Source: Prochlorococcus marinus XMU1404 (lineage in GTDB: Bacteria; Cyanobacteriota; Cyanobacteriia; PCC-6307; Cyanobiaceae). Taken from it: a stretch of 64,000 nt of DNA. Shown here in pieces: positions 1 through 64,000 of the stretch (its first letter is position 1; each line of letters opens with the position of its first letter). The translations under genes were made by a program, and so were the position numbers. The notes beneath the pieces are model-generated. The model was not told the DNA's origin. It did no database searches and saw only the letters and a list, made by a program, of their open reading frames with translations. The stretch covers positions 496,001 through 560,000 of the forward strand of contig NZ_JAAORE010000001.1 in the NCBI RefSeq assembly GCF_017696175.1, written 5' to 3'.

Positions 1-214
1 GGAACAATACTCTTATGATAAGAAAAGGATTTTTAATACAAGAGGTAAAGCCTTCAAAACACATAATCTTGATATTTACAGTTTATCAAGGGAAGAAATT
101 ATTCAACTTCTTTTAAGTGACGGCAAATTAATAAAAAGACCATTTTTGATTTACGAAGGAAAAAAAGTAATATTAGGTTTTAACGAAATTGAATATGCCA
201 AACAATTTATTTAA
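1..214 (+). CDS. ArsC/Spx-family thioredoxin-fold protein (3' end only)
   Basis: The frame beginning at base 2 is open to a TAA at 212-214 and gives the last 70 residues of a protein whose 5' end lies outside the window. The visible part has FNTRGKAFK followed by KLIKRPFLIYEGKKV, the pattern of the C-terminal half of the ArsC/Spx/YffB family (arsenate-reductase-like, thioredoxin fold), where the RP dipeptide precedes the last strands. The redox-active N-terminal Cys motif cannot be seen. These proteins act as thiol reductases or transcription-associated adaptors, and this fragment cannot separate the two. lepB follows 29 bp downstream on the same strand. Confidence 0.75.
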   Translation, partial: EQYSYDKKRIFNTRGKAFKTHNLDIYSLSREEIIQLLLSDGKLIKRPFLIYEGKKVILGFNEIEYAKQFI

Positions 215-243
215 GTTTAAAAAATCAAAAATTTATTAATTTT

Positions 244-903
244 ATGCCTGCTTCTATTAAAAGTTTTTTAAAAGAATGGGGTCTACTAATCCTGTTAACT
301 TTTTTTGTTTCTTCTTGTAGATCATTTTTCGCAGAACCTCGATATATTCCCTCTGGTTCAATGCTCCCAGAATTACAAATAAACGATAGGTTAATTATAG
401 AAAAATTTTCGCTAAGAAACTCTTTACCAAAAAGAGGAGATATTGTTGTCTTTAACTCACCTTACTCTTTTGACGAAAAATTAATTGCATCAAGATTTAA
501 GCCTTTACCAAAAAAAAGATATTGTTTTTTAATGAGTTTCCCTCCGATGTCATTTATTCCTGGTTTAAGGGATAAAGCTTGCGATGCGTATATTAAAAGA
601 GTGGTGGCACTCCCAGGAGAAATTGTAAGTGTAAACTCTAAAGGTGAATTAATAATAAATAATAAATTAATTCCAGAACCTTATGTCTCTTATAAGTGCT
701 CATTATCTCTCTTTACTAAATGTGGCAAATTTGAAAATTTAAAAGTTCCAAAAGATCATTTTTTAGTTTTAGGCGATAATAGGTCAAATAGCTGGGATGG
801 TAGATATTGGCCTGGAAGTAAATTTCTTCATAAAAAGGAGATAATTGGTAAAGCATATTTCAGATTTTGGCCTCTTAGTCAAGTTGGCTTTTTCAATAAT
901 TAA
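244..903 (+). CDS. lepB: Signal peptidase I
   Basis: S26 family protease that removes Sec/Tat signal peptides at the outer face of the membrane. The 219-residue protein starts with one hydrophobic anchor (about residues 12-30), then has the box PSGSM with catalytic Ser39, the box IKRVVALPGE with general-base Lys118, and GDNRSNSWDGRYW near residue 178. All signature boxes and the normal cyanobacterial length (about 200-220) are present, so it should be active. The start ATG at 244 is 29 bp after the stop of the ArsC-like gene, so co-transcription is possible. It ends 55 bp before the converging phosphatase gene. Confidence 0.96.
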   Translation: MPASIKSFLKEWGLLILLTFFVSSCRSFFAEPRYIPSGSMLPELQINDRLIIEKFSLRNSLPKRGDIVVFNSPYSFDEKLIASRFKPLPKKRYCFLMSFPPMSFIPGLRDKACDAYIKRVVALPGEIVSVNSKGELIINNKLIPEPYVSYKCSLSLFTKCGKFENLKVPKDHFLVLGDNRSNSWDGRYWPGSKFLHKKEIIGKAYFRFWPLSQVGFFNN

Positions 904-958
904 AACATTTTTTCAGAGTCTGAATTCATCAAAATAAATTTTTAAAAAGGGTTTTAAA

Positions 959-2287
959 TTAAAGTGCTCCTGAAGCAGTTGAATCAATTATTCCTCCTAG
1001 ATGTGTTGTAATATTAAGAGCGCTAATCACAGGGGACTTATTGTGATCATTAAAAAGGTCAATTATAGTTATACCGCCATTACCTTGTTTTATCATCCAA
1101 ATATTTGAATAATTAATCCCAAGGATATTGCAAACTATAGTTTTATTCACTGCATCATGAGCGACCAGAAGGCTTAGATCATTATCCTTTTGAGATAAAC
1201 AAATTTTGTCAAAAGCTTCTACGGACCTTTCTGATACATGTTTTATAGATTCACCTTCGGGCATTAATACTTGTTCAGGTTTATCATGCCAATTTTCTAA
1301 TAAAGCAGGCCACTGTTCTCTGATTTCTGATTCCAGTTTACCCTCCCATAATCCGTGACTAATCTCTACTAGTGCATCTATTTTTTCTATTTTTAAATCT
1401 TTGCTATTTTGAAGGATTATTTGTGCAGTCTCATAAGGCCTATGCATTGAACTTGAAAATGCCTTATTGAAAGAAATATTTCTCAAATATTCAAAAGTCT
1501 TTCTAGCTTGATCTTTTCCGTTTTCATTTAAAGGGATATCAATTTGGCCTTGGAATCTTCCTTCTTTGTTCCAGTTAGTTTCACCATGTCTTATTAAAAA
1601 TATTCTAGAATCTCCAATTTTATTTGGAATATTTTTATTCAGATGGGAAGTTTGATTTAAGCATTCAATTTGGGTCGTAAAAGAGTTCTCTTTCCTTGAA
1701 ATATTGAGTATGGAGAAAGAAGCATTTTCTAATCTTATTTTCCTAAAACCTTGCTTAGGCTTTCCTAATAATAAGAGGATTAAACATCTTAGAATCGCAT
1801 TATGGCCTACGACTAAAATATTTACATCATCTTTGTCTAGATATATTTTTAAAATATCTTCTAGAAAATTTGTTGCTTGATAAAATAACTCTTGAATTGG
1901 TTTATAAGTTTTATTGTCATTTCTTTTTAAGATTAGATTTTCAGGATCATTTTTCCATATAGGGTAAATTTCTGGATATTTTTTTTTAATTTCATCAATT
2001 TTTAGACCAGACCATTCACTAAGATCTACCTCTAGCAAATCATTATCGAATTCAATATTTTGTTCTTTATTGAAGTTCTTGATAATTGTTTTTGCCGTCT
2101 CTGCTGCTCTAATCAGTGGAGAGGAATAAACTTTATCGAAGTTTATTTTTGATAATGCTTCTCCTGCTTTTCTGGCTTGTTCGTAACCTTCATCAGTTAA
2201 TAATGAATCATCTGTTCTTCCTTGAATTAATCCTTTCGCATTGAAACTGCTAAGTCCATGCCTAACTAAAACTAATCTAATAGTCAT
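959..2287 (-). CDS. gpmB: Two-domain histidine phosphatase (phosphoglycerate mutase-like)
   Basis: A 442-residue fusion of two histidine-phosphatase domains. Domain 1 has the phospho-acceptor RHG at residues 9-11 and a second histidine in VVGHNAILRC near residue 162. Domain 2 has RHGETNW near residue 230 and VAHDAVNKT near 373. Both halves keep the paired His/Arg residues, so neither looks dead. Most family members are single-domain, about 200 residues. Cyanobacterial double-domain forms are annotated as phosphoglycerate mutase or alpha-ribazole phosphatase, but the substrate cannot be told from sequence. Sugar-phosphate or cobamide phosphatase activity are both possible. It converges with lepB, and its start at 2287 is divergent from the CPBP protease gene. 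Confidence 0.85.
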   Translation of the reverse strand: MTIRLVLVRHGLSSFNAKGLIQGRTDDSLLTDEGYEQARKAGEALSKINFDKVYSSPLIRAAETAKTIIKNFNKEQNIEFDNDLLEVDLSEWSGLKIDEIKKKYPEIYPIWKNDPENLILKRNDNKTYKPIQELFYQATNFLEDILKIYLDKDDVNILVVGHNAILRCLILLLLGKPKQGFRKIRLENASFSILNISRKENSFTTQIECLNQTSHLNKNIPNKIGDSRIFLIRHGETNWNKEGRFQGQIDIPLNENGKDQARKTFEYLRNISFNKAFSSSMHRPYETAQIILQNSKDLKIEKIDALVEISHGLWEGKLESEIREQWPALLENWHDKPEQVLMPEGESIKHVSERSVEAFDKICLSQKDNDLSLLVAHDAVNKTIVCNILGINYSNIWMIKQGNGGITIIDLFNDHNKSPVISALNITTHLGGIIDSTASGAL

Positions 2288-2403
2288 TATATAAATTTGA
2301 AAATTAAGATAATTTAATCATCTCATGGCGTGATTAAAATAGATATATAAATATTAGAAACTTCAATGATAACTATGAATAGGTTTCAACAATATAATAA
2401 GTT

Positions 2404-3765
2404 ATGATCCTTAAAAATATTTCTAAGACAAAACTCTCTTTAGCTTTTATTTCTATAGTCATAACTTTTTTTGTATGGCAACAAGGCTTAAGAGATAGTC
2501 TAAATAGACCATCTGTTTCATTTGATATAAGTCAAAAAGAGCAAGAAATTGCCGAATTATCAATCCAATCAATACCTCTGAATCTTAAAAAATTTTTTAT
2601 CATAAATGACCCTGTTGATCAAATAAATAAATCTCTCTCTGACACCTCATTTGATGAACTAACAGAAAGAAATAAATTAATTCGAATAATATCTTCAGAA
2701 TCAAATGATCCTATAGTCTATAAATATTTATCAAAAGATTTAGAAAATAAAGACTTTAAATTACTGATTGATGAGATAGAAAAGATTTCCAATAATAATT
2801 CATATAAACCAAATTCTGATAAATTTGATTTATTTAAAGGGGATAGATTTTTATATCACCTTTTAAGTCGGAAATTTGATTTTGACGATAGTGCATTAAT
2901 AACAAAATCATTTTCAAGCAAAATGTTTTTAAAAATATTAGCCATCAGACTAATGCCACTTTTAATAGTACTTCTTGGTTCAATTCTGGCTTTAAAAATA
3001 TTATGGACTAACATATCTTCGAAAAAGTTTGGTTGGCAAGAAATTAAATCCTTAGATTTTGAATTAATAGATATGGTTTTATTAATTGCAGGTGGATTTG
3101 TTGTTTTAGGAGAAGTGGTATCGCCTTTGTTTTCTATCAGCTTAGTTGAACTTTTTTCTAAAAATATCTCTAACGAATTATCTCAATCCTTAAAAATATT
3201 CTTTGGATATCTTTTTATGGCTATTCCTCCATTAGTAATTGTTTATTATCAAATTAAATCTATGAATGGTGAATTTACATTTAAAAAGGATTATTTACAG
3301 TTTAATTTCTTGCCAATAAAATATGCAATTATTCAGGGAATTAAAGGTTGGTTAACAATAGTTCCTTTTGTTTTATTAATATCTCTAATTATGAATAGTC
3401 TGATCGATAATCAGAATGGTAGTAACCCTTTGCTGGAAATTGTCCTTAATAATAATAATAACTTATCATTTTTCCTATTGTTTGTAACAACAACTCTATT
3501 GGCTCCTCTATTTGAAGAGATTATATTCCGTGGTATTTTACTCCCAACTCTTTCAAGAGATTTTGGAGTAATTTCGGGCATCATAGTTTCAGCTTTTATC
3601 TTTGCATTAGCTCATTTAAGTTTGGGAGAGATGCCGCCATTATTTGTTCTAGGGATTGGATTAGGAATTACAAGAATTGCTTCAGGGAGTTTGTTCTCTT
3701 CAGTTATTATGCATTCTTTATGGAATGGATTGACTTTCTTAAATTTGTTCTTATTGAGGACATAA
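2404..3765 (+). CDS. CPBP-family intramembrane metalloprotease
   Basis: A 453-residue membrane protein. The N-terminal hydrophobic anchor (about residues 11-26) is followed by a roughly 150-residue hydrophilic segment and then at least seven hydrophobic stretches. The C-terminal third carries the CPBP (Abi, CAAX protease-like) motifs: EEIIFRG (about residue 370) with the paired glutamates and arginine, FALAHLSLG about 30 residues later with a metal-binding His, and MHSLWNG near the end. These residues form the active site in Rce1-type proteases. In plants and cyanobacteria relatives affect thylakoid and photosystem maturation, but the substrate here is unknown. The long soluble insert before the membrane core is typical of the cyanobacterial subgroup. 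Confidence 0.88.
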   Translation: MILKNISKTKLSLAFISIVITFFVWQQGLRDSLNRPSVSFDISQKEQEIAELSIQSIPLNLKKFFIINDPVDQINKSLSDTSFDELTERNKLIRIISSESNDPIVYKYLSKDLENKDFKLLIDEIEKISNNNSYKPNSDKFDLFKGDRFLYHLLSRKFDFDDSALITKSFSSKMFLKILAIRLMPLLIVLLGSILALKILWTNISSKKFGWQEIKSLDFELIDMVLLIAGGFVVLGEVVSPLFSISLVELFSKNISNELSQSLKIFFGYLFMAIPPLVIVYYQIKSMNGEFTFKKDYLQFNFLPIKYAIIQGIKGWLTIVPFVLLISLIMNSLIDNQNGSNPLLEIVLNNNNNLSFFLLFVTTTLLAPLFEEIIFRGILLPTLSRDFGVISGIIVSAFIFALAHLSLGEMPPLFVLGIGLGITRIASGSLFSSVIMHSLWNGLTFLNLFLLRT

Positions 3766-3849
3766 AGAATTTAATTTTCGACTTGCGAATCAAACAAATA
3801 GATGTTTATTTAATTAATAACACTTCTTTTATTTAAAAATAAATCATAA

Positions 3850-4278
3850 ATGAAACCTTATGGGAATCAAATTAATTTGAAAAAAAAAGTTTCATATGAA
3901 AGTAAAAAAAATTCCGAAAAAATATCCATACTTAATATCAAATTAATACATCAAATTTTCGACACCATTAATATCTCTCTTTTGGTATTAATTTTCACCT
4001 TATTTTTCTTATCTTTTGATAGTCAAAGAAAATGGTCAAATACATATAAAACTTTATCTAAAACAAGAGCTAATAATAATAATCTCATTGATTATATTTC
4101 TAAAATTGAGGAGTTTTACATTATTGAACTTGAGTCTCTCAATATTTATAGAAAAACTAAACCAAAAGATTTAATATATTTAGATAAACTTGCAGAAAAA
4201 AAAGAAAGTGTATTTAAGAAAAATTTAAGTAGTTTCATTAAAGGTTTTAGAGATAGCAAATACCAAAGAGGATATTGA
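3850..4278 (+). CDS. Small bitopic membrane protein fused translationally to ftsI; FtsL-like by topology
   Basis: I do not recognise a named family. The 142-residue protein has a basic, Lys-rich N-terminal tail of about 38 residues, one transmembrane segment (about 39-56), then a charged, probably helical region with regularly spaced leucines and isoleucines. Its TGA stop (4276-4278) shares one base with the ATG of ftsI at 4278, so the two are almost surely co-transcribed and probably translationally coupled. Short cytoplasmic tail, single membrane span, outer coiled coil and position just before ftsI are the hallmarks of FtsL in other bacteria. That role is inference from topology and position only. 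Confidence 0.8.
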   Translation: MKPYGNQINLKKKVSYESKKNSEKISILNIKLIHQIFDTINISLLVLIFTLFFLSFDSQRKWSNTYKTLSKTRANNNNLIDYISKIEEFYIIELESLNIYRKTKPKDLIYLDKLAEKKESVFKKNLSSFIKGFRDSKYQRGY

Positions 4279-6029
4279 TGAAAAAATACAAAAAAATTGT
4301 TCATCTAAAACCCCTTGACCAAAGAAGATTTAAATTTCTCTATATTTTTAGCTTACTATTAATATTTAGTCTAATTGGTAGGTTAGTTAAATTGCAAGTC
4401 TTTAACGCCTCTGATTTGCAAAGGAAAGCTAGATTAATACAGTCTTCTAAAACTAACTCCTTAAAAAAAAGGAGATCAATTGTTGATAGAAATAATAGAC
4501 TAATTGCTTACGATAAACCGCTATATAAATTGTGGGCCCATCCAAAATATTTTAATTTTCCTGGTGATTCAATTAACAGAGTTCGCAGTATTGAAGAAGT
4601 TACAGAAAAATTGTCATCTATCTTGGATATTAATGATGAAATACTCTTGAGGAAATTTAATAATAAAATGAGTGGTATCATGATTTTGGATAAAATTTCC
4701 GAAGAAAAGGCAGAAAAAATTAAGAACCTTCAAATAAGCGGACTTGATTTGTTTAAATATTCGCAGAGATATTATCCTCAAGGGGAGCTTTACTCTAATC
4801 TTGTAGGCTTTGTTAATGATGAGAATAAAGGTTCAGCAGGTTTGGAGCTTCATTTAGATAATAAAATTAAAGTTTTTAATAAAAGTAATTTAATAAAGAG
4901 AGGAGGAGATGGAACTCCTCTACCGGATAATTCAGCCCCAGGTGATTTTATTTCTGATTACAAAAGTTTAGGCCTAACTTTAGATTCAAAATTACAGAAA
5001 GCGTCATTCAATGCTTTATTAAAGCAAGTAAGTAAATGGAGAGCAAAGAAGGGATTTGCCATAGTTATGAATGTTAATAATGGTCGGATTCTCTCTTTGG
5101 TTACAGTTCCGTCATATGATCCAAATAAATTTTGGCAGTATGATTCTGAACTCTTTAGGGGTTGGTATTCTCAAGATTTATTTGAGCCTGGTTCAACTTT
5201 TAAACCTATTAATCTTGCCTTAGCTTTAGAAGAAAAAGTAATCCAGAAAGATGGATTAGTTGAAGATATTGGAAAGATTAATGTTGGAGGATGGACACTT
5301 ACTAATTGGGATAAAAAAGGTAATGGATACATTGACTATCCAAAAGTTTTGCAAGTTTCAAGTAATGTTGGGATGGTAAAAATAATGCAAAATTTAGACC
5401 CCACAATTTATTGGAATCGGCTAAAAAATTTAGGTATAAATAAAAATTTAGAGACTGACTTATTTGAATCAACTGCTGGCCAACTAAAGAGAAAAGATTT
5501 ATTCGTAAATCAATCAATTGAGCCTGCCGTAACTTCTTTTGGTAAAGGTTTCTCGATCTCACCGCTTAAATTGGTTCAACTTCATGCGGCTCTAGCAAAT
5601 GGGGGTTTTGAAGTGACTCCTCATGTAACCTCAACTCACAAAGAAAGATTTAATAAAAATCCAAAAAAACAATTTTTTTCACAGGAGGTTTCTAAAACTG
5701 TTCTGGAATGGATGGAGAGCGTAGTTGATAAAGGTAGTGGATATGGAGCAAAAATCGAGGGTTATAGGATAGCCGGGAAAACGGGCACTTCTCAAAAAGC
5801 CTTAAATGGTTCGTATACAAGCAAGAAAGTTTGTAGTTTTGTCGCGACCTTACCAGTTAATGATCCAAAGTATGTTGTCCTAGTAGTCATTGATGAGCCA
5901 TCTAAATCATATGCATATGGTTCAACTGTTGCGGTACCAGTCGCTAAAGAAATTATGGAGAGTTTGATAGTAATTGAAAAAATACCTCCTAAGATTAAAG
6001 ATCAAAGAATGATTGTTAAAAAACCCTAA
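4278..6029 (+). CDS. ftsI: Peptidoglycan transpeptidase FtsI (PBP3, class B)
   Basis: Septal transpeptidase that cross-links peptidoglycan during division. The 583-residue protein has a short cytoplasmic tail, one transmembrane helix (about residues 18-38), a dimerisation region and a C-terminal transpeptidase domain. Active-site motifs are complete: S306-T-F-K309 (SxxK), S361-S-N363 (SxN) and K501-T-G-T504 (KTGT). I chose ATG at 4278 rather than the in-frame TTG three bases upstream because it makes the 1-base stop/start overlap with the preceding small membrane protein. The gene for transaldolase follows, so the division unit may continue into metabolism genes. Confidence 0.95.
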
Positions 6030-6117
6030 AATTTTCCAATTTTATAAATATTTAGTTCATTATCTGATGATTTCACCAGAAATAAAAGCTAGTTTATGTA
6101 TATATGCTCATCTAGAT

Positions 6118-7119
6118 ATGAAATCAATTTTAGAACAATTATCCTCAATGACCATTGTTGTTGCTGATACTGGAGATTTGGATTCGATAAAGAAATTTCA
6201 GCCAAGGGACGCCACTACCAACCCATCGCTAATACTTGCTGCTGCCAAGAACCCTGATTATGTGAAATTAATTGATAAAGCTTTAGAAAGTTCAGAAAAT
6301 GCATTGACTCAAGGATTCTCTGAAATTGAATTAATTAAAGAAACTATTGACCAAGTTTCAGTATTTTTTGGAAAAGAAATATTGAAAATTATTTCAGGGC
6401 GCGTATCTACAGAAGTTGATGCAAGACTTAGCTTTGACACTGAAGCTACGGTAGAAAAAGCGAGAAAATTGATCAGTCTTTACAAAAATTTTGGAATTGA
6501 AAAGGAAAGAGTTTTGATTAAGATTGCCGCAACTTGGGAGGGAATTAAGGCAGCTGAAATTTTGGAAAAAGAGGGTATTAAGTGCAACTTAACTTTACTT
6601 TTTAACTTCTGCCAAGCGGTAACTTGTGCAAATGCAAAGATAACTCTAATTTCTCCCTTCGTCGGCCGCATATTGGATTGGCATAAAGCAAAAACTGGCA
6701 AAACTACTTTTGTTGGTGCTGAAGACCCTGGTGTTATTTCTGTTACACAAATTTATAAGTACTTTAAAGAAAAGGGATTCAAGACAGAAGTAATGGGAGC
6801 GAGTTTTAGAAATATTGATGAAATAAAAGAATTAGCAGGTTGCGATCTTTTAACAATAGCACCAAAATTTCTTGAGGAACTAAAAAAAGAAAAAGGAGAG
6901 TTAATTAGAAAATTAGATGTAAGTACCCAAATAAACAACTCTATTAACTACAAATTTGAAGAAAAAGATTTCAGATTAAGTATGTTAGAAGATCAAATGG
7001 CGAGTGAGAAGCTTAGTGAAGGTATTACTGGATTCAGTAAGGCTATAGAAGAATTGGAAGAGCTGCTACTTAAGAGATATTCAGAAATTAAAAATAATAA
7101 ATTAATTTCTGCTAACTAA
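6118..7119 (+). CDS. tal: Transaldolase
   Basis: Pentose-phosphate-pathway enzyme that moves a three-carbon unit from sedoheptulose-7-phosphate to glyceraldehyde-3-phosphate. With the ATG at 6118 the protein has 333 residues, the usual size for TalB-type enzymes without EF-hand extensions. It shows VVADTGD near residue 14, DATTNPS at 31-37 and the Schiff-base lysine Lys135 in [12 protein letters not shown]. The frame is open further upstream to 6013, but that would overlap ftsI and add residues unlike the family, so 6118 is preferred. In marine picocyanobacteria transaldolase is linked to night-time sugar catabolism, a role that cyanophage copies of the enzyme exploit; that is prior knowledge. 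Confidence 0.95.
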
Positions 7120-7143
7120 ATTTAATTTTGAATTGAAAAAGAA

Positions 7144-8277
7144 TTAAGCACCACTTTTTGTTAAAAGTCTTCTGATAACTCTTTTTGCAATATCTTCATA
7201 ACTCATTTCTCCTGATAATATTTGAGCAATACGTTTAGGTGCAGTTTTTCTTTTGACACCTAATTGGTATCCAGTTCTGGGAAACCTATAAAATACTTGG
7301 GCTATTCTCCTTCCCCAAGCCATTGATTTCCCCCAAAAGTTGTTAATTTTTTTTGTATAAAGATTTAAATCATCTACTTTTCCTGAAAAGTATTGATCTA
7401 TGTATTCTGCAGCATAAAAACTGCTAATTAAAGATGGTCTAATTCCTTCAGCTAAAAATGGATCACATAGAGATGCTGCATCTCCAACCGCTAAAATTTT
7501 GTCACCATTAATTGAGTGGAAGCCATTCCATATTCTCAGTTTTCTACTAATTGTTTTATGAGGAAAATCATCAAAACCAAAGCTTTTGAGAACTTGTTTA
7601 TTTATCTCCTGATTTTCTAAGAGAGCATTATTTATAAAAGTCCCTAAACCAATATTTAGACTTTCTCTTAGGGGGAATGCCCATGCAAACCCATATTTTA
7701 TAAATCCAAACTCAAATCTAACTGCATCCTTAGGTATTTCACCTAACCCTTTTAATCTTAATGAGATTGTGTTTGCAAATTTCGGTTTTCTTGGCCCTAA
7801 ATTGAAATATCCTGCCCATTTGGATTGGGACCCATCTGCAATAACAATAAATTCTGATATATATTTTATTTTGTTATTGCATGAAATTTCCCATTTATCA
7901 TTTTTTTTTATGATTTTTTCTATCAATAATGGTCTTATTATCTGAACTCCTTTACTTAAGGACTCATCAAGTAATAATTGATCAAGTCTCTCTCTCTTAA
8001 TAATCCAAAATGGGGACTCACCAGTCAGATCAGCAGTTACATTATCTGCAGCCCTCCATCTGAATTCAACACTCTTAATTTTTGATTCTATAGAATCTTC
8101 TATATCTAAAGGAAGAAATCTTTGCATTGAAGATGCCATCCCACCTGCACATGGTTTGTAGTTATTGAATTTTTCTTTTTCAATAATTAAAACAGAATAT
8201 CCTTTCTTTGATAGGTTAAGAGCGGTGGAAGATCCTGATAAACCTCCACCAATTATTACAACATCAAACTCTATCAA
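7144..8277 (-). CDS. FAD-dependent oxidoreductase, geranylgeranyl reductase family
   Basis: A 377-residue flavoprotein with an N-terminal dinucleotide-binding fold (GGGLSGS at residues 10-16), the NYKPCAGGM segment typical of geranylgeranyl reductases, and the second FAD motif [16 protein letters not shown] near residue 265. It is shorter than, and differs from, chlorophyll-pathway ChlP (about 450 residues), so it is probably a paralog that reduces another isoprenoid or hydroxylates an aromatic substrate. The start ATG overlaps the frr stop by four bases (ATGA at 8274-8277), so it is the last gene of the pyrH-frr operon. Its exact substrate is unknown. Confidence 0.82.
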
Positions 8278-8822
8278 ACTTTTAGAATTTCCTTCTCTTT
8301 TTCAGATAATTTAGTTTCTATTAAGGCAATATATTTATCAGTAATTTTCTGAATTTCAGATTGATTATCTCTCGATTCGTCAATAGAGATAAGACCATCT
8401 TTTTCCTCTTTTTTTTCTTTATCAACTGCATCTCTTCTAATGTTTCTCAAAGCTACTTTTCCTTCCTCCGCATATTTAGAGGCTAATTTACAAAATTCTT
8501 TTCTTCTTTCTTCTGTTAAAGGAGGAACATTTATTCTTATTAATTTACCATCATTATTTGGAGTAATACCTAGATCACTCATAGAAATAGATTTCTCAAT
8601 CGCTTGCAAACATGAAATATCAAACGGTTGTATTGAAATTGTTTGTGAATCAACAGTGCTTATTGTGGCAAGTGATTTGATTGGTGTTTCTGCTCCATAG
8701 TACTCAACACTTACTCTATCTAACAAAGAAGCATTAGCTCTGCCAGTCCTAATTGTATTAAAGTTTCTTTGCGTTGCTTCAACACTTTTATTCATATTTT
8801 CTTGAATTTCTTGTTCTTTCAT
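8274..8822 (-). CDS. frr: Ribosome recycling factor
   Basis: Splits post-termination ribosomes together with EF-G. At 182 residues it matches the family (about 185) end to end. It has the [19 protein letters not shown] segment near the N-terminus, the PFD...IEKSI strand region, and the C-terminal helix rich in Asp/Glu/Lys that forms the three-helix bundle. It sits 21 bp after pyrH and overlaps the next flavoprotein gene by four bases. The pyrH-frr pairing is widely conserved in bacteria. Confidence 0.97.
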
Positions 8823-8843
8823 AATAAAAAATTTAAATAAGCT

Positions 8844-9548
8844 TTAACTAATTAATGAACCTATAGGATCCCCAGAAACAGCTTTAGAGATGTTCCCTTT
8901 TTTGAATATATCAAATACCATAATAGGGATATTGTTATCTTTGCATAGTGCAATTGCAGTACTATCCATTACTGCGATTTCATCACTAAGAACCTGTTGA
9001 TAACTAAGAGTAGAATATTTTTTTGCGTCTTTATATTTATTAGGATCACAATTATAAACTCCGTCAACTTTGGTAGCCTTCATAACAACTTCAGCATTTA
9101 TCTCTGCTGCCCTCAGAGCCGCTGTAGTGTCAGTTGTGAAAAATGGATTTCCGCATCCACCTCCGAAGACTACAACTCTACCTTTTTCAAGGTGTCTCAT
9201 AGCTCTTCTTCTAATATAGGGTTCTGCAATTTCCTGCATTTCTATTGCAGTTTGAACTCTGGTTGCAACTCCTACTCTTTCTAAACCATCTTGGAGTGAA
9301 ATAGCATTCATCACTGTTGCGAGCATCCCAACATAATCAGCAGTCGCTCTATCCATGCCATCTGCAGACCCTTTGAGCCCCCTAAAAATATTTCCACCCC
9401 CAACAACTATTGCAAGTTGAACATTATTTTCGACTACTTTTGAAACATCCTCTGCAATTGACTGAACTATAGCAGGATCTATACCATAAGGTTTTTCACC
9501 CATTAGTGCTTCACCACTAAGTTTTAAGAGAACTCTTTTGTAAGTCAT
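8844..9548 (-). CDS. pyrH: UMP kinase
   Basis: Phosphorylates UMP to UDP with ATP; member of the amino-acid-kinase fold and normally hexameric. The 234-residue protein begins with [14 protein letters not shown] (phosphate-binding lysine), has [10 protein letters not shown] around residue 49, [11 protein letters not shown] near 131 and [11 protein letters not shown] near 162. Length and motifs are standard. It is the first gene of a reverse-strand operon with frr and a flavoprotein. A 127-bp spacer separates it from cobO, also on the reverse strand. Confidence 0.97.
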
Positions 9549-9675
9549 TCAATAATTATACTTTTAAGACCTTAGCAAGTAAATGCACCAAATTTATTTT
9601 TTGTTCAGATATTGCTTGCTTCTTTAAACATTTCTAAACCTGCCTAAAGAAAATTTAAGTAATAATTGGTTTCAA

Positions 9676-10365
9676 CTAAAATTCAACACACTTTTGTGCT
9701 TTTATTCCTTGTTCTTTAAAAGGATGTCTTATAAGTTTCATTTCTGTAACTAGATCAGCGTAATTTATAATAGAATCAGATGCTCCTCTCCCAGTTAAAA
9801 CAATATGGTTTTTTCTATTACTTAGGCTTTTTAAAAAAGTGATTATTTCTTCTGAAGCAAGATAACCAAGTTTTGTAGCAATATTAATTTCATCAAGAAT
9901 TATAAGTTTATAAGATTCGTTCTTTATGTATTTTTTAGCTAGTTGCCATGCTTCTTGAACTAATTTTTCGTCTCTTATTCTATCTTGTGTTTCCCAAGTA
10001 AATCCTTCTCCTAATGAGTGCCAAGATATGTTTGAAGACAGATTTTTAAGTGCTTTTTCTTCTCCAGTGGTCCAGCCTCCTTTGATAAATTGAATGATTG
10101 CCACTTTATGACCGTGCCCTATCGTCCTTAGAGCCATTCCCAAAGATGCAGTTGTTTTCCCCTTTCCATTCCCTGTAAAAACAATCAATAATCCTTTTTT
10201 TGTCTTTCTAATTTGTAGTCTTTCTGCTTGAATTTCTTTTCTTTGCTGCATTCTTTTTTTATATGAACTCTCATCGCTATCTGATGATAGTTTGCCCCCC
10301 ATACCGATTTTATTTGCTTGATTATCGAGGTTGAATATTTTCTCGGAAGATGAAGGTTTTTTCAT
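9676..10365 (-). CDS. cobO: Cob(I)yrinic acid a,c-diamide adenosyltransferase
   Basis: CobA/CobO/BtuR-type ATP:corrinoid adenosyltransferase, which attaches the adenosyl ligand during cobalamin synthesis or salvage. The 229-residue protein has a Lys/Arg-rich N-terminal tail and the unusual P-loop GNGKGKTT at residues 65-72. It then shows VAIIQFIKGGW and LIILDEINIATKLG, and ends with HPFKEQGIKAQKCVEF, the standard C-terminal signature. Prochlorococcus makes pseudocobalamin, so the enzyme is expected. It lies just 34 bp from the recombinase gene but is unlikely to be functionally linked to it. Confidence 0.93.
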   Translation of the reverse strand: MKKPSSSEKIFNLDNQANKIGMGGKLSSDSDESSYKKRMQQRKEIQAERLQIRKTKKGLLIVFTGNGKGKTTASLGMALRTIGHGHKVAIIQFIKGGWTTGEEKALKNLSSNISWHSLGEGFTWETQDRIRDEKLVQEAWQLAKKYIKNESYKLIILDEINIATKLGYLASEEIITFLKSLSNRKNHIVLTGRGASDSIINYADLVTEMKLIRHPFKEQGIKAQKCVEF

Positions 10366-10399
10366 ATAACTATAATTTTAATTTAATGATTATAAATCT

Positions 10400-11569
10400 T
10401 TAAATATTTTTAGCTCTTTTAACTTTTAATAGTGCATTATTTACTGCCTGTTGCTGATCTCTCTTAGTAATCCAGTGGTGATAAGTTTGAGTATGTAGGC
10501 TAACTGAATGCCCCATCATTCTGGCAGCCACAGTATCAGGTAAATCATAAAAAATTGTTCTTACTGCCCAAGCATGTCTTAGATCATACGGTTTTATTTG
10601 TAAAGAGTAACGATTGAACTGATTTGTAATTTTTTTTCCAATATTTTGTAAGGTTGTTATTTTAAGGTCTCTATTAATATTTGGAAGTAGTTCTGGATTT
10701 TCACCAAGTTTTGATAATTCGAACTTTTCTACCCATTCAGGATGAAATGGCCAAACTTGATGTTCCCCTGTTTTAGTCGTAGGTAAAACTCTAATAATTT
10801 TGTCTCCAAAATTTTTAAGGGAACTTAAATCACAAAAAAATACTTCATGATTTCTTAATCCATATGTAGCCATTAATCCAAAAACAAATTTCCAAGATTT
10901 GTTTGGTATCGTCTCCCAAAGTTTCTCTATTAACTCGTCTGTGGGTAGATCCCTAAATACTGATTTATGCAGACCATATCCTCTAGAATTTAATTTCCAA
11001 TCCTCTGGTAGTTTAATGTCCAAAAACTTAGCTAAAACACTTAGAGAAGTAGCACATTGTTTTCTGCTTCTGCTACCTTCATTGTAACTTTCAAGTGTTT
11101 TTTGAAATATTTTTTCTAAAGGTTCATTCTCAAAAGAATTATAAATATTTAGGATTCTTTTCATATATGGTTTGTATGAACTTCTCCAAGTAGTTTTTCT
11201 TGTGCTGCTTAAAAATTCACTTTTGCTTTCTTTAAAAAAAAATTCCTCAAATTGATTTAATCTATTTGGTAATTCAAAACCATTTTTTATCTGCTTTTTA
11301 TTAGAGATACCTATCCAATTAATCCACTCAAATTGATTCAATTCCAGTTGTAAATTGATTAACTGTAGTTTTTTTTTGGCTTCCTCTAATCCAGAAATAT
11401 CAGCCTTTATACCAAGAGATATTCTTTGTATCTTGAAATTATTTTTATCTTCTTTGGAGGGTAATGATCCTCTAATATTTAATTTTTCTCCCCTTTTCTC
11501 AATTTTAAGCTTGCTGCCTTTGGTAGCAAATTTATCATTGACATTATTAATTTCCTGAATTACGTTCAT
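10400..11569 (-). CDS. Tyrosine recombinase / phage-integrase family protein
   Basis: A 389-residue protein with a C-terminal tyrosine-recombinase domain. Visible catalytic positions are Arg239 (TYGLRNHE), Lys266 (TTKTGEH), Arg331 in YDLRHAWAVR (Tyr replaces the usual first His of HxLR), His354 (MMGHS) and Tyr363 (QTYHHW). The N-terminal half resembles a SAM-like core-binding domain but is Lys-rich and divergent. No prophage genes, att repeats or tRNA lie beside it; neighbours are core genes (cobO, hemH). It could be a fossil integrase, a domesticated recombinase or a stable housekeeping enzyme. Codon use looks like the rest of the window. Confidence 0.85.
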   Translation of the reverse strand: MNVIQEINNVNDKFATKGSKLKIEKRGEKLNIRGSLPSKEDKNNFKIQRISLGIKADISGLEEAKKKLQLINLQLELNQFEWINWIGISNKKQIKNGFELPNRLNQFEEFFFKESKSEFLSSTRKTTWRSSYKPYMKRILNIYNSFENEPLEKIFQKTLESYNEGSRSRKQCATSLSVLAKFLDIKLPEDWKLNSRGYGLHKSVFRDLPTDELIEKLWETIPNKSWKFVFGLMATYGLRNHEVFFCDLSSLKNFGDKIIRVLPTTKTGEHQVWPFHPEWVEKFELSKLGENPELLPNINRDLKITTLQNIGKKITNQFNRYSLQIKPYDLRHAWAVRTIFYDLPDTVAARMMGHSVSLHTQTYHHWITKRDQQQAVNNALLKVKRAKNI

Positions 11570-11634
11570 TTACTTATATAATTGACCATATCATGACGTT
11601 TTTAATGTTGATTTTCAATCTGCATGAATTTTAA

Positions 11635-12810
11635 ATGGATAAAATAGGCGTCTTATTAATGAATTTAGGAGGGCCTGAACGCATTACTGATGTGGGCCCA
11701 TTCTTATATAATCTTTTTTCTGATCCAGAGATAATCAGGACACCTTTTCCTGCTTTTCAAAAGCCTCTAGCCTGGTTAATTAGTACTCTTAGGAGTACTA
11801 CTTCACAACAAGCTTATCTTTCTATAGGTGGAGGTTCACCTATCAGAAGAATAACTGAACAACAAGCGAGAGAATTGCAATCTAAATTAAGAGATAAGGG
11901 GTTTAATGCCACTACCTATATAGCTATGAGATACTGGCATCCTTTTACGGAATCAGCTATTGCTGATATGAAAGCAGATGGTATAGATCAAGTTGTTGTA
12001 ATACCTTTGTATCCACACTTTTCAATAAGTACTAGTGGTTCAAGCTTTAGAGAATTAAAAAAATTACGAGATTCTGATAATGATTTTAAAAAAGTACCAA
12101 TGAGATGTGTAAGGAGTTGGTTCAGTCAATCAGGTTATTTAAAGTCAATGGTCGAATTAATATCAGAACAAATTTCACTTTGTGAATCACCTTCAAATGC
12201 TCATGTGTTTTTTACTGCTCATGGAGTTCCTAAGAGTTACGTAGAGGAAGCTGGAGATCCTTATAAGCAACAAATTGAAGATTGTTCTTTATTGATAATA
12301 AATGAGTTAGAAAAATGTTTAGGGCACAGTAACCCTTTTACACTTTCCTATCAAAGCAGAGTTGGTCCGGTTGAATGGTTGAAGCCTTATACGGAAGAAG
12401 TATTGGCTGATCTTGGAAGGTCAAATGTTAATGACCTAATTGTGGTTCCCATAAGTTTCGTTGGAGAGCATATTGAAACATTGCAAGAAATTGACATTGA
12501 ATATAAAGAAATTGCGAAAAAGGCTGGTATTAAAAACTTTCGAAGAGTTAAGGCTTTAAATACTCATCCTACTTTTATTGAAGGACTTAGTGATCTAGTG
12601 ATTTCTTGCTTGGAAGGCCCCCTAGTTAATATAGAGGAGGCTTCTCAGTTGCCTGAAAAAGTTAAACTTTACCCGCAAGAGAAATGGCAATGGGGTTGGA
12701 ATAATAGTTCAGAGGTTTGGAACGGAAGGGTTGCAATGATTGTTTTTCTGGTACTTTTTATTGAACTTATTTCAGGATCTGGACCTTTACATAAGCTAGG
12801 CATTTTATAA
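11635..12810 (+). CDS. hemH: Ferrochelatase with C-terminal CAB-like membrane segment
   Basis: Inserts Fe2+ into protoporphyrin IX, the last step of heme synthesis. The 391-residue protein starts [11 protein letters not shown] and includes FTAHGVP near residue 198 (catalytic His) and [11 protein letters not shown] near 284. After residue about 350 it carries an extension with [20 protein letters not shown]. This is a chlorophyll-a/b-binding (CAB/HLIP) type helix with the conserved Glu/Asn-Arg motif, found in cyanobacterial and plastid ferrochelatase. The extension is thought to anchor the enzyme and couple heme to chlorophyll supply. The gene is divergent from the recombinase, with 65 bp between starts. 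Confidence 0.96.
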
Positions 12811-12813
12811 AGA

Positions 12814-12839
12814 TCAAATAAAATTTATTTGAATTTTTT
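12814..12839 (+). terminator. Terminator-like hairpin after hemH
   Basis: A perfect inverted repeat TCAAATAAA / TTTATTTGA (9-bp arms around one A) lies at 12814-12832, directly followed by ATTTTTT. The hairpin has almost no GC, so its strength is uncertain, but position 3 bp after the hemH stop and the T-run fit an intrinsic terminator in this very AT-rich genome. Confidence 0.5.
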
Positions 12840-12946
12840 AAACATTATTGAAAGGTTTTTTGAGTATATTTCTGACATTACATTTCTAAATGAGGCAAAA
12901 GTATTTAATTAAGTTTAATATTTAAAGTAAATATTGAATTTCTTTA

Positions 12947-14707
12947 GTGACTCTTACTTCGAGATCCTTTTCAAAGGGTAGTTCAAAAAATGAAAATCCA
13001 ATTTGGATAACTGGTGCAGATGCACTAATGGATTCTCTAAAAATTCATGGGGTAAAAGTTATATTTGGATATCCAGGAGGAGCTATTCTTCCAATATATG
13101 ATGCTGTTCATAAGGCAGAACAAGATGGTTGGTTAAAGCATTATATGGTGAGACACGAACAAGGTGGTTCACATGCAGCTGATGGATATGCCAGATCTAC
13201 TGGTGAAGTGGGGGTATGTTTTGGAACCTCAGGTCCAGGGGCAACAAATTTAGTAACTGGGATTGCCACTGCTCAAATGGATTCAGTACCTCTCGTTGTA
13301 GTTACAGGTCAAGTCCCAAGACCTGCTATAGGGACAGATGCTTTTCAAGAAACAGATATTTTTGGCATAACTCTTCCAATAGTAAAACATTCATGGGTGA
13401 TAAGAGATCCTTCAGATATAGCTAAAGTAGTTTCTGAAGCTTTTTTTATTGCCTCCTCTGGAAGACCCGGTCCTGTTTTAATTGATATACCCAAAGATGT
13501 AGGTCAAGAATTCTTTAATTATAAAAGAGTTCTGCCCGGTGAAATTATTCCTAAAGGATTTAAGAGAAATGGAGATATTAATGATTGCGATATCAAAAAA
13601 GCAATTAAGTTAATAGAAGATTCTGAAAGACCCCTTCTATATGTTGGAGGTGGGGCAATATCTTCAGGTGCTCATGATGAAATAAGAACTTTCGCAAAGA
13701 ATTATCAAATACCAGTTACTACAACCTTAATGGGGAAAGGTGCTTTTGATGAAAAAGACAATTTATCAGTTGGAATGTTAGGAATGCACGGAACTGCTTA
13801 CGCAAATTTTGCAGTTACAGAATGTGATCTTTTAATTGCTATTGGAGCTAGATTCGATGATAGAGTTACAGGGAAATTAGATACTTTTGCACCTAATGCA
13901 AAGGTAATACATATAGATATTGATCCAGCTGAAGTTAATAAAAATAGACGTGTAGATGTTGCAATTGTCTCTGACGTTTCAAAAGCTGTCCTTAAAATTA
14001 ATGAAAAATTTGTTAGTAATAAATTTACTTGTCAGACGAAGAACTGGTTAGAAAAAATTGATTCTTGGAAAAATAAACACCCTTTATATGACCCTCCTAA
14101 AGAAGGAGAAATTTATCCTCAGGAAGTTCTTTTAAAAGTTAGGGAACTTTCACCAGAAGCTTATGTAACTACAGATGTAGGACAGCATCAAATGTGGGCT
14201 GCTCAATATCTGAGGAATTCTCCAAGAAAATGGATTAGTAGTGCAGGCTTAGGTACTATGGGTTTTGGATTGCCAGCAGCAATTGGAGTTAAAGCAGCTT
14301 TACCTAATTCAGATGTAATTTGTATCGCAGGAGATGCAAGTGTTTTAATGAATATTCAAGAATTAGGAACTTTATCTCAATATGGTTTAAAGGTGAAAGT
14401 GATTATCATAAATAATCGCTGGCAAGGTATGGTGAGGCAATGGCAGGAAAGTTTCTACGATGAAAGGTATTCCTCATCTGACATGAGTTGTGGTGAACCT
14501 GACTTTGTAAAACTTGCTGAGTCTTTTGGAGTTAAAGGATATTTAATCTCTGATAGAAAACAACTACAGAATGAATTGAGAAATGCTCTTGATCACGACG
14601 ACCCTGCCTTGATAAATATTCTTGTAAGAAGAGGCGAAAATTGCTATCCAATGGTTCCTCCGGGGAAAAGTAACGCTCAAATGGTTGGATACGTTAATTG
14701 TGAATAA
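12947..14707 (+). CDS. ilvB: Acetolactate synthase, large subunit
   Basis: Thiamine-diphosphate enzyme that makes acetolactate or acetohydroxybutyrate, the first common step of valine, leucine and isoleucine synthesis. The 586-residue protein has the TPP N-domain ([28 protein letters not shown]), the central FAD-binding domain, and the C-terminal TPP pyrophosphate/Mg site [14 protein letters not shown] near residue 464. The start is a GTG at 12947; no better in-frame ATG exists. The regulatory small subunit (ilvH) is not adjacent. The gene is followed by a small secreted-protein gene. Confidence 0.95.
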
Positions 14708-14775
14708 TAATTCTTTAAAATACGTTTTTTATAAAATTAACTTTAAGACAAATCAAAAAATTAAAAATTTCTGAA

Positions 14776-15126
14776 TTGAAAAATTTTTCAAAACTTTTAA
14801 TTATAATATCCTTATTTGTTATTCATCCTGTAATAGTTAACTCGGCTGAAATTCTTCAAATTATAAGTTCAAATACTATTTTGGTGGGGGATCAGAATAG
14901 GAATCTAAATATTAGATTATTTTGTGTAGATGTAAATGAAAATGATGAGCTCGAAGCAACTAATTTACTCAAGAGTGAATTCCCAAGGGGAAGCAAAGTA
15001 AAAATAAAACCTTTTGGTTTTAAAGATAATTTATTGTTAGCAAAAGTTTCTAATATTAAAGGTACTAAGGAAATGACAGAATTATTAGTTGCTAAAGATT
15101 TAACTAGTAAAGTTTGTACAAGTTAA
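14776..15126 (+). CDS. Small secreted protein, possible SNase-like fold
   Basis: The 116-residue protein, from a TTG start at 14776, opens with a Lys followed by a hydrophobic core and VNSAE, a clear Sec signal peptide with cleavage near residue 24. The mature part (about 92 residues) has SSNTILVGDQNRNLNIRLFCVDV, which resembles the first strands of staphylococcal-nuclease (thermonuclease) domains, where similar peptides line the OB-fold. The protein is shorter than a complete SNase and the catalytic Arg/Glu set is not evident, so nuclease activity is doubtful. It may be a periplasmic or thylakoid-lumen protein of unknown role. It converges end-to-end with the YfiH gene. Confidence 0.68.
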   Translation: MKNFSKLLIIISLFVIHPVIVNSAEILQIISSNTILVGDQNRNLNIRLFCVDVNENDELEATNLLKSEFPRGSKVKIKPFGFKDNLLLAKVSNIKGTKEMTELLVAKDLTSKVCTS

Positions 15127-15915
15127 CTATTTCTCAGAGCAAATAAAATTCCATTGCCTCGAGATTGTATTGCTTCTTCTCCAGGAATTAAATTCATTTT
15201 TTAATTTGTATGTGCATAAATTTGAGATATCTATATTTGCATTAGGGATGTTCTCATTTAAAAGTTGCCTGTAGGCAGATCTTTTAAGATCAAGTTGATT
15301 TAAGTTTTGCTCTTTCAAGTGATTTGAATCTCTAGAATAGAGATCTTTTTCAGTTTTAGTCAAATTGACAGTTATTTTTTTGTTCTCGGCCTTTTTATAA
15401 AATTCTTTTAGTGTCATCTTATCAACTAGATAATGTTCCTTCGATATCGATGGCCCTATTGCGATAAGTAAGTCATCTCTAGATGTTCCAAAATTATCGA
15501 AAATTTTAACCAGATTTTTTATTATTTTTTTTTCTAAACCTTTTCTTCCACAATGCAAGGCTGCTACATTTCTTGTCTTTTTATCTGCAAAAAATATTGG
15601 CATGCAATCAGCTGTGTAAATCCACAAGTTTTGATTGCATTTATTACCAACAAGACCATCTGCATAAGTCTTACTCCCTTCTTGCGAATGTGATCCAAAA
15701 ACTATCACATTACTGTGAATTTGATTTAAAACACAATTTACATAATTCTCATTAAAATAATTACTTAATAATTGAGGAGATTTCTCAGAGCAAGACTTCG
15801 TAAAATATGCATGTTTGAAATTATATTGACTAAGGATAGGTGATATGTAATACTCAAATTTTTTGTTTTGAATAAAAATTTCAGCTTTAGAGAAATATAT
15901 TTCTTTGTAAGGAAT
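15127..15915 (-). CDS. YfiH/DUF152 laccase-domain protein with probable ATT start
   Basis: Family of copper/zinc-dependent polyphenol oxidases also reported to act as purine nucleoside phosphorylases. Visible metal-site motifs are TADCMPIFFAD, ALHCGRKGL and, upstream, QIHSN. The last is coded at about 15709-15723, before the first GTG (15708). The frame stays open from 15708 up to a stop at 15946-15948 and encodes family-like sequence there, including KHAYFTK, yet contains no ATG, GTG, TTG or CTG. An ATT at 15913-15915 has AGGAG on the sense strand 8 nt before it and gives a 262-residue product, the normal family length. A start at 15708 would lose one metal-binding His. ATT initiation is inference; a mutated start or sequencing error is the alternative. 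Confidence 0.75.
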   Translation of the reverse strand: MPYKEIYFSKAEIFIQNKKFEYYISPILSQYNFKHAYFTKSCSEKSPQLLSNYFNENYVNCVLNQIHSNVIVFGSHSQEGSKTYADGLVGNKCNQNLWIYTADCMPIFFADKKTRNVAALHCGRKGLEKKIIKNLVKIFDNFGTSRDDLLIAIGPSISKEHYLVDKMTLKEFYKKAENKKITVNLTKTEKDLYSRDSNHLKEQNLNQLDLKRSAYRQLLNENIPNANIDISNLCTYKLKNEFNSWRRSNTISRQWNFICSEK

Positions 15916-15937
15916 AGTTCCTGCTCCTAAAGTGAAT

Positions 15938-16843
15938 TTATGAAATTAATTTAATATCCCTCAAGATCCAGAATCCTGCAAATTTTTCAATATATGGCGT
16001 TGACTGTATGGAAATAAATTGATAACCAAAAGAATTTCTTTTATTCTCTAAAAACTTTGTACTTAAAATGTTTGCATCTTTTTCTGGTAAATCTGTTACC
16101 AGCCACTTATCTTCTTCTGAAGCTTCAAGGATAAGTTGGTTTTTATTTATAGTTAATTTAATAGGTTCTAAACAACTGAACCATGCAGCAAGTGCTAAAG
16201 ATCTATCTTTGCTAAAAAGTCTTAATCCTGGGACTGAGTGATTATCATCTAAATCTTGTTGAATTGGGAAAATATCTCCAAATTCCATGGGCCAATTTTC
16301 TGCTGATTTTAATTCACCAATTGATATTTCAGAGATAGTTAAAGCGTCACCTCTCACTGCTTCTGGTAGAGGTTGAGGAGAGCTTTCTATTCTGGAGCTT
16401 AAAGTAGGAGCTAGTACCCCTCTTACATAACCTGTTTCCTTTGGATAAATCTCTTTTTCAAGAAATTCGATTCTATCAATTAAATCGTAAGTTCTTCTAC
16501 TAACAAGAGGCTCAATACTTGAGGCCTCCAGTGATTTCTTAATGATCGATTTCATTGAAGATCTCCAAAATCTAACTATTGTTGGTTTCGCCCAGCCTTG
16601 TTTTTTTGCATCATTAATTGCTTCATTTAGTGCCTCTGTAAGCCATTCTGAATTAACTTTATTAGCAGGACAATTTTTATTCCAAAGAAAAATATCTTCT
16701 GTCTTAAAACTTCTTGTAGAGCAAATAATTAACTCCCATCTTTTTTTTCCATTGGATTCAATAATTGGTCTTGAATAAAAGTCTAATTCCCAATTTGAAG
16801 TTTTTAATTCAAGACTTGGTTCTGTTTTATTATTAATGTTCAT
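15938..16843 (-). CDS. Tab2/Atab2-family RNA-binding protein (DUF1092)
   Basis: The 301-residue protein shows the Tab2 hallmarks: N-terminal WELDFYSRPI...GKKRWELIIC, the central RFWRSSM and SSRIESSPQPLPEAVRGD segments, and the C-terminal GFWILRDI. In Chlamydomonas and Arabidopsis the homologs bind psaB mRNA 5' regions and promote photosystem I (and II) translation; in cyanobacteria the protein is conserved and assumed to act on the same messages. Its ATG overlaps the stop of the S1-domain protein by four bases (ATGA at 16840-16843), so the two translation factors form one unit, with the YfiH gene behind. Confidence 0.9.
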   Translation of the reverse strand: MNINNKTEPSLELKTSNWELDFYSRPIIESNGKKRWELIICSTRSFKTEDIFLWNKNCPANKVNSEWLTEALNEAINDAKKQGWAKPTIVRFWRSSMKSIIKKSLEASSIEPLVSRRTYDLIDRIEFLEKEIYPKETGYVRGVLAPTLSSRIESSPQPLPEAVRGDALTISEISIGELKSAENWPMEFGDIFPIQQDLDDNHSVPGLRLFSKDRSLALAAWFSCLEPIKLTINKNQLILEASEEDKWLVTDLPEKDANILSTKFLENKRNSFGYQFISIQSTPYIEKFAGFWILRDIKLIS

Positions 16844-18045
16844 TTATCTTGTTCTTTTTTATCGAAGAGTGCTTTAGTTTTAAGTGCTCTTTCAGTTGCT
16901 TCTTGCATAACTTTTTGCTTATCAATAATTAATTCTCCAGCAGAGTTTTCTAAAAGTGCTGTATTGAGACCAATGCGCCCTTTTTCGAGGTCAATTTCAG
17001 ATATTAAAGCTTTTATAATTTCCCCTTCTCTAAAAATTTCTCGTAAGGAACGAATAGATCCATTTGTTAGTGAGGATTGATGAAGAAGTCCACTAGCTCC
17101 ATCTAAATCAATAAAAAAGCCATATGGTTTAACTGCTAAAACTTCTCCTTCGATTAATTGGCCCAATTTTAAACTCCCAAGTTTAGAAACTAATCTCGCC
17201 TTTTTTTCAGAGAGAACTAATTTTCTGGATTCTGGATTGACCTCTAGAAATGCTACTTTTAAAGTTTTGCCAACAAATGATTGATGATTCTGACCATCTT
17301 CAAGTTGGGATCTTGGGATAAATCCTCTCAACCCATCTACATCGCATGTAAGTCCACCCCTGTTAAAACCATTTATTAAAACATCAATTAATTCTCCATT
17401 TTTTGAAGAAATTGTGACTTTTTCCCAACTTTGTCTAAGAATTAATGCTCTAGCACTTAACGTCACCATTCCATCAGCATTTTGCTCTTTAATTACCAAA
17501 ACTTCCATTTCAAGCCCTTTAGAAAATTTTTCCTTAAAGTTAGTAATTACTCCTAACCCGCATTCTTTTTTGGGCATAAAACCTGGCGCTTTTCCACCAA
17601 TGTCAACGTATAAACCATCACTCTCAATTGCTATAACCTTTCCTGAGATAGTCTCTCCTGTCGCCCCTATTGGCTCATTTTCATTTAAAGCTTCTAAAAA
17701 GGCACTTTCATCAAAATCGAATTCATCAACTGTTCTTTCTAATTGAAAATCTGTGCTTTGCTCAGAAAAATTAAGGGGTCTATTTAAGTCTTGTTGAGTT
17801 AAATTTTGTTGAGAAATATCAAAATCATTGGTGTTTTCATTATTGTCCTCAATTTTTTTTACTGAATCATTTTTAATGATTTGCGGTTTGATTGCGATAT
17901 CTTCTTTTTTAATTTCTTCTTGCGAATTGGTTTGCTCATTATCTATTTTTTGAGTATCTTTCTTGCTTATGTGAAGTACCTGAAGAGGTTTTTTATTGCC
18001 CTTTGGTTGGATATTATCTTGGGCATTTTTATTACTGACTCCCAT
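16840..18045 (-). CDS. rps1b: S1-domain RNA-binding protein (second ribosomal S1 homolog)
   Basis: A 401-residue protein. Residues 1 to about 130 are a low-complexity, Lys/Asn/Gln/Asp-rich region. After that come S1 RNA-binding domains: about 132-205 (GETISGKVIAIESDGLYVDIGGKAPGFMP begins there), 215-285 (a more divergent one, GFNRGGLTCDVDGLRGFIPRS), and 295-370 (GEVLAVKPYGFFIDLDGASGLLH). Cyanobacteria commonly have two S1 homologs; this resembles the one called rps1b or nbp1. The role is mRNA binding at the 30S subunit. It is the first gene of the S1-Tab2-YfiH set, and its start lies 66 bp from the divergent creatininase-family gene. Confidence 0.88.
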   Translation of the reverse strand: MGVSNKNAQDNIQPKGNKKPLQVLHISKKDTQKIDNEQTNSQEEIKKEDIAIKPQIIKNDSVKKIEDNNENTNDFDISQQNLTQQDLNRPLNFSEQSTDFQLERTVDEFDFDESAFLEALNENEPIGATGETISGKVIAIESDGLYVDIGGKAPGFMPKKECGLGVITNFKEKFSKGLEMEVLVIKEQNADGMVTLSARALILRQSWEKVTISSKNGELIDVLINGFNRGGLTCDVDGLRGFIPRSQLEDGQNHQSFVGKTLKVAFLEVNPESRKLVLSEKKARLVSKLGSLKLGQLIEGEVLAVKPYGFFIDLDGASGLLHQSSLTNGSIRSLREIFREGEIIKALISEIDLEKGRIGLNTALLENSAGELIIDKQKVMQEATERALKTKALFDKKEQDK

Positions 18046-18111
18046 CGTAGGTAAAATAAGGATAATTAATTATTAACATACTCTAAATGTTAGTACTCAA
18101 AATTAAAATTA

Positions 18112-18906
18112 ATGAACTTTAAACCAATACCTAACAAATTTGAATATTTAAATTGGCAAGAAATTGAGTGTGTTGCAAAAAACAAAAGATCAACAGTGAT
18201 TTGGCCATTCGGTGCTGTTGAGCAACATGGGCCGCATTTGCCTCTTGCTACAGACAGTATTTTTGTTGATGAAATTATTAGCGAAGTTTTTAAATTATTC
18301 TCTGCCGATATTCCATTAAAAAAACTTCCAACCCAATATATTGGTTTTTCTCCAGAACATAAGGGTTTTGCCGGGACAATTTCACTTTCCTCAAATTTAC
18401 TAACCTCAATGATAAAGGAAGTTGGAGGTCAATTATCTGAAATGGGTTTTAAAAGATTGATATTAATTAATGGACATGGAGGTCAAATTTCACTATTAAA
18501 TACAGCTGCAAGAGAGCTAAGAAGTATCGCACCAGGGATGGCAGTTTTTCCTTGTTTCTTATGGAGTGGTGTGAATGGATTGAGTGAATTGTTAACAAAA
18601 ACTGAGATTGAGGATGGGCTTCATGCTTCTTTAGCTGAAACAAGTTTGATGATGGCTTTGAAACCAGAATTAGTAGGTGATGAACGCCCAAATGAGGGCA
18701 ATAAAGTAGAGATCCCTGAAGGTTGGAGTCTAGAGGGCAATGCGCCTACTGCTTGGCTTACTGACGACTTTAGTAAATCAGGTGTTATTGGAGATAGTAG
18801 AGGAGCAAATGAGTCTTTAGGGAAAAATTTAAAGGAATTATTGATTAATCATTGGTTCAAATTGATTATGAATCTGATGCAATCAGATTGGCCAAACAAT
18901 TATTAA
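18112..18906 (+). CDS. Creatininase-family amidohydrolase
   Basis: The 264-residue protein has the metal-binding motifs of the creatinine amidohydrolase family: GAVEQHGPHLPLATDSIF near residue 36 (Glu, His and Asp ligands), INGHGGQ near 121 and a late DGLHASLAETS with His and Glu. Members include creatininase, MftE (mycofactocin peptidase) and ArfB (formamide hydrolase in flavin synthesis), so the substrate is open. It sits directly upstream of the alkane gene ado on the same strand with an 84-111 bp gap that contains a promoter-like element, so it is probably a separate transcript. Confidence 0.85.
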   Translation: MNFKPIPNKFEYLNWQEIECVAKNKRSTVIWPFGAVEQHGPHLPLATDSIFVDEIISEVFKLFSADIPLKKLPTQYIGFSPEHKGFAGTISLSSNLLTSMIKEVGGQLSEMGFKRLILINGHGGQISLLNTAARELRSIAPGMAVFPCFLWSGVNGLSELLTKTEIEDGLHASLAETSLMMALKPELVGDERPNEGNKVEIPEGWSLEGNAPTAWLTDDFSKSGVIGDSRGANESLGKNLKELLINHWFKLIMNLMQSDWPNNY

Positions 18907-18972
18907 ATAAGTTTTAGTAAAAAATGTGACTTAACAATTGAAACTATTTTCATGATATTTAAATAAACTCTC

Positions 18973-18978
18973 TATAAT
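18973..18978 (+). promoter_or_regulatory. Likely -10 element of the ado promoter
   Basis: A perfect TATAAT hexamer at 18973-18978 would place a transcription start near 18985, leaving a leader of about 33 nt before the preferred ado start at 19018. No convincing -35 box is visible at the correct spacing, which is common in this group. Confidence 0.5.
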
Positions 18979-19017
18979 CATGTAATATTCATGCATAATG
19001 AGCTAAAGATTACTGAC

Positions 19018-19746
19018 ATGCAAACTCTAGAATCAAATAAAAAAACTATTGAAGAATCGACTAATCCGATTTCTTTAGATTTGCCCGACTTCACTACAGA
19101 TTCTTATAAGGATGCATACAGCAGAATAAATGCAATTGTTATAGAGGGAGAGCAAGAGGCTCATGATAATTACATTTCAATAGCAACTTTAATTCCAAAT
19201 GAGTTAGAGGAGTTAACTAAATTGGCGAGAATGGAAATGAAGCATAAAAAAGGCTTTACTGCATGTGGAAGAAATTTAGGTGTAGTAGCTGATATGGAAT
19301 TTGCCAAAAAATTCTTTTCTAAATTACATGGTAATTTTCAAGTTGCTCTTGAAAAAGGAAATTTAACAACATGTCTTTTAATACAAGCTATCTTAATTGA
19401 AGCATTCGCAATCTCTGCTTATAACGTCTACATAAGAGTTGCTGATCCTTTTGCAAAAAAGATAACAGAGGGAGTAGTTAAAGATGAATATCTTCATTTA
19501 AATTACGGTCAAGAGTGGCTTAAAGAGAATTTATCTACTTGTAAAGAGGAATTAATGGAAGCTAACAAGGTTAATCTTCCTTTAATTAAGAAGATGTTAG
19601 ATGAAGTAGCAGATGACGCATCAGTTTTAGCTATGGACAGGGAAGAATTAATGGAAGAATTTATGATTGCTTATCAAGACACATTGATGGAAATAGGTCT
19701 AGATAATAGAGAAATAGCCAGAATGGCGATGGCTGCAATTGTTTGA
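19018..19746 (+). CDS. ado: Aldehyde-deformylating oxygenase (alkane synthesis)
   Basis: Non-heme di-iron enzyme that converts fatty aldehydes to alkanes (mainly pentadecane in Prochlorococcus) plus formate. It has the ferritin-like iron ligands: Glu in IEGEQEAHDNY, Glu and His in ARMEMKHKKGF, Glu in LIEAFAISAY, and the ExxH of VKDEYLHLNYG. The length, 242 residues from 19018, fits the family. An in-frame ATG at 18991 adds nine residues, but it lies only about 6 nt after the predicted transcription start, so I prefer 19018. The partner aar follows 108 bp downstream, the classic cyanobacterial pair. Confidence 0.97.
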   Translation: MQTLESNKKTIEESTNPISLDLPDFTTDSYKDAYSRINAIVIEGEQEAHDNYISIATLIPNELEELTKLARMEMKHKKGFTACGRNLGVVADMEFAKKFFSKLHGNFQVALEKGNLTTCLLIQAILIEAFAISAYNVYIRVADPFAKKITEGVVKDEYLHLNYGQEWLKENLSTCKEELMEANKVNLPLIKKMLDEVADDASVLAMDREELMEEFMIAYQDTLMEIGLDNREIARMAMAAIV

Positions 19747-19763
19747 TTTTATTTCTACTTAAT

Positions 19764-19791
19764 TAGGAATTTTAATAATTAATCATTCCTA
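19764..19791 (+). other. Hairpin between ado and aar
   Basis: Inverted repeat TAGGAAT (19764-19770) and ATTCCTA (19785-19791) with a 14-nt loop, 17 bp after the ado stop. It lacks a following T-run, so it is not a clear terminator. It could trim or stabilise the ado 3' end or partly separate ado from aar. Confidence 0.35.
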
Positions 19792-19854
19792 TTTATGTAG
19801 TTACCTCTGTGCTATTGTTCATAACATCATATAGAAACAATTTATAAATTTTAA

Positions 19855-20895
19855 ATGTTTGGGTTAATTGGCCACTCAACCAGTTTTGAAGATGCGAAAA
19901 GAAAAGCTTCGATGCTAGGCTTTGATCATATTGCAGATGGTGATTTGGATGTTTGGTGTACAGCTCCTCCACAGTTGGTTGAAAATGTTGAAGTTAAGAG
20001 TGCTACTGGAATATCTATTGAAGGTTCTTATATAGATTCTTGCTTTGTTCCTGAAATGCTTTCTAGGTTTAAAACGGCAAGAAGAAAAGTATTAAATGCT
20101 ATGGAACTAGCTCAAAAAAAAGGGATTAATATTACTGCTTTAGGTGGATTTACTTCTATTATTTTTGAGAATTTTAATCTTCTTCAGCATAAACAAATAA
20201 GAAATACTTCATTAGAATGGGAAAGATTTACTACTGGCAATACTCATACCGCCTGGGTTATTTGTAGGCAACTAGAAATAAATGCACCACGTATTGGGAT
20301 AGACCTTAAAAAAGCAACTGTTGCTGTTATTGGTGCTACAGGGGACATAGGCAGTGCTGTTTGTAGATGGCTTATAAATAAAACCGGTATTTCTGAACTT
20401 CTTATGGTCGCAAGACAACAAGAACCACTAGCTTTATTACAAAATGAATTAGATGGTGGCACCATAGCAACTTTAGATGAGGCATTACCTCAAGCGGATA
20501 TTGTTGTATGGGTAGCAAGTATGCCTAAAACTATTGAGATTGATACTGATAACTTAAAAAAACCATGTCTAATGATTGATGGTGGTTACCCCAAAAATCT
20601 TGATGAGAAATTTCAGGGCGAAAATATTCATGTTTTAAAAGGAGGTATAGTAGAGTTTTTCAATGATATTGGCTGGAATATGATGGAACTTGCAGAAATG
20701 CAAAACCCTCAGAGAGAGATGTTTGCTTGCTTTGCAGAAGCTATGATTTTAGAATTTGAAAAATGTCATACCAACTTCAGTTGGGGAAGAAATAACATTT
20801 CTCTTGAAAAGATGGAATTTATTGGAAAAGCTTCTTTAAAACATGGTTTTTCTGCAATTGGACTTGATAAACAGCCCAAAGTATTAACTGTCTAA
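19855..20895 (+). CDS. aar: Acyl-ACP reductase (aldehyde-forming)
   Basis: Reduces acyl-ACP with NADPH to a fatty aldehyde, which ado then deformylates. The 346-residue protein starts [15 protein letters not shown]. It has an NADPH-binding Rossmann motif GATGDIGS at residues 160-167 and the candidate catalytic Cys292 in [10 protein letters not shown], the position that forms the acyl-enzyme intermediate in characterised relatives. Length matches the family (about 340). The gene accA follows after only 3 bp, tying alkane precursor use to fatty-acid initiation. Confidence 0.97.
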
Positions 20896-20898
20896 ATT

Positions 20899-21906
20899 AT
20901 GGCTAAACGTTACCTCCTTGACTTTGAGAAGCCTCTTGTTGAACTTGAAAAACAAATAGAGCAAATTAAAGAATTAGCTAGAGATTCAGAAGTAGATGTA
21001 AGCCAACAGCTTCTACAGCTTGAAACTTTAGCTGCTAGGAGAAGAGAAGAAATATTCAAATCTCTCACCCCTGCACAAAAGATTCAGGTAGCTAGGCATC
21101 CTCAAAGACCTAGTACTTTGGACTTTGTTCAAATGTTTTGTGATGATTGGATCGAATTACATGGAGACAGAAATGGTGGCGATGATATGGCACTAATTGG
21201 GGGGATAGGTTCGATAAATAATAGACCAGTGTTAATGTTAGGACATCAGAAAGGAAGAGATACAAAAGAAAATGTAGTAAGAAACTTTGGGATGGCAAAG
21301 CCAGGAGGTTACAGAAAAGCTCTTAGATTAATGCAGCATGCAAATAGATTCTCTTTGCCAATTCTTACATTTATTGATACTCCTGGAGCTTATGCTGGTT
21401 TAAAAGCTGAAGAAGAGGGCCAAGGGGAAGCGATTGCAAGAAACCTTCGAGAGATGTTTGGATTGAAAGTTCCAATAGTGGCTACTGTTATTGGAGAAGG
21501 AGGTTCCGGAGGTGCACTTGGGATAGGTGTTGCCGATAGGTTACTAATGTTTGAACACAGTGTTTACACAGTGGCTAGTCCGGAAGCATGTGCATCAATT
21601 TTGTGGAGAGATGCTGCGAAGGCACCAGAAGCGGCTTCAGCACTTAAAATTACAGGTAAAGATTTACTTAAATTGGGGATAATAGATGAGGTATTACCAG
21701 AACCTTCTGGTGGGAATAATTGGGATCCTTTAGATGCTGGTAATACACTAAAAGAGGCTATTGAGAAACACCTTAATTCTTTACTGCAAATGCCTGAAGA
21801 TGAATTAATTGAGGAAAGATACAAAAAGTTTAGGGTTTTAGGTAAATTTATCGAAGCAAACAATATTGAAGAGATTTATAGTGAAATCCCTCAAAAAACT
21901 GAATAA
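20899..21906 (+). CDS. accA: Acetyl-CoA carboxylase, carboxyltransferase alpha subunit
   Basis: With AccD, transfers the carboxyl group from biotin to acetyl-CoA to make malonyl-CoA, the first committed step of fatty acid synthesis. The 335-residue protein has a helical N-terminus ([20 protein letters not shown]), [11 protein letters not shown] near residue 71, [12 protein letters not shown] near 115, and the oxyanion-hole glycines [13 protein letters not shown] near 200. It begins 3 bp after aar, giving aar-accA coupling that many cyanobacteria share. The other subunits are not in the window. Confidence 0.96.
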
Positions 21907-21907
21907 A

Positions 21908-22615
21908 TTGAAACTAGCTTTTATAACAGGTGCTACGAAAGGTATTGGTAGATCTACCGCAATTACTTTTGCACATGCTGGCTGGGATTTAATTTTGCTC
22001 TCTAGGAATTTGGATTTGATGGAGAAACTAAAGAGCGAACTTTTGACTACTAAATCAAAAATTAGCCTTATTAAATGTGACTTATCAAATCCTCTAGAAA
22101 TTGAGCATTGTGTTAAAGAAGCAATTGAGAAGTATGGATGCCCTTCAGTCTTGATCAATAATGCCGGTTGTGCATTTAATGGGCCTTTAGTTGAAATGGA
22201 TTTAGGCCAATGGGAACAAACTATTCAAATAAACCTAACAAGTGTTTTTCAAATTTGCAGTTCAATAATTCCTCAAATGAGAAAAAATGGTGGTTTAGTT
22301 ATTAATGTTAGTAGTCATGCCTCCTATAATGCATTCCCTCAATGGGGAGCTTATTGTGTTTCAAAATCTGCACTAGCTATGTTTACTAAATGCTTGAGGG
22401 AGGAGGAGAGATCTAATTCAATAAGGGCGTGCACAATAACTTTAGGTTCAGTAAATACTCCTCTTTGGGACTCAGAATCTATCAATGCTGATTTTGATAG
22501 AACTTCTATGCTCTCCTCAAGCGAAGTATCAGATACTATTCTCTATATGGCTCAACAACCTGAATCACAACTGATTGAAGACTTAACTTTAATGCCCTCT
22601 GGTGGAGCTTTTTAA
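21908..22615 (+). CDS. Short-chain dehydrogenase/reductase
   Basis: SDR-family NAD(P)-dependent oxidoreductase. From the TTG at 21908, one base after the accA stop, the protein is 235 residues. It starts directly with the first strand and shows TGATKGIGRS (nucleotide binding), NNAG near residue 86, INVSSHAS with the catalytic Ser, and YCVSK with the Tyr/Lys pair. Longer in-frame starts at 21866 overlap accA and add a basic tail not typical of SDRs. A 3-oxoacyl-ACP reductase-like function would suit the neighbours, but the substrate is not visible. Confidence 0.88.
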   Translation: MKLAFITGATKGIGRSTAITFAHAGWDLILLSRNLDLMEKLKSELLTTKSKISLIKCDLSNPLEIEHCVKEAIEKYGCPSVLINNAGCAFNGPLVEMDLGQWEQTIQINLTSVFQICSSIIPQMRKNGGLVINVSSHASYNAFPQWGAYCVSKSALAMFTKCLREEERSNSIRACTITLGSVNTPLWDSESINADFDRTSMLSSSEVSDTILYMAQQPESQLIEDLTLMPSGGAF

Positions 22616-22768
22616 ACATTCTTTTTCTTTTCTTAATCCTTAAAAAGTGATTTTTTTTAGGTCTAAGCGAACCCGATTAAACAAGAGAATGTGATATAGT
22701 TAATAAGCAATTAAGCTATAGGAAGATACAGTTAATTAAGTTGCGTACAATTTTCTGTCAAGAATTTT

Positions 22769-23509
22769 ATGACCTCTACATTACCCAACGATAATATTAG
22801 AAACTTTGACGACCAGATTACTAATAAATTAATCTCAGAAATTATAAGAGACAGAATCAAGAACTCTGGAACCAGATTTAGCGCCAACGATAACATTGCA
22901 GATTTTATAAATCCGGGAGAATTAGAGATTTTAGAAAGAGAAGTTGCCTCAAGAGTTAAGGACTTACTAAAGTCCCTCATAATAGATGTTGAAAATGATC
23001 ATAATACTCAAGAAACTGCTGAAAGAGTTTCAAAAATGTATTTAAATGAAGTTTTTAAAGGCAGATATCACCAACAACCTAAAGTTACAAGTTTCCCAAA
23101 TGATAAGAATCTTGATGAGATTTATACAGTCGGCCCAATTTCTGTTAGATCTGCATGCTCGCATCACTTAGTTCCAATTCTAGGAGAGTGTTGGATAGGT
23201 ATTAAACCTGGGAATAAAGTCATAGGACTTTCAAAATTTGCGAGAGTTGCTGATTGGGTTTTTTCAAGACCTCATATTCAGGAAGAAGCTGTAATGATCC
23301 TTGCAGATGAAATTGAAAAACTCTGCGAACCTAAAGGTTTAGGCATTATTGTAAAGGCCCAACATTATTGTATGAAGTGGAGGGGAGTCAAAGAACCAAA
23401 TACAAGCATGATTAATTCTGTTGTGAGAGGCGATTTTAGACACGATTTAAGTTTAAAGCAAGAATTTTTTGAGCTTGTAAAACAGCAGTCAGCTACTAAT
23501 AATTATTAA
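22769..23509 (+). CDS. folE: GTP cyclohydrolase I
   Basis: Opens the ring of GTP to form 7,8-dihydroneopterin triphosphate, the first step to folate (and to pterins in cyanobacteria). The 246-residue protein has an N-terminal extension of about 55 residues, then the conserved core with VGPISVRSACSHHLVPILGE. Zinc ligands are Cys130 and Cys201 (QHYCMKWRGV) with His133. It overlaps the converging trpF by four bases at the stop codons. A PTPS-like gene that could use the same product lies much later, at 58.6 kb. Confidence 0.96.
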   Translation: MTSTLPNDNIRNFDDQITNKLISEIIRDRIKNSGTRFSANDNIADFINPGELEILEREVASRVKDLLKSLIIDVENDHNTQETAERVSKMYLNEVFKGRYHQQPKVTSFPNDKNLDEIYTVGPISVRSACSHHLVPILGECWIGIKPGNKVIGLSKFARVADWVFSRPHIQEEAVMILADEIEKLCEPKGLGIIVKAQHYCMKWRGVKEPNTSMINSVVRGDFRHDLSLKQEFFELVKQQSATNNY

Positions 23510-24162
23510 ATTCTTTTTAATAACTTAAAAAGATCCTCTGTTTTTTTAATATCTTTTAAACCTGGAGATATTTCAATACCACTTGAAATATCTAGTCCAT
23601 CTGGTTTGAAGTCAGTAAGAATTTCATTAATCCATTCAATTGATATTCCACCTGCCAACCACCATGGTTTGCTAAATTGTAAATTCTTTAAATAAATAGA
23701 ATTTATTTTTTTTCCTGAACCTCCATAAGTTTCTTTATTCCAAGAATCAAGTAGTATCGCATCTACAAAATCTTCAAAAGGTTTTATTTTATCTATGTCC
23801 TTTTCGGTTTTTATTCTGAAAGCCTTCCATAGGCCAATATAGGGAATTTTTTCCCTTATTTTTTTGCAATAGTCAATATCTTCATCTCCATGTAATTGAA
23901 TGATAGTTTCACTTGGGTTGCCTAAGAAGTTTTTGATAATTAAATCTATAGGACAATTTTGCACAACAGTTACTCTATCGATTTTTGGATAAAAATTTTC
24001 TAGGGTTTTAAATATTTTTTTCTTAATTTGAGCTGATACATACCTTGGAGACTCTTCAACCGAAATAATGCCAATGGCATGTGCTCCTAATTTAGCGACT
24101 TGAAGAGCTTGTTCTTCAGAAGTTAGTCCACAAATTTTAACTAAAGTATTAGTCTTGGGCAT
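23506..24162 (-). CDS. trpF: Phosphoribosylanthranilate isomerase
   Basis: Amadori isomerase of tryptophan synthesis with a TIM-barrel fold. The 218-residue protein has KICGLTSEEQA at the start (catalytic Cys10 region), IQLHGDED near residue 89, DAILLDSW with the catalytic Asp near 136, and PWWLAGGIS near 168. C-terminal DGLDISSGIE matches the phosphate-binding loop. It stands alone; trpA is at 54.2 kb, showing that trp genes are dispersed. The start is 55 bp from the divergent M50 protease gene. Confidence 0.95.
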   Translation of the reverse strand: MPKTNTLVKICGLTSEEQALQVAKLGAHAIGIISVEESPRYVSAQIKKKIFKTLENFYPKIDRVTVVQNCPIDLIIKNFLGNPSETIIQLHGDEDIDYCKKIREKIPYIGLWKAFRIKTEKDIDKIKPFEDFVDAILLDSWNKETYGGSGKKINSIYLKNLQFSKPWWLAGGISIEWINEILTDFKPDGLDISSGIEISPGLKDIKKTEDLFKLLKRI

Positions 24163-24217
24163 ATCATTATCCTTTATGTAAAATTAATATTATTGCTAAA
24201 TATAGCGGAGATTATTT

Positions 24218-25441
24218 TTGAGAAGTTGGCAAATTTTTAAAATATGGGGAATTCCCTTCAAAATTCATCCTTATTGGTTTGCGATTCTCTTTTTATTTTC
24301 ATGGAGTATAAGTAATCAGGTTAATTTAACTTCAAGTGATATCTACAATACTAAAGAAGCTTGGATTATAGGATTTTTAAGTTCTTTTTTCTTGTTAACA
24401 TCTATTATCTCTCATGAGATTTTGCATACTTTTGTTTCTTTAAATCAGGGTGTAAAAATAAAAAAAATTACTTTTTATTTTCTTGGGGCAATTTTACAAA
24501 TAGATAAGTATTGTCAAACTGCTTTAGGTAATATAAAAATCGCAATTGTTAGACCTCTATTATGTTTTGTTACAGCATCTATCCTACTTTTAATTAGTAG
24601 CAACAGTACATCTCAAGAAATAATATCCATTGATATAATCTCTAGAGTAGGTATATTAAATTTATTCTTAGGCTTCTTAAATTTGCTTCCAATTGGTTCT
24701 TTAGATGGAGGAAATTTATTAAAAAGTATTATTTGGCATTTCTCTGGGAGTAAAAACAAAGGGAGAAATTTCCTAAATAAAGTAAATTTATCTTTATCTT
24801 TTTTAGTTCTAATATTTGGGATAATTTGTTTATTTAAATTTAACTTTTACTATGGTTTTATCCTTTCTTTTTTAGGTTTGTTTGGAGTTAATTCTTCAAA
24901 GTCTGAAAGTCAATTTTTTAAAATTGAAAATATACTTAAATTTAGTAAAGTTTCCGAACTTAAATTAAAGCCATTGAGAAAAATTGAATTCGATTCTAAT
25001 TTCAAAGAATTAAACTCATTAATAAAAAATAAAAAGGACGCGTCAGATAAATATTTTTTTGTTACGAATAATGGTAGATGGACTGGTTTTGTTGATGAAA
25101 AAATTTTAAAAACTGTCTCCTTAAAAAAATGGGAACAGAACTTTGTTGGAGATTTTAAGAAACCAATCGATAGTCTTGTAAATGTTTACAGTAACGATAA
25201 ATTATGGCAAACCATAGAAAGACTTGAAGAAACAAGTGAAGGTTTTATATTGGTTCTCAATTCTGCAGATATGCCTTTAGGGATAATTGATAGATCTAAA
25301 ATTGGAAACTTTGTATTGAATAAATTAGGGTTTAATTTGCCTTCAGAGATTGTAAATAAATTTAATGATAATAATAAGTATCCTTTGGGAATTGAATTGC
25401 CAAGAATAGTTTATGCAATGAAGCAGAAAGGAGATCTTTAA
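24218..25441 (+). CDS. Site-2-protease-like M50 metallopeptidase
   Basis: Membrane-embedded zinc protease of the S2P/SpoIVFB group. The 407-residue protein (TTG start) has several transmembrane helices in the first 220 residues. It carries the zinc motif HEILH near residue 67 and the third-ligand region LLPIGSLDGGN near 166. The C-terminal half (about 240-370) is soluble and resembles a pair of CBS-like domains (NNGRWTGFVDE, SADMPLGIIDRSKI). Such enzymes cleave anti-sigma factors or other membrane proteins in regulated intramembrane proteolysis; the substrate is unknown. It converges with the lipoate ligase gene. Confidence 0.88.
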   Translation: MRSWQIFKIWGIPFKIHPYWFAILFLFSWSISNQVNLTSSDIYNTKEAWIIGFLSSFFLLTSIISHEILHTFVSLNQGVKIKKITFYFLGAILQIDKYCQTALGNIKIAIVRPLLCFVTASILLLISSNSTSQEIISIDIISRVGILNLFLGFLNLLPIGSLDGGNLLKSIIWHFSGSKNKGRNFLNKVNLSLSFLVLIFGIICLFKFNFYYGFILSFLGLFGVNSSKSESQFFKIENILKFSKVSELKLKPLRKIEFDSNFKELNSLIKNKKDASDKYFFVTNNGRWTGFVDEKILKTVSLKKWEQNFVGDFKKPIDSLVNVYSNDKLWQTIERLEETSEGFILVLNSADMPLGIIDRSKIGNFVLNKLGFNLPSEIVNKFNDNNKYPLGIELPRIVYAMKQKGDL

Positions 25442-25478
25442 GAATTGGTATCATTAAAATTTTTAACATTCTTATTAT

Positions 25479-26156
25479 CTATGGTAATTTTTTAAAATTT
25501 AGATTTGAATTATTAGCTAAGAATGAATTTGTTAAATGTTGAACAATTTCATCATTTGTGAGGTCTAGATTTACTTTTGGTGGAGCTTCTTCTTTAAATA
25601 ATTTGAACCACAAATCTTTTGAAGGATTTGTTTGAATTTCTCCATGTTGAAGGAATCCATTTTTTTTACGATATTGGGCACTACCTATCCTCTTAAACCC
25701 ATCTTGATCAACTAAATCAGAAATTAATGAAGTTCCAAAACAATTTGTTTTAATGCGTGATTTTCTTAAACTACCATTTTGTAAATTTAGACCTAATTCT
25801 CTGAAACTTTTCATTAACCAATTATTTACCATTTCATAACTTAGGAATTTATAGTAAGACTTTTTAAATGTTAATGCATATGTTATGCCTCCTGAATGCA
25901 AAACGGCCCCCCCTCCAGAAGGACGTCTGACAATGTTAATTTCTCCATTTGATAATAATTTTTCCCAATGAGGAGGAATTTCCTTTTGGTGATAACCAAT
26001 TGAAATCCAATCCCCAGTCCAATAGTAGAACCTCAATGTGAGTATTATTTCAGCTTTAAAAATAGTCTGATCTAAAGAATTTAAATCGAAAGCCATTTGA
26101 TCAAAACCAGATAAATTATTTGTCGAAAAAATTAAAGCTTGATTTTCTATTCCCAA
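25479..26156 (-). CDS. lplA: Lipoate-protein ligase / lipoyl(octanoyl) transferase A family
   Basis: BirA/LplA/LipB-fold protein of 225 residues. It contains WISIGYHQKE, the binding loop RRPSGGGAVLHSGGITYAL near residue 80, and a lysine-containing FGTSLISD... region further on. In LplA enzymes the RR-GGG loop holds lipoyl-AMP. The protein is shorter than E. coli LplA (338) and lacks the C-terminal accessory domain, so it may be an octanoyl/lipoyl transferase rather than a full ligase. It would modify E2 subunits of pyruvate dehydrogenase or the glycine-cleavage H protein. The gene is divergent from psaM. Confidence 0.82.
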   Translation of the reverse strand: MGIENQALIFSTNNLSGFDQMAFDLNSLDQTIFKAEIILTLRFYYWTGDWISIGYHQKEIPPHWEKLLSNGEINIVRRPSGGGAVLHSGGITYALTFKKSYYKFLSYEMVNNWLMKSFRELGLNLQNGSLRKSRIKTNCFGTSLISDLVDQDGFKRIGSAQYRKKNGFLQHGEIQTNPSKDLWFKLFKEEAPPKVNLDLTNDEIVQHLTNSFLANNSNLNFKKLP

Positions 26157-26250
26157 AATTTACTTTGTAGGTTTATTTATGATAATTTTCAATAAATTTT
26201 TTCTTTCAATTTGTTAATTACGTAACATCATTTTGTAATAGTGTTTCAAA

Positions 26251-26270
26251 TCTCCTCTTTTCAGTGGAGA
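26251..26270 (+). promoter_or_regulatory. Inverted repeat in the psaM leader
   Basis: TCTCC (26251-26255) pairs with GGAGA (26266-26270) around a 10-nt loop, about 24 bp before the psaM start. A TAATAG at 26236-26241 could be the -10 element, which would put this hairpin in the 5' UTR, where it could affect stability or ribosome access. Only sequence symmetry supports it. Confidence 0.3.
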
Positions 26271-26293
26271 ATATAGGAAACATTTTTTTAACC

Positions 26294-26398
26294 ATGGAGC
26301 CAACTCAAACAATAAATTTAATTGCATTAAGCCTCATAGTAGTTATGCATGCAGGAGTTTTAGCGTTAAGGCTAGGGATTAGTTTGGGTAGAAATTAA
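26294..26398 (+). CDS. psaM: Photosystem I subunit XII (PsaM)
   Basis: A 34-residue single-helix protein, too short for most gene callers. It reads [20 protein letters not shown], followed by a helix end [11 protein letters not shown]. The hydrophobic helix and the basic C-terminal end match cyanobacterial PsaM, which sits at the PSI trimer/monomer edge near PsaB and PsaI. It lies 137 bp from the lplA start, with its own probable promoter region containing an inverted repeat at 26251-26270. The hydrophobic helix, length and sequence make this call firm. Confidence 0.93.
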
Positions 26399-26481
26399 AA
26401 TTTATTAGAAAATATATTTTTTTAAGGTAATAATATAGGAAGACTGAATTAACTTATTCAGTAAAATATCAATCACTTAAT

Positions 26482-26829
26482 TTGTCCAAATCATTTCGTG
26501 CAAATAGTATTTTTTACAAAAAATATCTAGATTCTGCATTTAAAATAAAAAAAAATAAACATGAAAATTTTGTATCTTTTGTTTTTCTAATTATAAAAAT
26601 TTGCTTTTCACTCTTAGCAATAATAAGTTTGACTAAACTTGGTCATAGCTCCAAGGTCAGGTTAAACAGATTAAGGGAAATTCAAGATTCATTTTTATTC
26701 GAAAAATATAGATTTAATGTTTTAAAAAGTAGGTTTGATGACTTATTCTCTTCTGAAGGTGAGCAAAGATTTATGAAGGATCAAGATCAAATAATTTCTA
26801 GGGACATTATCAGAGTAATATGGCGTTGA
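26482..26829 (+). CDS. Small bitopic membrane protein, FtsB/DivIC-like by topology
   Basis: No confident family. The 115-residue protein (TTG start) has a basic N-terminal tail of about 29 residues, one transmembrane segment (about 30-51) and then a helical, charged stretch (RLNRLREIQDSFLFEKYRFN) that could form a coiled coil. It ends in GEQRFMKDQDQIISRDIIRVIW. Short tail, single span, coiled coil and a conserved-looking C-terminal motif recall septum-formation initiator proteins (FtsB/DivIC). That is a topology-based guess. It lies between psaM and por on the same strand, 48 bp before por. Confidence 0.7.
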   Translation: MSKSFRANSIFYKKYLDSAFKIKKNKHENFVSFVFLIIKICFSLLAIISLTKLGHSSKVRLNRLREIQDSFLFEKYRFNVLKSRFDDLFSSEGEQRFMKDQDQIISRDIIRVIWR

Positions 26830-26877
26830 TAAGGAAGATCTATAATCTTTTAACTTGTCATTTTTCTATTAACTTTT

Positions 26878-27888
26878 TTGCTAGTGAGTCAGAACATTAA
26901 AGGTTTAGTCCTAATAACAGGAACAACTTCAGGAGTTGGGTTAAATACTCTAAAACCTCTTTTAAGATTTGGATGGGAAGTCATAGCTGTTAATCGATCT
27001 AATAAAAGAGCTATAAAAATAGCTGATGAATTATTGTCGAAAGAGGAAATTAAAAATGTTCACTTTATAGAGATAGATCTTTCTAATTTGGATGAGGTCA
27101 GAAAAGGTTGCGATGAAATATTGGAAAGATTTGTAAACCCAATAAATTCTCTTATTTGTAATGCAGCGGTTTATAAGCCAAGACTAAAGAGACCTGAAAG
27201 ATCTCCGCAAGGTTTTGAAAACTCTATGGCAGTAAATCATTTTGGGCATTTTCTTATGATAAACCTACTTATGGAAAATATTTTATCTTCTGAAAGAGAA
27301 ATTGTTTTAAATGGCAAATCAACTATATTCAAGCCAAGAATTACAGTATTAGGGACTGTTACGGCTAATTATTCAGAACTTGGAGGAAGGATCCCCATAC
27401 CTGCTCCAGCTGATTTGGGAGATTTATCTGGATTCAAAAATGGTTTTTTATCTCCAATAAGTATGGCGAATGGAAAGAAATTCAAACCTGGTAAGGCTTA
27501 TAAGGATAGTAAACTTTGCAATATGGTGACCGTTCAGGAATTATCAAAAAGATATCCTGCAGATAAAATTATTGTAAATTCTCTATATCCTGGATGTGTT
27601 GCTGATACAAAACTTTTTAGAGATACACCTTGGTTATTTAGATTTCTTTTCCCGATATTTCAAAAATTCATAACAAAAGGATATGTTTCACAAAGAATGG
27701 CAGGAGAGAGGGTCGCTCAAGTGGCAACTTATAAAGAATTCGCTAAACCATCGGTCCATTGGAGCTGGGGAAATCGTCAGAAAACTGGCAGAAAAGCTTT
27801 TTCTCAAAAGTTGTCAAAAAGAATAATTGATACGAAGACCTCTAAACAAACTTATGATTTAACAAGCCAATTGGTTGGATTAGATTAA
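26878..27888 (+). CDS. por: Light-dependent protochlorophyllide oxidoreductase
   Basis: NADPH- and light-dependent reduction of protochlorophyllide to chlorophyllide. The 336-residue SDR-family protein has TGTTSGVGLNT at residues 14-24, CNAAVYKPR (LPOR-specific region), and the catalytic YKDSK motif. It also has the LPOR-type C-terminal segment VHWSWGNRQKTGR. The start is a TTG at 26878 (a GTG six bases later is an alternative). The light-independent enzyme genes chlL, chlB and chlN follow on the opposite strand, so both solutions to the same step sit side by side, as is usual in Prochlorococcus. Confidence 0.96.
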   Translation: MLVSQNIKGLVLITGTTSGVGLNTLKPLLRFGWEVIAVNRSNKRAIKIADELLSKEEIKNVHFIEIDLSNLDEVRKGCDEILERFVNPINSLICNAAVYKPRLKRPERSPQGFENSMAVNHFGHFLMINLLMENILSSEREIVLNGKSTIFKPRITVLGTVTANYSELGGRIPIPAPADLGDLSGFKNGFLSPISMANGKKFKPGKAYKDSKLCNMVTVQELSKRYPADKIIVNSLYPGCVADTKLFRDTPWLFRFLFPIFQKFITKGYVSQRMAGERVAQVATYKEFAKPSVHWSWGNRQKTGRKAFSQKLSKRIIDTKTSKQTYDLTSQLVGLD

Positions 27889-27894
27889 TTTAGA

Positions 27895-28782
<888 letters not shown>

Positions 28783-28834
28783 TTAAAGCTTAAAACACAT
28801 TATTATTTATATTCTTGCAGCGCAAATACACATG

Positions 28835-28888
28835 AAATATGTTTCTAAACAAATATGTATTTATTTGTATTAAAAGCGGGAAATATGT
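28835..28888 (-). promoter_or_regulatory. Three AAATATGT direct repeats upstream of chlL
   Basis: Identical octamers occur at 28835-28842, 28851-28858 and 28881-28888 (spacing 16 and 30) in the 189-bp gap between chlB and chlL. They could be operator sites for a regulator of chlL. In this AT-rich genome chance repeats are common, so support is modest. Confidence 0.35.
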
Positions 28889-28971
28889 TCTTATAACTGA
28901 ATTTTTAGGATTAAATTTATTAGATTATGAGTGAAAATACTCATGACTTAATTATAGTTTATTAGTAAAAA

Positions 28972-30543
28972 TTAACTGAAATATGCTTTGGCATCGTAGA
29001 GAGTTTCATCGCTTATCTCTGGAATTCCTCTCAAGATTGCGTATTTTTCAGTATTTGTTTTAACTTTACCTCTTACAAAAAATGGAACTTTTGTTAATTC
29101 AGCTCTACCAGATTCAGTCCAAATAATTCCTTCTTTACTATTTTTTTCTTTTTTTTCGTCAGATTTTAAAATTTCCTTTGTGTTTGTCGCTGTATGTCCT
29201 AAATGGCTTTGATGACCATCAACAAACTCAAAGTCATGTTTGAACATATCAATAAGATGCTCTTCTAATCCCATCATTAGGGGGTGTACCCAGTCATCAA
29301 AAATCACATTTGCTCCTTCCCATCCCATTTGAGGGCTATATCTTGCAGGAACATCTTGAACATGCATTGGAGTACTAATTACTGAGCATGGAATGCCGAG
29401 TCTTTTTGCACTATGCCTTTCCATTTGAGTCCCTAAAACTAATTCAGGGGCTGCTTTTTTCATGGCATCTTCCACTTCTAGATAATTGTTAGTTATCAGA
29501 GCTTCTACATTTAGATCTTTTGCAGTAGCTCTTACTTGCCTGGCCATCTCCCTGCTGTACGTTCCAAGACCAACTACTTCAAAACCCAATTCTTCCTTCG
29601 CAATTTTGGCTGCTGCAATTGCATGTGTTCCATCACCAAAAATAAAAACTCTTTTGCCGGTTAGATAATTTGAGTCAACTGATTTTGAGTACCAAGGAAG
29701 TTTTGATTTATTTTCTAATTCTTTTTTATTCGTCAAAGGAAGATCTAATTTCTTATGAACTTCATTTATAAATTCAATTGTATTTTTTATTCCAATTGGA
29801 ATAGTGTTTGAATATTCCATTCCAAAGTTCCGTTTAAGCCATTCGCATGATGCTTCCGCAATTTCTGGATAAAGACAAATATTTATTTCAGCATCAATTA
29901 GTCTTTCAATATCATCTGGACTAGCACCTAATGGAGCAACTACGTTTGTATCTATTCCTTGCTCTGAAAGTATGCGTTGGATTTCGATTACATCATCTCT
30001 ACATCTAAAACCTAGTAATGAAGGGCCAAGTATATTGACTTTTGGTCTACGCCCAAATTCCTTCCACCTTAGAGGACTTATTTTCTCTGAATAGCTTACT
30101 TTTTCTTTTAAAAGGGTTCTTGTTAATTGATAAAAGGTTTCTGAGGCCCCCCAATTTTCTTTCTTGCTATAAGCAGGTAATTCAAGATTCACAATCGGCA
30201 TATCAAACCCCATCCCTTTCGCAAGAGCTCCAGGTTGGTCTTGGATAAGTTCTGCTGTACAACTTTCTCCGACTAAAAGAGTTTTGGGTTTGAATCGTTC
30301 AACTGCTTCCTTAATATTTTTCTTCACTAATTCAGCTGTATCACCTCCAAGGTCTCTAGCCTGAAAAGTTGTATAAGTTACTGGAGGCCTTTGCCCCCTC
30401 CTCTCGATCATTGTAAAGAGAAGATCTGCATATGTATCTCCTTGGGGGGCATGAAGCACATAATGAATGTCTTTCATTGACGAGGCAATTCTCATAGCAC
30501 CAACATGTGGTGGTCCTTCATAAGTCCAAAGAGTTAATTCCAT
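28972..30543 (-). CDS. chlB: Dark-operative protochlorophyllide reductase, subunit B
   Basis: NifK-like subunit of the catalytic ChlN-ChlB heterotetramer that binds protochlorophyllide and shares the [4Fe-4S] cluster. The 523-residue protein starts [18 protein letters not shown], has [15 protein letters not shown] near residue 91 (cluster/fold region), [16 protein letters not shown] in the middle and a ChlB-specific C-terminal domain ending with a small helical module (residues about 460-523). It starts 5 bp after the chlN stop, so chlN-chlB are one transcript. Only this step of chlorophyll synthesis can work without light. Confidence 0.98.
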
Positions 30544-30548
30544 AGTTT

Positions 30549-31814
<1,266 letters not shown>

Positions 31815-31962
31815 TCAAGAGCTTGTATTTCAAGCTTGCATAAACTTTTTAATTTAAGAAAGTAATTAATAAGTTCTCTTACAAAATGAACACATTTAAA
31901 AAACTTATATGAATGTTTAAATACTTAAATGGGAATTATGAAAAAAACTTTTAGGGAGTATT

Positions 31963-32331
31963 TTAATTTCTGTAGAAGGAATTTCCTTGACTTATTTTTG
32001 AAAGCTTCCATACATTTCTAGCTATTTTCGTAGCTAATAATCCTGCTCTTTCTAACTTAGATTTTCCTGGTTTAGCTCCAATTAGAGCTGTCACTTCTGA
32101 AGTGGTTAAAGGTGCTCCAGTATTTATAGCTAATTGGGTTAACTCCAATCTATCTCTAAGGTTCTTAAGATTTACTTTCTCAATTTTATCTTCTTCTAAC
32201 CAGCTAAAAGATGGGTCTTTCTGAGATAGTTTTTGCATCAAGCTTAGGCTAACTAATCCAAGAGTTTGATCAGGAGTTAATTCTTTTTCAGTACCAGAAA
32301 CATTTGGTTCTTTTTTTTGAGAAGTTCCCAT
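31963..32331 (-). CDS. Conserved hypothetical protein (orf122)
   Basis: I do not recognise a domain. The 122-residue protein is soluble, with no signal or membrane segment. It has an N-terminal unstructured stretch ([16 protein letters not shown]), a helical middle ([16 protein letters not shown]), a [14 protein letters not shown] segment that looks like a small helix-turn-helix-type motif, and a basic C-terminal helix ([18 protein letters not shown]). These features would suit a DNA- or RNA-binding role. It sits between chlN (same strand, 157 bp downstream) and csoS1D (divergent). Its role in either process is unknown. Confidence 0.7.
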
Positions 32332-32428
32332 AAAAATGCATATCTTTTACTTGAAGTTATCGTTTTGTGGTAAGCATGCAAGTAAATTTAATAGAAAAAA
32401 TGAACCATTATCCGTTATAGTCGCCTCA

Positions 32429-33199
32429 ATGGAACCAACTTCTAGCTTAAACAGAGGAGAACGAAAAAAAGGGAGTTCTCTAGTCACAGGATCTGAGGTG
32501 CAGTCTCAGGCCAATGGTGCTAGCTGTTTTATTACTACCGATTCAGAAAAGTCTCTGGTATCCAGACAAGCAAGTCAAGTTGAGCAAATTGAGTTAAGAA
32601 CATATGTTTTTTTAGATTCTCTGCAACCTCAATTAGCCGCATATATGGGAACTGTTAGTAGAGGTTTTTTACCTATTCCTGGTGATTCATGTCTTTGGAT
32701 GGAAGTTTCACCCGGGATGGCTGTTCATAGAGTTACTGATATCGCACTAAAAGCAAGTAATGTAAGACTTGGTCAGATGATTGTTGAAAGAGCATTTGGA
32801 TCTCTTGCTCTTTACCATAAAGATCAAAGCACGGTTTTACATTCTGGAGACGTTGTTCTAGATGCTATTGGGAGCGAAGTGAGAAAAAGAACAAAACCTG
32901 CTACGAGTTGGACTGAAGTTATTCGAGCGATTACTCCAGATCATGCAGTTTTAATAAATAGACAAAACAGAAGTGGATCAATGATTCAATCTGGAATGAG
33001 CATGTTTATATTAGAAACTGAACCAGCTGGTTATGTTTTAAAAGCAGCTAATGAAGCTGAAAAGGCATCTAATATAACTGTTGTTGATGTTAAGGCAGTT
33101 GGAGCTTTTGGTAGATTAACTCTCGCTGGGAAAGAAGGGGATGTAGAAGAGGCTGCAGCTGCTGCTATAAGAGCAATTGAAGAAATTTCAAATTATTGA
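32429..33199 (+). CDS. csoS1D: Carboxysome shell protein CsoS1D (tandem BMC)
   Basis: Tandem bacterial-microcompartment domain protein that forms trimers stacked as a double disc with a gated pore. With the ATG at 32429 it has 256 residues, matching the CsoS1D described from Prochlorococcus MED4. A flexible N-terminal region (about 1-55) precedes two BMC domains: about 60-150 ([18 protein letters not shown]..., [18 protein letters not shown]) and 160-256 ([20 protein letters not shown]..., [20 protein letters not shown]). The frame is open upstream to 32336, but those residues are not family-like. It is separated from the main cso operon by rdgB on the other strand. Confidence 0.95.
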
Positions 33200-33223
33200 G
33201 AATTTTTTAATTTAAACTTTCTT

Positions 33224-33808
33224 TTAACTTAAACCTATCTCTTTTTTTAAAAAAGGTGACATAATTTTTGCAGCTTTACCTCTACTACCTAATTTATTTA
33301 ATTGTGATTGTGAGAGCTCACCGTAAACACAGTTAGACTCTTTTACCCAAAAAATAGATTCGAATTCCCCGTTTGGATATTTGGGGTTCTTAAGAATTTC
33401 TCCCCAGCATATTCCTGTTGTATCTTTAACTAAGTTTCCTGAGGGATCGCACAAAACCATGCAACTTATAAATCTTGCACTCCTATAAGGACTATCAGAA
33501 AGTTCATTAATTAATTTTTTAATTTTCTCATCATTAGTTTTGGCATATCGAGCAGAATAAATTCCTGGCCGACCATCTAAAACATCTACTTCAAGACCCG
33601 AGTCATCAGCTAATGCCCAAGTTTTAGTCTCTAAAGCAGCTGCTTTTGCTTTTAGAAGTGCATTCTCAAAATATGTGTTTCCAGTCTCTTCGACATTTAA
33701 ATATTCTGGTTGCTTCTGAACCTTTAAAGACAAAACATCCAGCATCTCTGAAATTTCAGATACTTTTCTTTCATTGCCACTAGCAATAGTTAGAACTGGA
33801 AGGTTCAA
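33224..33808 (-). CDS. rdgB: XTP/dITP pyrophosphatase (HAM1 family)
   Basis: Removes non-canonical purine nucleotides (dITP, XTP) from the pool to protect DNA. The 194-residue protein has IASGNERKVSEI at the start (Thr/Ser-X-Asn-X-X-K motif), ETGNTYFENALLKAKAA near residue 47, and ALADDSGLEVDVLDGRPGIYSARYA near 67 with the metal-binding aspartate. It ends with LSQSQLNKLGSRGKAA, the S-H-R/G-KA type segment. Position between csoS1D and csoS1A but on the opposite strand is conserved in marine picocyanobacteria as I recall; a functional link is not evident. Confidence 0.95.
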   Translation of the reverse strand: MNLPVLTIASGNERKVSEISEMLDVLSLKVQKQPEYLNVEETGNTYFENALLKAKAAALETKTWALADDSGLEVDVLDGRPGIYSARYAKTNDEKIKKLINELSDSPYRSARFISCMVLCDPSGNLVKDTTGICWGEILKNPKYPNGEFESIFWVKESNCVYGELSQSQLNKLGSRGKAAKIMSPFLKKEIGLS

Positions 33809-33872
33809 AATAACAAATAAATTTATTGTGAATATTATCTTACTTCAAAGCTTGATACGGAGACAGGAAAGG

Positions 33873-33900
33873 TTGAACATTCCACACCTGTGTAGACAGG
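33873..33900. promoter_or_regulatory. Upstream direct-repeat copy and CCTGT hairpin
   Basis: This part of the 328-bp gap between rdgB and csoS1A (33809-34136) holds TTGAACATTCCACA at 33873-33886, repeated exactly at 34105-34118, and a hairpin CCTGT-GTAG-ACAGG at 33887-33900 immediately after it. The gap also holds other dyads. A 90-codon reverse frame there (33840-34112) has no family features and is not called. Confidence 0.45.
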
Positions 33901-33984
33901 GCCTGCCTCGTACGGTAAATAACATAATGTAAATTTTTTCTTAACACAACAGTATGTTTTGATGCACTAACTAATTTGCATAAG

Positions 33985-34027
33985 TATTGACATATCAATA
34001 GTACCAAGGGTGATAAGTTTAACTTAT
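33985..34027. promoter_or_regulatory. Candidate LysR-type operator dyads upstream of csoS1A
   Basis: Two perfect dyads: TATTGA-CATA-TCAATA at 33985-34000 and ATAAGTT-T-AACTTAT at 34013-34027. The second contains a T-N11-A core (34014 to 34026), the LysR-family recognition form. Its centre lies about 68 bp before the predicted transcription start, the usual activator position for LysR proteins such as RbcR/CbbR. The regulator itself is not in this window. Confidence 0.5.
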
Positions 34028-34069
34028 GAATGATAGAAAAAACATTAATGGAGATTTTGTCGAAAACGC

Positions 34070-34081
34070 TTGACTTATAAG
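34070..34081 (+). promoter_or_regulatory. Predicted promoter of the carboxysome operon
   Basis: TATAAG at 34076-34081 could be the -10 element, giving a start near 34088 and a leader of about 49 nt. It overlaps a 10-bp palindrome ACTTATAAGT (34073-34082). A TTGACT at 34070 is too close to serve as its -35. The leader contains the second TTGAACATTCCACA copy (34105-34118). Confidence 0.4.
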
Positions 34082-34136
34082 TACTTAATGAAGCATTCTT
34101 CGAATTGAACATTCCACATTTAGTAATTAGTAGACA

Positions 34137-34448
34137 ATGGCTACAGAAACAATGGGCATCGCTCTCGGCATGATCGAGACACGCGGACTTGTACCTGCAA
34201 TCGAAGCAGCAGACGCAATGACAAAGGCAGCAGAAGTTCGCCTTATTGGTCGTGAATTCGTTGGCGGCGGTTATGTCACAGTATTAGTTAGAGGCGAAAC
34301 AGGCGCAGTTAACGCAGCTGTAAGAGCTGGTGCTGATGCTTGTGAAAGAGTTGGTGACGGTTTAGTTGCAGCTCACATTATTGCTCGTCCTCATAGAGAA
34401 GTTGAACCTGCTCTAGGTAACGGTGAATTTCTTGGTCAAAAGGACTAA
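34137..34448 (+). CDS. csoS1A: Major carboxysome shell hexamer protein CsoS1A
   Basis: Single BMC-domain protein of 103 residues that forms the hexamers tiling the alpha-carboxysome facets. It has EAADAMTKAAEVRLIGREFVG (residues about 23-43), GGGYVTVLVRGETGAVNAAV and a C-terminal HIIARPHREVEPALG. Its sequence is GC-richer than the surrounding DNA, the mark of a highly expressed gene in this genome. It is first in the operon csoS1A-cbbL-cbbS-csoS2-csoSCA-csoS4A-csoS4B. Only one CsoS1 paralog is present, as is typical of Prochlorococcus. Confidence 0.98.
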   Translation: MATETMGIALGMIETRGLVPAIEAADAMTKAAEVRLIGREFVGGGYVTVLVRGETGAVNAAVRAGADACERVGDGLVAAHIIARPHREVEPALGNGEFLGQKD

Positions 34449-34517
34449 TTAAGTAAAGCAAGATTTATAAATTTTGCACAATAATTATTTTCCCTACACA
34501 GATCTAAATTTATCTTT

Positions 34518-35933
34518 ATGAGTAAGAAGTATGACGCAGGGGTAAAGGAGTACAGAGATACCTACTGGACTCCAGAATATGTCCCCCTAGACACCGATTT
34601 ACTAGCCTGTTTCAAATGTACAGGTCAGGAAGGTGTTCCAAGAGAAGAAGTTGCAGCAGCTGTTGCCGCTGAATCTTCAACAGGTACTTGGTCAACAGTT
34701 TGGTCCGAGTTACTTACTGACTTAGAATTTTATAAAGGACGTTGTTATCGAATCGAAGACGTCCCTGGAGATCCTGAAGCTTTCTATGCTTTTATTGCAT
34801 ATCCTTTGGATCTTTTTGAAGAAGGCTCAATTACAAACGTATTAACATCTCTTGTAGGAAACGTTTTTGGATTTAAAGCTCTAAGACATCTACGTCTAGA
34901 AGATATTAGATTCCCAATTGCTTTCATTAAAACTTGCGGTGGTCCACCAAATGGAATCGTAGTTGAAAGAGATCGACTTAACAAATACGGAAGACCTCTA
35001 CTTGGTTGTACCATCAAACCTAAATTAGGATTATCTGGTAAAAACTATGGTCGAGTTGTATATGAATGTCTTAGAGGCGGTCTTGATTTAACTAAGGATG
35101 ATGAGAATATTAATTCTCAACCATTCCAACGTTGGAGAGAAAGATTTGAGTTTGTTGCAGAAGCAGTTAAGCTTGCTCAACGAGAAACTGGAGAAGTTAA
35201 AGGTCACTACCTAAACTGCACTGCTAACACTCCTGAAGAACTCTATGAAAGAGCTGAATTTGCAAAAGAGCTAGATATGCCAATCATCATGCATGATTAT
35301 ATAACTGGTGGTTTTACTGCAAATACTGGATTAGCTAATTGGTGTCGTAAAAATGGCATGCTTCTGCATATTCATAGAGCTATGCATGCTGTTATTGATA
35401 GACATCCAAAGCATGGTATTCACTTCAGAGTTCTTGCAAAATGTTTGAGACTATCTGGAGGAGACCAATTACATACTGGAACCGTTGTTGGAAAACTTGA
35501 AGGTGATCGTCAAACAACTCTTGGTTATATTGACAACTTAAGAGAGTCATTTGTTCCTGAAGATAGATCAAGAGGTAACTTTTTTGATCAGGATTGGGGT
35601 TCAATGCCTGGAGTATTTGCAGTCGCATCAGGTGGTATCCATGTTTGGCATATGCCTGCACTTCTAGCGATCTTTGGAGATGATTCCTGCCTTCAGTTCG
35701 GTGGAGGAACACATGGTCATCCATGGGGTTCAGCTGCTGGAGCTGCAGCTAACAGAGTTGCTTTAGAAGCTTGTGTAAAAGCCCGTAATGCTGGTCGCGA
35801 AATCGAAAAAGAGAGTAGAGACATTCTTATGGAAGCTGCTAAGCATAGTCCTGAATTAGCTATTGCTCTAGAAACTTGGAAGGAAATTAAGTTTGAGTTT
35901 GACACTGTCGACAAGCTTGATGTTCAAGGTTAA
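34518..35933 (+). CDS. cbbL: RuBisCO large subunit, form IA
   Basis: Carboxylates ribulose-1,5-bisphosphate. The 471-residue protein has catalytic Lys167 in TIKPKLG, the carbamylated Lys193 with Asp195 and Glu196 in LTKDDEN, and loop-6 region [11 protein letters not shown] near residue 322. Its start, [20 protein letters not shown], is the form IA type shared with proteobacteria rather than the IB type of beta-cyanobacteria, consistent with an alpha-carboxysome. It is 69 bp after csoS1A. Two perfect hairpins follow it before cbbS. Confidence 0.99.
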
Positions 35934-35947
35934 CTCAAGTTTCGAAA

Positions 35948-35996
35948 TTGAGGAGATTTATTCTCCTCAAACTTATTAAAATCTCGTTTTTACGAG
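35948..35996 (+). other. Two hairpins between cbbL and cbbS
   Basis: Hairpin 1: TTGAGGAGA (35948-35956) and TCTCCTCAA (35962-35970), a perfect 9-bp stem with loop TTTAT. Hairpin 2: CTCGT (35983-35987) and ACGAG (35992-35996), a perfect 5-bp stem with a TTTT loop. Neither is followed by a long T-run, so RNA protection or processing after cbbL is more likely than full termination. Confidence 0.6.
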
Positions 35997-36021
35997 TAAT
36001 TCATTCACATTTTGATTAATT

Positions 36022-36363
36022 ATGCCTTTCCAGAGCACAGTAAGCGACTATCAAACAGTTGCAACCCTGGAAACATTCGGTTTTTTACCACCGATGACCC
36101 AGGAAGAAATATATGACCAAATTGCGTACATAATTGCTCAAGGTTGGAGTCCAGTTATTGAGCATGTTCATCCTAGTGGATGTATGCAAACTTATTGGTC
36201 TTATTGGAAACTCCCATTCTTTGGGGAAAAAGATCTTAACTTGATCGTGAGCGAATTAGAGGCATGCCATAGAGCATACCCTGATCATCATGTAAGAATC
36301 ATCGGATACGATGCTTACACTCAAAGTCAAGGAACAGCTTTTGTAGTTTTCCAAGGCCGTTAA
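36022..36363 (+). CDS. cbbS: RuBisCO small subunit
   Basis: Small subunit that caps the L8 core to form L8S8 RuBisCO. The 113-residue protein shows the family order: FGFLPPMTQEEIYDQIAYII, then WSPVIEHVHPSGCMQTYWSYWKLP, and a C-terminal ACHRAYPDHHVRIIGYDAYTQ. The length is normal for form IA. It sits 88 bp after cbbL. A strong hairpin with a T-run follows 22 bp after its stop, before csoS2, so cbbS may be the last gene of the abundant short transcript. Confidence 0.98.
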   Translation: MPFQSTVSDYQTVATLETFGFLPPMTQEEIYDQIAYIIAQGWSPVIEHVHPSGCMQTYWSYWKLPFFGEKDLNLIVSELEACHRAYPDHHVRIIGYDAYTQSQGTAFVVFQGR

Positions 36364-36385
36364 AGCTACTTATCGTAGTTAATAT

Positions 36386-36419
36386 CTTTCTCCAAAAAAA
36401 TTTTTTGGAGAAAGTTTTT
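36386..36419 (+). terminator. Terminator-like hairpin between cbbS and csoS2
   Basis: CTTTCTCCAAAAAA (36386-36399) and TTTTTTGGAGAAAG (36401-36414) are exact complements, followed by TTTTT at 36415-36419. The inner A:T pairs probably open to make a loop. It has the layout of an intrinsic terminator but lies inside the operon, so partial termination (attenuation) would reduce csoS2 and later genes relative to RuBisCO. Confidence 0.65.
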
Positions 36420-36444
36420 CAAAAGAGTTTCACATTTGAAGATT

Positions 36445-38739
36445 ATGTCAAAAAAAACCAGTAGAGAGATTGCACTTGAAAGAAGAAAGGCGATGAGTGA
36501 TAGCGGTAAAAAAGCTGCTGCTTATTCTTCAACCACCAAAGATAGAGTTCGATCTTCTCAAGATACACAAATTTCTGGGACTCAGTCTTCTTCTAATAAT
36601 CATAATATTTCTAAACCAGCTACAAAGCATATTCCAAAAACTCAGGTAAACAGAAATTCTTCAACAACTTTATCTAGTAAAGAGTTAGTAATAGAGAGAA
36701 GAAAAGCAATGTCTACCCATGGGAAATCAGCTATAACTTCATCCGATAGAACCCGTACTGATGTTAAAAAAGAAAGTCCTGTAAACACAGTTAAATCAAC
36801 TATAAGCAGAAATCAAGAAGTTCAAAATTCACATAATACAGAAATTAAAACATCAAAACCAAACGTTAAAAGAAGAATTAATCAGAAGAGAAAGCCTATT
36901 ACTAATACTAGTAGAGATATTGTTTTAGCGAGAAGAGAAGCTCAATCTAAGCATGGTAAATCAGCAACTAAACAAAATACCAGTGCAGCTTCTTTAGCTA
37001 GAAGGGGAGACCCAGATTTAAGTAGTAGAGAGATTTCTCAGAGAGTGAGAGAGCTAAGAAGTAAAACTGGTGCTACAGGCAAAAAAGGTAATGGTAAATG
37101 TAGACCATGTGGTCCAAATAAAAATGGGTCCAAACAAAATATTGCGGATGCTAGCTGGAAAGTTGGTAAAAGTGAAACTGATTCAGGTCAAATAGTTACC
37201 GGAACACAAGCTAATAGATCTGTAAAAACTACAGGTAATGAAGCAAGTACATGCAGAACTGTCACTGGTACTCAATATATGGGAGCAGAAGTAGTTGACC
37301 AATTTTGTCAAGATAGACAAAGTTATAAACAACCACTTAGATCTACAGTTACCTCTACAACATCAGGTAATAAAGTAACTGGAAATGAAGTTGGTAGATC
37401 TGAAAGGGTCACAGGCGATGAGCCAGGGACTTGTAAAAATCTTACAGGTACTGAATATGTATCTGCTAATCAATCACAGAAGTATTGTGGCGATGTTCCA
37501 AAAAATCCTTCAAAGGTTAAACATAGTACTACAAATGATGGATTAAAAGTATCTGGATCACTTCCAGGTAGATCAACCCTAGTTACTGGAGATGAATCAG
37601 GTTCTGGACATCAATTAACTGGAGATCAATATCTTGGCTCTGAGCCAAATCCAAAAGGTAAAGCATTTGAAAAAGTAGGCAGTTACAACACTCTTAATGG
37701 GAACAATGTAACTGGTACAGGGGTTGGAAGATCAGACCATATGACAGGCAATGAACATGGGAGTTGTAAGAATGTAACTGGCGATGAGTACATAGGATCT
37801 CAACAATATGAGAAGTTTTGCGTTTCAAAACCAAAACCAGAAGCTAGAAAAGTAGGTTTAAGCCTTTCTTCAAAGTCAAATTTAATAAGCGGCACTATGA
37901 CAGGAAGATCAGAAATAGTAACTGGAGATGAACCAGGTTCATGCAAAGTGTTAACAGGAACACCATACGCAGGTTTAGATCAGATTAATGAAAATTGTAG
38001 TACTGAGATTTCAGAAGATATGAAATCCCGAGCAACAGTTAATTCTGGAAATAATTCAAATGCCAGACTTACAGGACAGCAACCAGGAATTGGCGGAGTA
38101 ATGACAGGTGCTAAGAAAGGTGCTTGTAAAAATCTAACAGGTACTCCCTATGTTGGTGGAGATCAGCTCTCACAAGCTTGTGATAATCCTCCACAAGATG
38201 CGGCTTATGCGAATCCGGAAAAGTCGGCAGGTAACTCTTGGAAGGAATTCTCTGTTAAATCACCATCAAGAGATAAATATTCTGAAAAAAATACTCAAGG
38301 TGTTACAGGTAATGAATATGAAAATGGTTCAAAGGTAACAGGACCTTTTGATATGGCAGTTGATAAGGTCACTGGCACTGAAAAATTTAGGTTTGAACCG
38401 AATAAAAATATAACGTATAAACAAAAAATGGAAATTGAAGAGGTTGATCGTGCTGCAAATACACCAGAGAAAAGAGTCGCTTCTAGGATTACTGGTGAAG
38501 GACAATCAGTGGGAAATGTAACTGGTGATGATTGGGATCGTGGTGATAAGGTGACAGGTACAGAGGGAGCTTCTTCAAGAAAGAGAAATCCATCAAGAGC
38601 AGGTTTTATTAGCGCAATGCCCCCTTTAGAGGTTAAGAGAAATGAGGATGTAGAAAAACCGGATTTCTTGGTAACTGGATCTAGTGGTAATACTCGTGAA
38701 GGACAACTTGTTACCTTTTCAGGTGGTGCAAGAGGTTAA
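36445..38739 (+). CDS. csoS2: Carboxysome assembly protein CsoS2
   Basis: Intrinsically disordered scaffold linking RuBisCO to the shell. With ATG at 36445 it has 764 residues. The N-domain has four short basic repeats (about residues 5-24, 77-96, 155-174, 192-212; e.g. REIALERRKAM) that bind RuBisCO. The middle region has six VTG-type repeats (about 250-580), five with a cysteine pair and the third without. The C-domain ends in VTFSGGARG, the conserved shell-anchoring peptide. The in-frame TTG at 36436 is less likely. The frame is continuous and I saw no evident programmed-frameshift site, so a single isoform is expected. Confidence 0.97.
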   Translation: MSKKTSREIALERRKAMSDSGKKAAAYSSTTKDRVRSSQDTQISGTQSSSNNHNISKPATKHIPKTQVNRNSSTTLSSKELVIERRKAMSTHGKSAITSSDRTRTDVKKESPVNTVKSTISRNQEVQNSHNTEIKTSKPNVKRRINQKRKPITNTSRDIVLARREAQSKHGKSATKQNTSAASLARRGDPDLSSREISQRVRELRSKTGATGKKGNGKCRPCGPNKNGSKQNIADASWKVGKSETDSGQIVTGTQANRSVKTTGNEASTCRTVTGTQYMGAEVVDQFCQDRQSYKQPLRSTVTSTTSGNKVTGNEVGRSERVTGDEPGTCKNLTGTEYVSANQSQKYCGDVPKNPSKVKHSTTNDGLKVSGSLPGRSTLVTGDESGSGHQLTGDQYLGSEPNPKGKAFEKVGSYNTLNGNNVTGTGVGRSDHMTGNEHGSCKNVTGDEYIGSQQYEKFCVSKPKPEARKVGLSLSSKSNLISGTMTGRSEIVTGDEPGSCKVLTGTPYAGLDQINENCSTEISEDMKSRATVNSGNNSNARLTGQQPGIGGVMTGAKKGACKNLTGTPYVGGDQLSQACDNPPQDAAYANPEKSAGNSWKEFSVKSPSRDKYSEKNTQGVTGNEYENGSKVTGPFDMAVDKVTGTEKFRFEPNKNITYKQKMEIEEVDRAANTPEKRVASRITGEGQSVGNVTGDDWDRGDKVTGTEGASSRKRNPSRAGFISAMPPLEVKRNEDVEKPDFLVTGSSGNTREGQLVTFSGGARG

Positions 38740-38745
38740 TAAATA

Positions 38746-40275
38746 ATGCCTTTAAGAGGACTGGCTAAAGCCAAGAACTTCACATTGGGGCCAACAGCTC
38801 CAATGAAAACTTTTACGGAAAATATTCATATACAAACTAAAGAATCAAATAATTTTAGAAATTCTGGAAATTCTCACAAATTAACTAATAATATTCAAAA
38901 TGAAAATCTATTTAAGTATGAAAGCAAAATAAAAAGTGATTTTGACAAGATTGTTCCAACTCTTAAGGAAATTGCCCGAATACAACATCATGAAGATTTT
39001 ATAGCAAAGGCTCAGACAATATCTAGAAAAAATTTAGGAATAGATTTACCCCTTCATGTATTAGATAAATCTTGGGTTAAACCTCTTGATATAAGAGCTT
39101 TATATGCATGGTGTTCTTTCAAACAGCATGAGAAACTCAGTGATAATTTTTTTAAAAACGATCCACTTGAAGGTGCTAAAGGAAGTAGGGATGCGGAAGA
39201 TTTTGAGAAATTTCTTTTAGATTGTGGAATACATTTACTTGATATAACTCCTTGTTCAGATGGGAGATTAGCTCATTCAGTTGCTTATGTTATGAGAATA
39301 CCTTTTAGTTCAGTAAGAAGAAGATCCCATGCTGGAGCACTGTTTGATATTGAAAATACAGTAAATCGATGGGTAAAAACTGAACATAAAAGATATAGAG
39401 AGAATATTCCTAATGAAGCTCATAAAGATACTAGGTACTTAAAAGTTGTAACTTATCATTTTAGTTCAGTAGATCCTCTTCATCAGGGATGCGCAGCTCA
39501 TGGAAGTAATGACGAGTTAGCTGCAAGAGAAGGTAGAAATAAACTATATGCTTTCAAAGAGGCTGTAGAGAATAGCTTTTGCTGCGGTGCATCTGTGGAT
39601 TTAATGTTGATTGGACTTGATACAGACACTGATTCATTAAAAATTCATTTGTCAACTAGCGATGGCAATATAGATTTAGAAAAAACTATTTCTACATTAG
39701 ATATTTATAATTCAACGATAAATTTTTCGAAAGAGGATGCAGAGAAAGAAATTTGTCAAATAATTTCTACGAATTCTTCAAAAGATAAACTCCAGGGTCT
39801 GGAAAAATTTATGTATAAATTAATTGTCAATAATATTTCTCAAATTGACTATGTTAAAAGTTTTCATAATGGTTCTTATGAAGATATTGGTCATGCAGAG
39901 AGGTTTATTGGAGTTGGTATTGGTTTCAAAGAAGTTCATCTCAGAAATTTAACTTATTTTGCTCATTTAGATACAGTCGAAGAAGGGGCTCCAGATTTAG
40001 ATGTAGGAGTGAAGATTTTTACTGGATTAAATGTTTCTCAAGATCTACCTATTCCAGTAGTTATAAGATTTGATTACTCTGGCAAAGTACCCGGTGCAAA
40101 AGAGAGAGCAATAAATGATTGTGAAAGAGTTAATAATGCGATATCAATTAGATATAAAGATTTAGTTGATCAAGGTTTTCTACATACTTGCTCTACTATT
40201 AGAGATAGGGACGACATTCATTCCGCCCAAATTATTGGAATGTCTTTAGATAAAAAATCAGAGGAGGCTCACTAG
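38746..40275 (+). CDS. csoSCA: Carboxysomal carbonic anhydrase CsoSCA
   Basis: Beta-type (formerly epsilon) carbonic anhydrase that converts bicarbonate to CO2 inside the shell. The 509-residue protein has the catalytic zinc residues Cys170 in ITPCSDGR (with the Asp172-Arg174 dyad), His238 in YHFSSVDP and Cys249 in HQGCAAHG. The N-terminal ~60 residues are basic and disordered, the part that binds RuBisCO in relatives. The C-terminal domain (about 390-509) is a catalytically dead repeat of the fold. It is 6 bp after csoS2 and 2 bp before csoS4A. Confidence 0.98.
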   Translation: MPLRGLAKAKNFTLGPTAPMKTFTENIHIQTKESNNFRNSGNSHKLTNNIQNENLFKYESKIKSDFDKIVPTLKEIARIQHHEDFIAKAQTISRKNLGIDLPLHVLDKSWVKPLDIRALYAWCSFKQHEKLSDNFFKNDPLEGAKGSRDAEDFEKFLLDCGIHLLDITPCSDGRLAHSVAYVMRIPFSSVRRRSHAGALFDIENTVNRWVKTEHKRYRENIPNEAHKDTRYLKVVTYHFSSVDPLHQGCAAHGSNDELAAREGRNKLYAFKEAVENSFCCGASVDLMLIGLDTDTDSLKIHLSTSDGNIDLEKTISTLDIYNSTINFSKEDAEKEICQIISTNSSKDKLQGLEKFMYKLIVNNISQIDYVKSFHNGSYEDIGHAERFIGVGIGFKEVHLRNLTYFAHLDTVEEGAPDLDVGVKIFTGLNVSQDLPIPVVIRFDYSGKVPGAKERAINDCERVNNAISIRYKDLVDQGFLHTCSTIRDRDDIHSAQIIGMSLDKKSEEAH

Positions 40276-40277
40276 TT

Positions 40278-40529
40278 ATGTTAATTTGCAAGGTTGTAAA
40301 ACCACTTGTTTCTACCAATAGGATTCCTGGTTTTGAACATAAACATCTACAAGTTGTATTGGATGGTACTTCAAGTAAAGTTGCTGTAGATGCCGTCGGC
40401 TGTAAACCAGGAGATTGGGTCATTTGTGTTGGAAGTTCTGCCGCTAGGGAAGCTGCAGGAAGCAAATCGTATCCAAGTGATTTAACTATTGTAGGAATAA
40501 TAGATCATTGGGATCCTGACAAAGCTTAA
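40278..40529 (+). CDS. csoS4A: Carboxysome vertex protein CsoS4A
   Basis: CcmL/EutN-type bacterial microcompartment vertex (BMV) protein, forming pentamers at the shell corners. The 83-residue protein has ICKVVKPLVSTNRIPGFEHK, the core DAVGCKPGDWVICVGSSAARE and a C-terminal DLTIVGIIDHWD. Only small amounts are needed per carboxysome. It is 2 bp after csoSCA and 18 bp before its paralog csoS4B. Confidence 0.97.
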   Translation: MLICKVVKPLVSTNRIPGFEHKHLQVVLDGTSSKVAVDAVGCKPGDWVICVGSSAAREAAGSKSYPSDLTIVGIIDHWDPDKA

Positions 40530-40547
40530 AAATAGGAGGAAGAAATC

Positions 40548-40796
40548 GTGGAAATCATGAAGGTACTTGGAAGAATGGTATGTACTCAAAGAGTTGCTGG
40601 CTTAGGCCATATGAATTTAAGAATTTTGGAAAATAATAAGGGAAAGAAGTTAGTTGCTGTTGATCCTGTAGGCGCGAGAGAGGGTAACTGGGTTTTTACT
40701 GCTAGCGGTTCTGCTGCAAGATTTGCTTGCCCTAATCCAGAAGTTCAAACCGATTTAACTATTGGCGGGATTATTGATTATTGGGAGAATGAATAA
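40548..40796 (+). CDS. csoS4B: Carboxysome vertex protein CsoS4B
   Basis: Second BMV pentamer protein (82 residues), paralog of CsoS4A with the same layout: KVLGRMVCTQRVAGLGHMNL, DPVGAREGNWVFTASGSAAR, DLTIGGIIDYWE. The start at 40548 is a GTG preceded by AGGAGGAAG, an unusually strong Shine-Dalgarno for this genome (40533-40541). An internal ATG at 40557 is less favoured. It is the last canonical shell gene of the operon. Confidence 0.96.
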   Translation: MEIMKVLGRMVCTQRVAGLGHMNLRILENNKGKKLVAVDPVGAREGNWVFTASGSAARFACPNPEVQTDLTIGGIIDYWENE

Positions 40797-40870
40797 ATAC
40801 TTCAACTAAAAAAATTTTTTGAGAAACTTTGTTGACTGTATAGTGTAATTATTCCTGAATAAAGAATTAA

Positions 40871-41110
40871 ATGTGGAATGAAAGAGAATCACCTTCAAGG
40901 ATTGAAAAAAGATTTGAATTTGAGGAATACTCAAAAATAAGCAAATTTATGGGGAAAATTGAGAAATTATGTAAAGAAAAAGAAATCTATCCAAATATCA
41001 GTTTTGGTAAAAATTTTGTTAGTCTTTCAATATTTTTAGATAGTAAAGAAATATCTATTAAAGAAAAAGAATTTTCAAAGGATATAGATACATTTTATTT
41101 GGAAGATTAA
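40871..41110 (+). CDS. Pterin-4a-carbinolamine-dehydratase-like protein (acRAF candidate)
   Basis: A 79-residue protein with the compact alpha/beta layout of pterin carbinolamine dehydratases: SRIEKRFEFEEYSKISKFMGKIEKLCKEKEIYPNIS split across helix and strands, then VSLSIFLDSKEISIKEKEF. The active-site His motif of true enzymes (H-H) is not visible. Homologs next to alpha-carboxysome operons have been reported as RuBisCO assembly factors (acRAF), which lack dehydratase activity. It follows csoS4B by 74 bp on the same strand. Function is inferred from position and fold. Confidence 0.82.
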   Translation: MWNERESPSRIEKRFEFEEYSKISKFMGKIEKLCKEKEIYPNISFGKNFVSLSIFLDSKEISIKEKEFSKDIDTFYLED

Positions 41111-41115
41111 TCCTT

Positions 41116-41343
41116 TCAATAATTATTAGGCTTAGCAATATCTCTTTTGATTAAAGCCATCAAATATGTAGGCGCTTTATATCTTCCTGGCAGGCATCTA
41201 TTTAGAGTTTCTAGATGTCCCCAGCATACTGTCTTTTCTATATCTTTTACTGAATTACCTTTTAAGATTAATAGTCTTAGAGCTTTACAAAATAAAGGAT
41301 AACCTGCTTCTAACTCATCTATATTTAGCTTTGCTGCTGACAT
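41116..41343 (-). CDS. Small conserved protein beside the carboxysome cluster (orf75)
   Basis: The 75-residue soluble protein has no recognised domain. It is largely helical, has two cysteines in the first two thirds (ELEAGYPLFCKALRLL, VKDIEKTVCWGHLETLNRC) and a third after that, with an Arg-rich turn (LPGRYKAPTYLM). It converges with the acRAF candidate, five bases apart. From memory similar small genes are found beside cso clusters in other marine cyanobacteria, but no role is known to me. Confidence 0.68.
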   Translation of the reverse strand: MSAAKLNIDELEAGYPLFCKALRLLILKGNSVKDIEKTVCWGHLETLNRCLPGRYKAPTYLMALIKRDIAKPNNY

Positions 41344-41428
41344 AGACTAAAGAGGAATAACCATTTAATAATCTATACAAATATGGTGCATATTTGGATC
41401 ATATTTCAAATATCTCAATAAATAGAAA

Positions 41429-41821
41429 TTAATCTAGAAATGCAACGCAATCTATCTCAACTAAAACTCCTTTAGGTAGGGATGAAACCTCCACACAGGC
41501 CCTTGCTGGAGGATTCTCTACGTTGAAAAAATCACTATATATTTGATTGACGATTTGAAAATTACTTAGGTCGGTCAAGTAAATAGTTGTTTTTATTATA
41601 TGCTCTATTTTTGCTCCACCGGCTTTAAGAACCGCTTCTAGATTTTTTAAAACTTGAATAGTTTCCTTTTTTATATCACCCAAACATGTTATTTCATTTG
41701 AAGCTGGGTCTATAGCAATTTGGCCAGAACAATAAATAAAATCACCGGCTTTTATTGCTTGATTATAAGGTCCGACTGGATCTGGAGCGTTCGATGTTTT
41801 AATTACTTGCTTTGTGGACAT
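41429..41821 (-). CDS. ridA: RidA-family enamine/imine deaminase
   Basis: Trimeric RidA/YjgF/UK114 protein that hydrolyses reactive 2-aminoacrylate and related imines made by PLP enzymes. The 130 residues include APDPVGPYNQAI near the start, IYCSGQIAIDP, the middle VLKAGGAKIEHIIKTTIYL and the active-site arginine in PPARACVEVSSLPKG. All typical motifs are present. It lies 24 bp after the gloB stop on the same strand. Confidence 0.93.
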   Translation of the reverse strand: MSTKQVIKTSNAPDPVGPYNQAIKAGDFIYCSGQIAIDPASNEITCLGDIKKETIQVLKNLEAVLKAGGAKIEHIIKTTIYLTDLSNFQIVNQIYSDFFNVENPPARACVEVSSLPKGVLVEIDCVAFLD

Positions 41822-41845
41822 TTGTTTAAGAAGATACCAATCTAT

Positions 41846-42586
41846 TTAAACCCATAAATCTTTATTTGCTCTTAAATAAGTAAATTCTTCCAAATTTCTT
41901 GCTCTTAAGAAAAGATTTATTTTCATCTCATCAACTAGTAAAAATGGAATTGTCAATTCTTTAAGAGAAAGTTTTTTCTCAACTTCCGAAAGTTTATTTT
42001 TTATATCTTGATCCTCAGGCTTAAGATGCAAAGCCCACAATAGATTTGCCTTAGTATATTCATGTGCACAATATATAAGAGTATTTTTTGGTAAGAATTT
42101 GATTCTTTCTAGAGATGAATACATTTGTTGATAAGTTCCTTCAAAAATTCTTCCACAGCCTCCAGAAAATAATGTATCACCTATAAAAAGAATAGGATTT
42201 GCCCCATTCAAAAAGAAGGAAATATGTGAGCTTGTATGCCCTAATACTTCAATTATTTTTACTTCTTCATCTAGAATATTTAAATTTTCTCCATCCTTTA
42301 CTGATACATTTTGAAAAGGTATTCGTTTTTTTTCTTTGGAAGAAGCAATCACCTTTACATTTGGCCATCTTTCCATTAGTTGTTTTGTCCCACCAATATG
42401 ATCTGAATGATGATGCGTTTGCAAAATAGCTTTTAAGTGTAAATTATTTTCATCTATGTATTTAATTACTGGTTCGTGTACAGATGGATCTATAACTACA
42501 ACGGATTTATCTTTTACCCACAACCAAATAACGTTATCATTTAAAACTCTGATTCCTATTATATTTCGAGCTTTATTAAATTCCAT
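41846..42586 (-). CDS. gloB: Hydroxyacylglutathione hydrolase (glyoxalase II)
   Basis: Metallo-beta-lactamase-fold enzyme that hydrolyses lactoylglutathione in methylglyoxal detoxification. With the ATG complement at 42586 it has 246 residues. The metal motif THHHSDH (His58, His60, Asp62, His63) is followed by [27 protein letters not shown] and [11 protein letters not shown], all family ligands. The frame is open to 42757 but this extra part overlaps the divergent hisG and is not family-like. Starts of gloB and hisG are 40 bp apart. Confidence 0.93.
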
Positions 42587-42626
42587 TGTTAACTTAGAAT
42601 TAAGAATGCTTTGAAGAAATTGATCT

Positions 42627-43265
42627 ATGTTTACTATAGCTTTACCTAAAGGAGCTCTGTTAAAAGATTCAATTTCAACTTTTAAAAGAGCTGGATTAGA
42701 TTTTTCTGCAGCATTGGACGAAAATAATAGATCATTAACCTTTGAATCAAATTGCAAACGGGCTAAAGCATTATTAGTAAGAAATGGAGATGTCCCCGTT
42801 TACGTTAGTTATGGCCAAGCTGATTTGGGTATTGTTGGGTATGATGTCCTACTCGAATCTGAATTAAAAGTCGCAAAATTATTAGATTTAGGATTTGGGG
42901 GTTGTCATATGTCGTTGGCGGTTAAGAAAAATAGCAATTATTCCAAACCAACTGATCTTCCAGCTAATTGTAAAGTAGCAAGTAAATTTACAAAAACAGC
43001 AAGATCTTATTTTGATGAATTAAATATACCTGTAGAAATAGTTCATTTGACAGGATCAGTAGAGCTTGGTCCTCTTACAGGTATGGCAGAAGCAATAGTT
43101 GATTTGGTTGCAACTGGAAAGACTCTTCAAGAGAATGGTTTAATTAAAATAGACGATCTTTTCTACTCGACTGCAAGACTAATAGGAAATCCTTTATCTA
43201 TGAGGTTAGATGATAATCATCTCAGAGATACGATTTTATCAATAGAATCAACTAATGCTCTATAG
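42627..43265 (+). CDS. hisG: ATP phosphoribosyltransferase, short form
   Basis: First enzyme of histidine synthesis. The 212-residue protein is the short (HisG-S) form, which lacks the C-terminal regulatory domain and requires HisZ. It shows [15 protein letters not shown] at the start, [12 protein letters not shown] near residue 65, and the PRPP-binding loop [14 protein letters not shown] near 156. HisZ is not in the window; hisIE is at 58 kb. It is followed 12 bp later by an ABC exporter gene. Confidence 0.95.
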
Positions 43266-43277
43266 AAGATTAGTTAA

Positions 43278-45074
43278 ATGTTTTTTAATGATTTTAGAAG
43301 GATTAAAAAGTTAGGTAAATATTTAACAAAAGACAAAAAAGCAATCTACTTGATCTTAATAGTTTTATTACCCGTATCATTCTCTGGAGCTATTCAACCA
43401 CTATTAGTAGGCCAGGCAATTACTATTCTTAAAAATGAAAGCACAGATGTTTGGTTAAGTAAAACTTTCTTTGGGCAATCAATAAATGCAATAATCTTAA
43501 CTTTATTTATAACTGTTTTATTTAGGTTAGTTTTGCAAGGATATCAAACTTACAATATCCAAGCAGTTGGTCAACGTTTGACAGCAAGGATAAGAAGAGA
43601 ACTTTTTGATCATTCGATATCATTATCTCTTAACTATCACGACAAAATGCCTGTAGGGAAATTGTTAACGAGATTAACTAATGATGTTGACGCTCTAGCC
43701 GAGGTTTTTGGTAGTGGGGCGGTTGGAGTCATTGCTGACTTTGTTAGTCTGATCGTAATTTCTTTGACAATGCTCTCAATTGACCGAGGACTTGCGATTT
43801 TATTACTCTTAACTCAAATCCCAGTTTCATATTTCATTATTTGGCTTCAAAAACGTTATAGAAAGGCTAATTATCAAGTAAGAGAAGAATTATCTCAACT
43901 TAACTCTGATTTTCAAGAGAATCTTCAAGGTTTAGAAGTAGTACAGATGTTTAGAAGAGAGGGTTTTAATAGCAAGAAATTTTCTAATACTGGACTTGCT
44001 TATAAAAGAGCAGTAAATGGAACAATATTTTATGACAGTAGCATTTCAGCATTTATAGAGTGGATTTCACTTGCCGCAGTTTCCTTAGTTTTAGCAGTTG
44101 GAGGGTATCTGGTTACCTCTGGAAATATTGGCTTAGGCACATTAACAACTTTCATTTTATATTCCCAAAGACTATTTGAACCTTTAAGACAACTAGCAGA
44201 AAGATTTACTCAGATTCAAGGAGGTCTTACAGCTGTCGAGAGAATAAATGAATTATTAGATGAAGAAATTCAGATTAAAGACTCTATTTCTGAAAAGCAT
44301 TTTTCGCAAGATTTTCAAAATTTAAATAAGAAATTTAAGGGAAAAATCGAATTCAGGAATGTTAGTTTCTTCTACAAAGAAGGAGAGCATATCCTAAAAG
44401 ATTTATCTTTCTTGATAAATCCAGGAGAGCATGTAGCTTTCGTAGGCCCAACTGGTTCAGGTAAAACAACCATAATTAGATTATTATGTAGATTATATGA
44501 ACCTCAATCAGGCGAAATTTTAATCGATGATATAGATATAAAAGATATTCCTATCGCAACCCTTAGAAATATGTTGGGAGTCGTTTTACAAGATACATTT
44601 ATCTTTAGTGGAAATGTTGCAGATAATTTGAAACTAAATGCGAATATAGACAATTTTGAATTAGAAATTCTTTGTAAAGAATTAGGGTTAAATAGTTTGT
44701 TAAAAAAATTACCAAATGGTTTGAATACCTTTCTTAGAGAAAGAGGAGGTAATCTGTCTTCTGGGGAGAGACAACTTCTTTCAGTAGCTAGGGTGGCGAT
44801 TAGAAACCCTGTCGTTTTGATAATGGATGAAGCTACAGCATTTATGGATCCTTCTACAGAAGCCACTTTGCAGAAAGATCTTGAAAGAATTCTTACAAAA
44901 AGAACAGCATTAGTAATAGCGCATAGACTGGCAACTATTGAAAGTTCTGATAAGATTTTAGTTTTAAAAGGGGGATCATTAGTTGAAGAGGGGACACATA
45001 ATGAATTAAGACTGAAAAAGGGTTTGTATTTTCAGCTCTCTGAGCTTCAACAAAAAGGATTTGCGAATTTTTAA
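43278..45074 (+). CDS. ABC transporter, fused membrane and ATPase domains (MsbA/MDR type)
   Basis: A 598-residue half-transporter. Residues 1 to about 330 form six transmembrane helices (exporter type I), then an ATPase domain: Walker A GPTGSGKTT near residue 393, Q-loop VVLQDTFIF, signature LSSGERQ near 494, Walker B VVLIMDEATA and the H-loop AHRLAT. Such exporters move lipids, peptides or drugs and work as dimers. The substrate cannot be read from the sequence. It begins 12 bp after hisG and its stop overlaps the next gene's start by one base (TAATG). Confidence 0.92.
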   Translation: MFFNDFRRIKKLGKYLTKDKKAIYLILIVLLPVSFSGAIQPLLVGQAITILKNESTDVWLSKTFFGQSINAIILTLFITVLFRLVLQGYQTYNIQAVGQRLTARIRRELFDHSISLSLNYHDKMPVGKLLTRLTNDVDALAEVFGSGAVGVIADFVSLIVISLTMLSIDRGLAILLLLTQIPVSYFIIWLQKRYRKANYQVREELSQLNSDFQENLQGLEVVQMFRREGFNSKKFSNTGLAYKRAVNGTIFYDSSISAFIEWISLAAVSLVLAVGGYLVTSGNIGLGTLTTFILYSQRLFEPLRQLAERFTQIQGGLTAVERINELLDEEIQIKDSISEKHFSQDFQNLNKKFKGKIEFRNVSFFYKEGEHILKDLSFLINPGEHVAFVGPTGSGKTTIIRLLCRLYEPQSGEILIDDIDIKDIPIATLRNMLGVVLQDTFIFSGNVADNLKLNANIDNFELEILCKELGLNSLLKKLPNGLNTFLRERGGNLSSGERQLLSVARVAIRNPVVLIMDEATAFMDPSTEATLQKDLERILTKRTALVIAHRLATIESSDKILVLKGGSLVEEGTHNELRLKKGLYFQLSELQQKGFANF

Positions 45075-45604
45075 TGATTTTCAGAAACCAAGGGCCCTCA
45101 ATAAAAAAATCTAACAACATACCTAAAGATGAACTTTCAGATATTTATGGTGTGAATTCTTATGAATTTACTCAAAAAAATAAAGAAGAGATTTTTGTAT
45201 GTAGTAGAAGCAAAGAGTTAGATCTAATAGAGCTAGATCAACTCTTGCAAACTGTTGGTTGGAGCAGAAGGCCAATAAGAAGAGTTAAAAGAGCTTTGGA
45301 TTTTAGTATTTTGGTGGTTGGATTATGGCGTCACGATGATAAATTTCCTAGGCTAGTAGGCTTTGCAAGATGTACTGGAGATGGAATCCTAGAGGCAACA
45401 GTGTGGGACGTAGCTGTTAATCCTGTCTATCAAGGCCTTGGATTAGGAAAAGAGTTGATGAAATATATCTTAAAAGAATTAAAAAATATTGGGATTTCAA
45501 AAGTTACTCTCTTTGCTGATGCGGAAGTGGTTTCATTTTACAAAAGACAAGGTTGGACATTAGAGCCAAGAGGTTCTAAATGTGCTTTTTGGTATGCAAA
45601 TTAA
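45074..45604 (+). CDS. GNAT-family N-acetyltransferase
   Basis: A 176-residue protein with a GCN5-type acetyltransferase domain in the second half: LVGFARCTGDGILEATVWDVAVNP, then the acetyl-CoA loop YQGLGLGKELMKYIL (Q-x-x-G-x-G/A), and FYKRQGWTLEP. The first 55 residues are a more variable tail. Cyanobacterial and plastid members (e.g. those resembling plastid ycf52/GNAT) acetylate proteins, but the target here is unknown. Its ATG overlaps the ABC transporter's stop by one base, so they share a transcript. Confidence 0.88.
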   Translation: MIFRNQGPSIKKSNNIPKDELSDIYGVNSYEFTQKNKEEIFVCSRSKELDLIELDQLLQTVGWSRRPIRRVKRALDFSILVVGLWRHDDKFPRLVGFARCTGDGILEATVWDVAVNPVYQGLGLGKELMKYILKELKNIGISKVTLFADAEVVSFYKRQGWTLEPRGSKCAFWYAN

Positions 45605-46288
45605 TTATTTTTTGTAGTAGTCAGAATAGATAGATTTTGTCGATTCGCCTTTTAACCACCTTCTTCTATAGTTCCAGTTCTTTATCGCTTGGAGCAAAAT
45701 ATTGGTTTTTTCCCATTTTCTTGAACTTATAAAAATGGGTAAATTTAATTGTTTTAAATCTTTTTTATTGTTTAATCTCCTTAAAAAATCTACGTCTTCC
45801 ATTAGAGGTATCTTTCTAAAACCATTATTCTTAAGGTAGTTAGTTCTATGAATTATTAAACCTTGGTCACCATAAGGTTTTTTAAAATATTGACTTCTCA
45901 AATTTACAAGAATCTCTAGGAATCTGTAAATTATCTTTTTGTGATTAATTTTAAATTTAAAATAGTAAATATACTTCTTGTCGCCCCTTAAGATTGAATT
46001 TATTTTCCTAAACCAATCATGAGTTAATCTCGTATCAGCATGTAAAAATATTAGCCATTCCCCTTTTGAATTCTTAGCACCAATATCTAGTTGTAAACCT
46101 CGATTTTTTTCTTTGGATTTATATACTTTCGCCCCATAAATCTTTGCTAGATCAATTGTTTTATCTTTACTGCCGCAGTCAACAATAATAATTTCTCCAT
46201 CTTTGTGAATAATCGACAAGTCTGAAAGCAATAATGGCAAGTTATTGGCTTCATTGATAGTTGGAATAATAATTGAGATGTTCGACAA
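45605..46288 (-). CDS. Family 2 glycosyltransferase (TIGR04283-like)
   Basis: The 227-residue protein opens with ISIIIPTINEANNLP and has DCGSKDKT and FLHADTR (the DxD-type metal site) and GDQGLIIHR, matching the short, membrane-associated family 2 glycosyltransferases. It is adjacent to a DUF2064/TIGR04282 gene on the same strand with a 5-bp gap. That pair often occurs together, and the TIGR names tie the pair to arsenosugar biosynthesis in some bacteria. The real donor and acceptor are unknown. It converges with the GNAT gene with no gap. Confidence 0.88.
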   Translation of the reverse strand: MSNISIIIPTINEANNLPLLLSDLSIIHKDGEIIIVDCGSKDKTIDLAKIYGAKVYKSKEKNRGLQLDIGAKNSKGEWLIFLHADTRLTHDWFRKINSILRGDKKYIYYFKFKINHKKIIYRFLEILVNLRSQYFKKPYGDQGLIIHRTNYLKNNGFRKIPLMEDVDFLRRLNNKKDLKQLNLPIFISSRKWEKTNILLQAIKNWNYRRRWLKGESTKSIYSDYYKK

Positions 46289-46293
46289 ATTGA

Positions 46294-46929
46294 TTACTTT
46301 CTTTTTTCAATATCAATTATTGTATCTATATCTGTTTTTTTATTTAAAAACTTATATTTTAATTTTGTAGAGGAAAAATTATCAATTGTTTTCTGAAGAA
46401 CATTTTCTTTACTCCAACTTATATTGATAAAAGGTAAGTATGGATGTCTTGATATTATTTTTGTTGATAAGCCAATAAGCCAATAACCTCCATCATTGGA
46501 TGGCCCTAAAATAAGATCATTATGTTTTAGCTCTCTTAAAGTAGTTAATAAATCTAAGTGGCATAAATCTGGTAGGTCAGTACCAATAAAAATAATATTT
46601 TTTATCTTATTTTGATCACAATATTTTTTGTTGATAATTATTTGCCTTTTCATTTTTTCTCCCAAGCAGCCTTTTCCCTGTAAATTAAACTTTTTAATTC
46701 CTAATTCTGTAGACCATCTTTTACAACTCTTTTCCCCTAACCCTGAAATCGCTATAGAAATATCAATTAGCTTAATTTTTTGGAGAGATTTAGCTACTGA
46801 AATAGTGTGATTAGTCATTACACTTTGTACTTTTGCAGAATTACTTTTACCTATATCTTTCGCTAATCTTGTTTTGCATCTCCCAAAACCATGCCATTTT
46901 GCCATGATAATAAGTAATCCTTTATCCAA
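46294..46929 (-). CDS. DUF2064/TIGR04282 nucleotidyl- or glycosyltransferase-like protein
   Basis: The 211-residue protein has LLIIMAKWHGFGRCKTRLAKDIG at the start (a nucleotidyltransferase-like Lys/Arg loop), IFIGTDLPDL near residue 119 and LGPSNDGGYWLIGLS, a GT-A-fold signature. It is paired with the following family 2 glycosyltransferase, separated by 5 bp, so the two likely work on one glycoconjugate. Some relatives are annotated as arsenosugar biosynthesis proteins. No arsenic gene is nearby apart from the ArsC-like fragment at the window start. Confidence 0.85.
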   Translation of the reverse strand: MDKGLLIIMAKWHGFGRCKTRLAKDIGKSNSAKVQSVMTNHTISVAKSLQKIKLIDISIAISGLGEKSCKRWSTELGIKKFNLQGKGCLGEKMKRQIIINKKYCDQNKIKNIIFIGTDLPDLCHLDLLTTLRELKHNDLILGPSNDGGYWLIGLSTKIISRHPYLPFINISWSKENVLQKTIDNFSSTKLKYKFLNKKTDIDTIIDIEKRK

Positions 46930-47096
46930 TACTTCAGAAAGCTTTTTAACAATTATATGTCTATAAAAATAGAAAATTTATTTTTTTTAATTTAGATGAT
47001 GCTTTGTTAAGTAATTTTAAATTTATCGTGATCTTATGATTTGACAATGGCCAATTATTAAATTCCAACTAGATTAATAATCTACAGAAAAAAATT

Positions 47097-48491
47097 TTGC
47101 AAGCAACTAATCCTATTTGGGCGGAAGTTCAACAATTACTTCAAAAAACTTTAAGTAAGCCTTCATTTGAGACGTGGATAAGGCCTGCTAAATTTGATTG
47201 CTTTGAAAAAGGTTTATTGACTTTGATCGCTCCAAACACATTTTCCAGTGATTGGTTAAGGAAGAATTATTGTGAAACTATCGAAAAGGCTGCAAAAGAA
47301 ATTTGCGGACATGATGTAAAAGTCGTTTTTAAATCTGAAACAAATAGTATCAACGATTTAATAAATAAAGATAACTTAAATGAGAGAAACGTTAATCATA
47401 TAGCAAAATCTTTTTCTAATAAAAGCCAAGATAACTCTTCAAAAAATCGATCTAAAAATCCTAATGGTTTAAATTTTCGCTACGTTTTTAAAAGATTTGT
47501 TGTGGGTCCAAATAGTAGGTTAGCTCACGCTGCAGCTTTAGCAGTTGCCGAATCTCCCGGAAGAGAATTCAATCCTTTATTTATTTGTGGTGGAGTAGGC
47601 CTAGGTAAAACTCATTTAATGCAAGCAATAGGTCATTATCGAGTAGAAATTGATCCAGAAGCAAAAGTTAAATATGTATCTACAGAGACTTTTACTAACG
47701 ATGTTATTAGTGGCATAAGGAGAGATGGAATGACTGCTATTAGAGATAAATATAGAAATGTAGATTTGATCTTAATAGACGATATACAATTCTTGGAAGG
47801 TAAAGAGTATACACAGGAAGAATTCTTTCATACTTTTAACGCTCTTCACGAATCAGGAAGTCAAATAGTTATTGCAAGTGATAGACCTCCAAATCAATTA
47901 TCTGGAATTCAAGAGAGATTGATTTCTAGGTTCTCAATGGGTATGACTGCAGATATTCAACCTCCTGACCTTGAGACTAGGACAGCTATTCTTCAAAAAA
48001 AGGCAGAACAAGAGAGGTTGAGTCTTCCAAGAGATTTAATTCAATTTATAGCTGGAAGATTCACTTCGAATATTCGAGAATTAGAAGGAGCATTTACAAG
48101 AGCTGTTGCATTCGCTTCAATTACAGGTTTGCCTATGACAGTTCAATCAATAGCCCCAATGCTTGATCCCAATAGCGTTGGAGTAGTTGTTACTCCAAAA
48201 CAAGTTATTAATAAAGTTTCAGATTTCTTTAAAGTTTCTACCGATGAATTGATAAGTTCAAGTAGAAGAAAACCCGTAAGTCAAGCTAGACAAATCGGTA
48301 TGTATCTTATGCGACATGGCACTGATCTAAGCTTACCAAGAATTGGAGATGAATTTGGGGGTAAAGACCATACAACAGTTATGTACGCAATTGAACAAGT
48401 TGAAAAAAAATTATCCACTGATCCTAATATTGCTAGCCAAGTTCAAAAAATAAGGGATTTGCTTCAAATAGATTCAAGAAAAAATTCATAA
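47097..48491 (+). CDS. dnaA: Chromosomal replication initiator DnaA
   Basis: AAA+ initiator of replication. The 464-residue protein from a TTG start has domain I ([12 protein letters not shown]), an Asn/Ser-rich linker, then the AAA+ core with Walker [14 protein letters not shown] near residue 164 and Walker [11 protein letters not shown], followed by domain IV with the DnaA-box-binding helix [15 protein letters not shown] near 420. A TTATCCACT near 48411 is only a near-match to a DnaA box inside the gene, and no box cluster is visible upstream, so this is not oriC. In marine picocyanobacteria oriC is thought to be near dnaN. Confidence 0.97.
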
Positions 48492-49721
48492 TTTATTATA
48501 AATGAAATTTTTAGGATCTTGATCATATCTATGCTTGAGGGGTAGCCTATCAATTTCATTGTCATCACTTTGTAATTCAATTTTATTTAATGATTGTCTC
48601 AATAACCTTGCAGAAATAATTGGCATATCTCTTGGAACTGAGATCCTATTTTTTAAATATCTTAGAGATTTTCCTGAAAGTTTATCAGGGATTTTTAATT
48701 CACCTGTGATCATGTGAGTTAATGCTGATCTTAATGATTCCTCAAAGAATTCTTTATTATATGGGTTAACTTTTAGTAAATTATCTTTATGCTTTATTAC
48801 TCTTTTTAAAGCAATTTTAGCGTAATATTTTGAATCATATTTTTTATTGAATTCAAAATCACCAAGACCCTCTCCAGTATCTATTGACTCAGAGAAAGCA
48901 ATCTGTTCTTTATTGGTTTCTTTATAGCATCCTCCCATTTGAGGGGGTAAATCATGAGAGTGCGTATGAAAATCACCCTGTGTACCTGTATAAGCACTTT
49001 TCCCTTCAAATTGGGTAAGCCAGTTGTTAACATTTCTATAATTAGATCTTAAATTAAATCCTTTATAGTAAATCAAAGAAGCATTCATTCTTTCCATGTA
49101 AGGAATAAAAATAATATCTCCAATACCAGGTTCAATTTCACTTGAATGAGAAACTACCGGATCAACAAACCCTGATTCTGATCTACTTAGGATTTCATCA
49201 AATTTGCAAATAGATTCTTCCAATCTTTTTTTTCTAAAAGAGTTATCAATAAAATTAAAGCTTTCTCGGCAAAGCCAATTACACCAGGATCTGAAAATTT
49301 CCCTTTCCAATTCTCGAGTTTTCCTAAGATGACTTGACGTTATAAGAGACCCAAGTGCTCCAAATTCATTTTCTAAAAAAGCTATGATGTTATCGCTTTC
49401 AGTTATTATTTGACCCTTAAATTCAATTGCTGGTAATTTACCCGATCTGACTTTATCAAGGAACCAACTTTCTTTTTGACCATAGCAAAACATATTTATT
49501 TTTTTGACTCTATATGGAATTCTTTTGAATTCAAGCCATAACCATATTTTCTGACAGTAAGGACACCAAGAATGCCTATCTCTGTATAAAGTAACTATTA
49601 CATCATTTTCAGGATGCCCAAATAATCTTAAATTTGCGTAGGAATTATTAATACCATTGACTCTATCAAGATCTTCAATATCAAACTTTTTTAAATCATT
49701 CCATGTCAAAATCCCATTCAT
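48486..49721 (-). CDS. Glutathione S-transferase-like protein, long form
   Basis: A 411-residue protein. A thioredoxin-fold N-domain with the redox motif CPYC at Cys53-Cys56 ([10 protein letters not shown]) is followed by [22 protein letters not shown], the glutathione-binding segment with Glu/Ser, and an all-helical C-domain. The remaining ~150 residues (after about 255) are an extension with acidic and basic stretches not typical of GSTs (about 220). It faces the dnaA gene with a six-base overlap and is divergent from gor by 52 bp, a sensible partner for glutathione chemistry. Confidence 0.83.
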
Positions 49722-49773
49722 TATTAGTGTTAAAGCTATAAACTAAAGTTATAATAAATGATTAAAAAAAGTC

Positions 49774-51138
49774 TTGGAATTTGAATTTGATTTAATTGTT
49801 GTTGGTGCAGGATCAGGGGGACTGGCGGCTGCTAAACGCGCTGCTAGTTATGGCGCAAAAGTTGCAATCATAGAAGTAAATAAAATAGGAGGAACTTGTG
49901 TAATAAGGGGATGTGTTCCAAAAAAATTGATGGTTTATGCAGCCAAAAGTAAAAAAAATATAGATTCTTCTGAAGGATATGGATTAAAAAGTGAAGGTAT
50001 TAATTTTGAATCAAAAGTTTTACTTAAGAATATTAGAGAGGAGGTTGCCAGATTAAGTAATTTACATAGAAATTCTTTAAACAAATTGAATATAACTATT
50101 TTTGAGGGCTTAGGAAGATTTGTAACTCAAAATGAATTAGAAATAATTTGCCCAAAAACAAGAAATATTATAGATAAAATAAGTTCAAAGAAAATTCTTA
50201 TTTCAGTTGGAGGTAAACCAAAGAAATTGAATATTCCTGGGATAGATTTAGCATGGACTAGTGATGATATTTTTGAATTAGAAAAGTTTCCCAAATCAAT
50301 TTTAATAGTTGGGGGAGGATATATCGCTTGTGAATTTGCTTCTATTTTTAGGAATTTAGGAACTGAAGTTACTCAATTAATTAGAGGTCAACGTTTACTT
50401 AATGGTTTTGATGAGGATCTATCTTCATGCTTAGAAGAATCACCTACTTTTACTGGAATAAATATAATCTCCAATAATCAATTAATATCTATCAAAAGAG
50501 TAAATGGAGATCTTCAATCTTCGTTGGACTCAGGTGACAAAATATTTACTAATAATATACTTATTGCTACTGGTAGAGAGCCAAATCTTTTACCTTTGAA
50601 TTTAGATTTTTTAAATCTAAAAATGGATGGCCAATTTTTAGATGTAGATGAACTTAATCAAACAAGCAACGCTAATATTTATGCCGTTGGAGACATCATA
50701 AACAGACCAAACTTAACTCCAGTAGCAATTGAACAAGGTAGAGTCTTTTCGGATAATTTTTTTAATGACCAAAAAAGAAAAGTAAATTATGAAAATATCC
50801 CTAAGGCCGTTTTCACTATTCCAGAAATCTCAACAGTTGGTTTAAGTGAGGAGAGAGCGAAACATGTTTACTCTGAGGAAAATATAAAAGTTTTCAAATG
50901 TAAATTTACACCTATGTCTAACACTTTTAAAGAGAATAAATCAAAATGCATGTTAAAAATTGTAGTTAATAAACTAACTGATAAGGTACTAGGATGCCAT
51001 ATGTTTGGAGAAACATCATCTGAGATCATTCAAATGGTATCAATTGCATTAAACGCTGGCATCACAAAAAAAGATTTTGATATTACTATGGCTTTGCACC
51101 CAACCATTTCAGAAGAATTTGTGACAATGTATAGATAA
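49774..51138 (+). CDS. gor: Glutathione reductase
   Basis: Reduces oxidised glutathione with NADPH. The 454-residue flavoprotein (TTG start) has the FAD motif VVGAGSGGLAAA at residues 9-20, the redox cysteines Cys42 and Cys47 in GGTCVIRGCVPKKLM, the NADPH-binding GGGYIACEFASIF near 180, and GDIINRPNLTPVA near 308. The C-terminal HPTISEEFV holds the catalytic His-Glu dyad. It is divergent from the GST-like gene. The conserved layout makes the call firm. Confidence 0.95.
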   Translation: MEFEFDLIVVGAGSGGLAAAKRAASYGAKVAIIEVNKIGGTCVIRGCVPKKLMVYAAKSKKNIDSSEGYGLKSEGINFESKVLLKNIREEVARLSNLHRNSLNKLNITIFEGLGRFVTQNELEIICPKTRNIIDKISSKKILISVGGKPKKLNIPGIDLAWTSDDIFELEKFPKSILIVGGGYIACEFASIFRNLGTEVTQLIRGQRLLNGFDEDLSSCLEESPTFTGINIISNNQLISIKRVNGDLQSSLDSGDKIFTNNILIATGREPNLLPLNLDFLNLKMDGQFLDVDELNQTSNANIYAVGDIINRPNLTPVAIEQGRVFSDNFFNDQKRKVNYENIPKAVFTIPEISTVGLSEERAKHVYSEENIKVFKCKFTPMSNTFKENKSKCMLKIVVNKLTDKVLGCHMFGETSSEIIQMVSIALNAGITKKDFDITMALHPTISEEFVTMYR

Positions 51139-51140
51139 AA

Positions 51141-52226
51141 TTATGATTTAGAAAATTTAAATTTTTCTTGAGATAATAGAATTATAATAAGTGATGTAAA
51201 GTAAAAAATTAAACCTATCCTTAATTCATAAAGATAATTAAATCTATTCAAAAATAGTATCTTATCTAAAATATAAAAAATATAAAGATTAAGTAAAATA
51301 AATCCTTCAATTCTGGTGATTTTCCCTTTGCTCCAAAAAATTGGTAAGCACGCAAAAGTAGTTAAAACCATAAAAGGTAAGTCAACTTTTATTAAGCTTT
51401 GTTCAATTTCTAAACCTTTAAATCCTGAAAAAATACTACAACTTCCAAGTATTAGAAGTTGATTGAGCAAATTGCTTCCTATTACATTCCCAATAGCAAG
51501 ATCAGTTTTTCCTTTAAATGCCGCAATTATTGAAGTTACTAATTCTGGCAATGATGTTCCAGTAGCGACAATAGTTAACCCAATAACAACTTCATTTACA
51601 CCTAAAAGAGTAGCGAGAGTTTGAGAACCGTTTACTAAAATATTTGAACCAAAGCTTAAAAGAAATATTCCTAATATAAACTTCACTAAAATATTCACCC
51701 TCCCTTTATAGTTATCTTTGAATTCTTCTATCTCTGGTTCAGCATCTTTTGTATCCTCTTCTTTCTCATTGATAGTATTAATTTCCCATATTGTATTTAA
51801 GACTAAACATAATATTAGAAAGATCCCTGCTTGGAATGTTAATAAGCCTGTTGATGACATTGCCCAAACCGCACAAGAAATAGCCATTAATAGAGGGACA
51901 TCTCTTCTGACTATTCTACTTTTTACCTTAAGTGGTGTTATTAGTGAGCTGATACCTAAGACTACAAGAACATTGAAAATATTGCTTCCTATTACATTGC
52001 TAGCTGCAATCGAATCACTGCCTTTTAAAATTGAACCTAAACTAACCAACAATTCAGGAGAGCTTGTGCCGAGTGAAACAACTGTTAAGCCAATAACTAT
52101 TTGAGGTATTCCTAAAATCAAAGATAAATATATAGCTCCTTGAATAAAGAACTCTCCTCCTATAAAAAGTAAAACTACTCCTAAAAATATTTCTATTATT
52201 GGGAATAAAAAATAACTCATATACAA
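51141..52226 (-). CDS. Na+/Ca2+-type cation exchanger (CaCA family)
   Basis: The 361-residue membrane protein has about ten hydrophobic helices and two alpha-repeats: VVSLGTSSPELLVSLGSILKG...NVIGSNIFN near residue 50 and VATGTSLPELVTSIIAA...GNVIGSNLLN near 220, the ion-binding GTSxPE and GNxIGSN signatures. A central loop of about 45 residues is acidic. The family exports Ca2+, or K+/Na+, in exchange for H+ or Na+, but specificity is not visible. It converges with gor, two bases apart. Confidence 0.91.
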   Translation of the reverse strand: MYMSYFLFPIIEIFLGVVLLFIGGEFFIQGAIYLSLILGIPQIVIGLTVVSLGTSSPELLVSLGSILKGSDSIAASNVIGSNIFNVLVVLGISSLITPLKVKSRIVRRDVPLLMAISCAVWAMSSTGLLTFQAGIFLILCLVLNTIWEINTINEKEEDTKDAEPEIEEFKDNYKGRVNILVKFILGIFLLSFGSNILVNGSQTLATLLGVNEVVIGLTIVATGTSLPELVTSIIAAFKGKTDLAIGNVIGSNLLNQLLILGSCSIFSGFKGLEIEQSLIKVDLPFMVLTTFACLPIFWSKGKITRIEGFILLNLYIFYILDKILFLNRFNYLYELRIGLIFYFTSLIIILLSQEKFKFSKS

Positions 52227-52323
52227 GTTTTTTTAGATAATTAGATTTTTCAACTATCCTCGAATATCTATAAATTATTGTCAATTTTAATTTGTTGTTA
52301 AAATTGACTAAATAGTAAAAATT

Positions 52324-53373
52324 TTGAAGACATTAACCATAATAAAACCTGATGATTGGCATTTACATTTAAGAGAGGGTCTTGTATTAAAAAATATCAT
52401 TCATTTTACCTCAGAATTTTTTGGAAGAGCTATCGTAATGCCAAATACTAAAAATCCCATAACATCTATCCGAAGCGCTATTTCTTACAAAAAATTTATA
52501 GTTGAAGCTTTACCAGAAAATTCTAAGTTTGAACCATTAATGACAATGTATCTTACAGATGAGACTGATAAAGGAGAATTAATCAATGGTTTCAAAAATA
52601 ATGTCTTTTTCGCAGCAAAATTATATCCCGCTAATGCTACAACTAATTCCAGTCATGGAGTTAAGAAAATAGAAAATCTATATAAGATCTTTGAATCAAT
52701 GCAAGATTCTGGGATTCCTCTTCTAATTCATGGGGAAGTGAATGATTCTAAAGTAGATGTATTTGATAGAGAAGAGGTTTTTATAGATAGAGAACTTTCA
52801 CAAATAACTAAAAGATTTCCGAAATTAAAAATTGTTTTAGAACATATAACCACCTCTTATGCTGTGGATTTTGTTCAACAAAATAATATTGGAGCTACTA
52901 TTACTCCTCATCATTTGCACATAAATAGAAATGCAATGTTTTTTGGAGGCTTAAATAGTGATTTTTACTGCTTACCTGTTGCTAAAAGGGAAAATAATAG
53001 AATAGCTTTGAGGAAAGCTGCAACAAGTGGGAAAGAATGTTTTTTCTTGGGAACTGACTCTGCTCCACATCTTAGAAAATGGAAGGCTTTTTGTGGTTGT
53101 GCAGGTATTTTTAATTCGCCAGTTGCGATAGAAAGCTATTTAACTGTATTTGAAGAGGAAAATGCTTTAGATAATTTTGAGAAGTTTGCAAGTTTAAATG
53201 GAGCTAATTTTTATAATGTGCCCCCAAACAAAGAAAGATTAAAATTAGTCTCTAAACCTTATAAAATAAAAGAATATATTGATGTTTTGGAAGGAAAAAA
53301 TATTGTCGGACAAATAAAACCATTTCATGCAGGGGAAACTTTACAATGGCAAGTAGAAGGGATAGTAAATTAA
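52324..53373 (+). CDS. pyrC: Dihydroorotase
   Basis: Zinc amidohydrolase of pyrimidine synthesis, closing carbamoyl-aspartate to dihydroorotate. The 349-residue protein (TTG start) has the metal motif WHLHLREG (His13, His15), AKLYPANATTNSSHGV (with the carbamylated Lys near 100), LIHGEV near 137, LEHITT near 175 and the final FFLGTDSAPH (Asp). It is the E. coli-type (class II) enzyme, about 345 residues. A hairpin follows 42 bp after it, before the tRNA. Confidence 0.95.
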   Translation: MKTLTIIKPDDWHLHLREGLVLKNIIHFTSEFFGRAIVMPNTKNPITSIRSAISYKKFIVEALPENSKFEPLMTMYLTDETDKGELINGFKNNVFFAAKLYPANATTNSSHGVKKIENLYKIFESMQDSGIPLLIHGEVNDSKVDVFDREEVFIDRELSQITKRFPKLKIVLEHITTSYAVDFVQQNNIGATITPHHLHINRNAMFFGGLNSDFYCLPVAKRENNRIALRKAATSGKECFFLGTDSAPHLRKWKAFCGCAGIFNSPVAIESYLTVFEEENALDNFEKFASLNGANFYNVPPNKERLKLVSKPYKIKEYIDVLEGKNIVGQIKPFHAGETLQWQVEGIVN

Positions 53374-53415
53374 ATAATTAAAGTTATTCTTATCATTCAT
53401 TAGAAGTGTAAATTT

Positions 53416-53439
53416 CCCAATTTTTCTTGGTTAATTGGG
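53416..53439 (+). terminator. Hairpin downstream of pyrC
   Basis: CCCAATT (53416-53422) pairs with AATTGGG (53433-53439) around a 10-nt loop, 42 bp after the pyrC stop and before the tRNA gene. Only a short, broken T-run follows (TTACTTTC), so termination is plausible but weak. Confidence 0.4.
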
Positions 53440-53477
53440 TTACTTTCGGCTACGATGGAAAAGCGCAAATTCCTTTT

Positions 53478-53563
53478 GGGAGTGTGGCGGAATTGGTAGA
53501 CGCGCCGGACTTAAAATCCGTCGAGCGATTTAGCTCGTGGGGGTTCAAGTCCCCCCACTCCCA
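53478..53563 (+). tRNA. trnL-UAA: tRNA-Leu (anticodon UAA), no intron
   Basis: GGGAGTG (53478-53484) pairs with CACTCCC (53556-53562), and discriminator A is at 53563; CCA is not encoded. The D-loop begins GGCGGAATTGGTAGACGC, the anticodon loop is CTTAAAA with TAA read as UAA, there is a long class II variable arm (GTCGAGCGATTTAGCTCGT, typical of Leu), and the T-loop is GTTCAAG. The gene is continuous, with no group I intron in the anticodon loop, unlike most cyanobacteria. A possible -10 is TACGAT at 53451-53456. Confidence 0.97.
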
Positions 53564-53641
53564 TTATTTAATTATTTATTTTTAGTTCTGACGATAACTT
53601 CCTATAGTTGTTATGTTTTAACTAAGCAACCATAAATCAAA

Positions 53642-53875
53642 ATGGAAAGTATTTTTAATAATTCATTTGCAACTTTAATTGCTTATATTGGAGTTATTTC
53701 CATCTATTTGTTGGTCATTCCATTATTTCTGTTTTACTGGATGAATAATAGATGGAATGTAATGGGCAAATTTGAAAGATTAGGAATTTATGGACTTGTA
53801 TTTCTTTTCTTCCCAGGTTTAATTTTATTCTCTCCATTTTTAAATCTTAGATTAAGAGGAAGTGATAAAGGGTAA
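53642..53875 (+). CDS. ndhL: NDH-1 subunit L
   Basis: Membrane subunit of the photosynthetic NADH dehydrogenase-like complex (cyclic electron flow, CO2 uptake). The 77-residue protein has two transmembrane segments (about residues 11-32 and 46-66), with [19 protein letters not shown] and [20 protein letters not shown], the standard NdhL pattern. It sits 78 bp after the tRNA gene and four bases before the DUF3007 gene; the ndhL-DUF3007-trpA set is a familiar cyanobacterial order. Confidence 0.94.
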
Positions 53876-53879
53876 ATAA

Positions 53880-54200
53880 TTGACTAAAGGTAAAGTTATA
53901 CAAATAGGTATATTTGTCTCATTAATAGGCTTAATTAGTTATGAATTTGCTCCGCAAATTGGAATCAATAATTTTACAGCCACTACTATCTCAAGTTGTA
54001 TCTTAATTTTGATTGTTATTACCTGGGTAACATCTTATATTTATAGAGTTGTAAATGGAAAAATGACGTTTATGGAACAAAGGAAGCGTTATAGAAAAGA
54101 GTATGAAAAAGTTGTTAATGATAAACTAGAAACTAAGTTCAACTCATTGTCAAAGAAAGAGCAGGAAAAACTAATGGAAGATTTAGAAAAAAATCCATAA
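53880..54200 (+). CDS. DUF3007-family membrane protein
   Basis: The 106-residue protein (TTG start) has two hydrophobic segments (about 7-23 and 34-52) and a long charged C-terminal helix (RKRYRKEYEKVVNDKLETKF). It fits the cyanobacterial/plastid DUF3007 family, for which no biochemical role is known to me. Position after ndhL, with a four-base gap, suggests the thylakoid NDH-1 complex or its assembly as a possible setting, but that is inference only. trpA follows 28 bp later. Confidence 0.82.
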   Translation: MTKGKVIQIGIFVSLIGLISYEFAPQIGINNFTATTISSCILILIVITWVTSYIYRVVNGKMTFMEQRKRYRKEYEKVVNDKLETKFNSLSKKEQEKLMEDLEKNP

Positions 54201-54228
54201 ATTTTTCATAGAAAAGAATCTAAAATTC

Positions 54229-55086
54229 ATGAAAGATAACAAAATGCAAATTACTGAAAATGAATCTTTTTCAAAGGTAGATAAGAAGTTTTATGAGTTA
54301 AAAAATAATAAAAAATTAGCTTTGATGCCTTTCATAATGGCTGGGGATCCCAATATTGAAGCAACCTCTGAGATCTTATTAAAGTTACAAGAAAATGGAG
54401 CTGACCTTATAGAATTAGGCATCCCATATAGTGATCCACTTGCAGACGGACCTGTTATTCAAGTGGCTGCCTCTCGCGCCTTAAAGTCAGGTACTACCCC
54501 AAAAAAGGTAATTACACTTTTAGAGTCTTTAAAAGGTAAGTTAAATATTCCTATCATACTTTTTTCTTACTTAAATCCTTTACTATGTTTTGGCTTTGAA
54601 CAGTTTTGTGAGATGTCATCTAATGCTGGAGTTTCTGGACTAATAATTCCTGATCTCCCTTTAGAGGAAGCTTATAAATTTTCTAAAATAGTTAGTAATC
54701 ATCTTATGGACTTGATTTTGTTAGTCGCTCCAACTACTCCTTTTGAGAGAATGAAACAAATATCCAATCATACAAAAGGGTTTACTTATTTAGTGAGTGT
54801 TACAGGTGTCACTGGTGAGAGAAACAAGATGGAAAATAGAGTAGAAAATCTTATTGCTAAATTGAAAGAGGTAAATACTAATCCAATTGCTGTTGGTTTT
54901 GGTATATCCACCCCTGAACATGTTAATAAAGTTCGTGAATGGGGAGCAGATGGAGTAATTATTGGTAGCGCATTTGTAAAACGAATTTCTAGTTCAAGTG
55001 AAAAAGATGTCGTTGATCATGTTGGTGAATTTTGTAAAGATATGCGTTTAGCTGCTGATCAAAAAAAATATAAGAAACTATATTGA
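54229..55086 (+). CDS. trpA: Tryptophan synthase, alpha subunit
   Basis: Cleaves indole-3-glycerol phosphate to indole, which is passed to TrpB. The 285-residue TIM-barrel protein has the catalytic Glu in ADLIELGIPYSDPLADGPVIQ near residue 62, Asp in SGLIIPDLPLEEA near 139 and the phosphate loop VGFGIS near 224. The N-terminus has about 15 extra residues versus E. coli TrpA. trpB is not next to it. It converges with the cyAbrB regulator. Confidence 0.96.
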   Translation: MKDNKMQITENESFSKVDKKFYELKNNKKLALMPFIMAGDPNIEATSEILLKLQENGADLIELGIPYSDPLADGPVIQVAASRALKSGTTPKKVITLLESLKGKLNIPIILFSYLNPLLCFGFEQFCEMSSNAGVSGLIIPDLPLEEAYKFSKIVSNHLMDLILLVAPTTPFERMKQISNHTKGFTYLVSVTGVTGERNKMENRVENLIAKLKEVNTNPIAVGFGISTPEHVNKVREWGADGVIIGSAFVKRISSSSEKDVVDHVGEFCKDMRLAADQKKYKKLY

Positions 55087-55150
55087 TAAAAAAAACTTAT
55101 TAGAAATTTATAAAATTAATTATTCAGTTTATATTTGTTTATCTTTAAGA

Positions 55151-55501
55151 TTATTCAGTTGGTAACAATCTTATTTGTTTTCTTCCAAGTTTAATTTCGA
55201 ACTCATCACCTGCTTTTAAATCTAAAAGTGCTGTATATGCTTTCCCAATCAAAAGATTTCCGTTCCCTTGAACTGTAGCTATATAACTTAGCTTTCTTCC
55301 TCCTTTGCCAATGCCTGCCACTCCAGAGTCGCCAAGATTAACTCCTTTTGCTTCAAGTAGTGCTTCATAAAATGCGGTGAAATTTAGGCGTTCACCTCCA
55401 TTTTTCTTGGTGGAAACATATCCACAAGCTCGAACAAGGTCAGATTTGCTAACATCACCAAGCTCTTTAACTTTTGCAAGAAGATCACTACCAGTGAGCA
55501 T
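55151..55501 (-). CDS. cyAbrB-type transcriptional regulator
   Basis: The 116-residue protein belongs to the cyanobacterial AbrB-like family, where the DNA-binding AbrB fold lies at the C-terminus (KLSYIATVQGNGNLLIGKAYTALLDLKAGDEFEIKLGRKQ split over strands), opposite to Bacillus AbrB. The N-terminal half (LTGSDLLAKVKEL, DLVRACGY) is the family-specific region. In Synechocystis, cyAbrB proteins control nitrogen uptake, carbon and hydrogenase genes. It is divergent from the YCII gene with a gap of about 98 bp. The regulated set here is unknown. Confidence 0.9.
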   Translation of the reverse strand: MLTGSDLLAKVKELGDVSKSDLVRACGYVSTKKNGGERLNFTAFYEALLEAKGVNLGDSGVAGIGKGGRKLSYIATVQGNGNLLIGKAYTALLDLKAGDEFEIKLGRKQIRLLPTE

Positions 55502-55599
55502 AATTAATTAAAAGAAAGTTCTTCTTAAATAAGATAGCAATTTGTGTGTAATATATGCAATTATTAAGTGTATATTTATTCTATTATTTATCTTTAAAA

Positions 55600-55869
55600 A
55601 TGGAAAAGTTTGTAGTTTTTGGAGAATACTGTGAAGATGTAATTATAAAAAGGACCCCATTTCGTGAACAACATCTTAATAGACTTAAAACTTTAAAAGA
55701 TCGTGATATTTTAGTTACTTTAGGACCAACAAAATGTACAAAATATTTGTTTGGAATTTTTAATGCTAATGATGAAAATCAATTAAGAGATTTGATTGAG
55801 GAAGATATATATTGGGAAAAAGGTATATGGATTAATTATGATATTTATCCTTGGGTGCAGGCTTTTTAA
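55600..55869 (+). CDS. YCII-related protein
   Basis: The 89-residue protein (from the ATG at 55600) has the YCII layout: KFVVFGEYCEDVIIKRTPFREQH split across strand and helix, LVTLGPTKC in the middle and EDIYWEKGIWINYDIYPW near the end. The family His is at FREQH, and the second strand carries the usual Gly-Pro. YCII proteins are small dimers of unclear, possibly enzymatic, function. The frame is open up to 55555, but the extra residues are hydrophobic and not family-like. It is the only gene before a 231-bp, very AT-rich gap (55870-56100) in which I see nothing. Confidence 0.82.
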   Translation: MEKFVVFGEYCEDVIIKRTPFREQHLNRLKTLKDRDILVTLGPTKCTKYLFGIFNANDENQLRDLIEEDIYWEKGIWINYDIYPWVQAF

Positions 55870-56100
55870 ATAGAATTTATGATATTTTTTAGTATTTTAT
55901 GTTAGTTATTAAAGTAAAATTTATTTAAAAGAAAATTAGGAAAATATTTTTTATTAATTATTTAATTTTGTATTATGCATAGGATATAAAGCAGTATTTA
56001 TTTATTAAAAGGTTAGTTTTAAGAGTGATATATTTCTTTAAAAAATTCTCGTTAAGTTTGAAGATTGTTTCTTAATAAAATAGAGAGTTTTGATAAATAT

Positions 56101-56421
56101 TTATTTACTAGTGTCTTGATTTATCTGATTTACTAAAGAGTCTATATCTAATTGATTATAGGGAAGTGTCTGTTGTGTTTCTCGATAATCATTTTTGATA
56201 TTGTTTAGCCAATTTTGTTCAATTTTTATGAGATTTTTTGCAATATTGAACATGCCGCCTTTTTTATACAATTCTTTAATTTTCAGAATAATCTCAGAGG
56301 TTCTGCTCGATTTGATATTTAATTCATTCGCTAAGTCTTTTTGGTTAAATCCATGAGATTTCAACCAATCTTTAATAAAGGAGATAAGCTCTTTTTCTTC
56401 CTGTTGAGTTAATCTACTCAT
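56101..56421 (-). CDS. Small helix-turn-helix protein (XRE-like)
   Basis: The 106-residue protein has an N-terminal helix (QQEEKELISFIKDWLKSHG), then an HTH-like segment FNQKDLANELNIKSSRTSEIIL (XRE/Cro type), and a Lys- and Asn-rich C-terminal half that ends QTLPYNQLDIDSLVNQIN. It is probably a DNA-binding protein. Its start is one base after the end of the YkvA gene on the same strand, so YkvA and the HTH protein likely share a transcript, downstream of the sigma factor. Regulation of its neighbours is possible but unproved. Confidence 0.7.
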   Translation of the reverse strand: MSRLTQQEEKELISFIKDWLKSHGFNQKDLANELNIKSSRTSEIILKIKELYKKGGMFNIAKNLIKIEQNWLNNIKNDYRETQQTLPYNQLDIDSLVNQINQDTSK

Positions 56422-56790
56422 TTAATAAAAAGGAAATAACTTATTAAGCTTATTCTCTGCTCTTGCTCTTATTGAAGGAGTCATATATTTGCTCCATATA
56501 CTAAGTACTGCTGTGAGAGCTACAAAATCATCACTAAAACCAACTAATGGCATAAAGTCAGGGAAAAGGTCAAATGGCATAATTAAATAGGCAAGCGCAG
56601 CCATTAATGAAACTCGCACTTGTGCTGGAGTGTAAGGATCTATAGCCATCTCCAAAACTTCTAATGCAGGCTTGGCAATTGTTCTTCCTGCTTTAATAAG
56701 AATCTTGATAATAATATTCTCATCAAATGTTGAACTTTCTATAACTTCAGCATCATAAATTTTTTCTTGGGTTTTGTAATTATCTTTCAT
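56422..56790 (-). CDS. YkvA-family membrane protein (DUF1232)
   Basis: The 122-residue protein has the DUF1232 core ALAYLIMPFDLFPDFMPLVGFSDDFVAL (the family's D-x-x-P-D and D-D motif, here split over about residues 68-95), preceded by AGRTIAKPALEVLEM. It is expected to be a small membrane protein with one or two helices. Function is not established; some members are near stress or sigma-factor genes, as here. It lies 37 bp after the sigma factor stop and directly before the HTH protein. Confidence 0.87.
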   Translation of the reverse strand: MKDNYKTQEKIYDAEVIESSTFDENIIIKILIKAGRTIAKPALEVLEMAIDPYTPAQVRVSLMAALAYLIMPFDLFPDFMPLVGFSDDFVALTAVLSIWSKYMTPSIRARAENKLNKLFPFY

Positions 56791-56827
56791 CTTTATAAAT
56801 GAAATTTAAATATTTTTTATAGGATTT

Positions 56828-57751
56828 TTAGCTAATACTATCAACCAACCCATTCTGTATTCCTGCTTTTCTAAGTTTTCTTAAGGCACGTTGAACGACT
56901 TGTCGGCAATATTCCCTGCTACAACTCATATGTCTTGCCACTTCAGCTAGAGTCCTCCACTCATTTGAACCGTCTAAACCAAATCTTAGGCTTACTATCT
57001 TTCTCTCTTTCTCAGTTAAATTTGCTTTATCTAATAATTTCCAAGCAGAGGCTGTCCTCTCGGCTAATTCGGCTAATTCCATTGGAGGGGTTTGATCACT
57101 TGGAAGAATATCTACTAGTTCAGAAGGATCGGACTTTGATTTAACAGTACCTTGGAGACTAACGGTGATGCTTCTCAATTCACAAGAAAGTAGCTCATCA
57201 ATCTCTTCCTTGGTTATTTTCATTTCCTCAGCTAGCTCACCACTACTGGGTGGAATACCCTTAAGTTGCATAAGCTTTGATTTTGCTGATCTTAATTTCG
57301 TGAGCTTCTCATTGATATTAACTGGTATCCTTATAGTCCTACTTTGAGTTGATAATGCTCTATTTAATCCTTGTCTAATCCACCAATAAGCATAGGTGGA
57401 AAATCTGTGTCCCCTAGAGGGATCATATTTTTCGACCGCCCTTGTCAGGCCTAATGTCCCCTCCTGAATTAAGTCTAGCAATTCTAGCCCTTTTCCTTGA
57501 TATCTCTTGGCAAGATTCACAACTAATCTTAGGTTGGCAGTTATCATCTCATTTTTGGCTTTTTCACCAATTTTGATCTTTTTCCGTTCAGCTTCCGAAT
57601 ATTCACAAGCAGGCCCTTTACCACCTGCTTCTTGGCATCTATTAACAAGCACAACCATTTCTTGGACTTTTCTGCCCATAGTGAGTTCTCTTTCGGGAGT
57701 CAAAAGTTGATGACGACCTATTTCACCAAGAAAATCGCTTAATGAACTCAC
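56828..57751 (-). CDS. Group 2 sigma factor (RpoD-like)
   Basis: The 307-residue sigma-70 protein lacks the long N-terminal region 1.1 of the principal sigma factor but has region 1.2-2 (SDFLGEIGRHQLLTPERELTMG; LRLVVNLAKRYQGKGLELLDLIQEG), the -10 recognition helix YAYWWIRQGLNRAL in region 2.4, region 3 and region 4 with the HTH CSREYCRQVVQRALRKLR near residue 279. It is therefore a nonessential, growth- or light-condition sigma typical of cyanobacteria. It starts a unit with YkvA and the HTH gene. An 11-bp tandem repeat lies upstream of its start. Confidence 0.95.
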   Translation of the reverse strand: MSSLSDFLGEIGRHQLLTPERELTMGRKVQEMVVLVNRCQEAGGKGPACEYSEAERKKIKIGEKAKNEMITANLRLVVNLAKRYQGKGLELLDLIQEGTLGLTRAVEKYDPSRGHRFSTYAYWWIRQGLNRALSTQSRTIRIPVNINEKLTKLRSAKSKLMQLKGIPPSSGELAEEMKITKEEIDELLSCELRSITVSLQGTVKSKSDPSELVDILPSDQTPPMELAELAERTASAWKLLDKANLTEKERKIVSLRFGLDGSNEWRTLAEVARHMSCSREYCRQVVQRALRKLRKAGIQNGLVDSIS

Positions 57752-57810
57752 GATTTACCTCATTGTTGATATATTTAACTTATAGTCAATTCAGTAATAA
57801 GCCATACATG

Positions 57811-57854
57811 TAATAATTAATTAATAATTAATTAATAATTAATTAATAATTATT
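57811..57854. repeat. 11-bp tandem repeat upstream of the sigma factor gene
   Basis: TAATAATTAAT occurs exactly three times head-to-tail (57811-57821, 57822-57832, 57833-57843) followed by an imperfect fourth copy (57844-57854). It lies 60-103 bp before the sigma factor start, in a 172-bp gap shared with the hisIE 3' end. The 11-bp period is near the helical repeat, so the track is on one face of the DNA. Its length could vary between strains by slippage. Confidence 0.85.
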
Positions 57855-57923
57855 AATTAGTTAATTAACATTTTTTTTGTTCAAATTTTTTAAAAAAAAT
57901 AATCAATTCTAAATTTTAATTAT

Positions 57924-58583
57924 TTAATTTTTTCTTCTTGATTCTAGAACAGCAAGTACATCTCTCCAATCAACTCCTTTATGCATAAGGGCTACTTGGA
58001 GATGATAAATTAAATCAGCAGCTTCATTTGAGATTGAATCTTTATCATTATCTTTGCAAGCCATTATAAATTCAGCGGATTCTTCTCCTATTTTTTTTAA
58101 AATAGTGTTACTACCTTTTGTAAATAAATGATTTGTGTAACTTTTTTCTGAAGGATTTATTGATCTATCTTTGATGGTATTGAATAATTCAGAACTAATA
58201 TTTGAGAAGGGAATTGTTTTTTTCTCTTTTTTATTATTTTGATTAATTTGAATTTCGTTGAAAAAACAACTTTTTTCACCAGTGTGACATGCGCCTGAAC
58301 CATTTTGTTCAATCAATATGATTAGTGCATCATTATCGCAGTCAAATCTTATCTTCTTAAGTATTTGGGTACTTCCACTTGTAGCTCCTTTTCTCCAAAT
58401 TTCGGATCTTGATCTGCTCCAGTAATGAACGTTTTTGGTCTCAAGAGTCATTTTCAATGATTCTTCGTTCATCCAAGCAAGCATAAGAATTGATCCGTCA
58501 AGCCAATCTTGTGCTATTGCAGGGATTAATCCATAATTATCAAAGCGTAGATCTTCTATCGAAAAATTCGTTGAATAAGTCAT
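57924..58583 (-). CDS. hisIE: Phosphoribosyl-AMP cyclohydrolase / phosphoribosyl-ATP pyrophosphatase
   Basis: Bifunctional enzyme for steps 2 and 3 of histidine synthesis. The first domain (about 1-110, HisI) has WLDGSILMLAWMNEESL, the metal-binding cysteines in DCDNDALI and GSGACHTGEKSCFF, and the second domain (about 130-219, HisE) has KIGEESAEFIMACKDND and DLIYHLQVAL with the acidic Mg ligands. The length is as usual for the fused form. It is not near hisG. It is divergent from the PTPS/QueD gene. Confidence 0.95.
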   Translation of the reverse strand: MTYSTNFSIEDLRFDNYGLIPAIAQDWLDGSILMLAWMNEESLKMTLETKNVHYWSRSRSEIWRKGATSGSTQILKKIRFDCDNDALIILIEQNGSGACHTGEKSCFFNEIQINQNNKKEKKTIPFSNISSELFNTIKDRSINPSEKSYTNHLFTKGSNTILKKIGEESAEFIMACKDNDKDSISNEAADLIYHLQVALMHKGVDWRDVLAVLESRRKN

Positions 58584-58646
58584 TATGTTCGTTATGTTAA
58601 ATCCTGCTCAATGTGTTTTATTCAAAATTATCCTAACAGTTAATTG

Positions 58647-59117
58647 ATGTATATTCATTCTCTGAAATTTTCATGCAGCAAAAGTTACGAGGATTTTCCC
58701 TGTTCACATAGGCAATGGCGCCATGAAGGCCACTGCAGATTTGTGCATGGATATTCAAGATCATTCACCTTTTGGTTCACTGCAGAGAAATTGGATCTAA
58801 ATGGTTTTGTTGTAGATTTTTCAAGTCTAAAGCCCCTTGAAAATAAACTAAAAAAACAATTTGATCATACTTTTTTAATAAACAAAGATGACCCTTTGTT
58901 GAATTACTGGGAAAAATTACATGACTTAGATGCTTTAGATCTTAGAATTATGGATAATGTGGGAATGGAGTACACTTCTGAATTGATTTGGAGATGGGCT
59001 AATGAATACTTACGAGATAAGGATCAGGGCAGAACATGTTGTTGGAAAACAGAATCAAAAGAAAATAAATCTAATAAAGCAAGTTATGAGAAGATTCCTG
59101 ATTGGTTCAAATCTTAG
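58647..59117 (+). CDS. 6-pyruvoyltetrahydropterin synthase / QueD-family protein
   Basis: T-fold zinc protein of 156 residues. It has FSCSKSYEDFPCSHRQWRHEGHCRFVHGY split over the start, where the histidines of the HGHNY-type motif (here HCRFVHGYS) bind zinc, FVVDFSSLKPL near residue 54 and FDHTFLINKDDP near 72. The C-terminal Glu of EYTSELIWRW completes the site. It could be QueD (queuosine) or a PTPS-type pterin enzyme acting on the folE product. The start ATG at 58647 is preferred to the adjacent TTG at 58644. Confidence 0.85.
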   Translation: MYIHSLKFSCSKSYEDFPCSHRQWRHEGHCRFVHGYSRSFTFWFTAEKLDLNGFVVDFSSLKPLENKLKKQFDHTFLINKDDPLLNYWEKLHDLDALDLRIMDNVGMEYTSELIWRWANEYLRDKDQGRTCCWKTESKENKSNKASYEKIPDWFKS

Positions 59118-59166
59118 ATAAAAGTTATTAAATTTCAATTCATATAGAATTCTCTAATTTAGATTT

Positions 59167-61749
59167 TTAATCAACAATTATCTCTCCATTAAGCAGATAA
59201 ATATTAATCTCGTCTTTATTAAGGTAATGATTATTCAATAAATTGTTTGAAATTTTTGTCTCAATTTGTTTTTGAATAATTCTTTTTAAAGGCCTTGCAC
59301 CATAGGAATGATCGTAACTATTTTCGACTAGTTGGTTAATTACCTCATCCGAAATTTTGAATTTTAGATTTTTTTTGTTAACTCTTTTTTCTAAATTTTG
59401 AAGCTGGATTTTTGCAATTTCTTTTATGTCATTAAATTCTAAATTATTAAAAATAACTATTTCATCAAGTCGATTTAAAAACTCAGGCTTGAAAAATTTT
59501 TTAAGTTCATTGTCTACAAATTTTTTTATTTCATTTGTATCTTCTTTCCTAAGGGATAAATCATTTATTGATTGACTTCCTAAATTACTTGTGAGAACTA
59601 TGATTGAATTTTTGAAATTGATTGTGCGACCCTGACCATCAGTAATAATTCCATCATCAAGTACCTGTAAAAGAATATCTAAAATGTCTTTGTGTGCTTT
59701 TTCTATTTCATCTAGAAGTATCAACGAATAAGGATTTTTTCGCACTGCTTCAGTTAATTGACCGCCTGATTCGAAACCTAAATATCCAGGAGGCGCACCT
59801 ATAATTTTGCTTACTGAATGCTTTTCCATATATTCAGACATATCCAGTCTTGTAATTGAAGAATTTGAATCGAATATAATTTTGGCTGTTACTTTACTAA
59901 GCTCTGTTTTCCCAACACCAGTTGGACCTAAGAAGAGGAAACTGGCTAAAGGCTTGCTTGGATCATTTAGACCAGTCCTTGATCTTTTAATGGAATCTGC
60001 AACAGCCCTAATTGCCTTATCTTGACCAATAATTTTTTCTTTAAGGATTGACTCGAGGCTCAAAAGTTTATCTTTTTCTGACTGGTTTAAGTTCTGTACT
60101 GGAATAGAGGTCCACTTTGAGACAACTTCTGCAATATCATCAAAAGTAACTTCTTGCCTTAAAAGACTCGTCTCTCCGTTTTTGTGAGAATTAACTAGAC
60201 ACTGACTTTTTTCTTTTAATTTTTTTTGTAAAGAATTTAAAGTTCCAAATTCTAATTCTGCTGCTTTGTTGAGGTCAAAACTCCTTTTGGCTTGATCTAT
60301 TTGCAATTGAACAGATTCTATTTCTTCCTTTATGGTGCTAATCTCATTAATTTCTTCTTTTTCTTTTTTCCATTTATCACCTAATTCTGCCTGTTTACCT
60401 TTAAGGGATATAAGTTCATTATTGATTTTTTTTAATCTTTCTTCAGAAAAATCATCTGTTTCTCTTCTTAAAGATAATTTTTCCATCTCCAACTGCAGAA
60501 CTTTTCGATCAATTTCATCAATTTCTTCAGGTTTGGAAGTTATGACCATATTTAATCTTGAGGCTGCTTCATCGATTAGATCTATTGCTTTGTCCGGAAG
60601 AAATCTATCATTAATATATCTTTCGCTAAGGGTTGCTGCTGCAACTAAAGCATTGTCAGAAATTCTCACACTATGATGAACTTCGTATCTTTCTCTCAAT
60701 CCTCTTAATATTGATACGGTATCATCTATTGAAGGAGCATCAATTTTTATTTTCTGAAATCTTCGTTCTAGAGCAGGATCTTTTTCTATATTTTGTTTAT
60801 GTTCAATAATAGTTGTAGCACCAATACATCTAAGCTCTCCTCTTGCAAGCATTGGTTTTAATAGGTTGCTCGCATCTAAAGAACCTCCACTAGCACCAGC
60901 TCCAACAACTGTATGAATTTCATCAATAAAAAGAATGATTTTACCGTCTGATTCTTTAACTTTCTTCAGGACATTTTTTATTCTTTCTTCAAATTCTCCA
61001 CGATATTTTGCCCCAGCTATAAGTGAACCCATATCTAATGAAATTAGTTGCCTATCTTGTAGGGCAGAAGGTACATCGCCATTAATAATTCTTTGAGCCA
61101 ACCCTTCAACAATGGCCGTTTTACCAACCCCAGGTTCTCCAATAAGAACTGGATTATTTTTTGTTCTTCTACTCAATATTTGAATTGTTCTTCTAATCTC
61201 TTCATCCCTACCAATAACTGGGTCTAAAGTTCCATCTCGAGCGGATTGAGTTAGATCGATACCATATTTTCCCAAAGATTCATTAGAAGTATCAAATTCG
61301 TTTTTTTCTGCTGGATCTGACTTCATTTTCTTTATAGTTTCAAGAAATTCTGGAATGCCTTTTTGATTTAAAATTTGAAATCCATATTTTTCATCATAAG
61401 TGAAACCGTAAACTAAGTGTTCTGTTGATATCACTACATCATTTAAAGTATTTTTAATTTCATTCGCTTTCAAAAATATTTTGTGAAGAGTATCACCGAT
61501 ATATAAATTATCTTGTTTATCTTTCATTTTTGCCTTCAAATTTAACGAAGACATTATTTCTTTCTCAATCTCATTGATATTTACATTATTATTTTTTAAG
61601 ATTTTTTTTGTAAGATTATCTTGTTTTATAAGAGCTAAAAATAAATTGTCAGAGTCTACGTTTTGTTGATGATTTTTATAAGCAATTTCTTTAGCCAAAA
61701 TAAAAAAGCTCCAAGCAGAATTTGAAAATTCGCTTGAAACTATTTTCAT
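59167..61749 (-). CDS. clpB: ClpB-type AAA+ chaperone (disaggregase)
   Basis: The 860-residue protein has an N-domain (about 1-150) that is divergent from the usual Clp N-repeats. The first AAA+ module has Walker A GEPGVGKT at 204-211, [12 protein letters not shown] and GATT; a coiled-coil middle domain (about 400-525, [19 protein letters not shown]) marks ClpB; the second AAA+ has GPTGVGKTE near 600 and Walker [12 protein letters not shown]. It lacks the ClpP-binding loop, so it would resolve aggregates with DnaK. Cyanobacteria commonly have two ClpBs; this one may be the second (ClpB2). Confidence 0.92.
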
Positions 61750-61812
61750 TAATCAAAAATTAATTATGACTGTAGGAAGTAATAAGTAAAAAGTAGTTAA
61801 GTATTAATAGAT

Positions 61813-62163
61813 TTATTCAACGACAACTTTACCTACCATTCCAGCACCTCTGTGAGGCTCACAATAGTAATCATAAGTTCCTGCAGTATCAAATGTTTCT
61901 TCCCAAGACTCTCCTGGAGCAAAAGCTAGATCTGCATGACTTAATTCTTCATGTCCATCAAAAACTGCATTGTGAGGAGCTAATTTATTATTGACGAATT
62001 TAACTGTATCACCAGCACTAATGTTTACTGTACTTGGTTCAAATGCAAGCATACCAGCATCTGTACCAAGTTTTACTTCAACAGTCTTAGCTGAAACTGA
62101 TGAAATTCCTAAACCTAGAGTTAAAACTATTGCGAATAACCCTGCAAAGATTGAACGTAACAT
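61813..62163 (-). CDS. petE: Plastocyanin
   Basis: Type I copper protein that carries electrons from cytochrome b6f to photosystem I in the thylakoid lumen. The 116-residue precursor has a signal peptide (about 1-25, cleaving after VSA), then the mature protein with copper ligands His64 (APHNAVFD), Cys101 (YDYYCEPH), His104 and Met109 (GAGMVGK). All four ligands are present. Copper is needed, which suits a cyanobacterium without cytochrome c6 as the sole carrier. A TATAGT -10-like sequence lies 20-25 bp before the start codon. Confidence 0.97.
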
Positions 62164-62182
62164 AATTAAAATTTACTTTTAC

Positions 62183-62188
62183 ACTATA
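62183..62188 (-). promoter_or_regulatory. Possible -10 element for petE
   Basis: The reverse strand reads TATAGT here, 20-25 bp before the petE start. It would give a short 5' leader of about 13 nt. No clear -35 element is visible. Confidence 0.35.
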
Positions 62189-62223
62189 TATTACAAGGTT
62201 TTGGGAGCCTAACTGCGAGAATT

Positions 62224-63207
62224 TTAATTGTTATTACAGCTTGGTAACTTTGATAACCTTAAAATATCATTCAGTGACTTCGCATAACTTTTAAGTTTAA
62301 AAGTCTCAGGATTAGTGATGGGAGCATGATTAAAGTCATATTTCTTGATACTGAAGCTATCCCAAGGGGTGGTTTGGATGGGAAGAATTCTTAATAATAT
62401 TTTTAGAATTTTTTTTGTAAGGGGTATAGCAAAATATCTCCTCATATTTTTTCTTTTTAAAAGTGTAATTATGGCATGATCAATTGAAATAAATTTCTGA
62501 CCTAGGACAAATTTTCTAAAGCCTTTGTAATGTTCTTCTTTATGATTTTTTATTAGAAACCCGCAAATTTGAGCAATATCATTTGCGTGTATAAAGTGAA
62601 ATTTAGAATCGAGTTTTAAAAATCTTGCTAACCAAAGCCATTTCCCGATTTCTTTCAATCCACTAGTTAAATAACTTACAGGATATTTACTTTTTTTTCC
62701 AAGATTTCCTCCAAAAACCAAGGTAGGGAAAACAGCGAAAGTTTTTTCTGCAAATGAGCTTTCTCTAAGTCTCTGGAAACATTCGTATTTTGTTTGAATA
62801 TACTCTGTTCCATAAATCAATGATTCCCTCATTAATTTTGTTTGGTTATCAAGAATGCTAGCTGTTGAAAAATAAATAATCTTTTCTAACTTGTCAATAT
62901 CAAGCATTTCAAGTAATTCTTCAAAAGCTTTAATGTTTACTTCATAGGCTCTTCTTGGATCTCCCCAAGCTGTAGCAGTATGTATTAGGTAATTAATTTG
63001 ACTAATTTCTTTTTTATACTTATCTGATTCCCTGATATCACAAACCATTAACTTGACTTTTTTATTTTCTTGAACAGAAATTGGCAACTTACTTTTGTCT
63101 CTTACCATGAGATAAAGCCTGAATTTTGTGTTTTTTAAAAACCAATCAACTAAATATTGGCCAACACATCCATTCGCCCCTGTGATTAATAAGTTTTTAT
63201 ATGCCAA
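62224..63207 (-). CDS. NAD-dependent epimerase/dehydratase family protein
   Basis: Extended SDR-family protein of 327 residues. It has the nucleotide-binding motif TGANGCVGQ (about residues 9-17), YLVDWF, an SDR-type IYFSTASIL (with the Ser/Thr) near residue 135 and YGTEYIQTKYECFQR near 153-167, the Tyr-x-x-x-Lys pair. The C-terminal region (HFIHANDIAQICGFL) matches sugar-nucleotide epimerase-like or flavonoid-reductase-like branches. Substrate is unknown. It lies 60 bp from petE and 8 bp from hemE on the same strand, so it may be co-transcribed with hemE. Confidence 0.85.
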   Translation of the reverse strand: MAYKNLLITGANGCVGQYLVDWFLKNTKFRLYLMVRDKSKLPISVQENKKVKLMVCDIRESDKYKKEISQINYLIHTATAWGDPRRAYEVNIKAFEELLEMLDIDKLEKIIYFSTASILDNQTKLMRESLIYGTEYIQTKYECFQRLRESSFAEKTFAVFPTLVFGGNLGKKSKYPVSYLTSGLKEIGKWLWLARFLKLDSKFHFIHANDIAQICGFLIKNHKEEHYKGFRKFVLGQKFISIDHAIITLLKRKNMRRYFAIPLTKKILKILLRILPIQTTPWDSFSIKKYDFNHAPITNPETFKLKSYAKSLNDILRLSKLPSCNNN

Positions 63208-63215
63208 GACTTTGA

Positions 63216-64000
63216 CTAGTAAGTAAGTTTTTTTCCATGTTCAAAAAATGTTTGAGCATTTTCTTCTGGAGTCCCAGGTAAAATCCCATGACCCAAATTA
63301 AGAATGTATTTTCTATCTTTAATTTTATTGAAAGTTTTATCTATCCTTTCTTTAATTGATTCTTTGTTTCCGAATAAGATGCCAGGGTCAACATTACCTT
63401 GAATTCCTATTCCACTAGGGATTCTTTTACAAGCCTCTTCAATATCTACTGTCCAGTCTAATGAAATTATATCTACTCCAGTTTTTGCCATTCTTTCTAT
63501 AACACCAGCACTGCCTGAAATGTAAAGAATTACTGGTGTTTCGGGGAATTCGGCTTTTACAATGTCAACAACTTTTTTTTGATATGGCCCAGCAAAGATA
63601 TCGTAATCTTGTGGACTTAATTGGCCTGCCCATGAATCAAAAATTTGTACTACTTGCGCTCCAGATTTTATTTGATATTTAAGATATTCACCAATAGATT
63701 TTGCAAAATGATCAAGAAGTTTATGAAGTAAATCTGGTTCTTTAAAAGCCATTGATTTTATTAAAGAATAATTTTTACTGCTTTTACCTTCAACTACATA
63801 TGCTGCAAGTGTCCAAGGTGCTCCAACAAAACCTAAAACTGTTGCCTCATTATTCACATCTTTTTTTAGTGAAGCAAGAACTTGACCAACAAAACTTAAA
63901 CTTTCACTTGGATTTAACTCTTTTAAATTTTCTATCTGGTTAAGAGTTCTGATTGGGTCATCAATTATTGGACCTTTACTTTCTATTATTTCAAAATTTA
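63216..64000 (-). CDS. hemE: Uroporphyrinogen decarboxylase (5' part outside the window)
   Basis: Decarboxylates the four acetate groups of uroporphyrinogen III, early in heme and chlorophyll synthesis. The visible 261 residues start at the window edge; the frame is continuous past the internal GTG at 63857. Shown are [50 protein letters not shown] and the C-terminal [15 protein letters not shown] (His). The catalytic N-terminal Asp/Arg region lies upstream of the window. Co-location with petE and the epimerase links tetrapyrrole supply to electron-transfer genes only loosely. Confidence 0.96.

Follow-up and report, generated by a model that had tools for sequence, protein, structure and literature searches.

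A putative AUU start codon of yfiH conserved across a clade of Prochlorococcus

The yfiH gene of Prochlorococcus marinus XMU1404 very probably begins at a genuine, inherited AUU codon, from which, with the help of an AGGAG Shine–Dalgarno (SD) sequence, a YfiH protein of 262 residues would be made, the ancestor of the clade having exchanged a standard start for ATT. The gene lies on the minus strand at 15127..15915 of the window, by which we mean the whole stretch of 64,000 nt that was analysed (contig NZ_JAAORE010000001.1, positions 496,001–560,000), and comprises 262 codons from the ATT plus the closing stop at 15129-15127, as delimited by translation, Pfam and NCBIfam matches and dN/dS. The conservation of the sequence and the position of the codon are established.

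The product had been recognised from the DNA letters as a YfiH/laccase-domain protein, an identity borne out by Pfam PF02578 (E-value 1.3e-40, 139.8 bits, gathering score 22.9) and by NCBIfam TIGR00726 (PgeF; 156.8 bits, cut-off 141.15). At its full length of 262 residues it is a predicted purine-nucleoside enzyme of the YfiH/DUF152 (PgeF, LACC1-like) family. Counting from the ATT, His67, Cys104 and His121 fall, in an alignment with the structures 1rv9, 1u05 and 1xaf, on the QIH/QVH, ADC and HAG positions. A His-Cys-His active-site triad is reported for YlmD in PMC6978800, which calls it conserved in YfiH and also gives purine-nucleoside activities for E. coli YfiH and Geobacillus YlmD. By our own reading of the alignment, the columns of His67, Cys104 and His121 are those of the predicted YlmD-type triad. 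Of note, 3 of 87 near-complete genomes of the genus gave no yfiH match at E 0.001 (G146 and G163 being named as without yfiH in the family search); the gene thus apparently can be lost.

The open frame, bounded by stops, spans 15127-15948 on the minus strand, and its upstream in-frame stop, a TAA at 15946..15948, was read from both the sequence and its translation. From 15948, the strand reads TAA TTT CAT AAA TTC ACT TTA GGA GCA GGA ACT ATT CCT TAC ..., with the putative ATT start codon at 15913..15915 (minus strand) and AGGAG at 15924..15928 (minus strand), separated by 8 nt. The sequence-only reading had given the same stop, codon, spacing and protein length, and all of these hold on rereading, as does its observation that no ATG, GTG, TTG or CTG occurs in the yfiH frame between the TAA at 15948-15946 and the GTG at 15708, every codon having been read. 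This GTG (15706..15708, minus strand) is the first standard in-frame start and opens a frame of 193 residues; it is unlikely to be the real start. Since it is codon 70 from the ATT, initiation there would drop 69 of the 262 residues, about a quarter and not the third that had been claimed, and the protein would lose the active-site residue His67; the sequence-only reading had already noted a metal-binding QIHSN encoded upstream of this GTG. Predicted peptides within residues 2-69, ahead of GTG 15708, are FEYYISPILSQYNFK and HAYFTK. No standard start able to give the conserved protein was thus found in XMU1404.

Orthologues were collected in several rounds. A first scan of relatives' contigs gave 80 loci, from the best 80 of 156 relatives, and among these the codon was ATT in 77, ATA in 2 and ATC in 1. 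Searches then matched yfiH in 217 of 266 genomes of the genus and in 353 of 400 of the family; 50 loci were taken, the window's own included, and were completed by 50 additional, mostly divergent, loci and by 60 more, for a total of 240 drawn from part of the matching genomes. Two of these were cut at the start (L207, L215), leaving 238 start-complete loci, and removal of 31 duplicates left 207 distinct sequences. The close set consists of 143 distinct orthologues of at least 70% identity. L231 (genome G202) was dropped for its scrambled 5' end; its yfiH is split between the two strands of one contig in a partial genome, probably through an assembly fault. The close set contains MIT 9107 and MIT 9314, which we take to be HLII, and is referred to as HLII; three sequences at 62-64% identity (L143, L213, L214) form its sister group. 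A more distant group comprises 22 sequences of 52.6-59.3% identity and is probably HLI, a label that we assign by inference.

In the close set, the start codon is ATT in 138 of the 143 orthologues, ATA in 2, ATC in 2 and TTT in 1. L196 was assigned to ATT by hand, a 3-nt insertion beside its start shifting the raw reading to ATA, and L138, the one with TTT, carries an ATG three codons before it. This conservation decides against a fault of sequencing or assembly, or the loss of a start in XMU1404 alone, which had been named as the rival idea. Nothing beyond the oddity of the codon itself speaks for such an accident, and it fails because the same codon occurs in 138 of 143 distinct orthologues, ATA or ATC in another 4, while the coding stretch behind it is under purifying selection; we give it practically no credence.

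In 132 of the 143 orthologues, no ATG, GTG, TTG or CTG lies between the upstream in-frame stop and the start codon position. The other 11 carry an in-frame TTG, GTG or ATG 3 to 13 codons before it, and because of these standard starts some lineages may possibly have abandoned ATT. Downstream of the ATT, the first standard start is reached after 28-104 codons, at a place that varies among relatives, and a GTG is found at the place of 15708 in 64 of the 143. All three sister sequences have an ATT ATT pair behind a strong SD, its second ATT at the codon position, with no ATG, GTG or TTG between 11 codons before it and 84-93 codons after it. In the distant group, the first standard start after the upstream stop is ATG in 20 sequences, GTG in 1 and TTG in 1, and in 22 of 22 it precedes the YY/YF motif by 21 codons, exactly as the ATT does; this distance is independent only in the 22 distant sequences, the position having been taken from the alignment, or picked as the second ATT, elsewhere. 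To the question that the sequence-only reading had raised, whether all Prochlorococcus orthologues have ATT, the answer is therefore divided: ATT prevails in the close set, but the distant group has ATG, GTG or TTG there. An ATG at the same codon in an orthologue, proposed there as a refutation, does exist in 20 of the 22 distant sequences, yet the difference is fixed between clades and is not local. Taken with the clade-wide conservation and the upstream stops and frame changes, the standard starts that the distant group has on the same codon argue for ATT as the start.

Selection and frame bear on two further alternatives. In 1,500 random pairs compared over the stop-to-stop frame, dN/dS averages 0.543 for residues 1-10, before the ATT, 0.215 for residues 12-78 and 0.277 for residues 79-270. 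Residues 12-78, ahead of GTG 15708, are thus under purifying selection. Translation from this GTG, with the upstream stretch untranslated, has in its favour that no other standard start comes before it and that it opens a frame of 193 residues, but it would leave that selection without an object, depends on a codon whose place shifts among relatives and yields a protein devoid of His67; we regard it as very improbable. The second alternative, equally improbable in our judgement, is that the N-terminus is supplied by fusion with the product of the preceding gene through frameshifting or stop read-through, and not by initiation at ATT. That gene, tab2-like by its open reading frame and Pfam matches (PF20429 and PF06485), lies at 15938..16843 on the minus strand; its stop at 15940-15938 is 22 nt before the ATT, on the same strand and in a different frame, a proximity that would suit a fusion. 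Against it, in 13 of 143 sequences a stop in the yfiH frame lies 2-6 codons before the codon (the closest in L068, TGA ACT ATT), and the relative frame of tab2 and yfiH varies. In the 137 of 143 sequences where the distance could be measured, the tab2 stop and the codon are 14 nt apart in 1 sequence, 20 in 2, 21 in 8, 22 in 122, 25 in 3 and 28 in 1; as this distance varies out of frame, the upstream frame is not kept. Between the codon and residue 45, 142 of the 143 sequences have the same length, and only L196, with its 3-nt insertion, differs. Among the sequences compared, no other start was found that would fit the stops, the frame changes and the common codon position.

Some features of the codon were considered and set aside. 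The constancy of the third base offers no proof of a start, because several other conserved Ile codons keep their third base equally well. Likewise, the missing ATG does not amount to selection against ATG, because the expected number is only about 0.9 (13 G among 2077 T-majority fourfold cells). An ATA at residue 16 was rejected as the start, as it varies to GTA, ACA, AAA and AAT and is 15 nt more distant from the SD.

The ATT is accompanied by a well-placed SD, AGGAG being found at 8 nt in 116 of the 138 ATT orthologues and no listed motif in only 4, so that the codon is kept among relatives together with an SD at working distance. Among the 20 distant sequences with ATG, 14 have no listed SD motif. 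The rRNA end of XMU1404 reads GTCGTAACAAGG...GGATCACCTCCTAACAGGG, which we take, by its motif, to be the 16S end. With the genome's own tail, CACCUCCUAA, the mean duplex energy is -8.6 kcal/mol for the 138 ATT sequences (-12.7 to -3.4) and -0.6 kcal/mol for the 20 ATG sequences (-4.9 to 1.8), and 2.0 for L138, with its ATG. Another rRNA tail, CACCUCCUUU, gives -6.9 versus -0.9, the contrast being larger with the genome's own tail. For comparison, an SD-like motif precedes the first standard start in 8 of 70 conserved genes of the window, a codon that does not in every case mark the true start. The weak codon thus appears to go with a strong SD in the ATT group, although this contrast may rest on a single evolutionary event. 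Such a pairing accords with the tendency of GUG and UUG starts toward stronger SDs, described in the accessible part of PMC5622118, and with the S. aureus cases in that of PMC13009471.

An association between SD loss and an upstream standard start was also noticed, GGAG being lost in 4 of the 11 sequences that have one and in 3 of the 132 that do not (Fisher p 0.0006, with related sequences counted as independent). When GGAG or GGGG is taken as the mark, only L138, L140 and L142 have lost it, and a test on independent pairs is powerless. Given this non-independence, we keep the association as an anecdote. With regard to RNA features, the local fold at the start was no better than shuffled sequences (z 0.26 and -0.72), and no Rfam family reached threshold within 15700-16100.

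The history of the codon was considered on a tree built by a quick method from residues 28-270 of 173 rows, the partial sequences L211, L212 and L240 being left out; long branches (L150, L230) drew a warning from the program, and for eight rows of less than 52% identity (L150, L233-L239) the codon position was not assigned. All 140 close rows group in a single clade (SH-aLRT 100), and a branch with a support of 80 sets these and the three sister rows apart from the 30 others. Scored as ATT versus standard, with L138 and the 30 others counted as standard, the codon changes twice on the tree. One gain and one loss of ATT is the simplest reading, and a single origin is possible at this support of 80.

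How the start would operate can be proposed from these features. The initiator tRNA would read the AUU at 15915-15913 as fMet, the AGGAG 8 nt upstream would keep the 30S subunit over the weak codon, and ribosomes ending tab2 22 nt upstream may also supply the start site, in a form of coupling. In the ancestor of the clade, the standard start would have given way to ATT and a strong AGGAG would have been gained, possibly once, both being mostly kept since; we infer the order of these changes, as we do initiation at AUU and any sensitivity to IF3. By analogy with S. aureus, a low output would be expected.

Few AUU starts are known in bacteria. In the parts available of a start-codon survey, one change from AUG to AUU is reported in 61,358 ancestral AUG, and one from GUG to AUU in 5,080 (PMC5622118). 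The AUU starts of E. coli infC and pcnB, recorded in the accessible portions of PMC1780047 (which prints pncB) and, for pcnB, of PMC13009471, resemble that of yfiH, but their products are IF3 and poly(A) polymerase, whereas here a YfiH/DUF152 enzyme is encoded. As far as PMC13009471 was available, S. aureus cvfC1 (AUU) and ccpN (AUA) also combine a non-canonical start kept among relatives with a strong SD; their starts were, however, demonstrated by ribosome profiling and reporters, while that of yfiH is supported by comparison, and the genes and phylum are others. The Streptomyces sigR gene, in the available part of PMC5472188, likewise has a clade-conserved non-canonical start missed by annotation, but this start is GTC, its repression by IF3 was tested there, and codon and gene both differ from those of yfiH. 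A literature search returned nothing on Prochlorococcus together with a non-canonical start codon, a weak absence as most subscription papers fall outside its coverage. The parallel with infC that had been drawn holds as an analogy between AUU starts and fails as common biology: infC lies elsewhere in XMU1404 and has ATG as its start in all 30 Prochlorococcus loci that were read, that of XMU1404 included (31 genomes matched), and autoregulation by IF3 as in infC does not apply, the gene being yfiH and not that of IF3. With this restriction, the interpretation given in the sequence-only reading is supported, and yfiH would represent a further case of the bacterial AUU starts already known.

The codon may be real and yet have little effect. 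A nearly neutral fixation, in which the SD and the coupling to tab2 leave the AUU devoid of regulatory consequence, is compatible with an inherited AUU start and puts in doubt only the low output. The strong SD that accompanies the ATT group and the lack of any sign of selection against ATG favour it, but S. aureus AUU and AUA starts with an extended SD gave about 10% of the AUG level in poor medium, and one of them up to 30% in rich medium, according to the part of PMC13009471 that was available; we consider it a minority possibility. A further, rather unlikely reading is that the AUU swap and the AGGAG gain form a co-adapted, clade-wide dial, through which the amount of YfiH in HLII would be set by how much IF3 is present or by the condition of the initiation machinery. 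Should this be true, such control would operate apart from the infC loop; infC itself begins with an ordinary ATG in this organism.

In this abundant marine lineage, the switch to ATT appears fixed over 146 distinct sequences, 5 of which have another codon there. Since the standard-start state persists in a related group, codon and SD gain lend themselves to a side-by-side test of their effects. Annotation limited to ATG, GTG and TTG would truncate yfiH in most of the clade, often removing an active-site residue.

The rarity of such a start was assessed on 145 conserved non-overlapping genes, from 145.6 kb of XMU1404 set against 267 kb of G032. In none of the others is the first ATG, GTG or TTG as far into the frame as in yfiH, where it stands at codon index 79 (the next being 57 and 57), versus index 6 in its G032 orthologue, a clear gap that the conserved protein spans. 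In five of the 145 genes, yfiH among them, the first standard start comes 15 codons or more after that of the orthologue, and in the reverse comparison 3 of 150 G032 genes were flagged. The late first start of yfiH is more than chance, one clear case among 145 genes. The other four flagged genes, at 14719-15126, 28975-30636, 33843-34286 and 100395-101144, have first-start indices of 19 to 57. The first of these, the convergent neighbour of yfiH at 14719-15126 on the plus strand, has its first standard start, a TTG, at 14776 (codon index 19), and the aligned frame of G032 has one at index 1.
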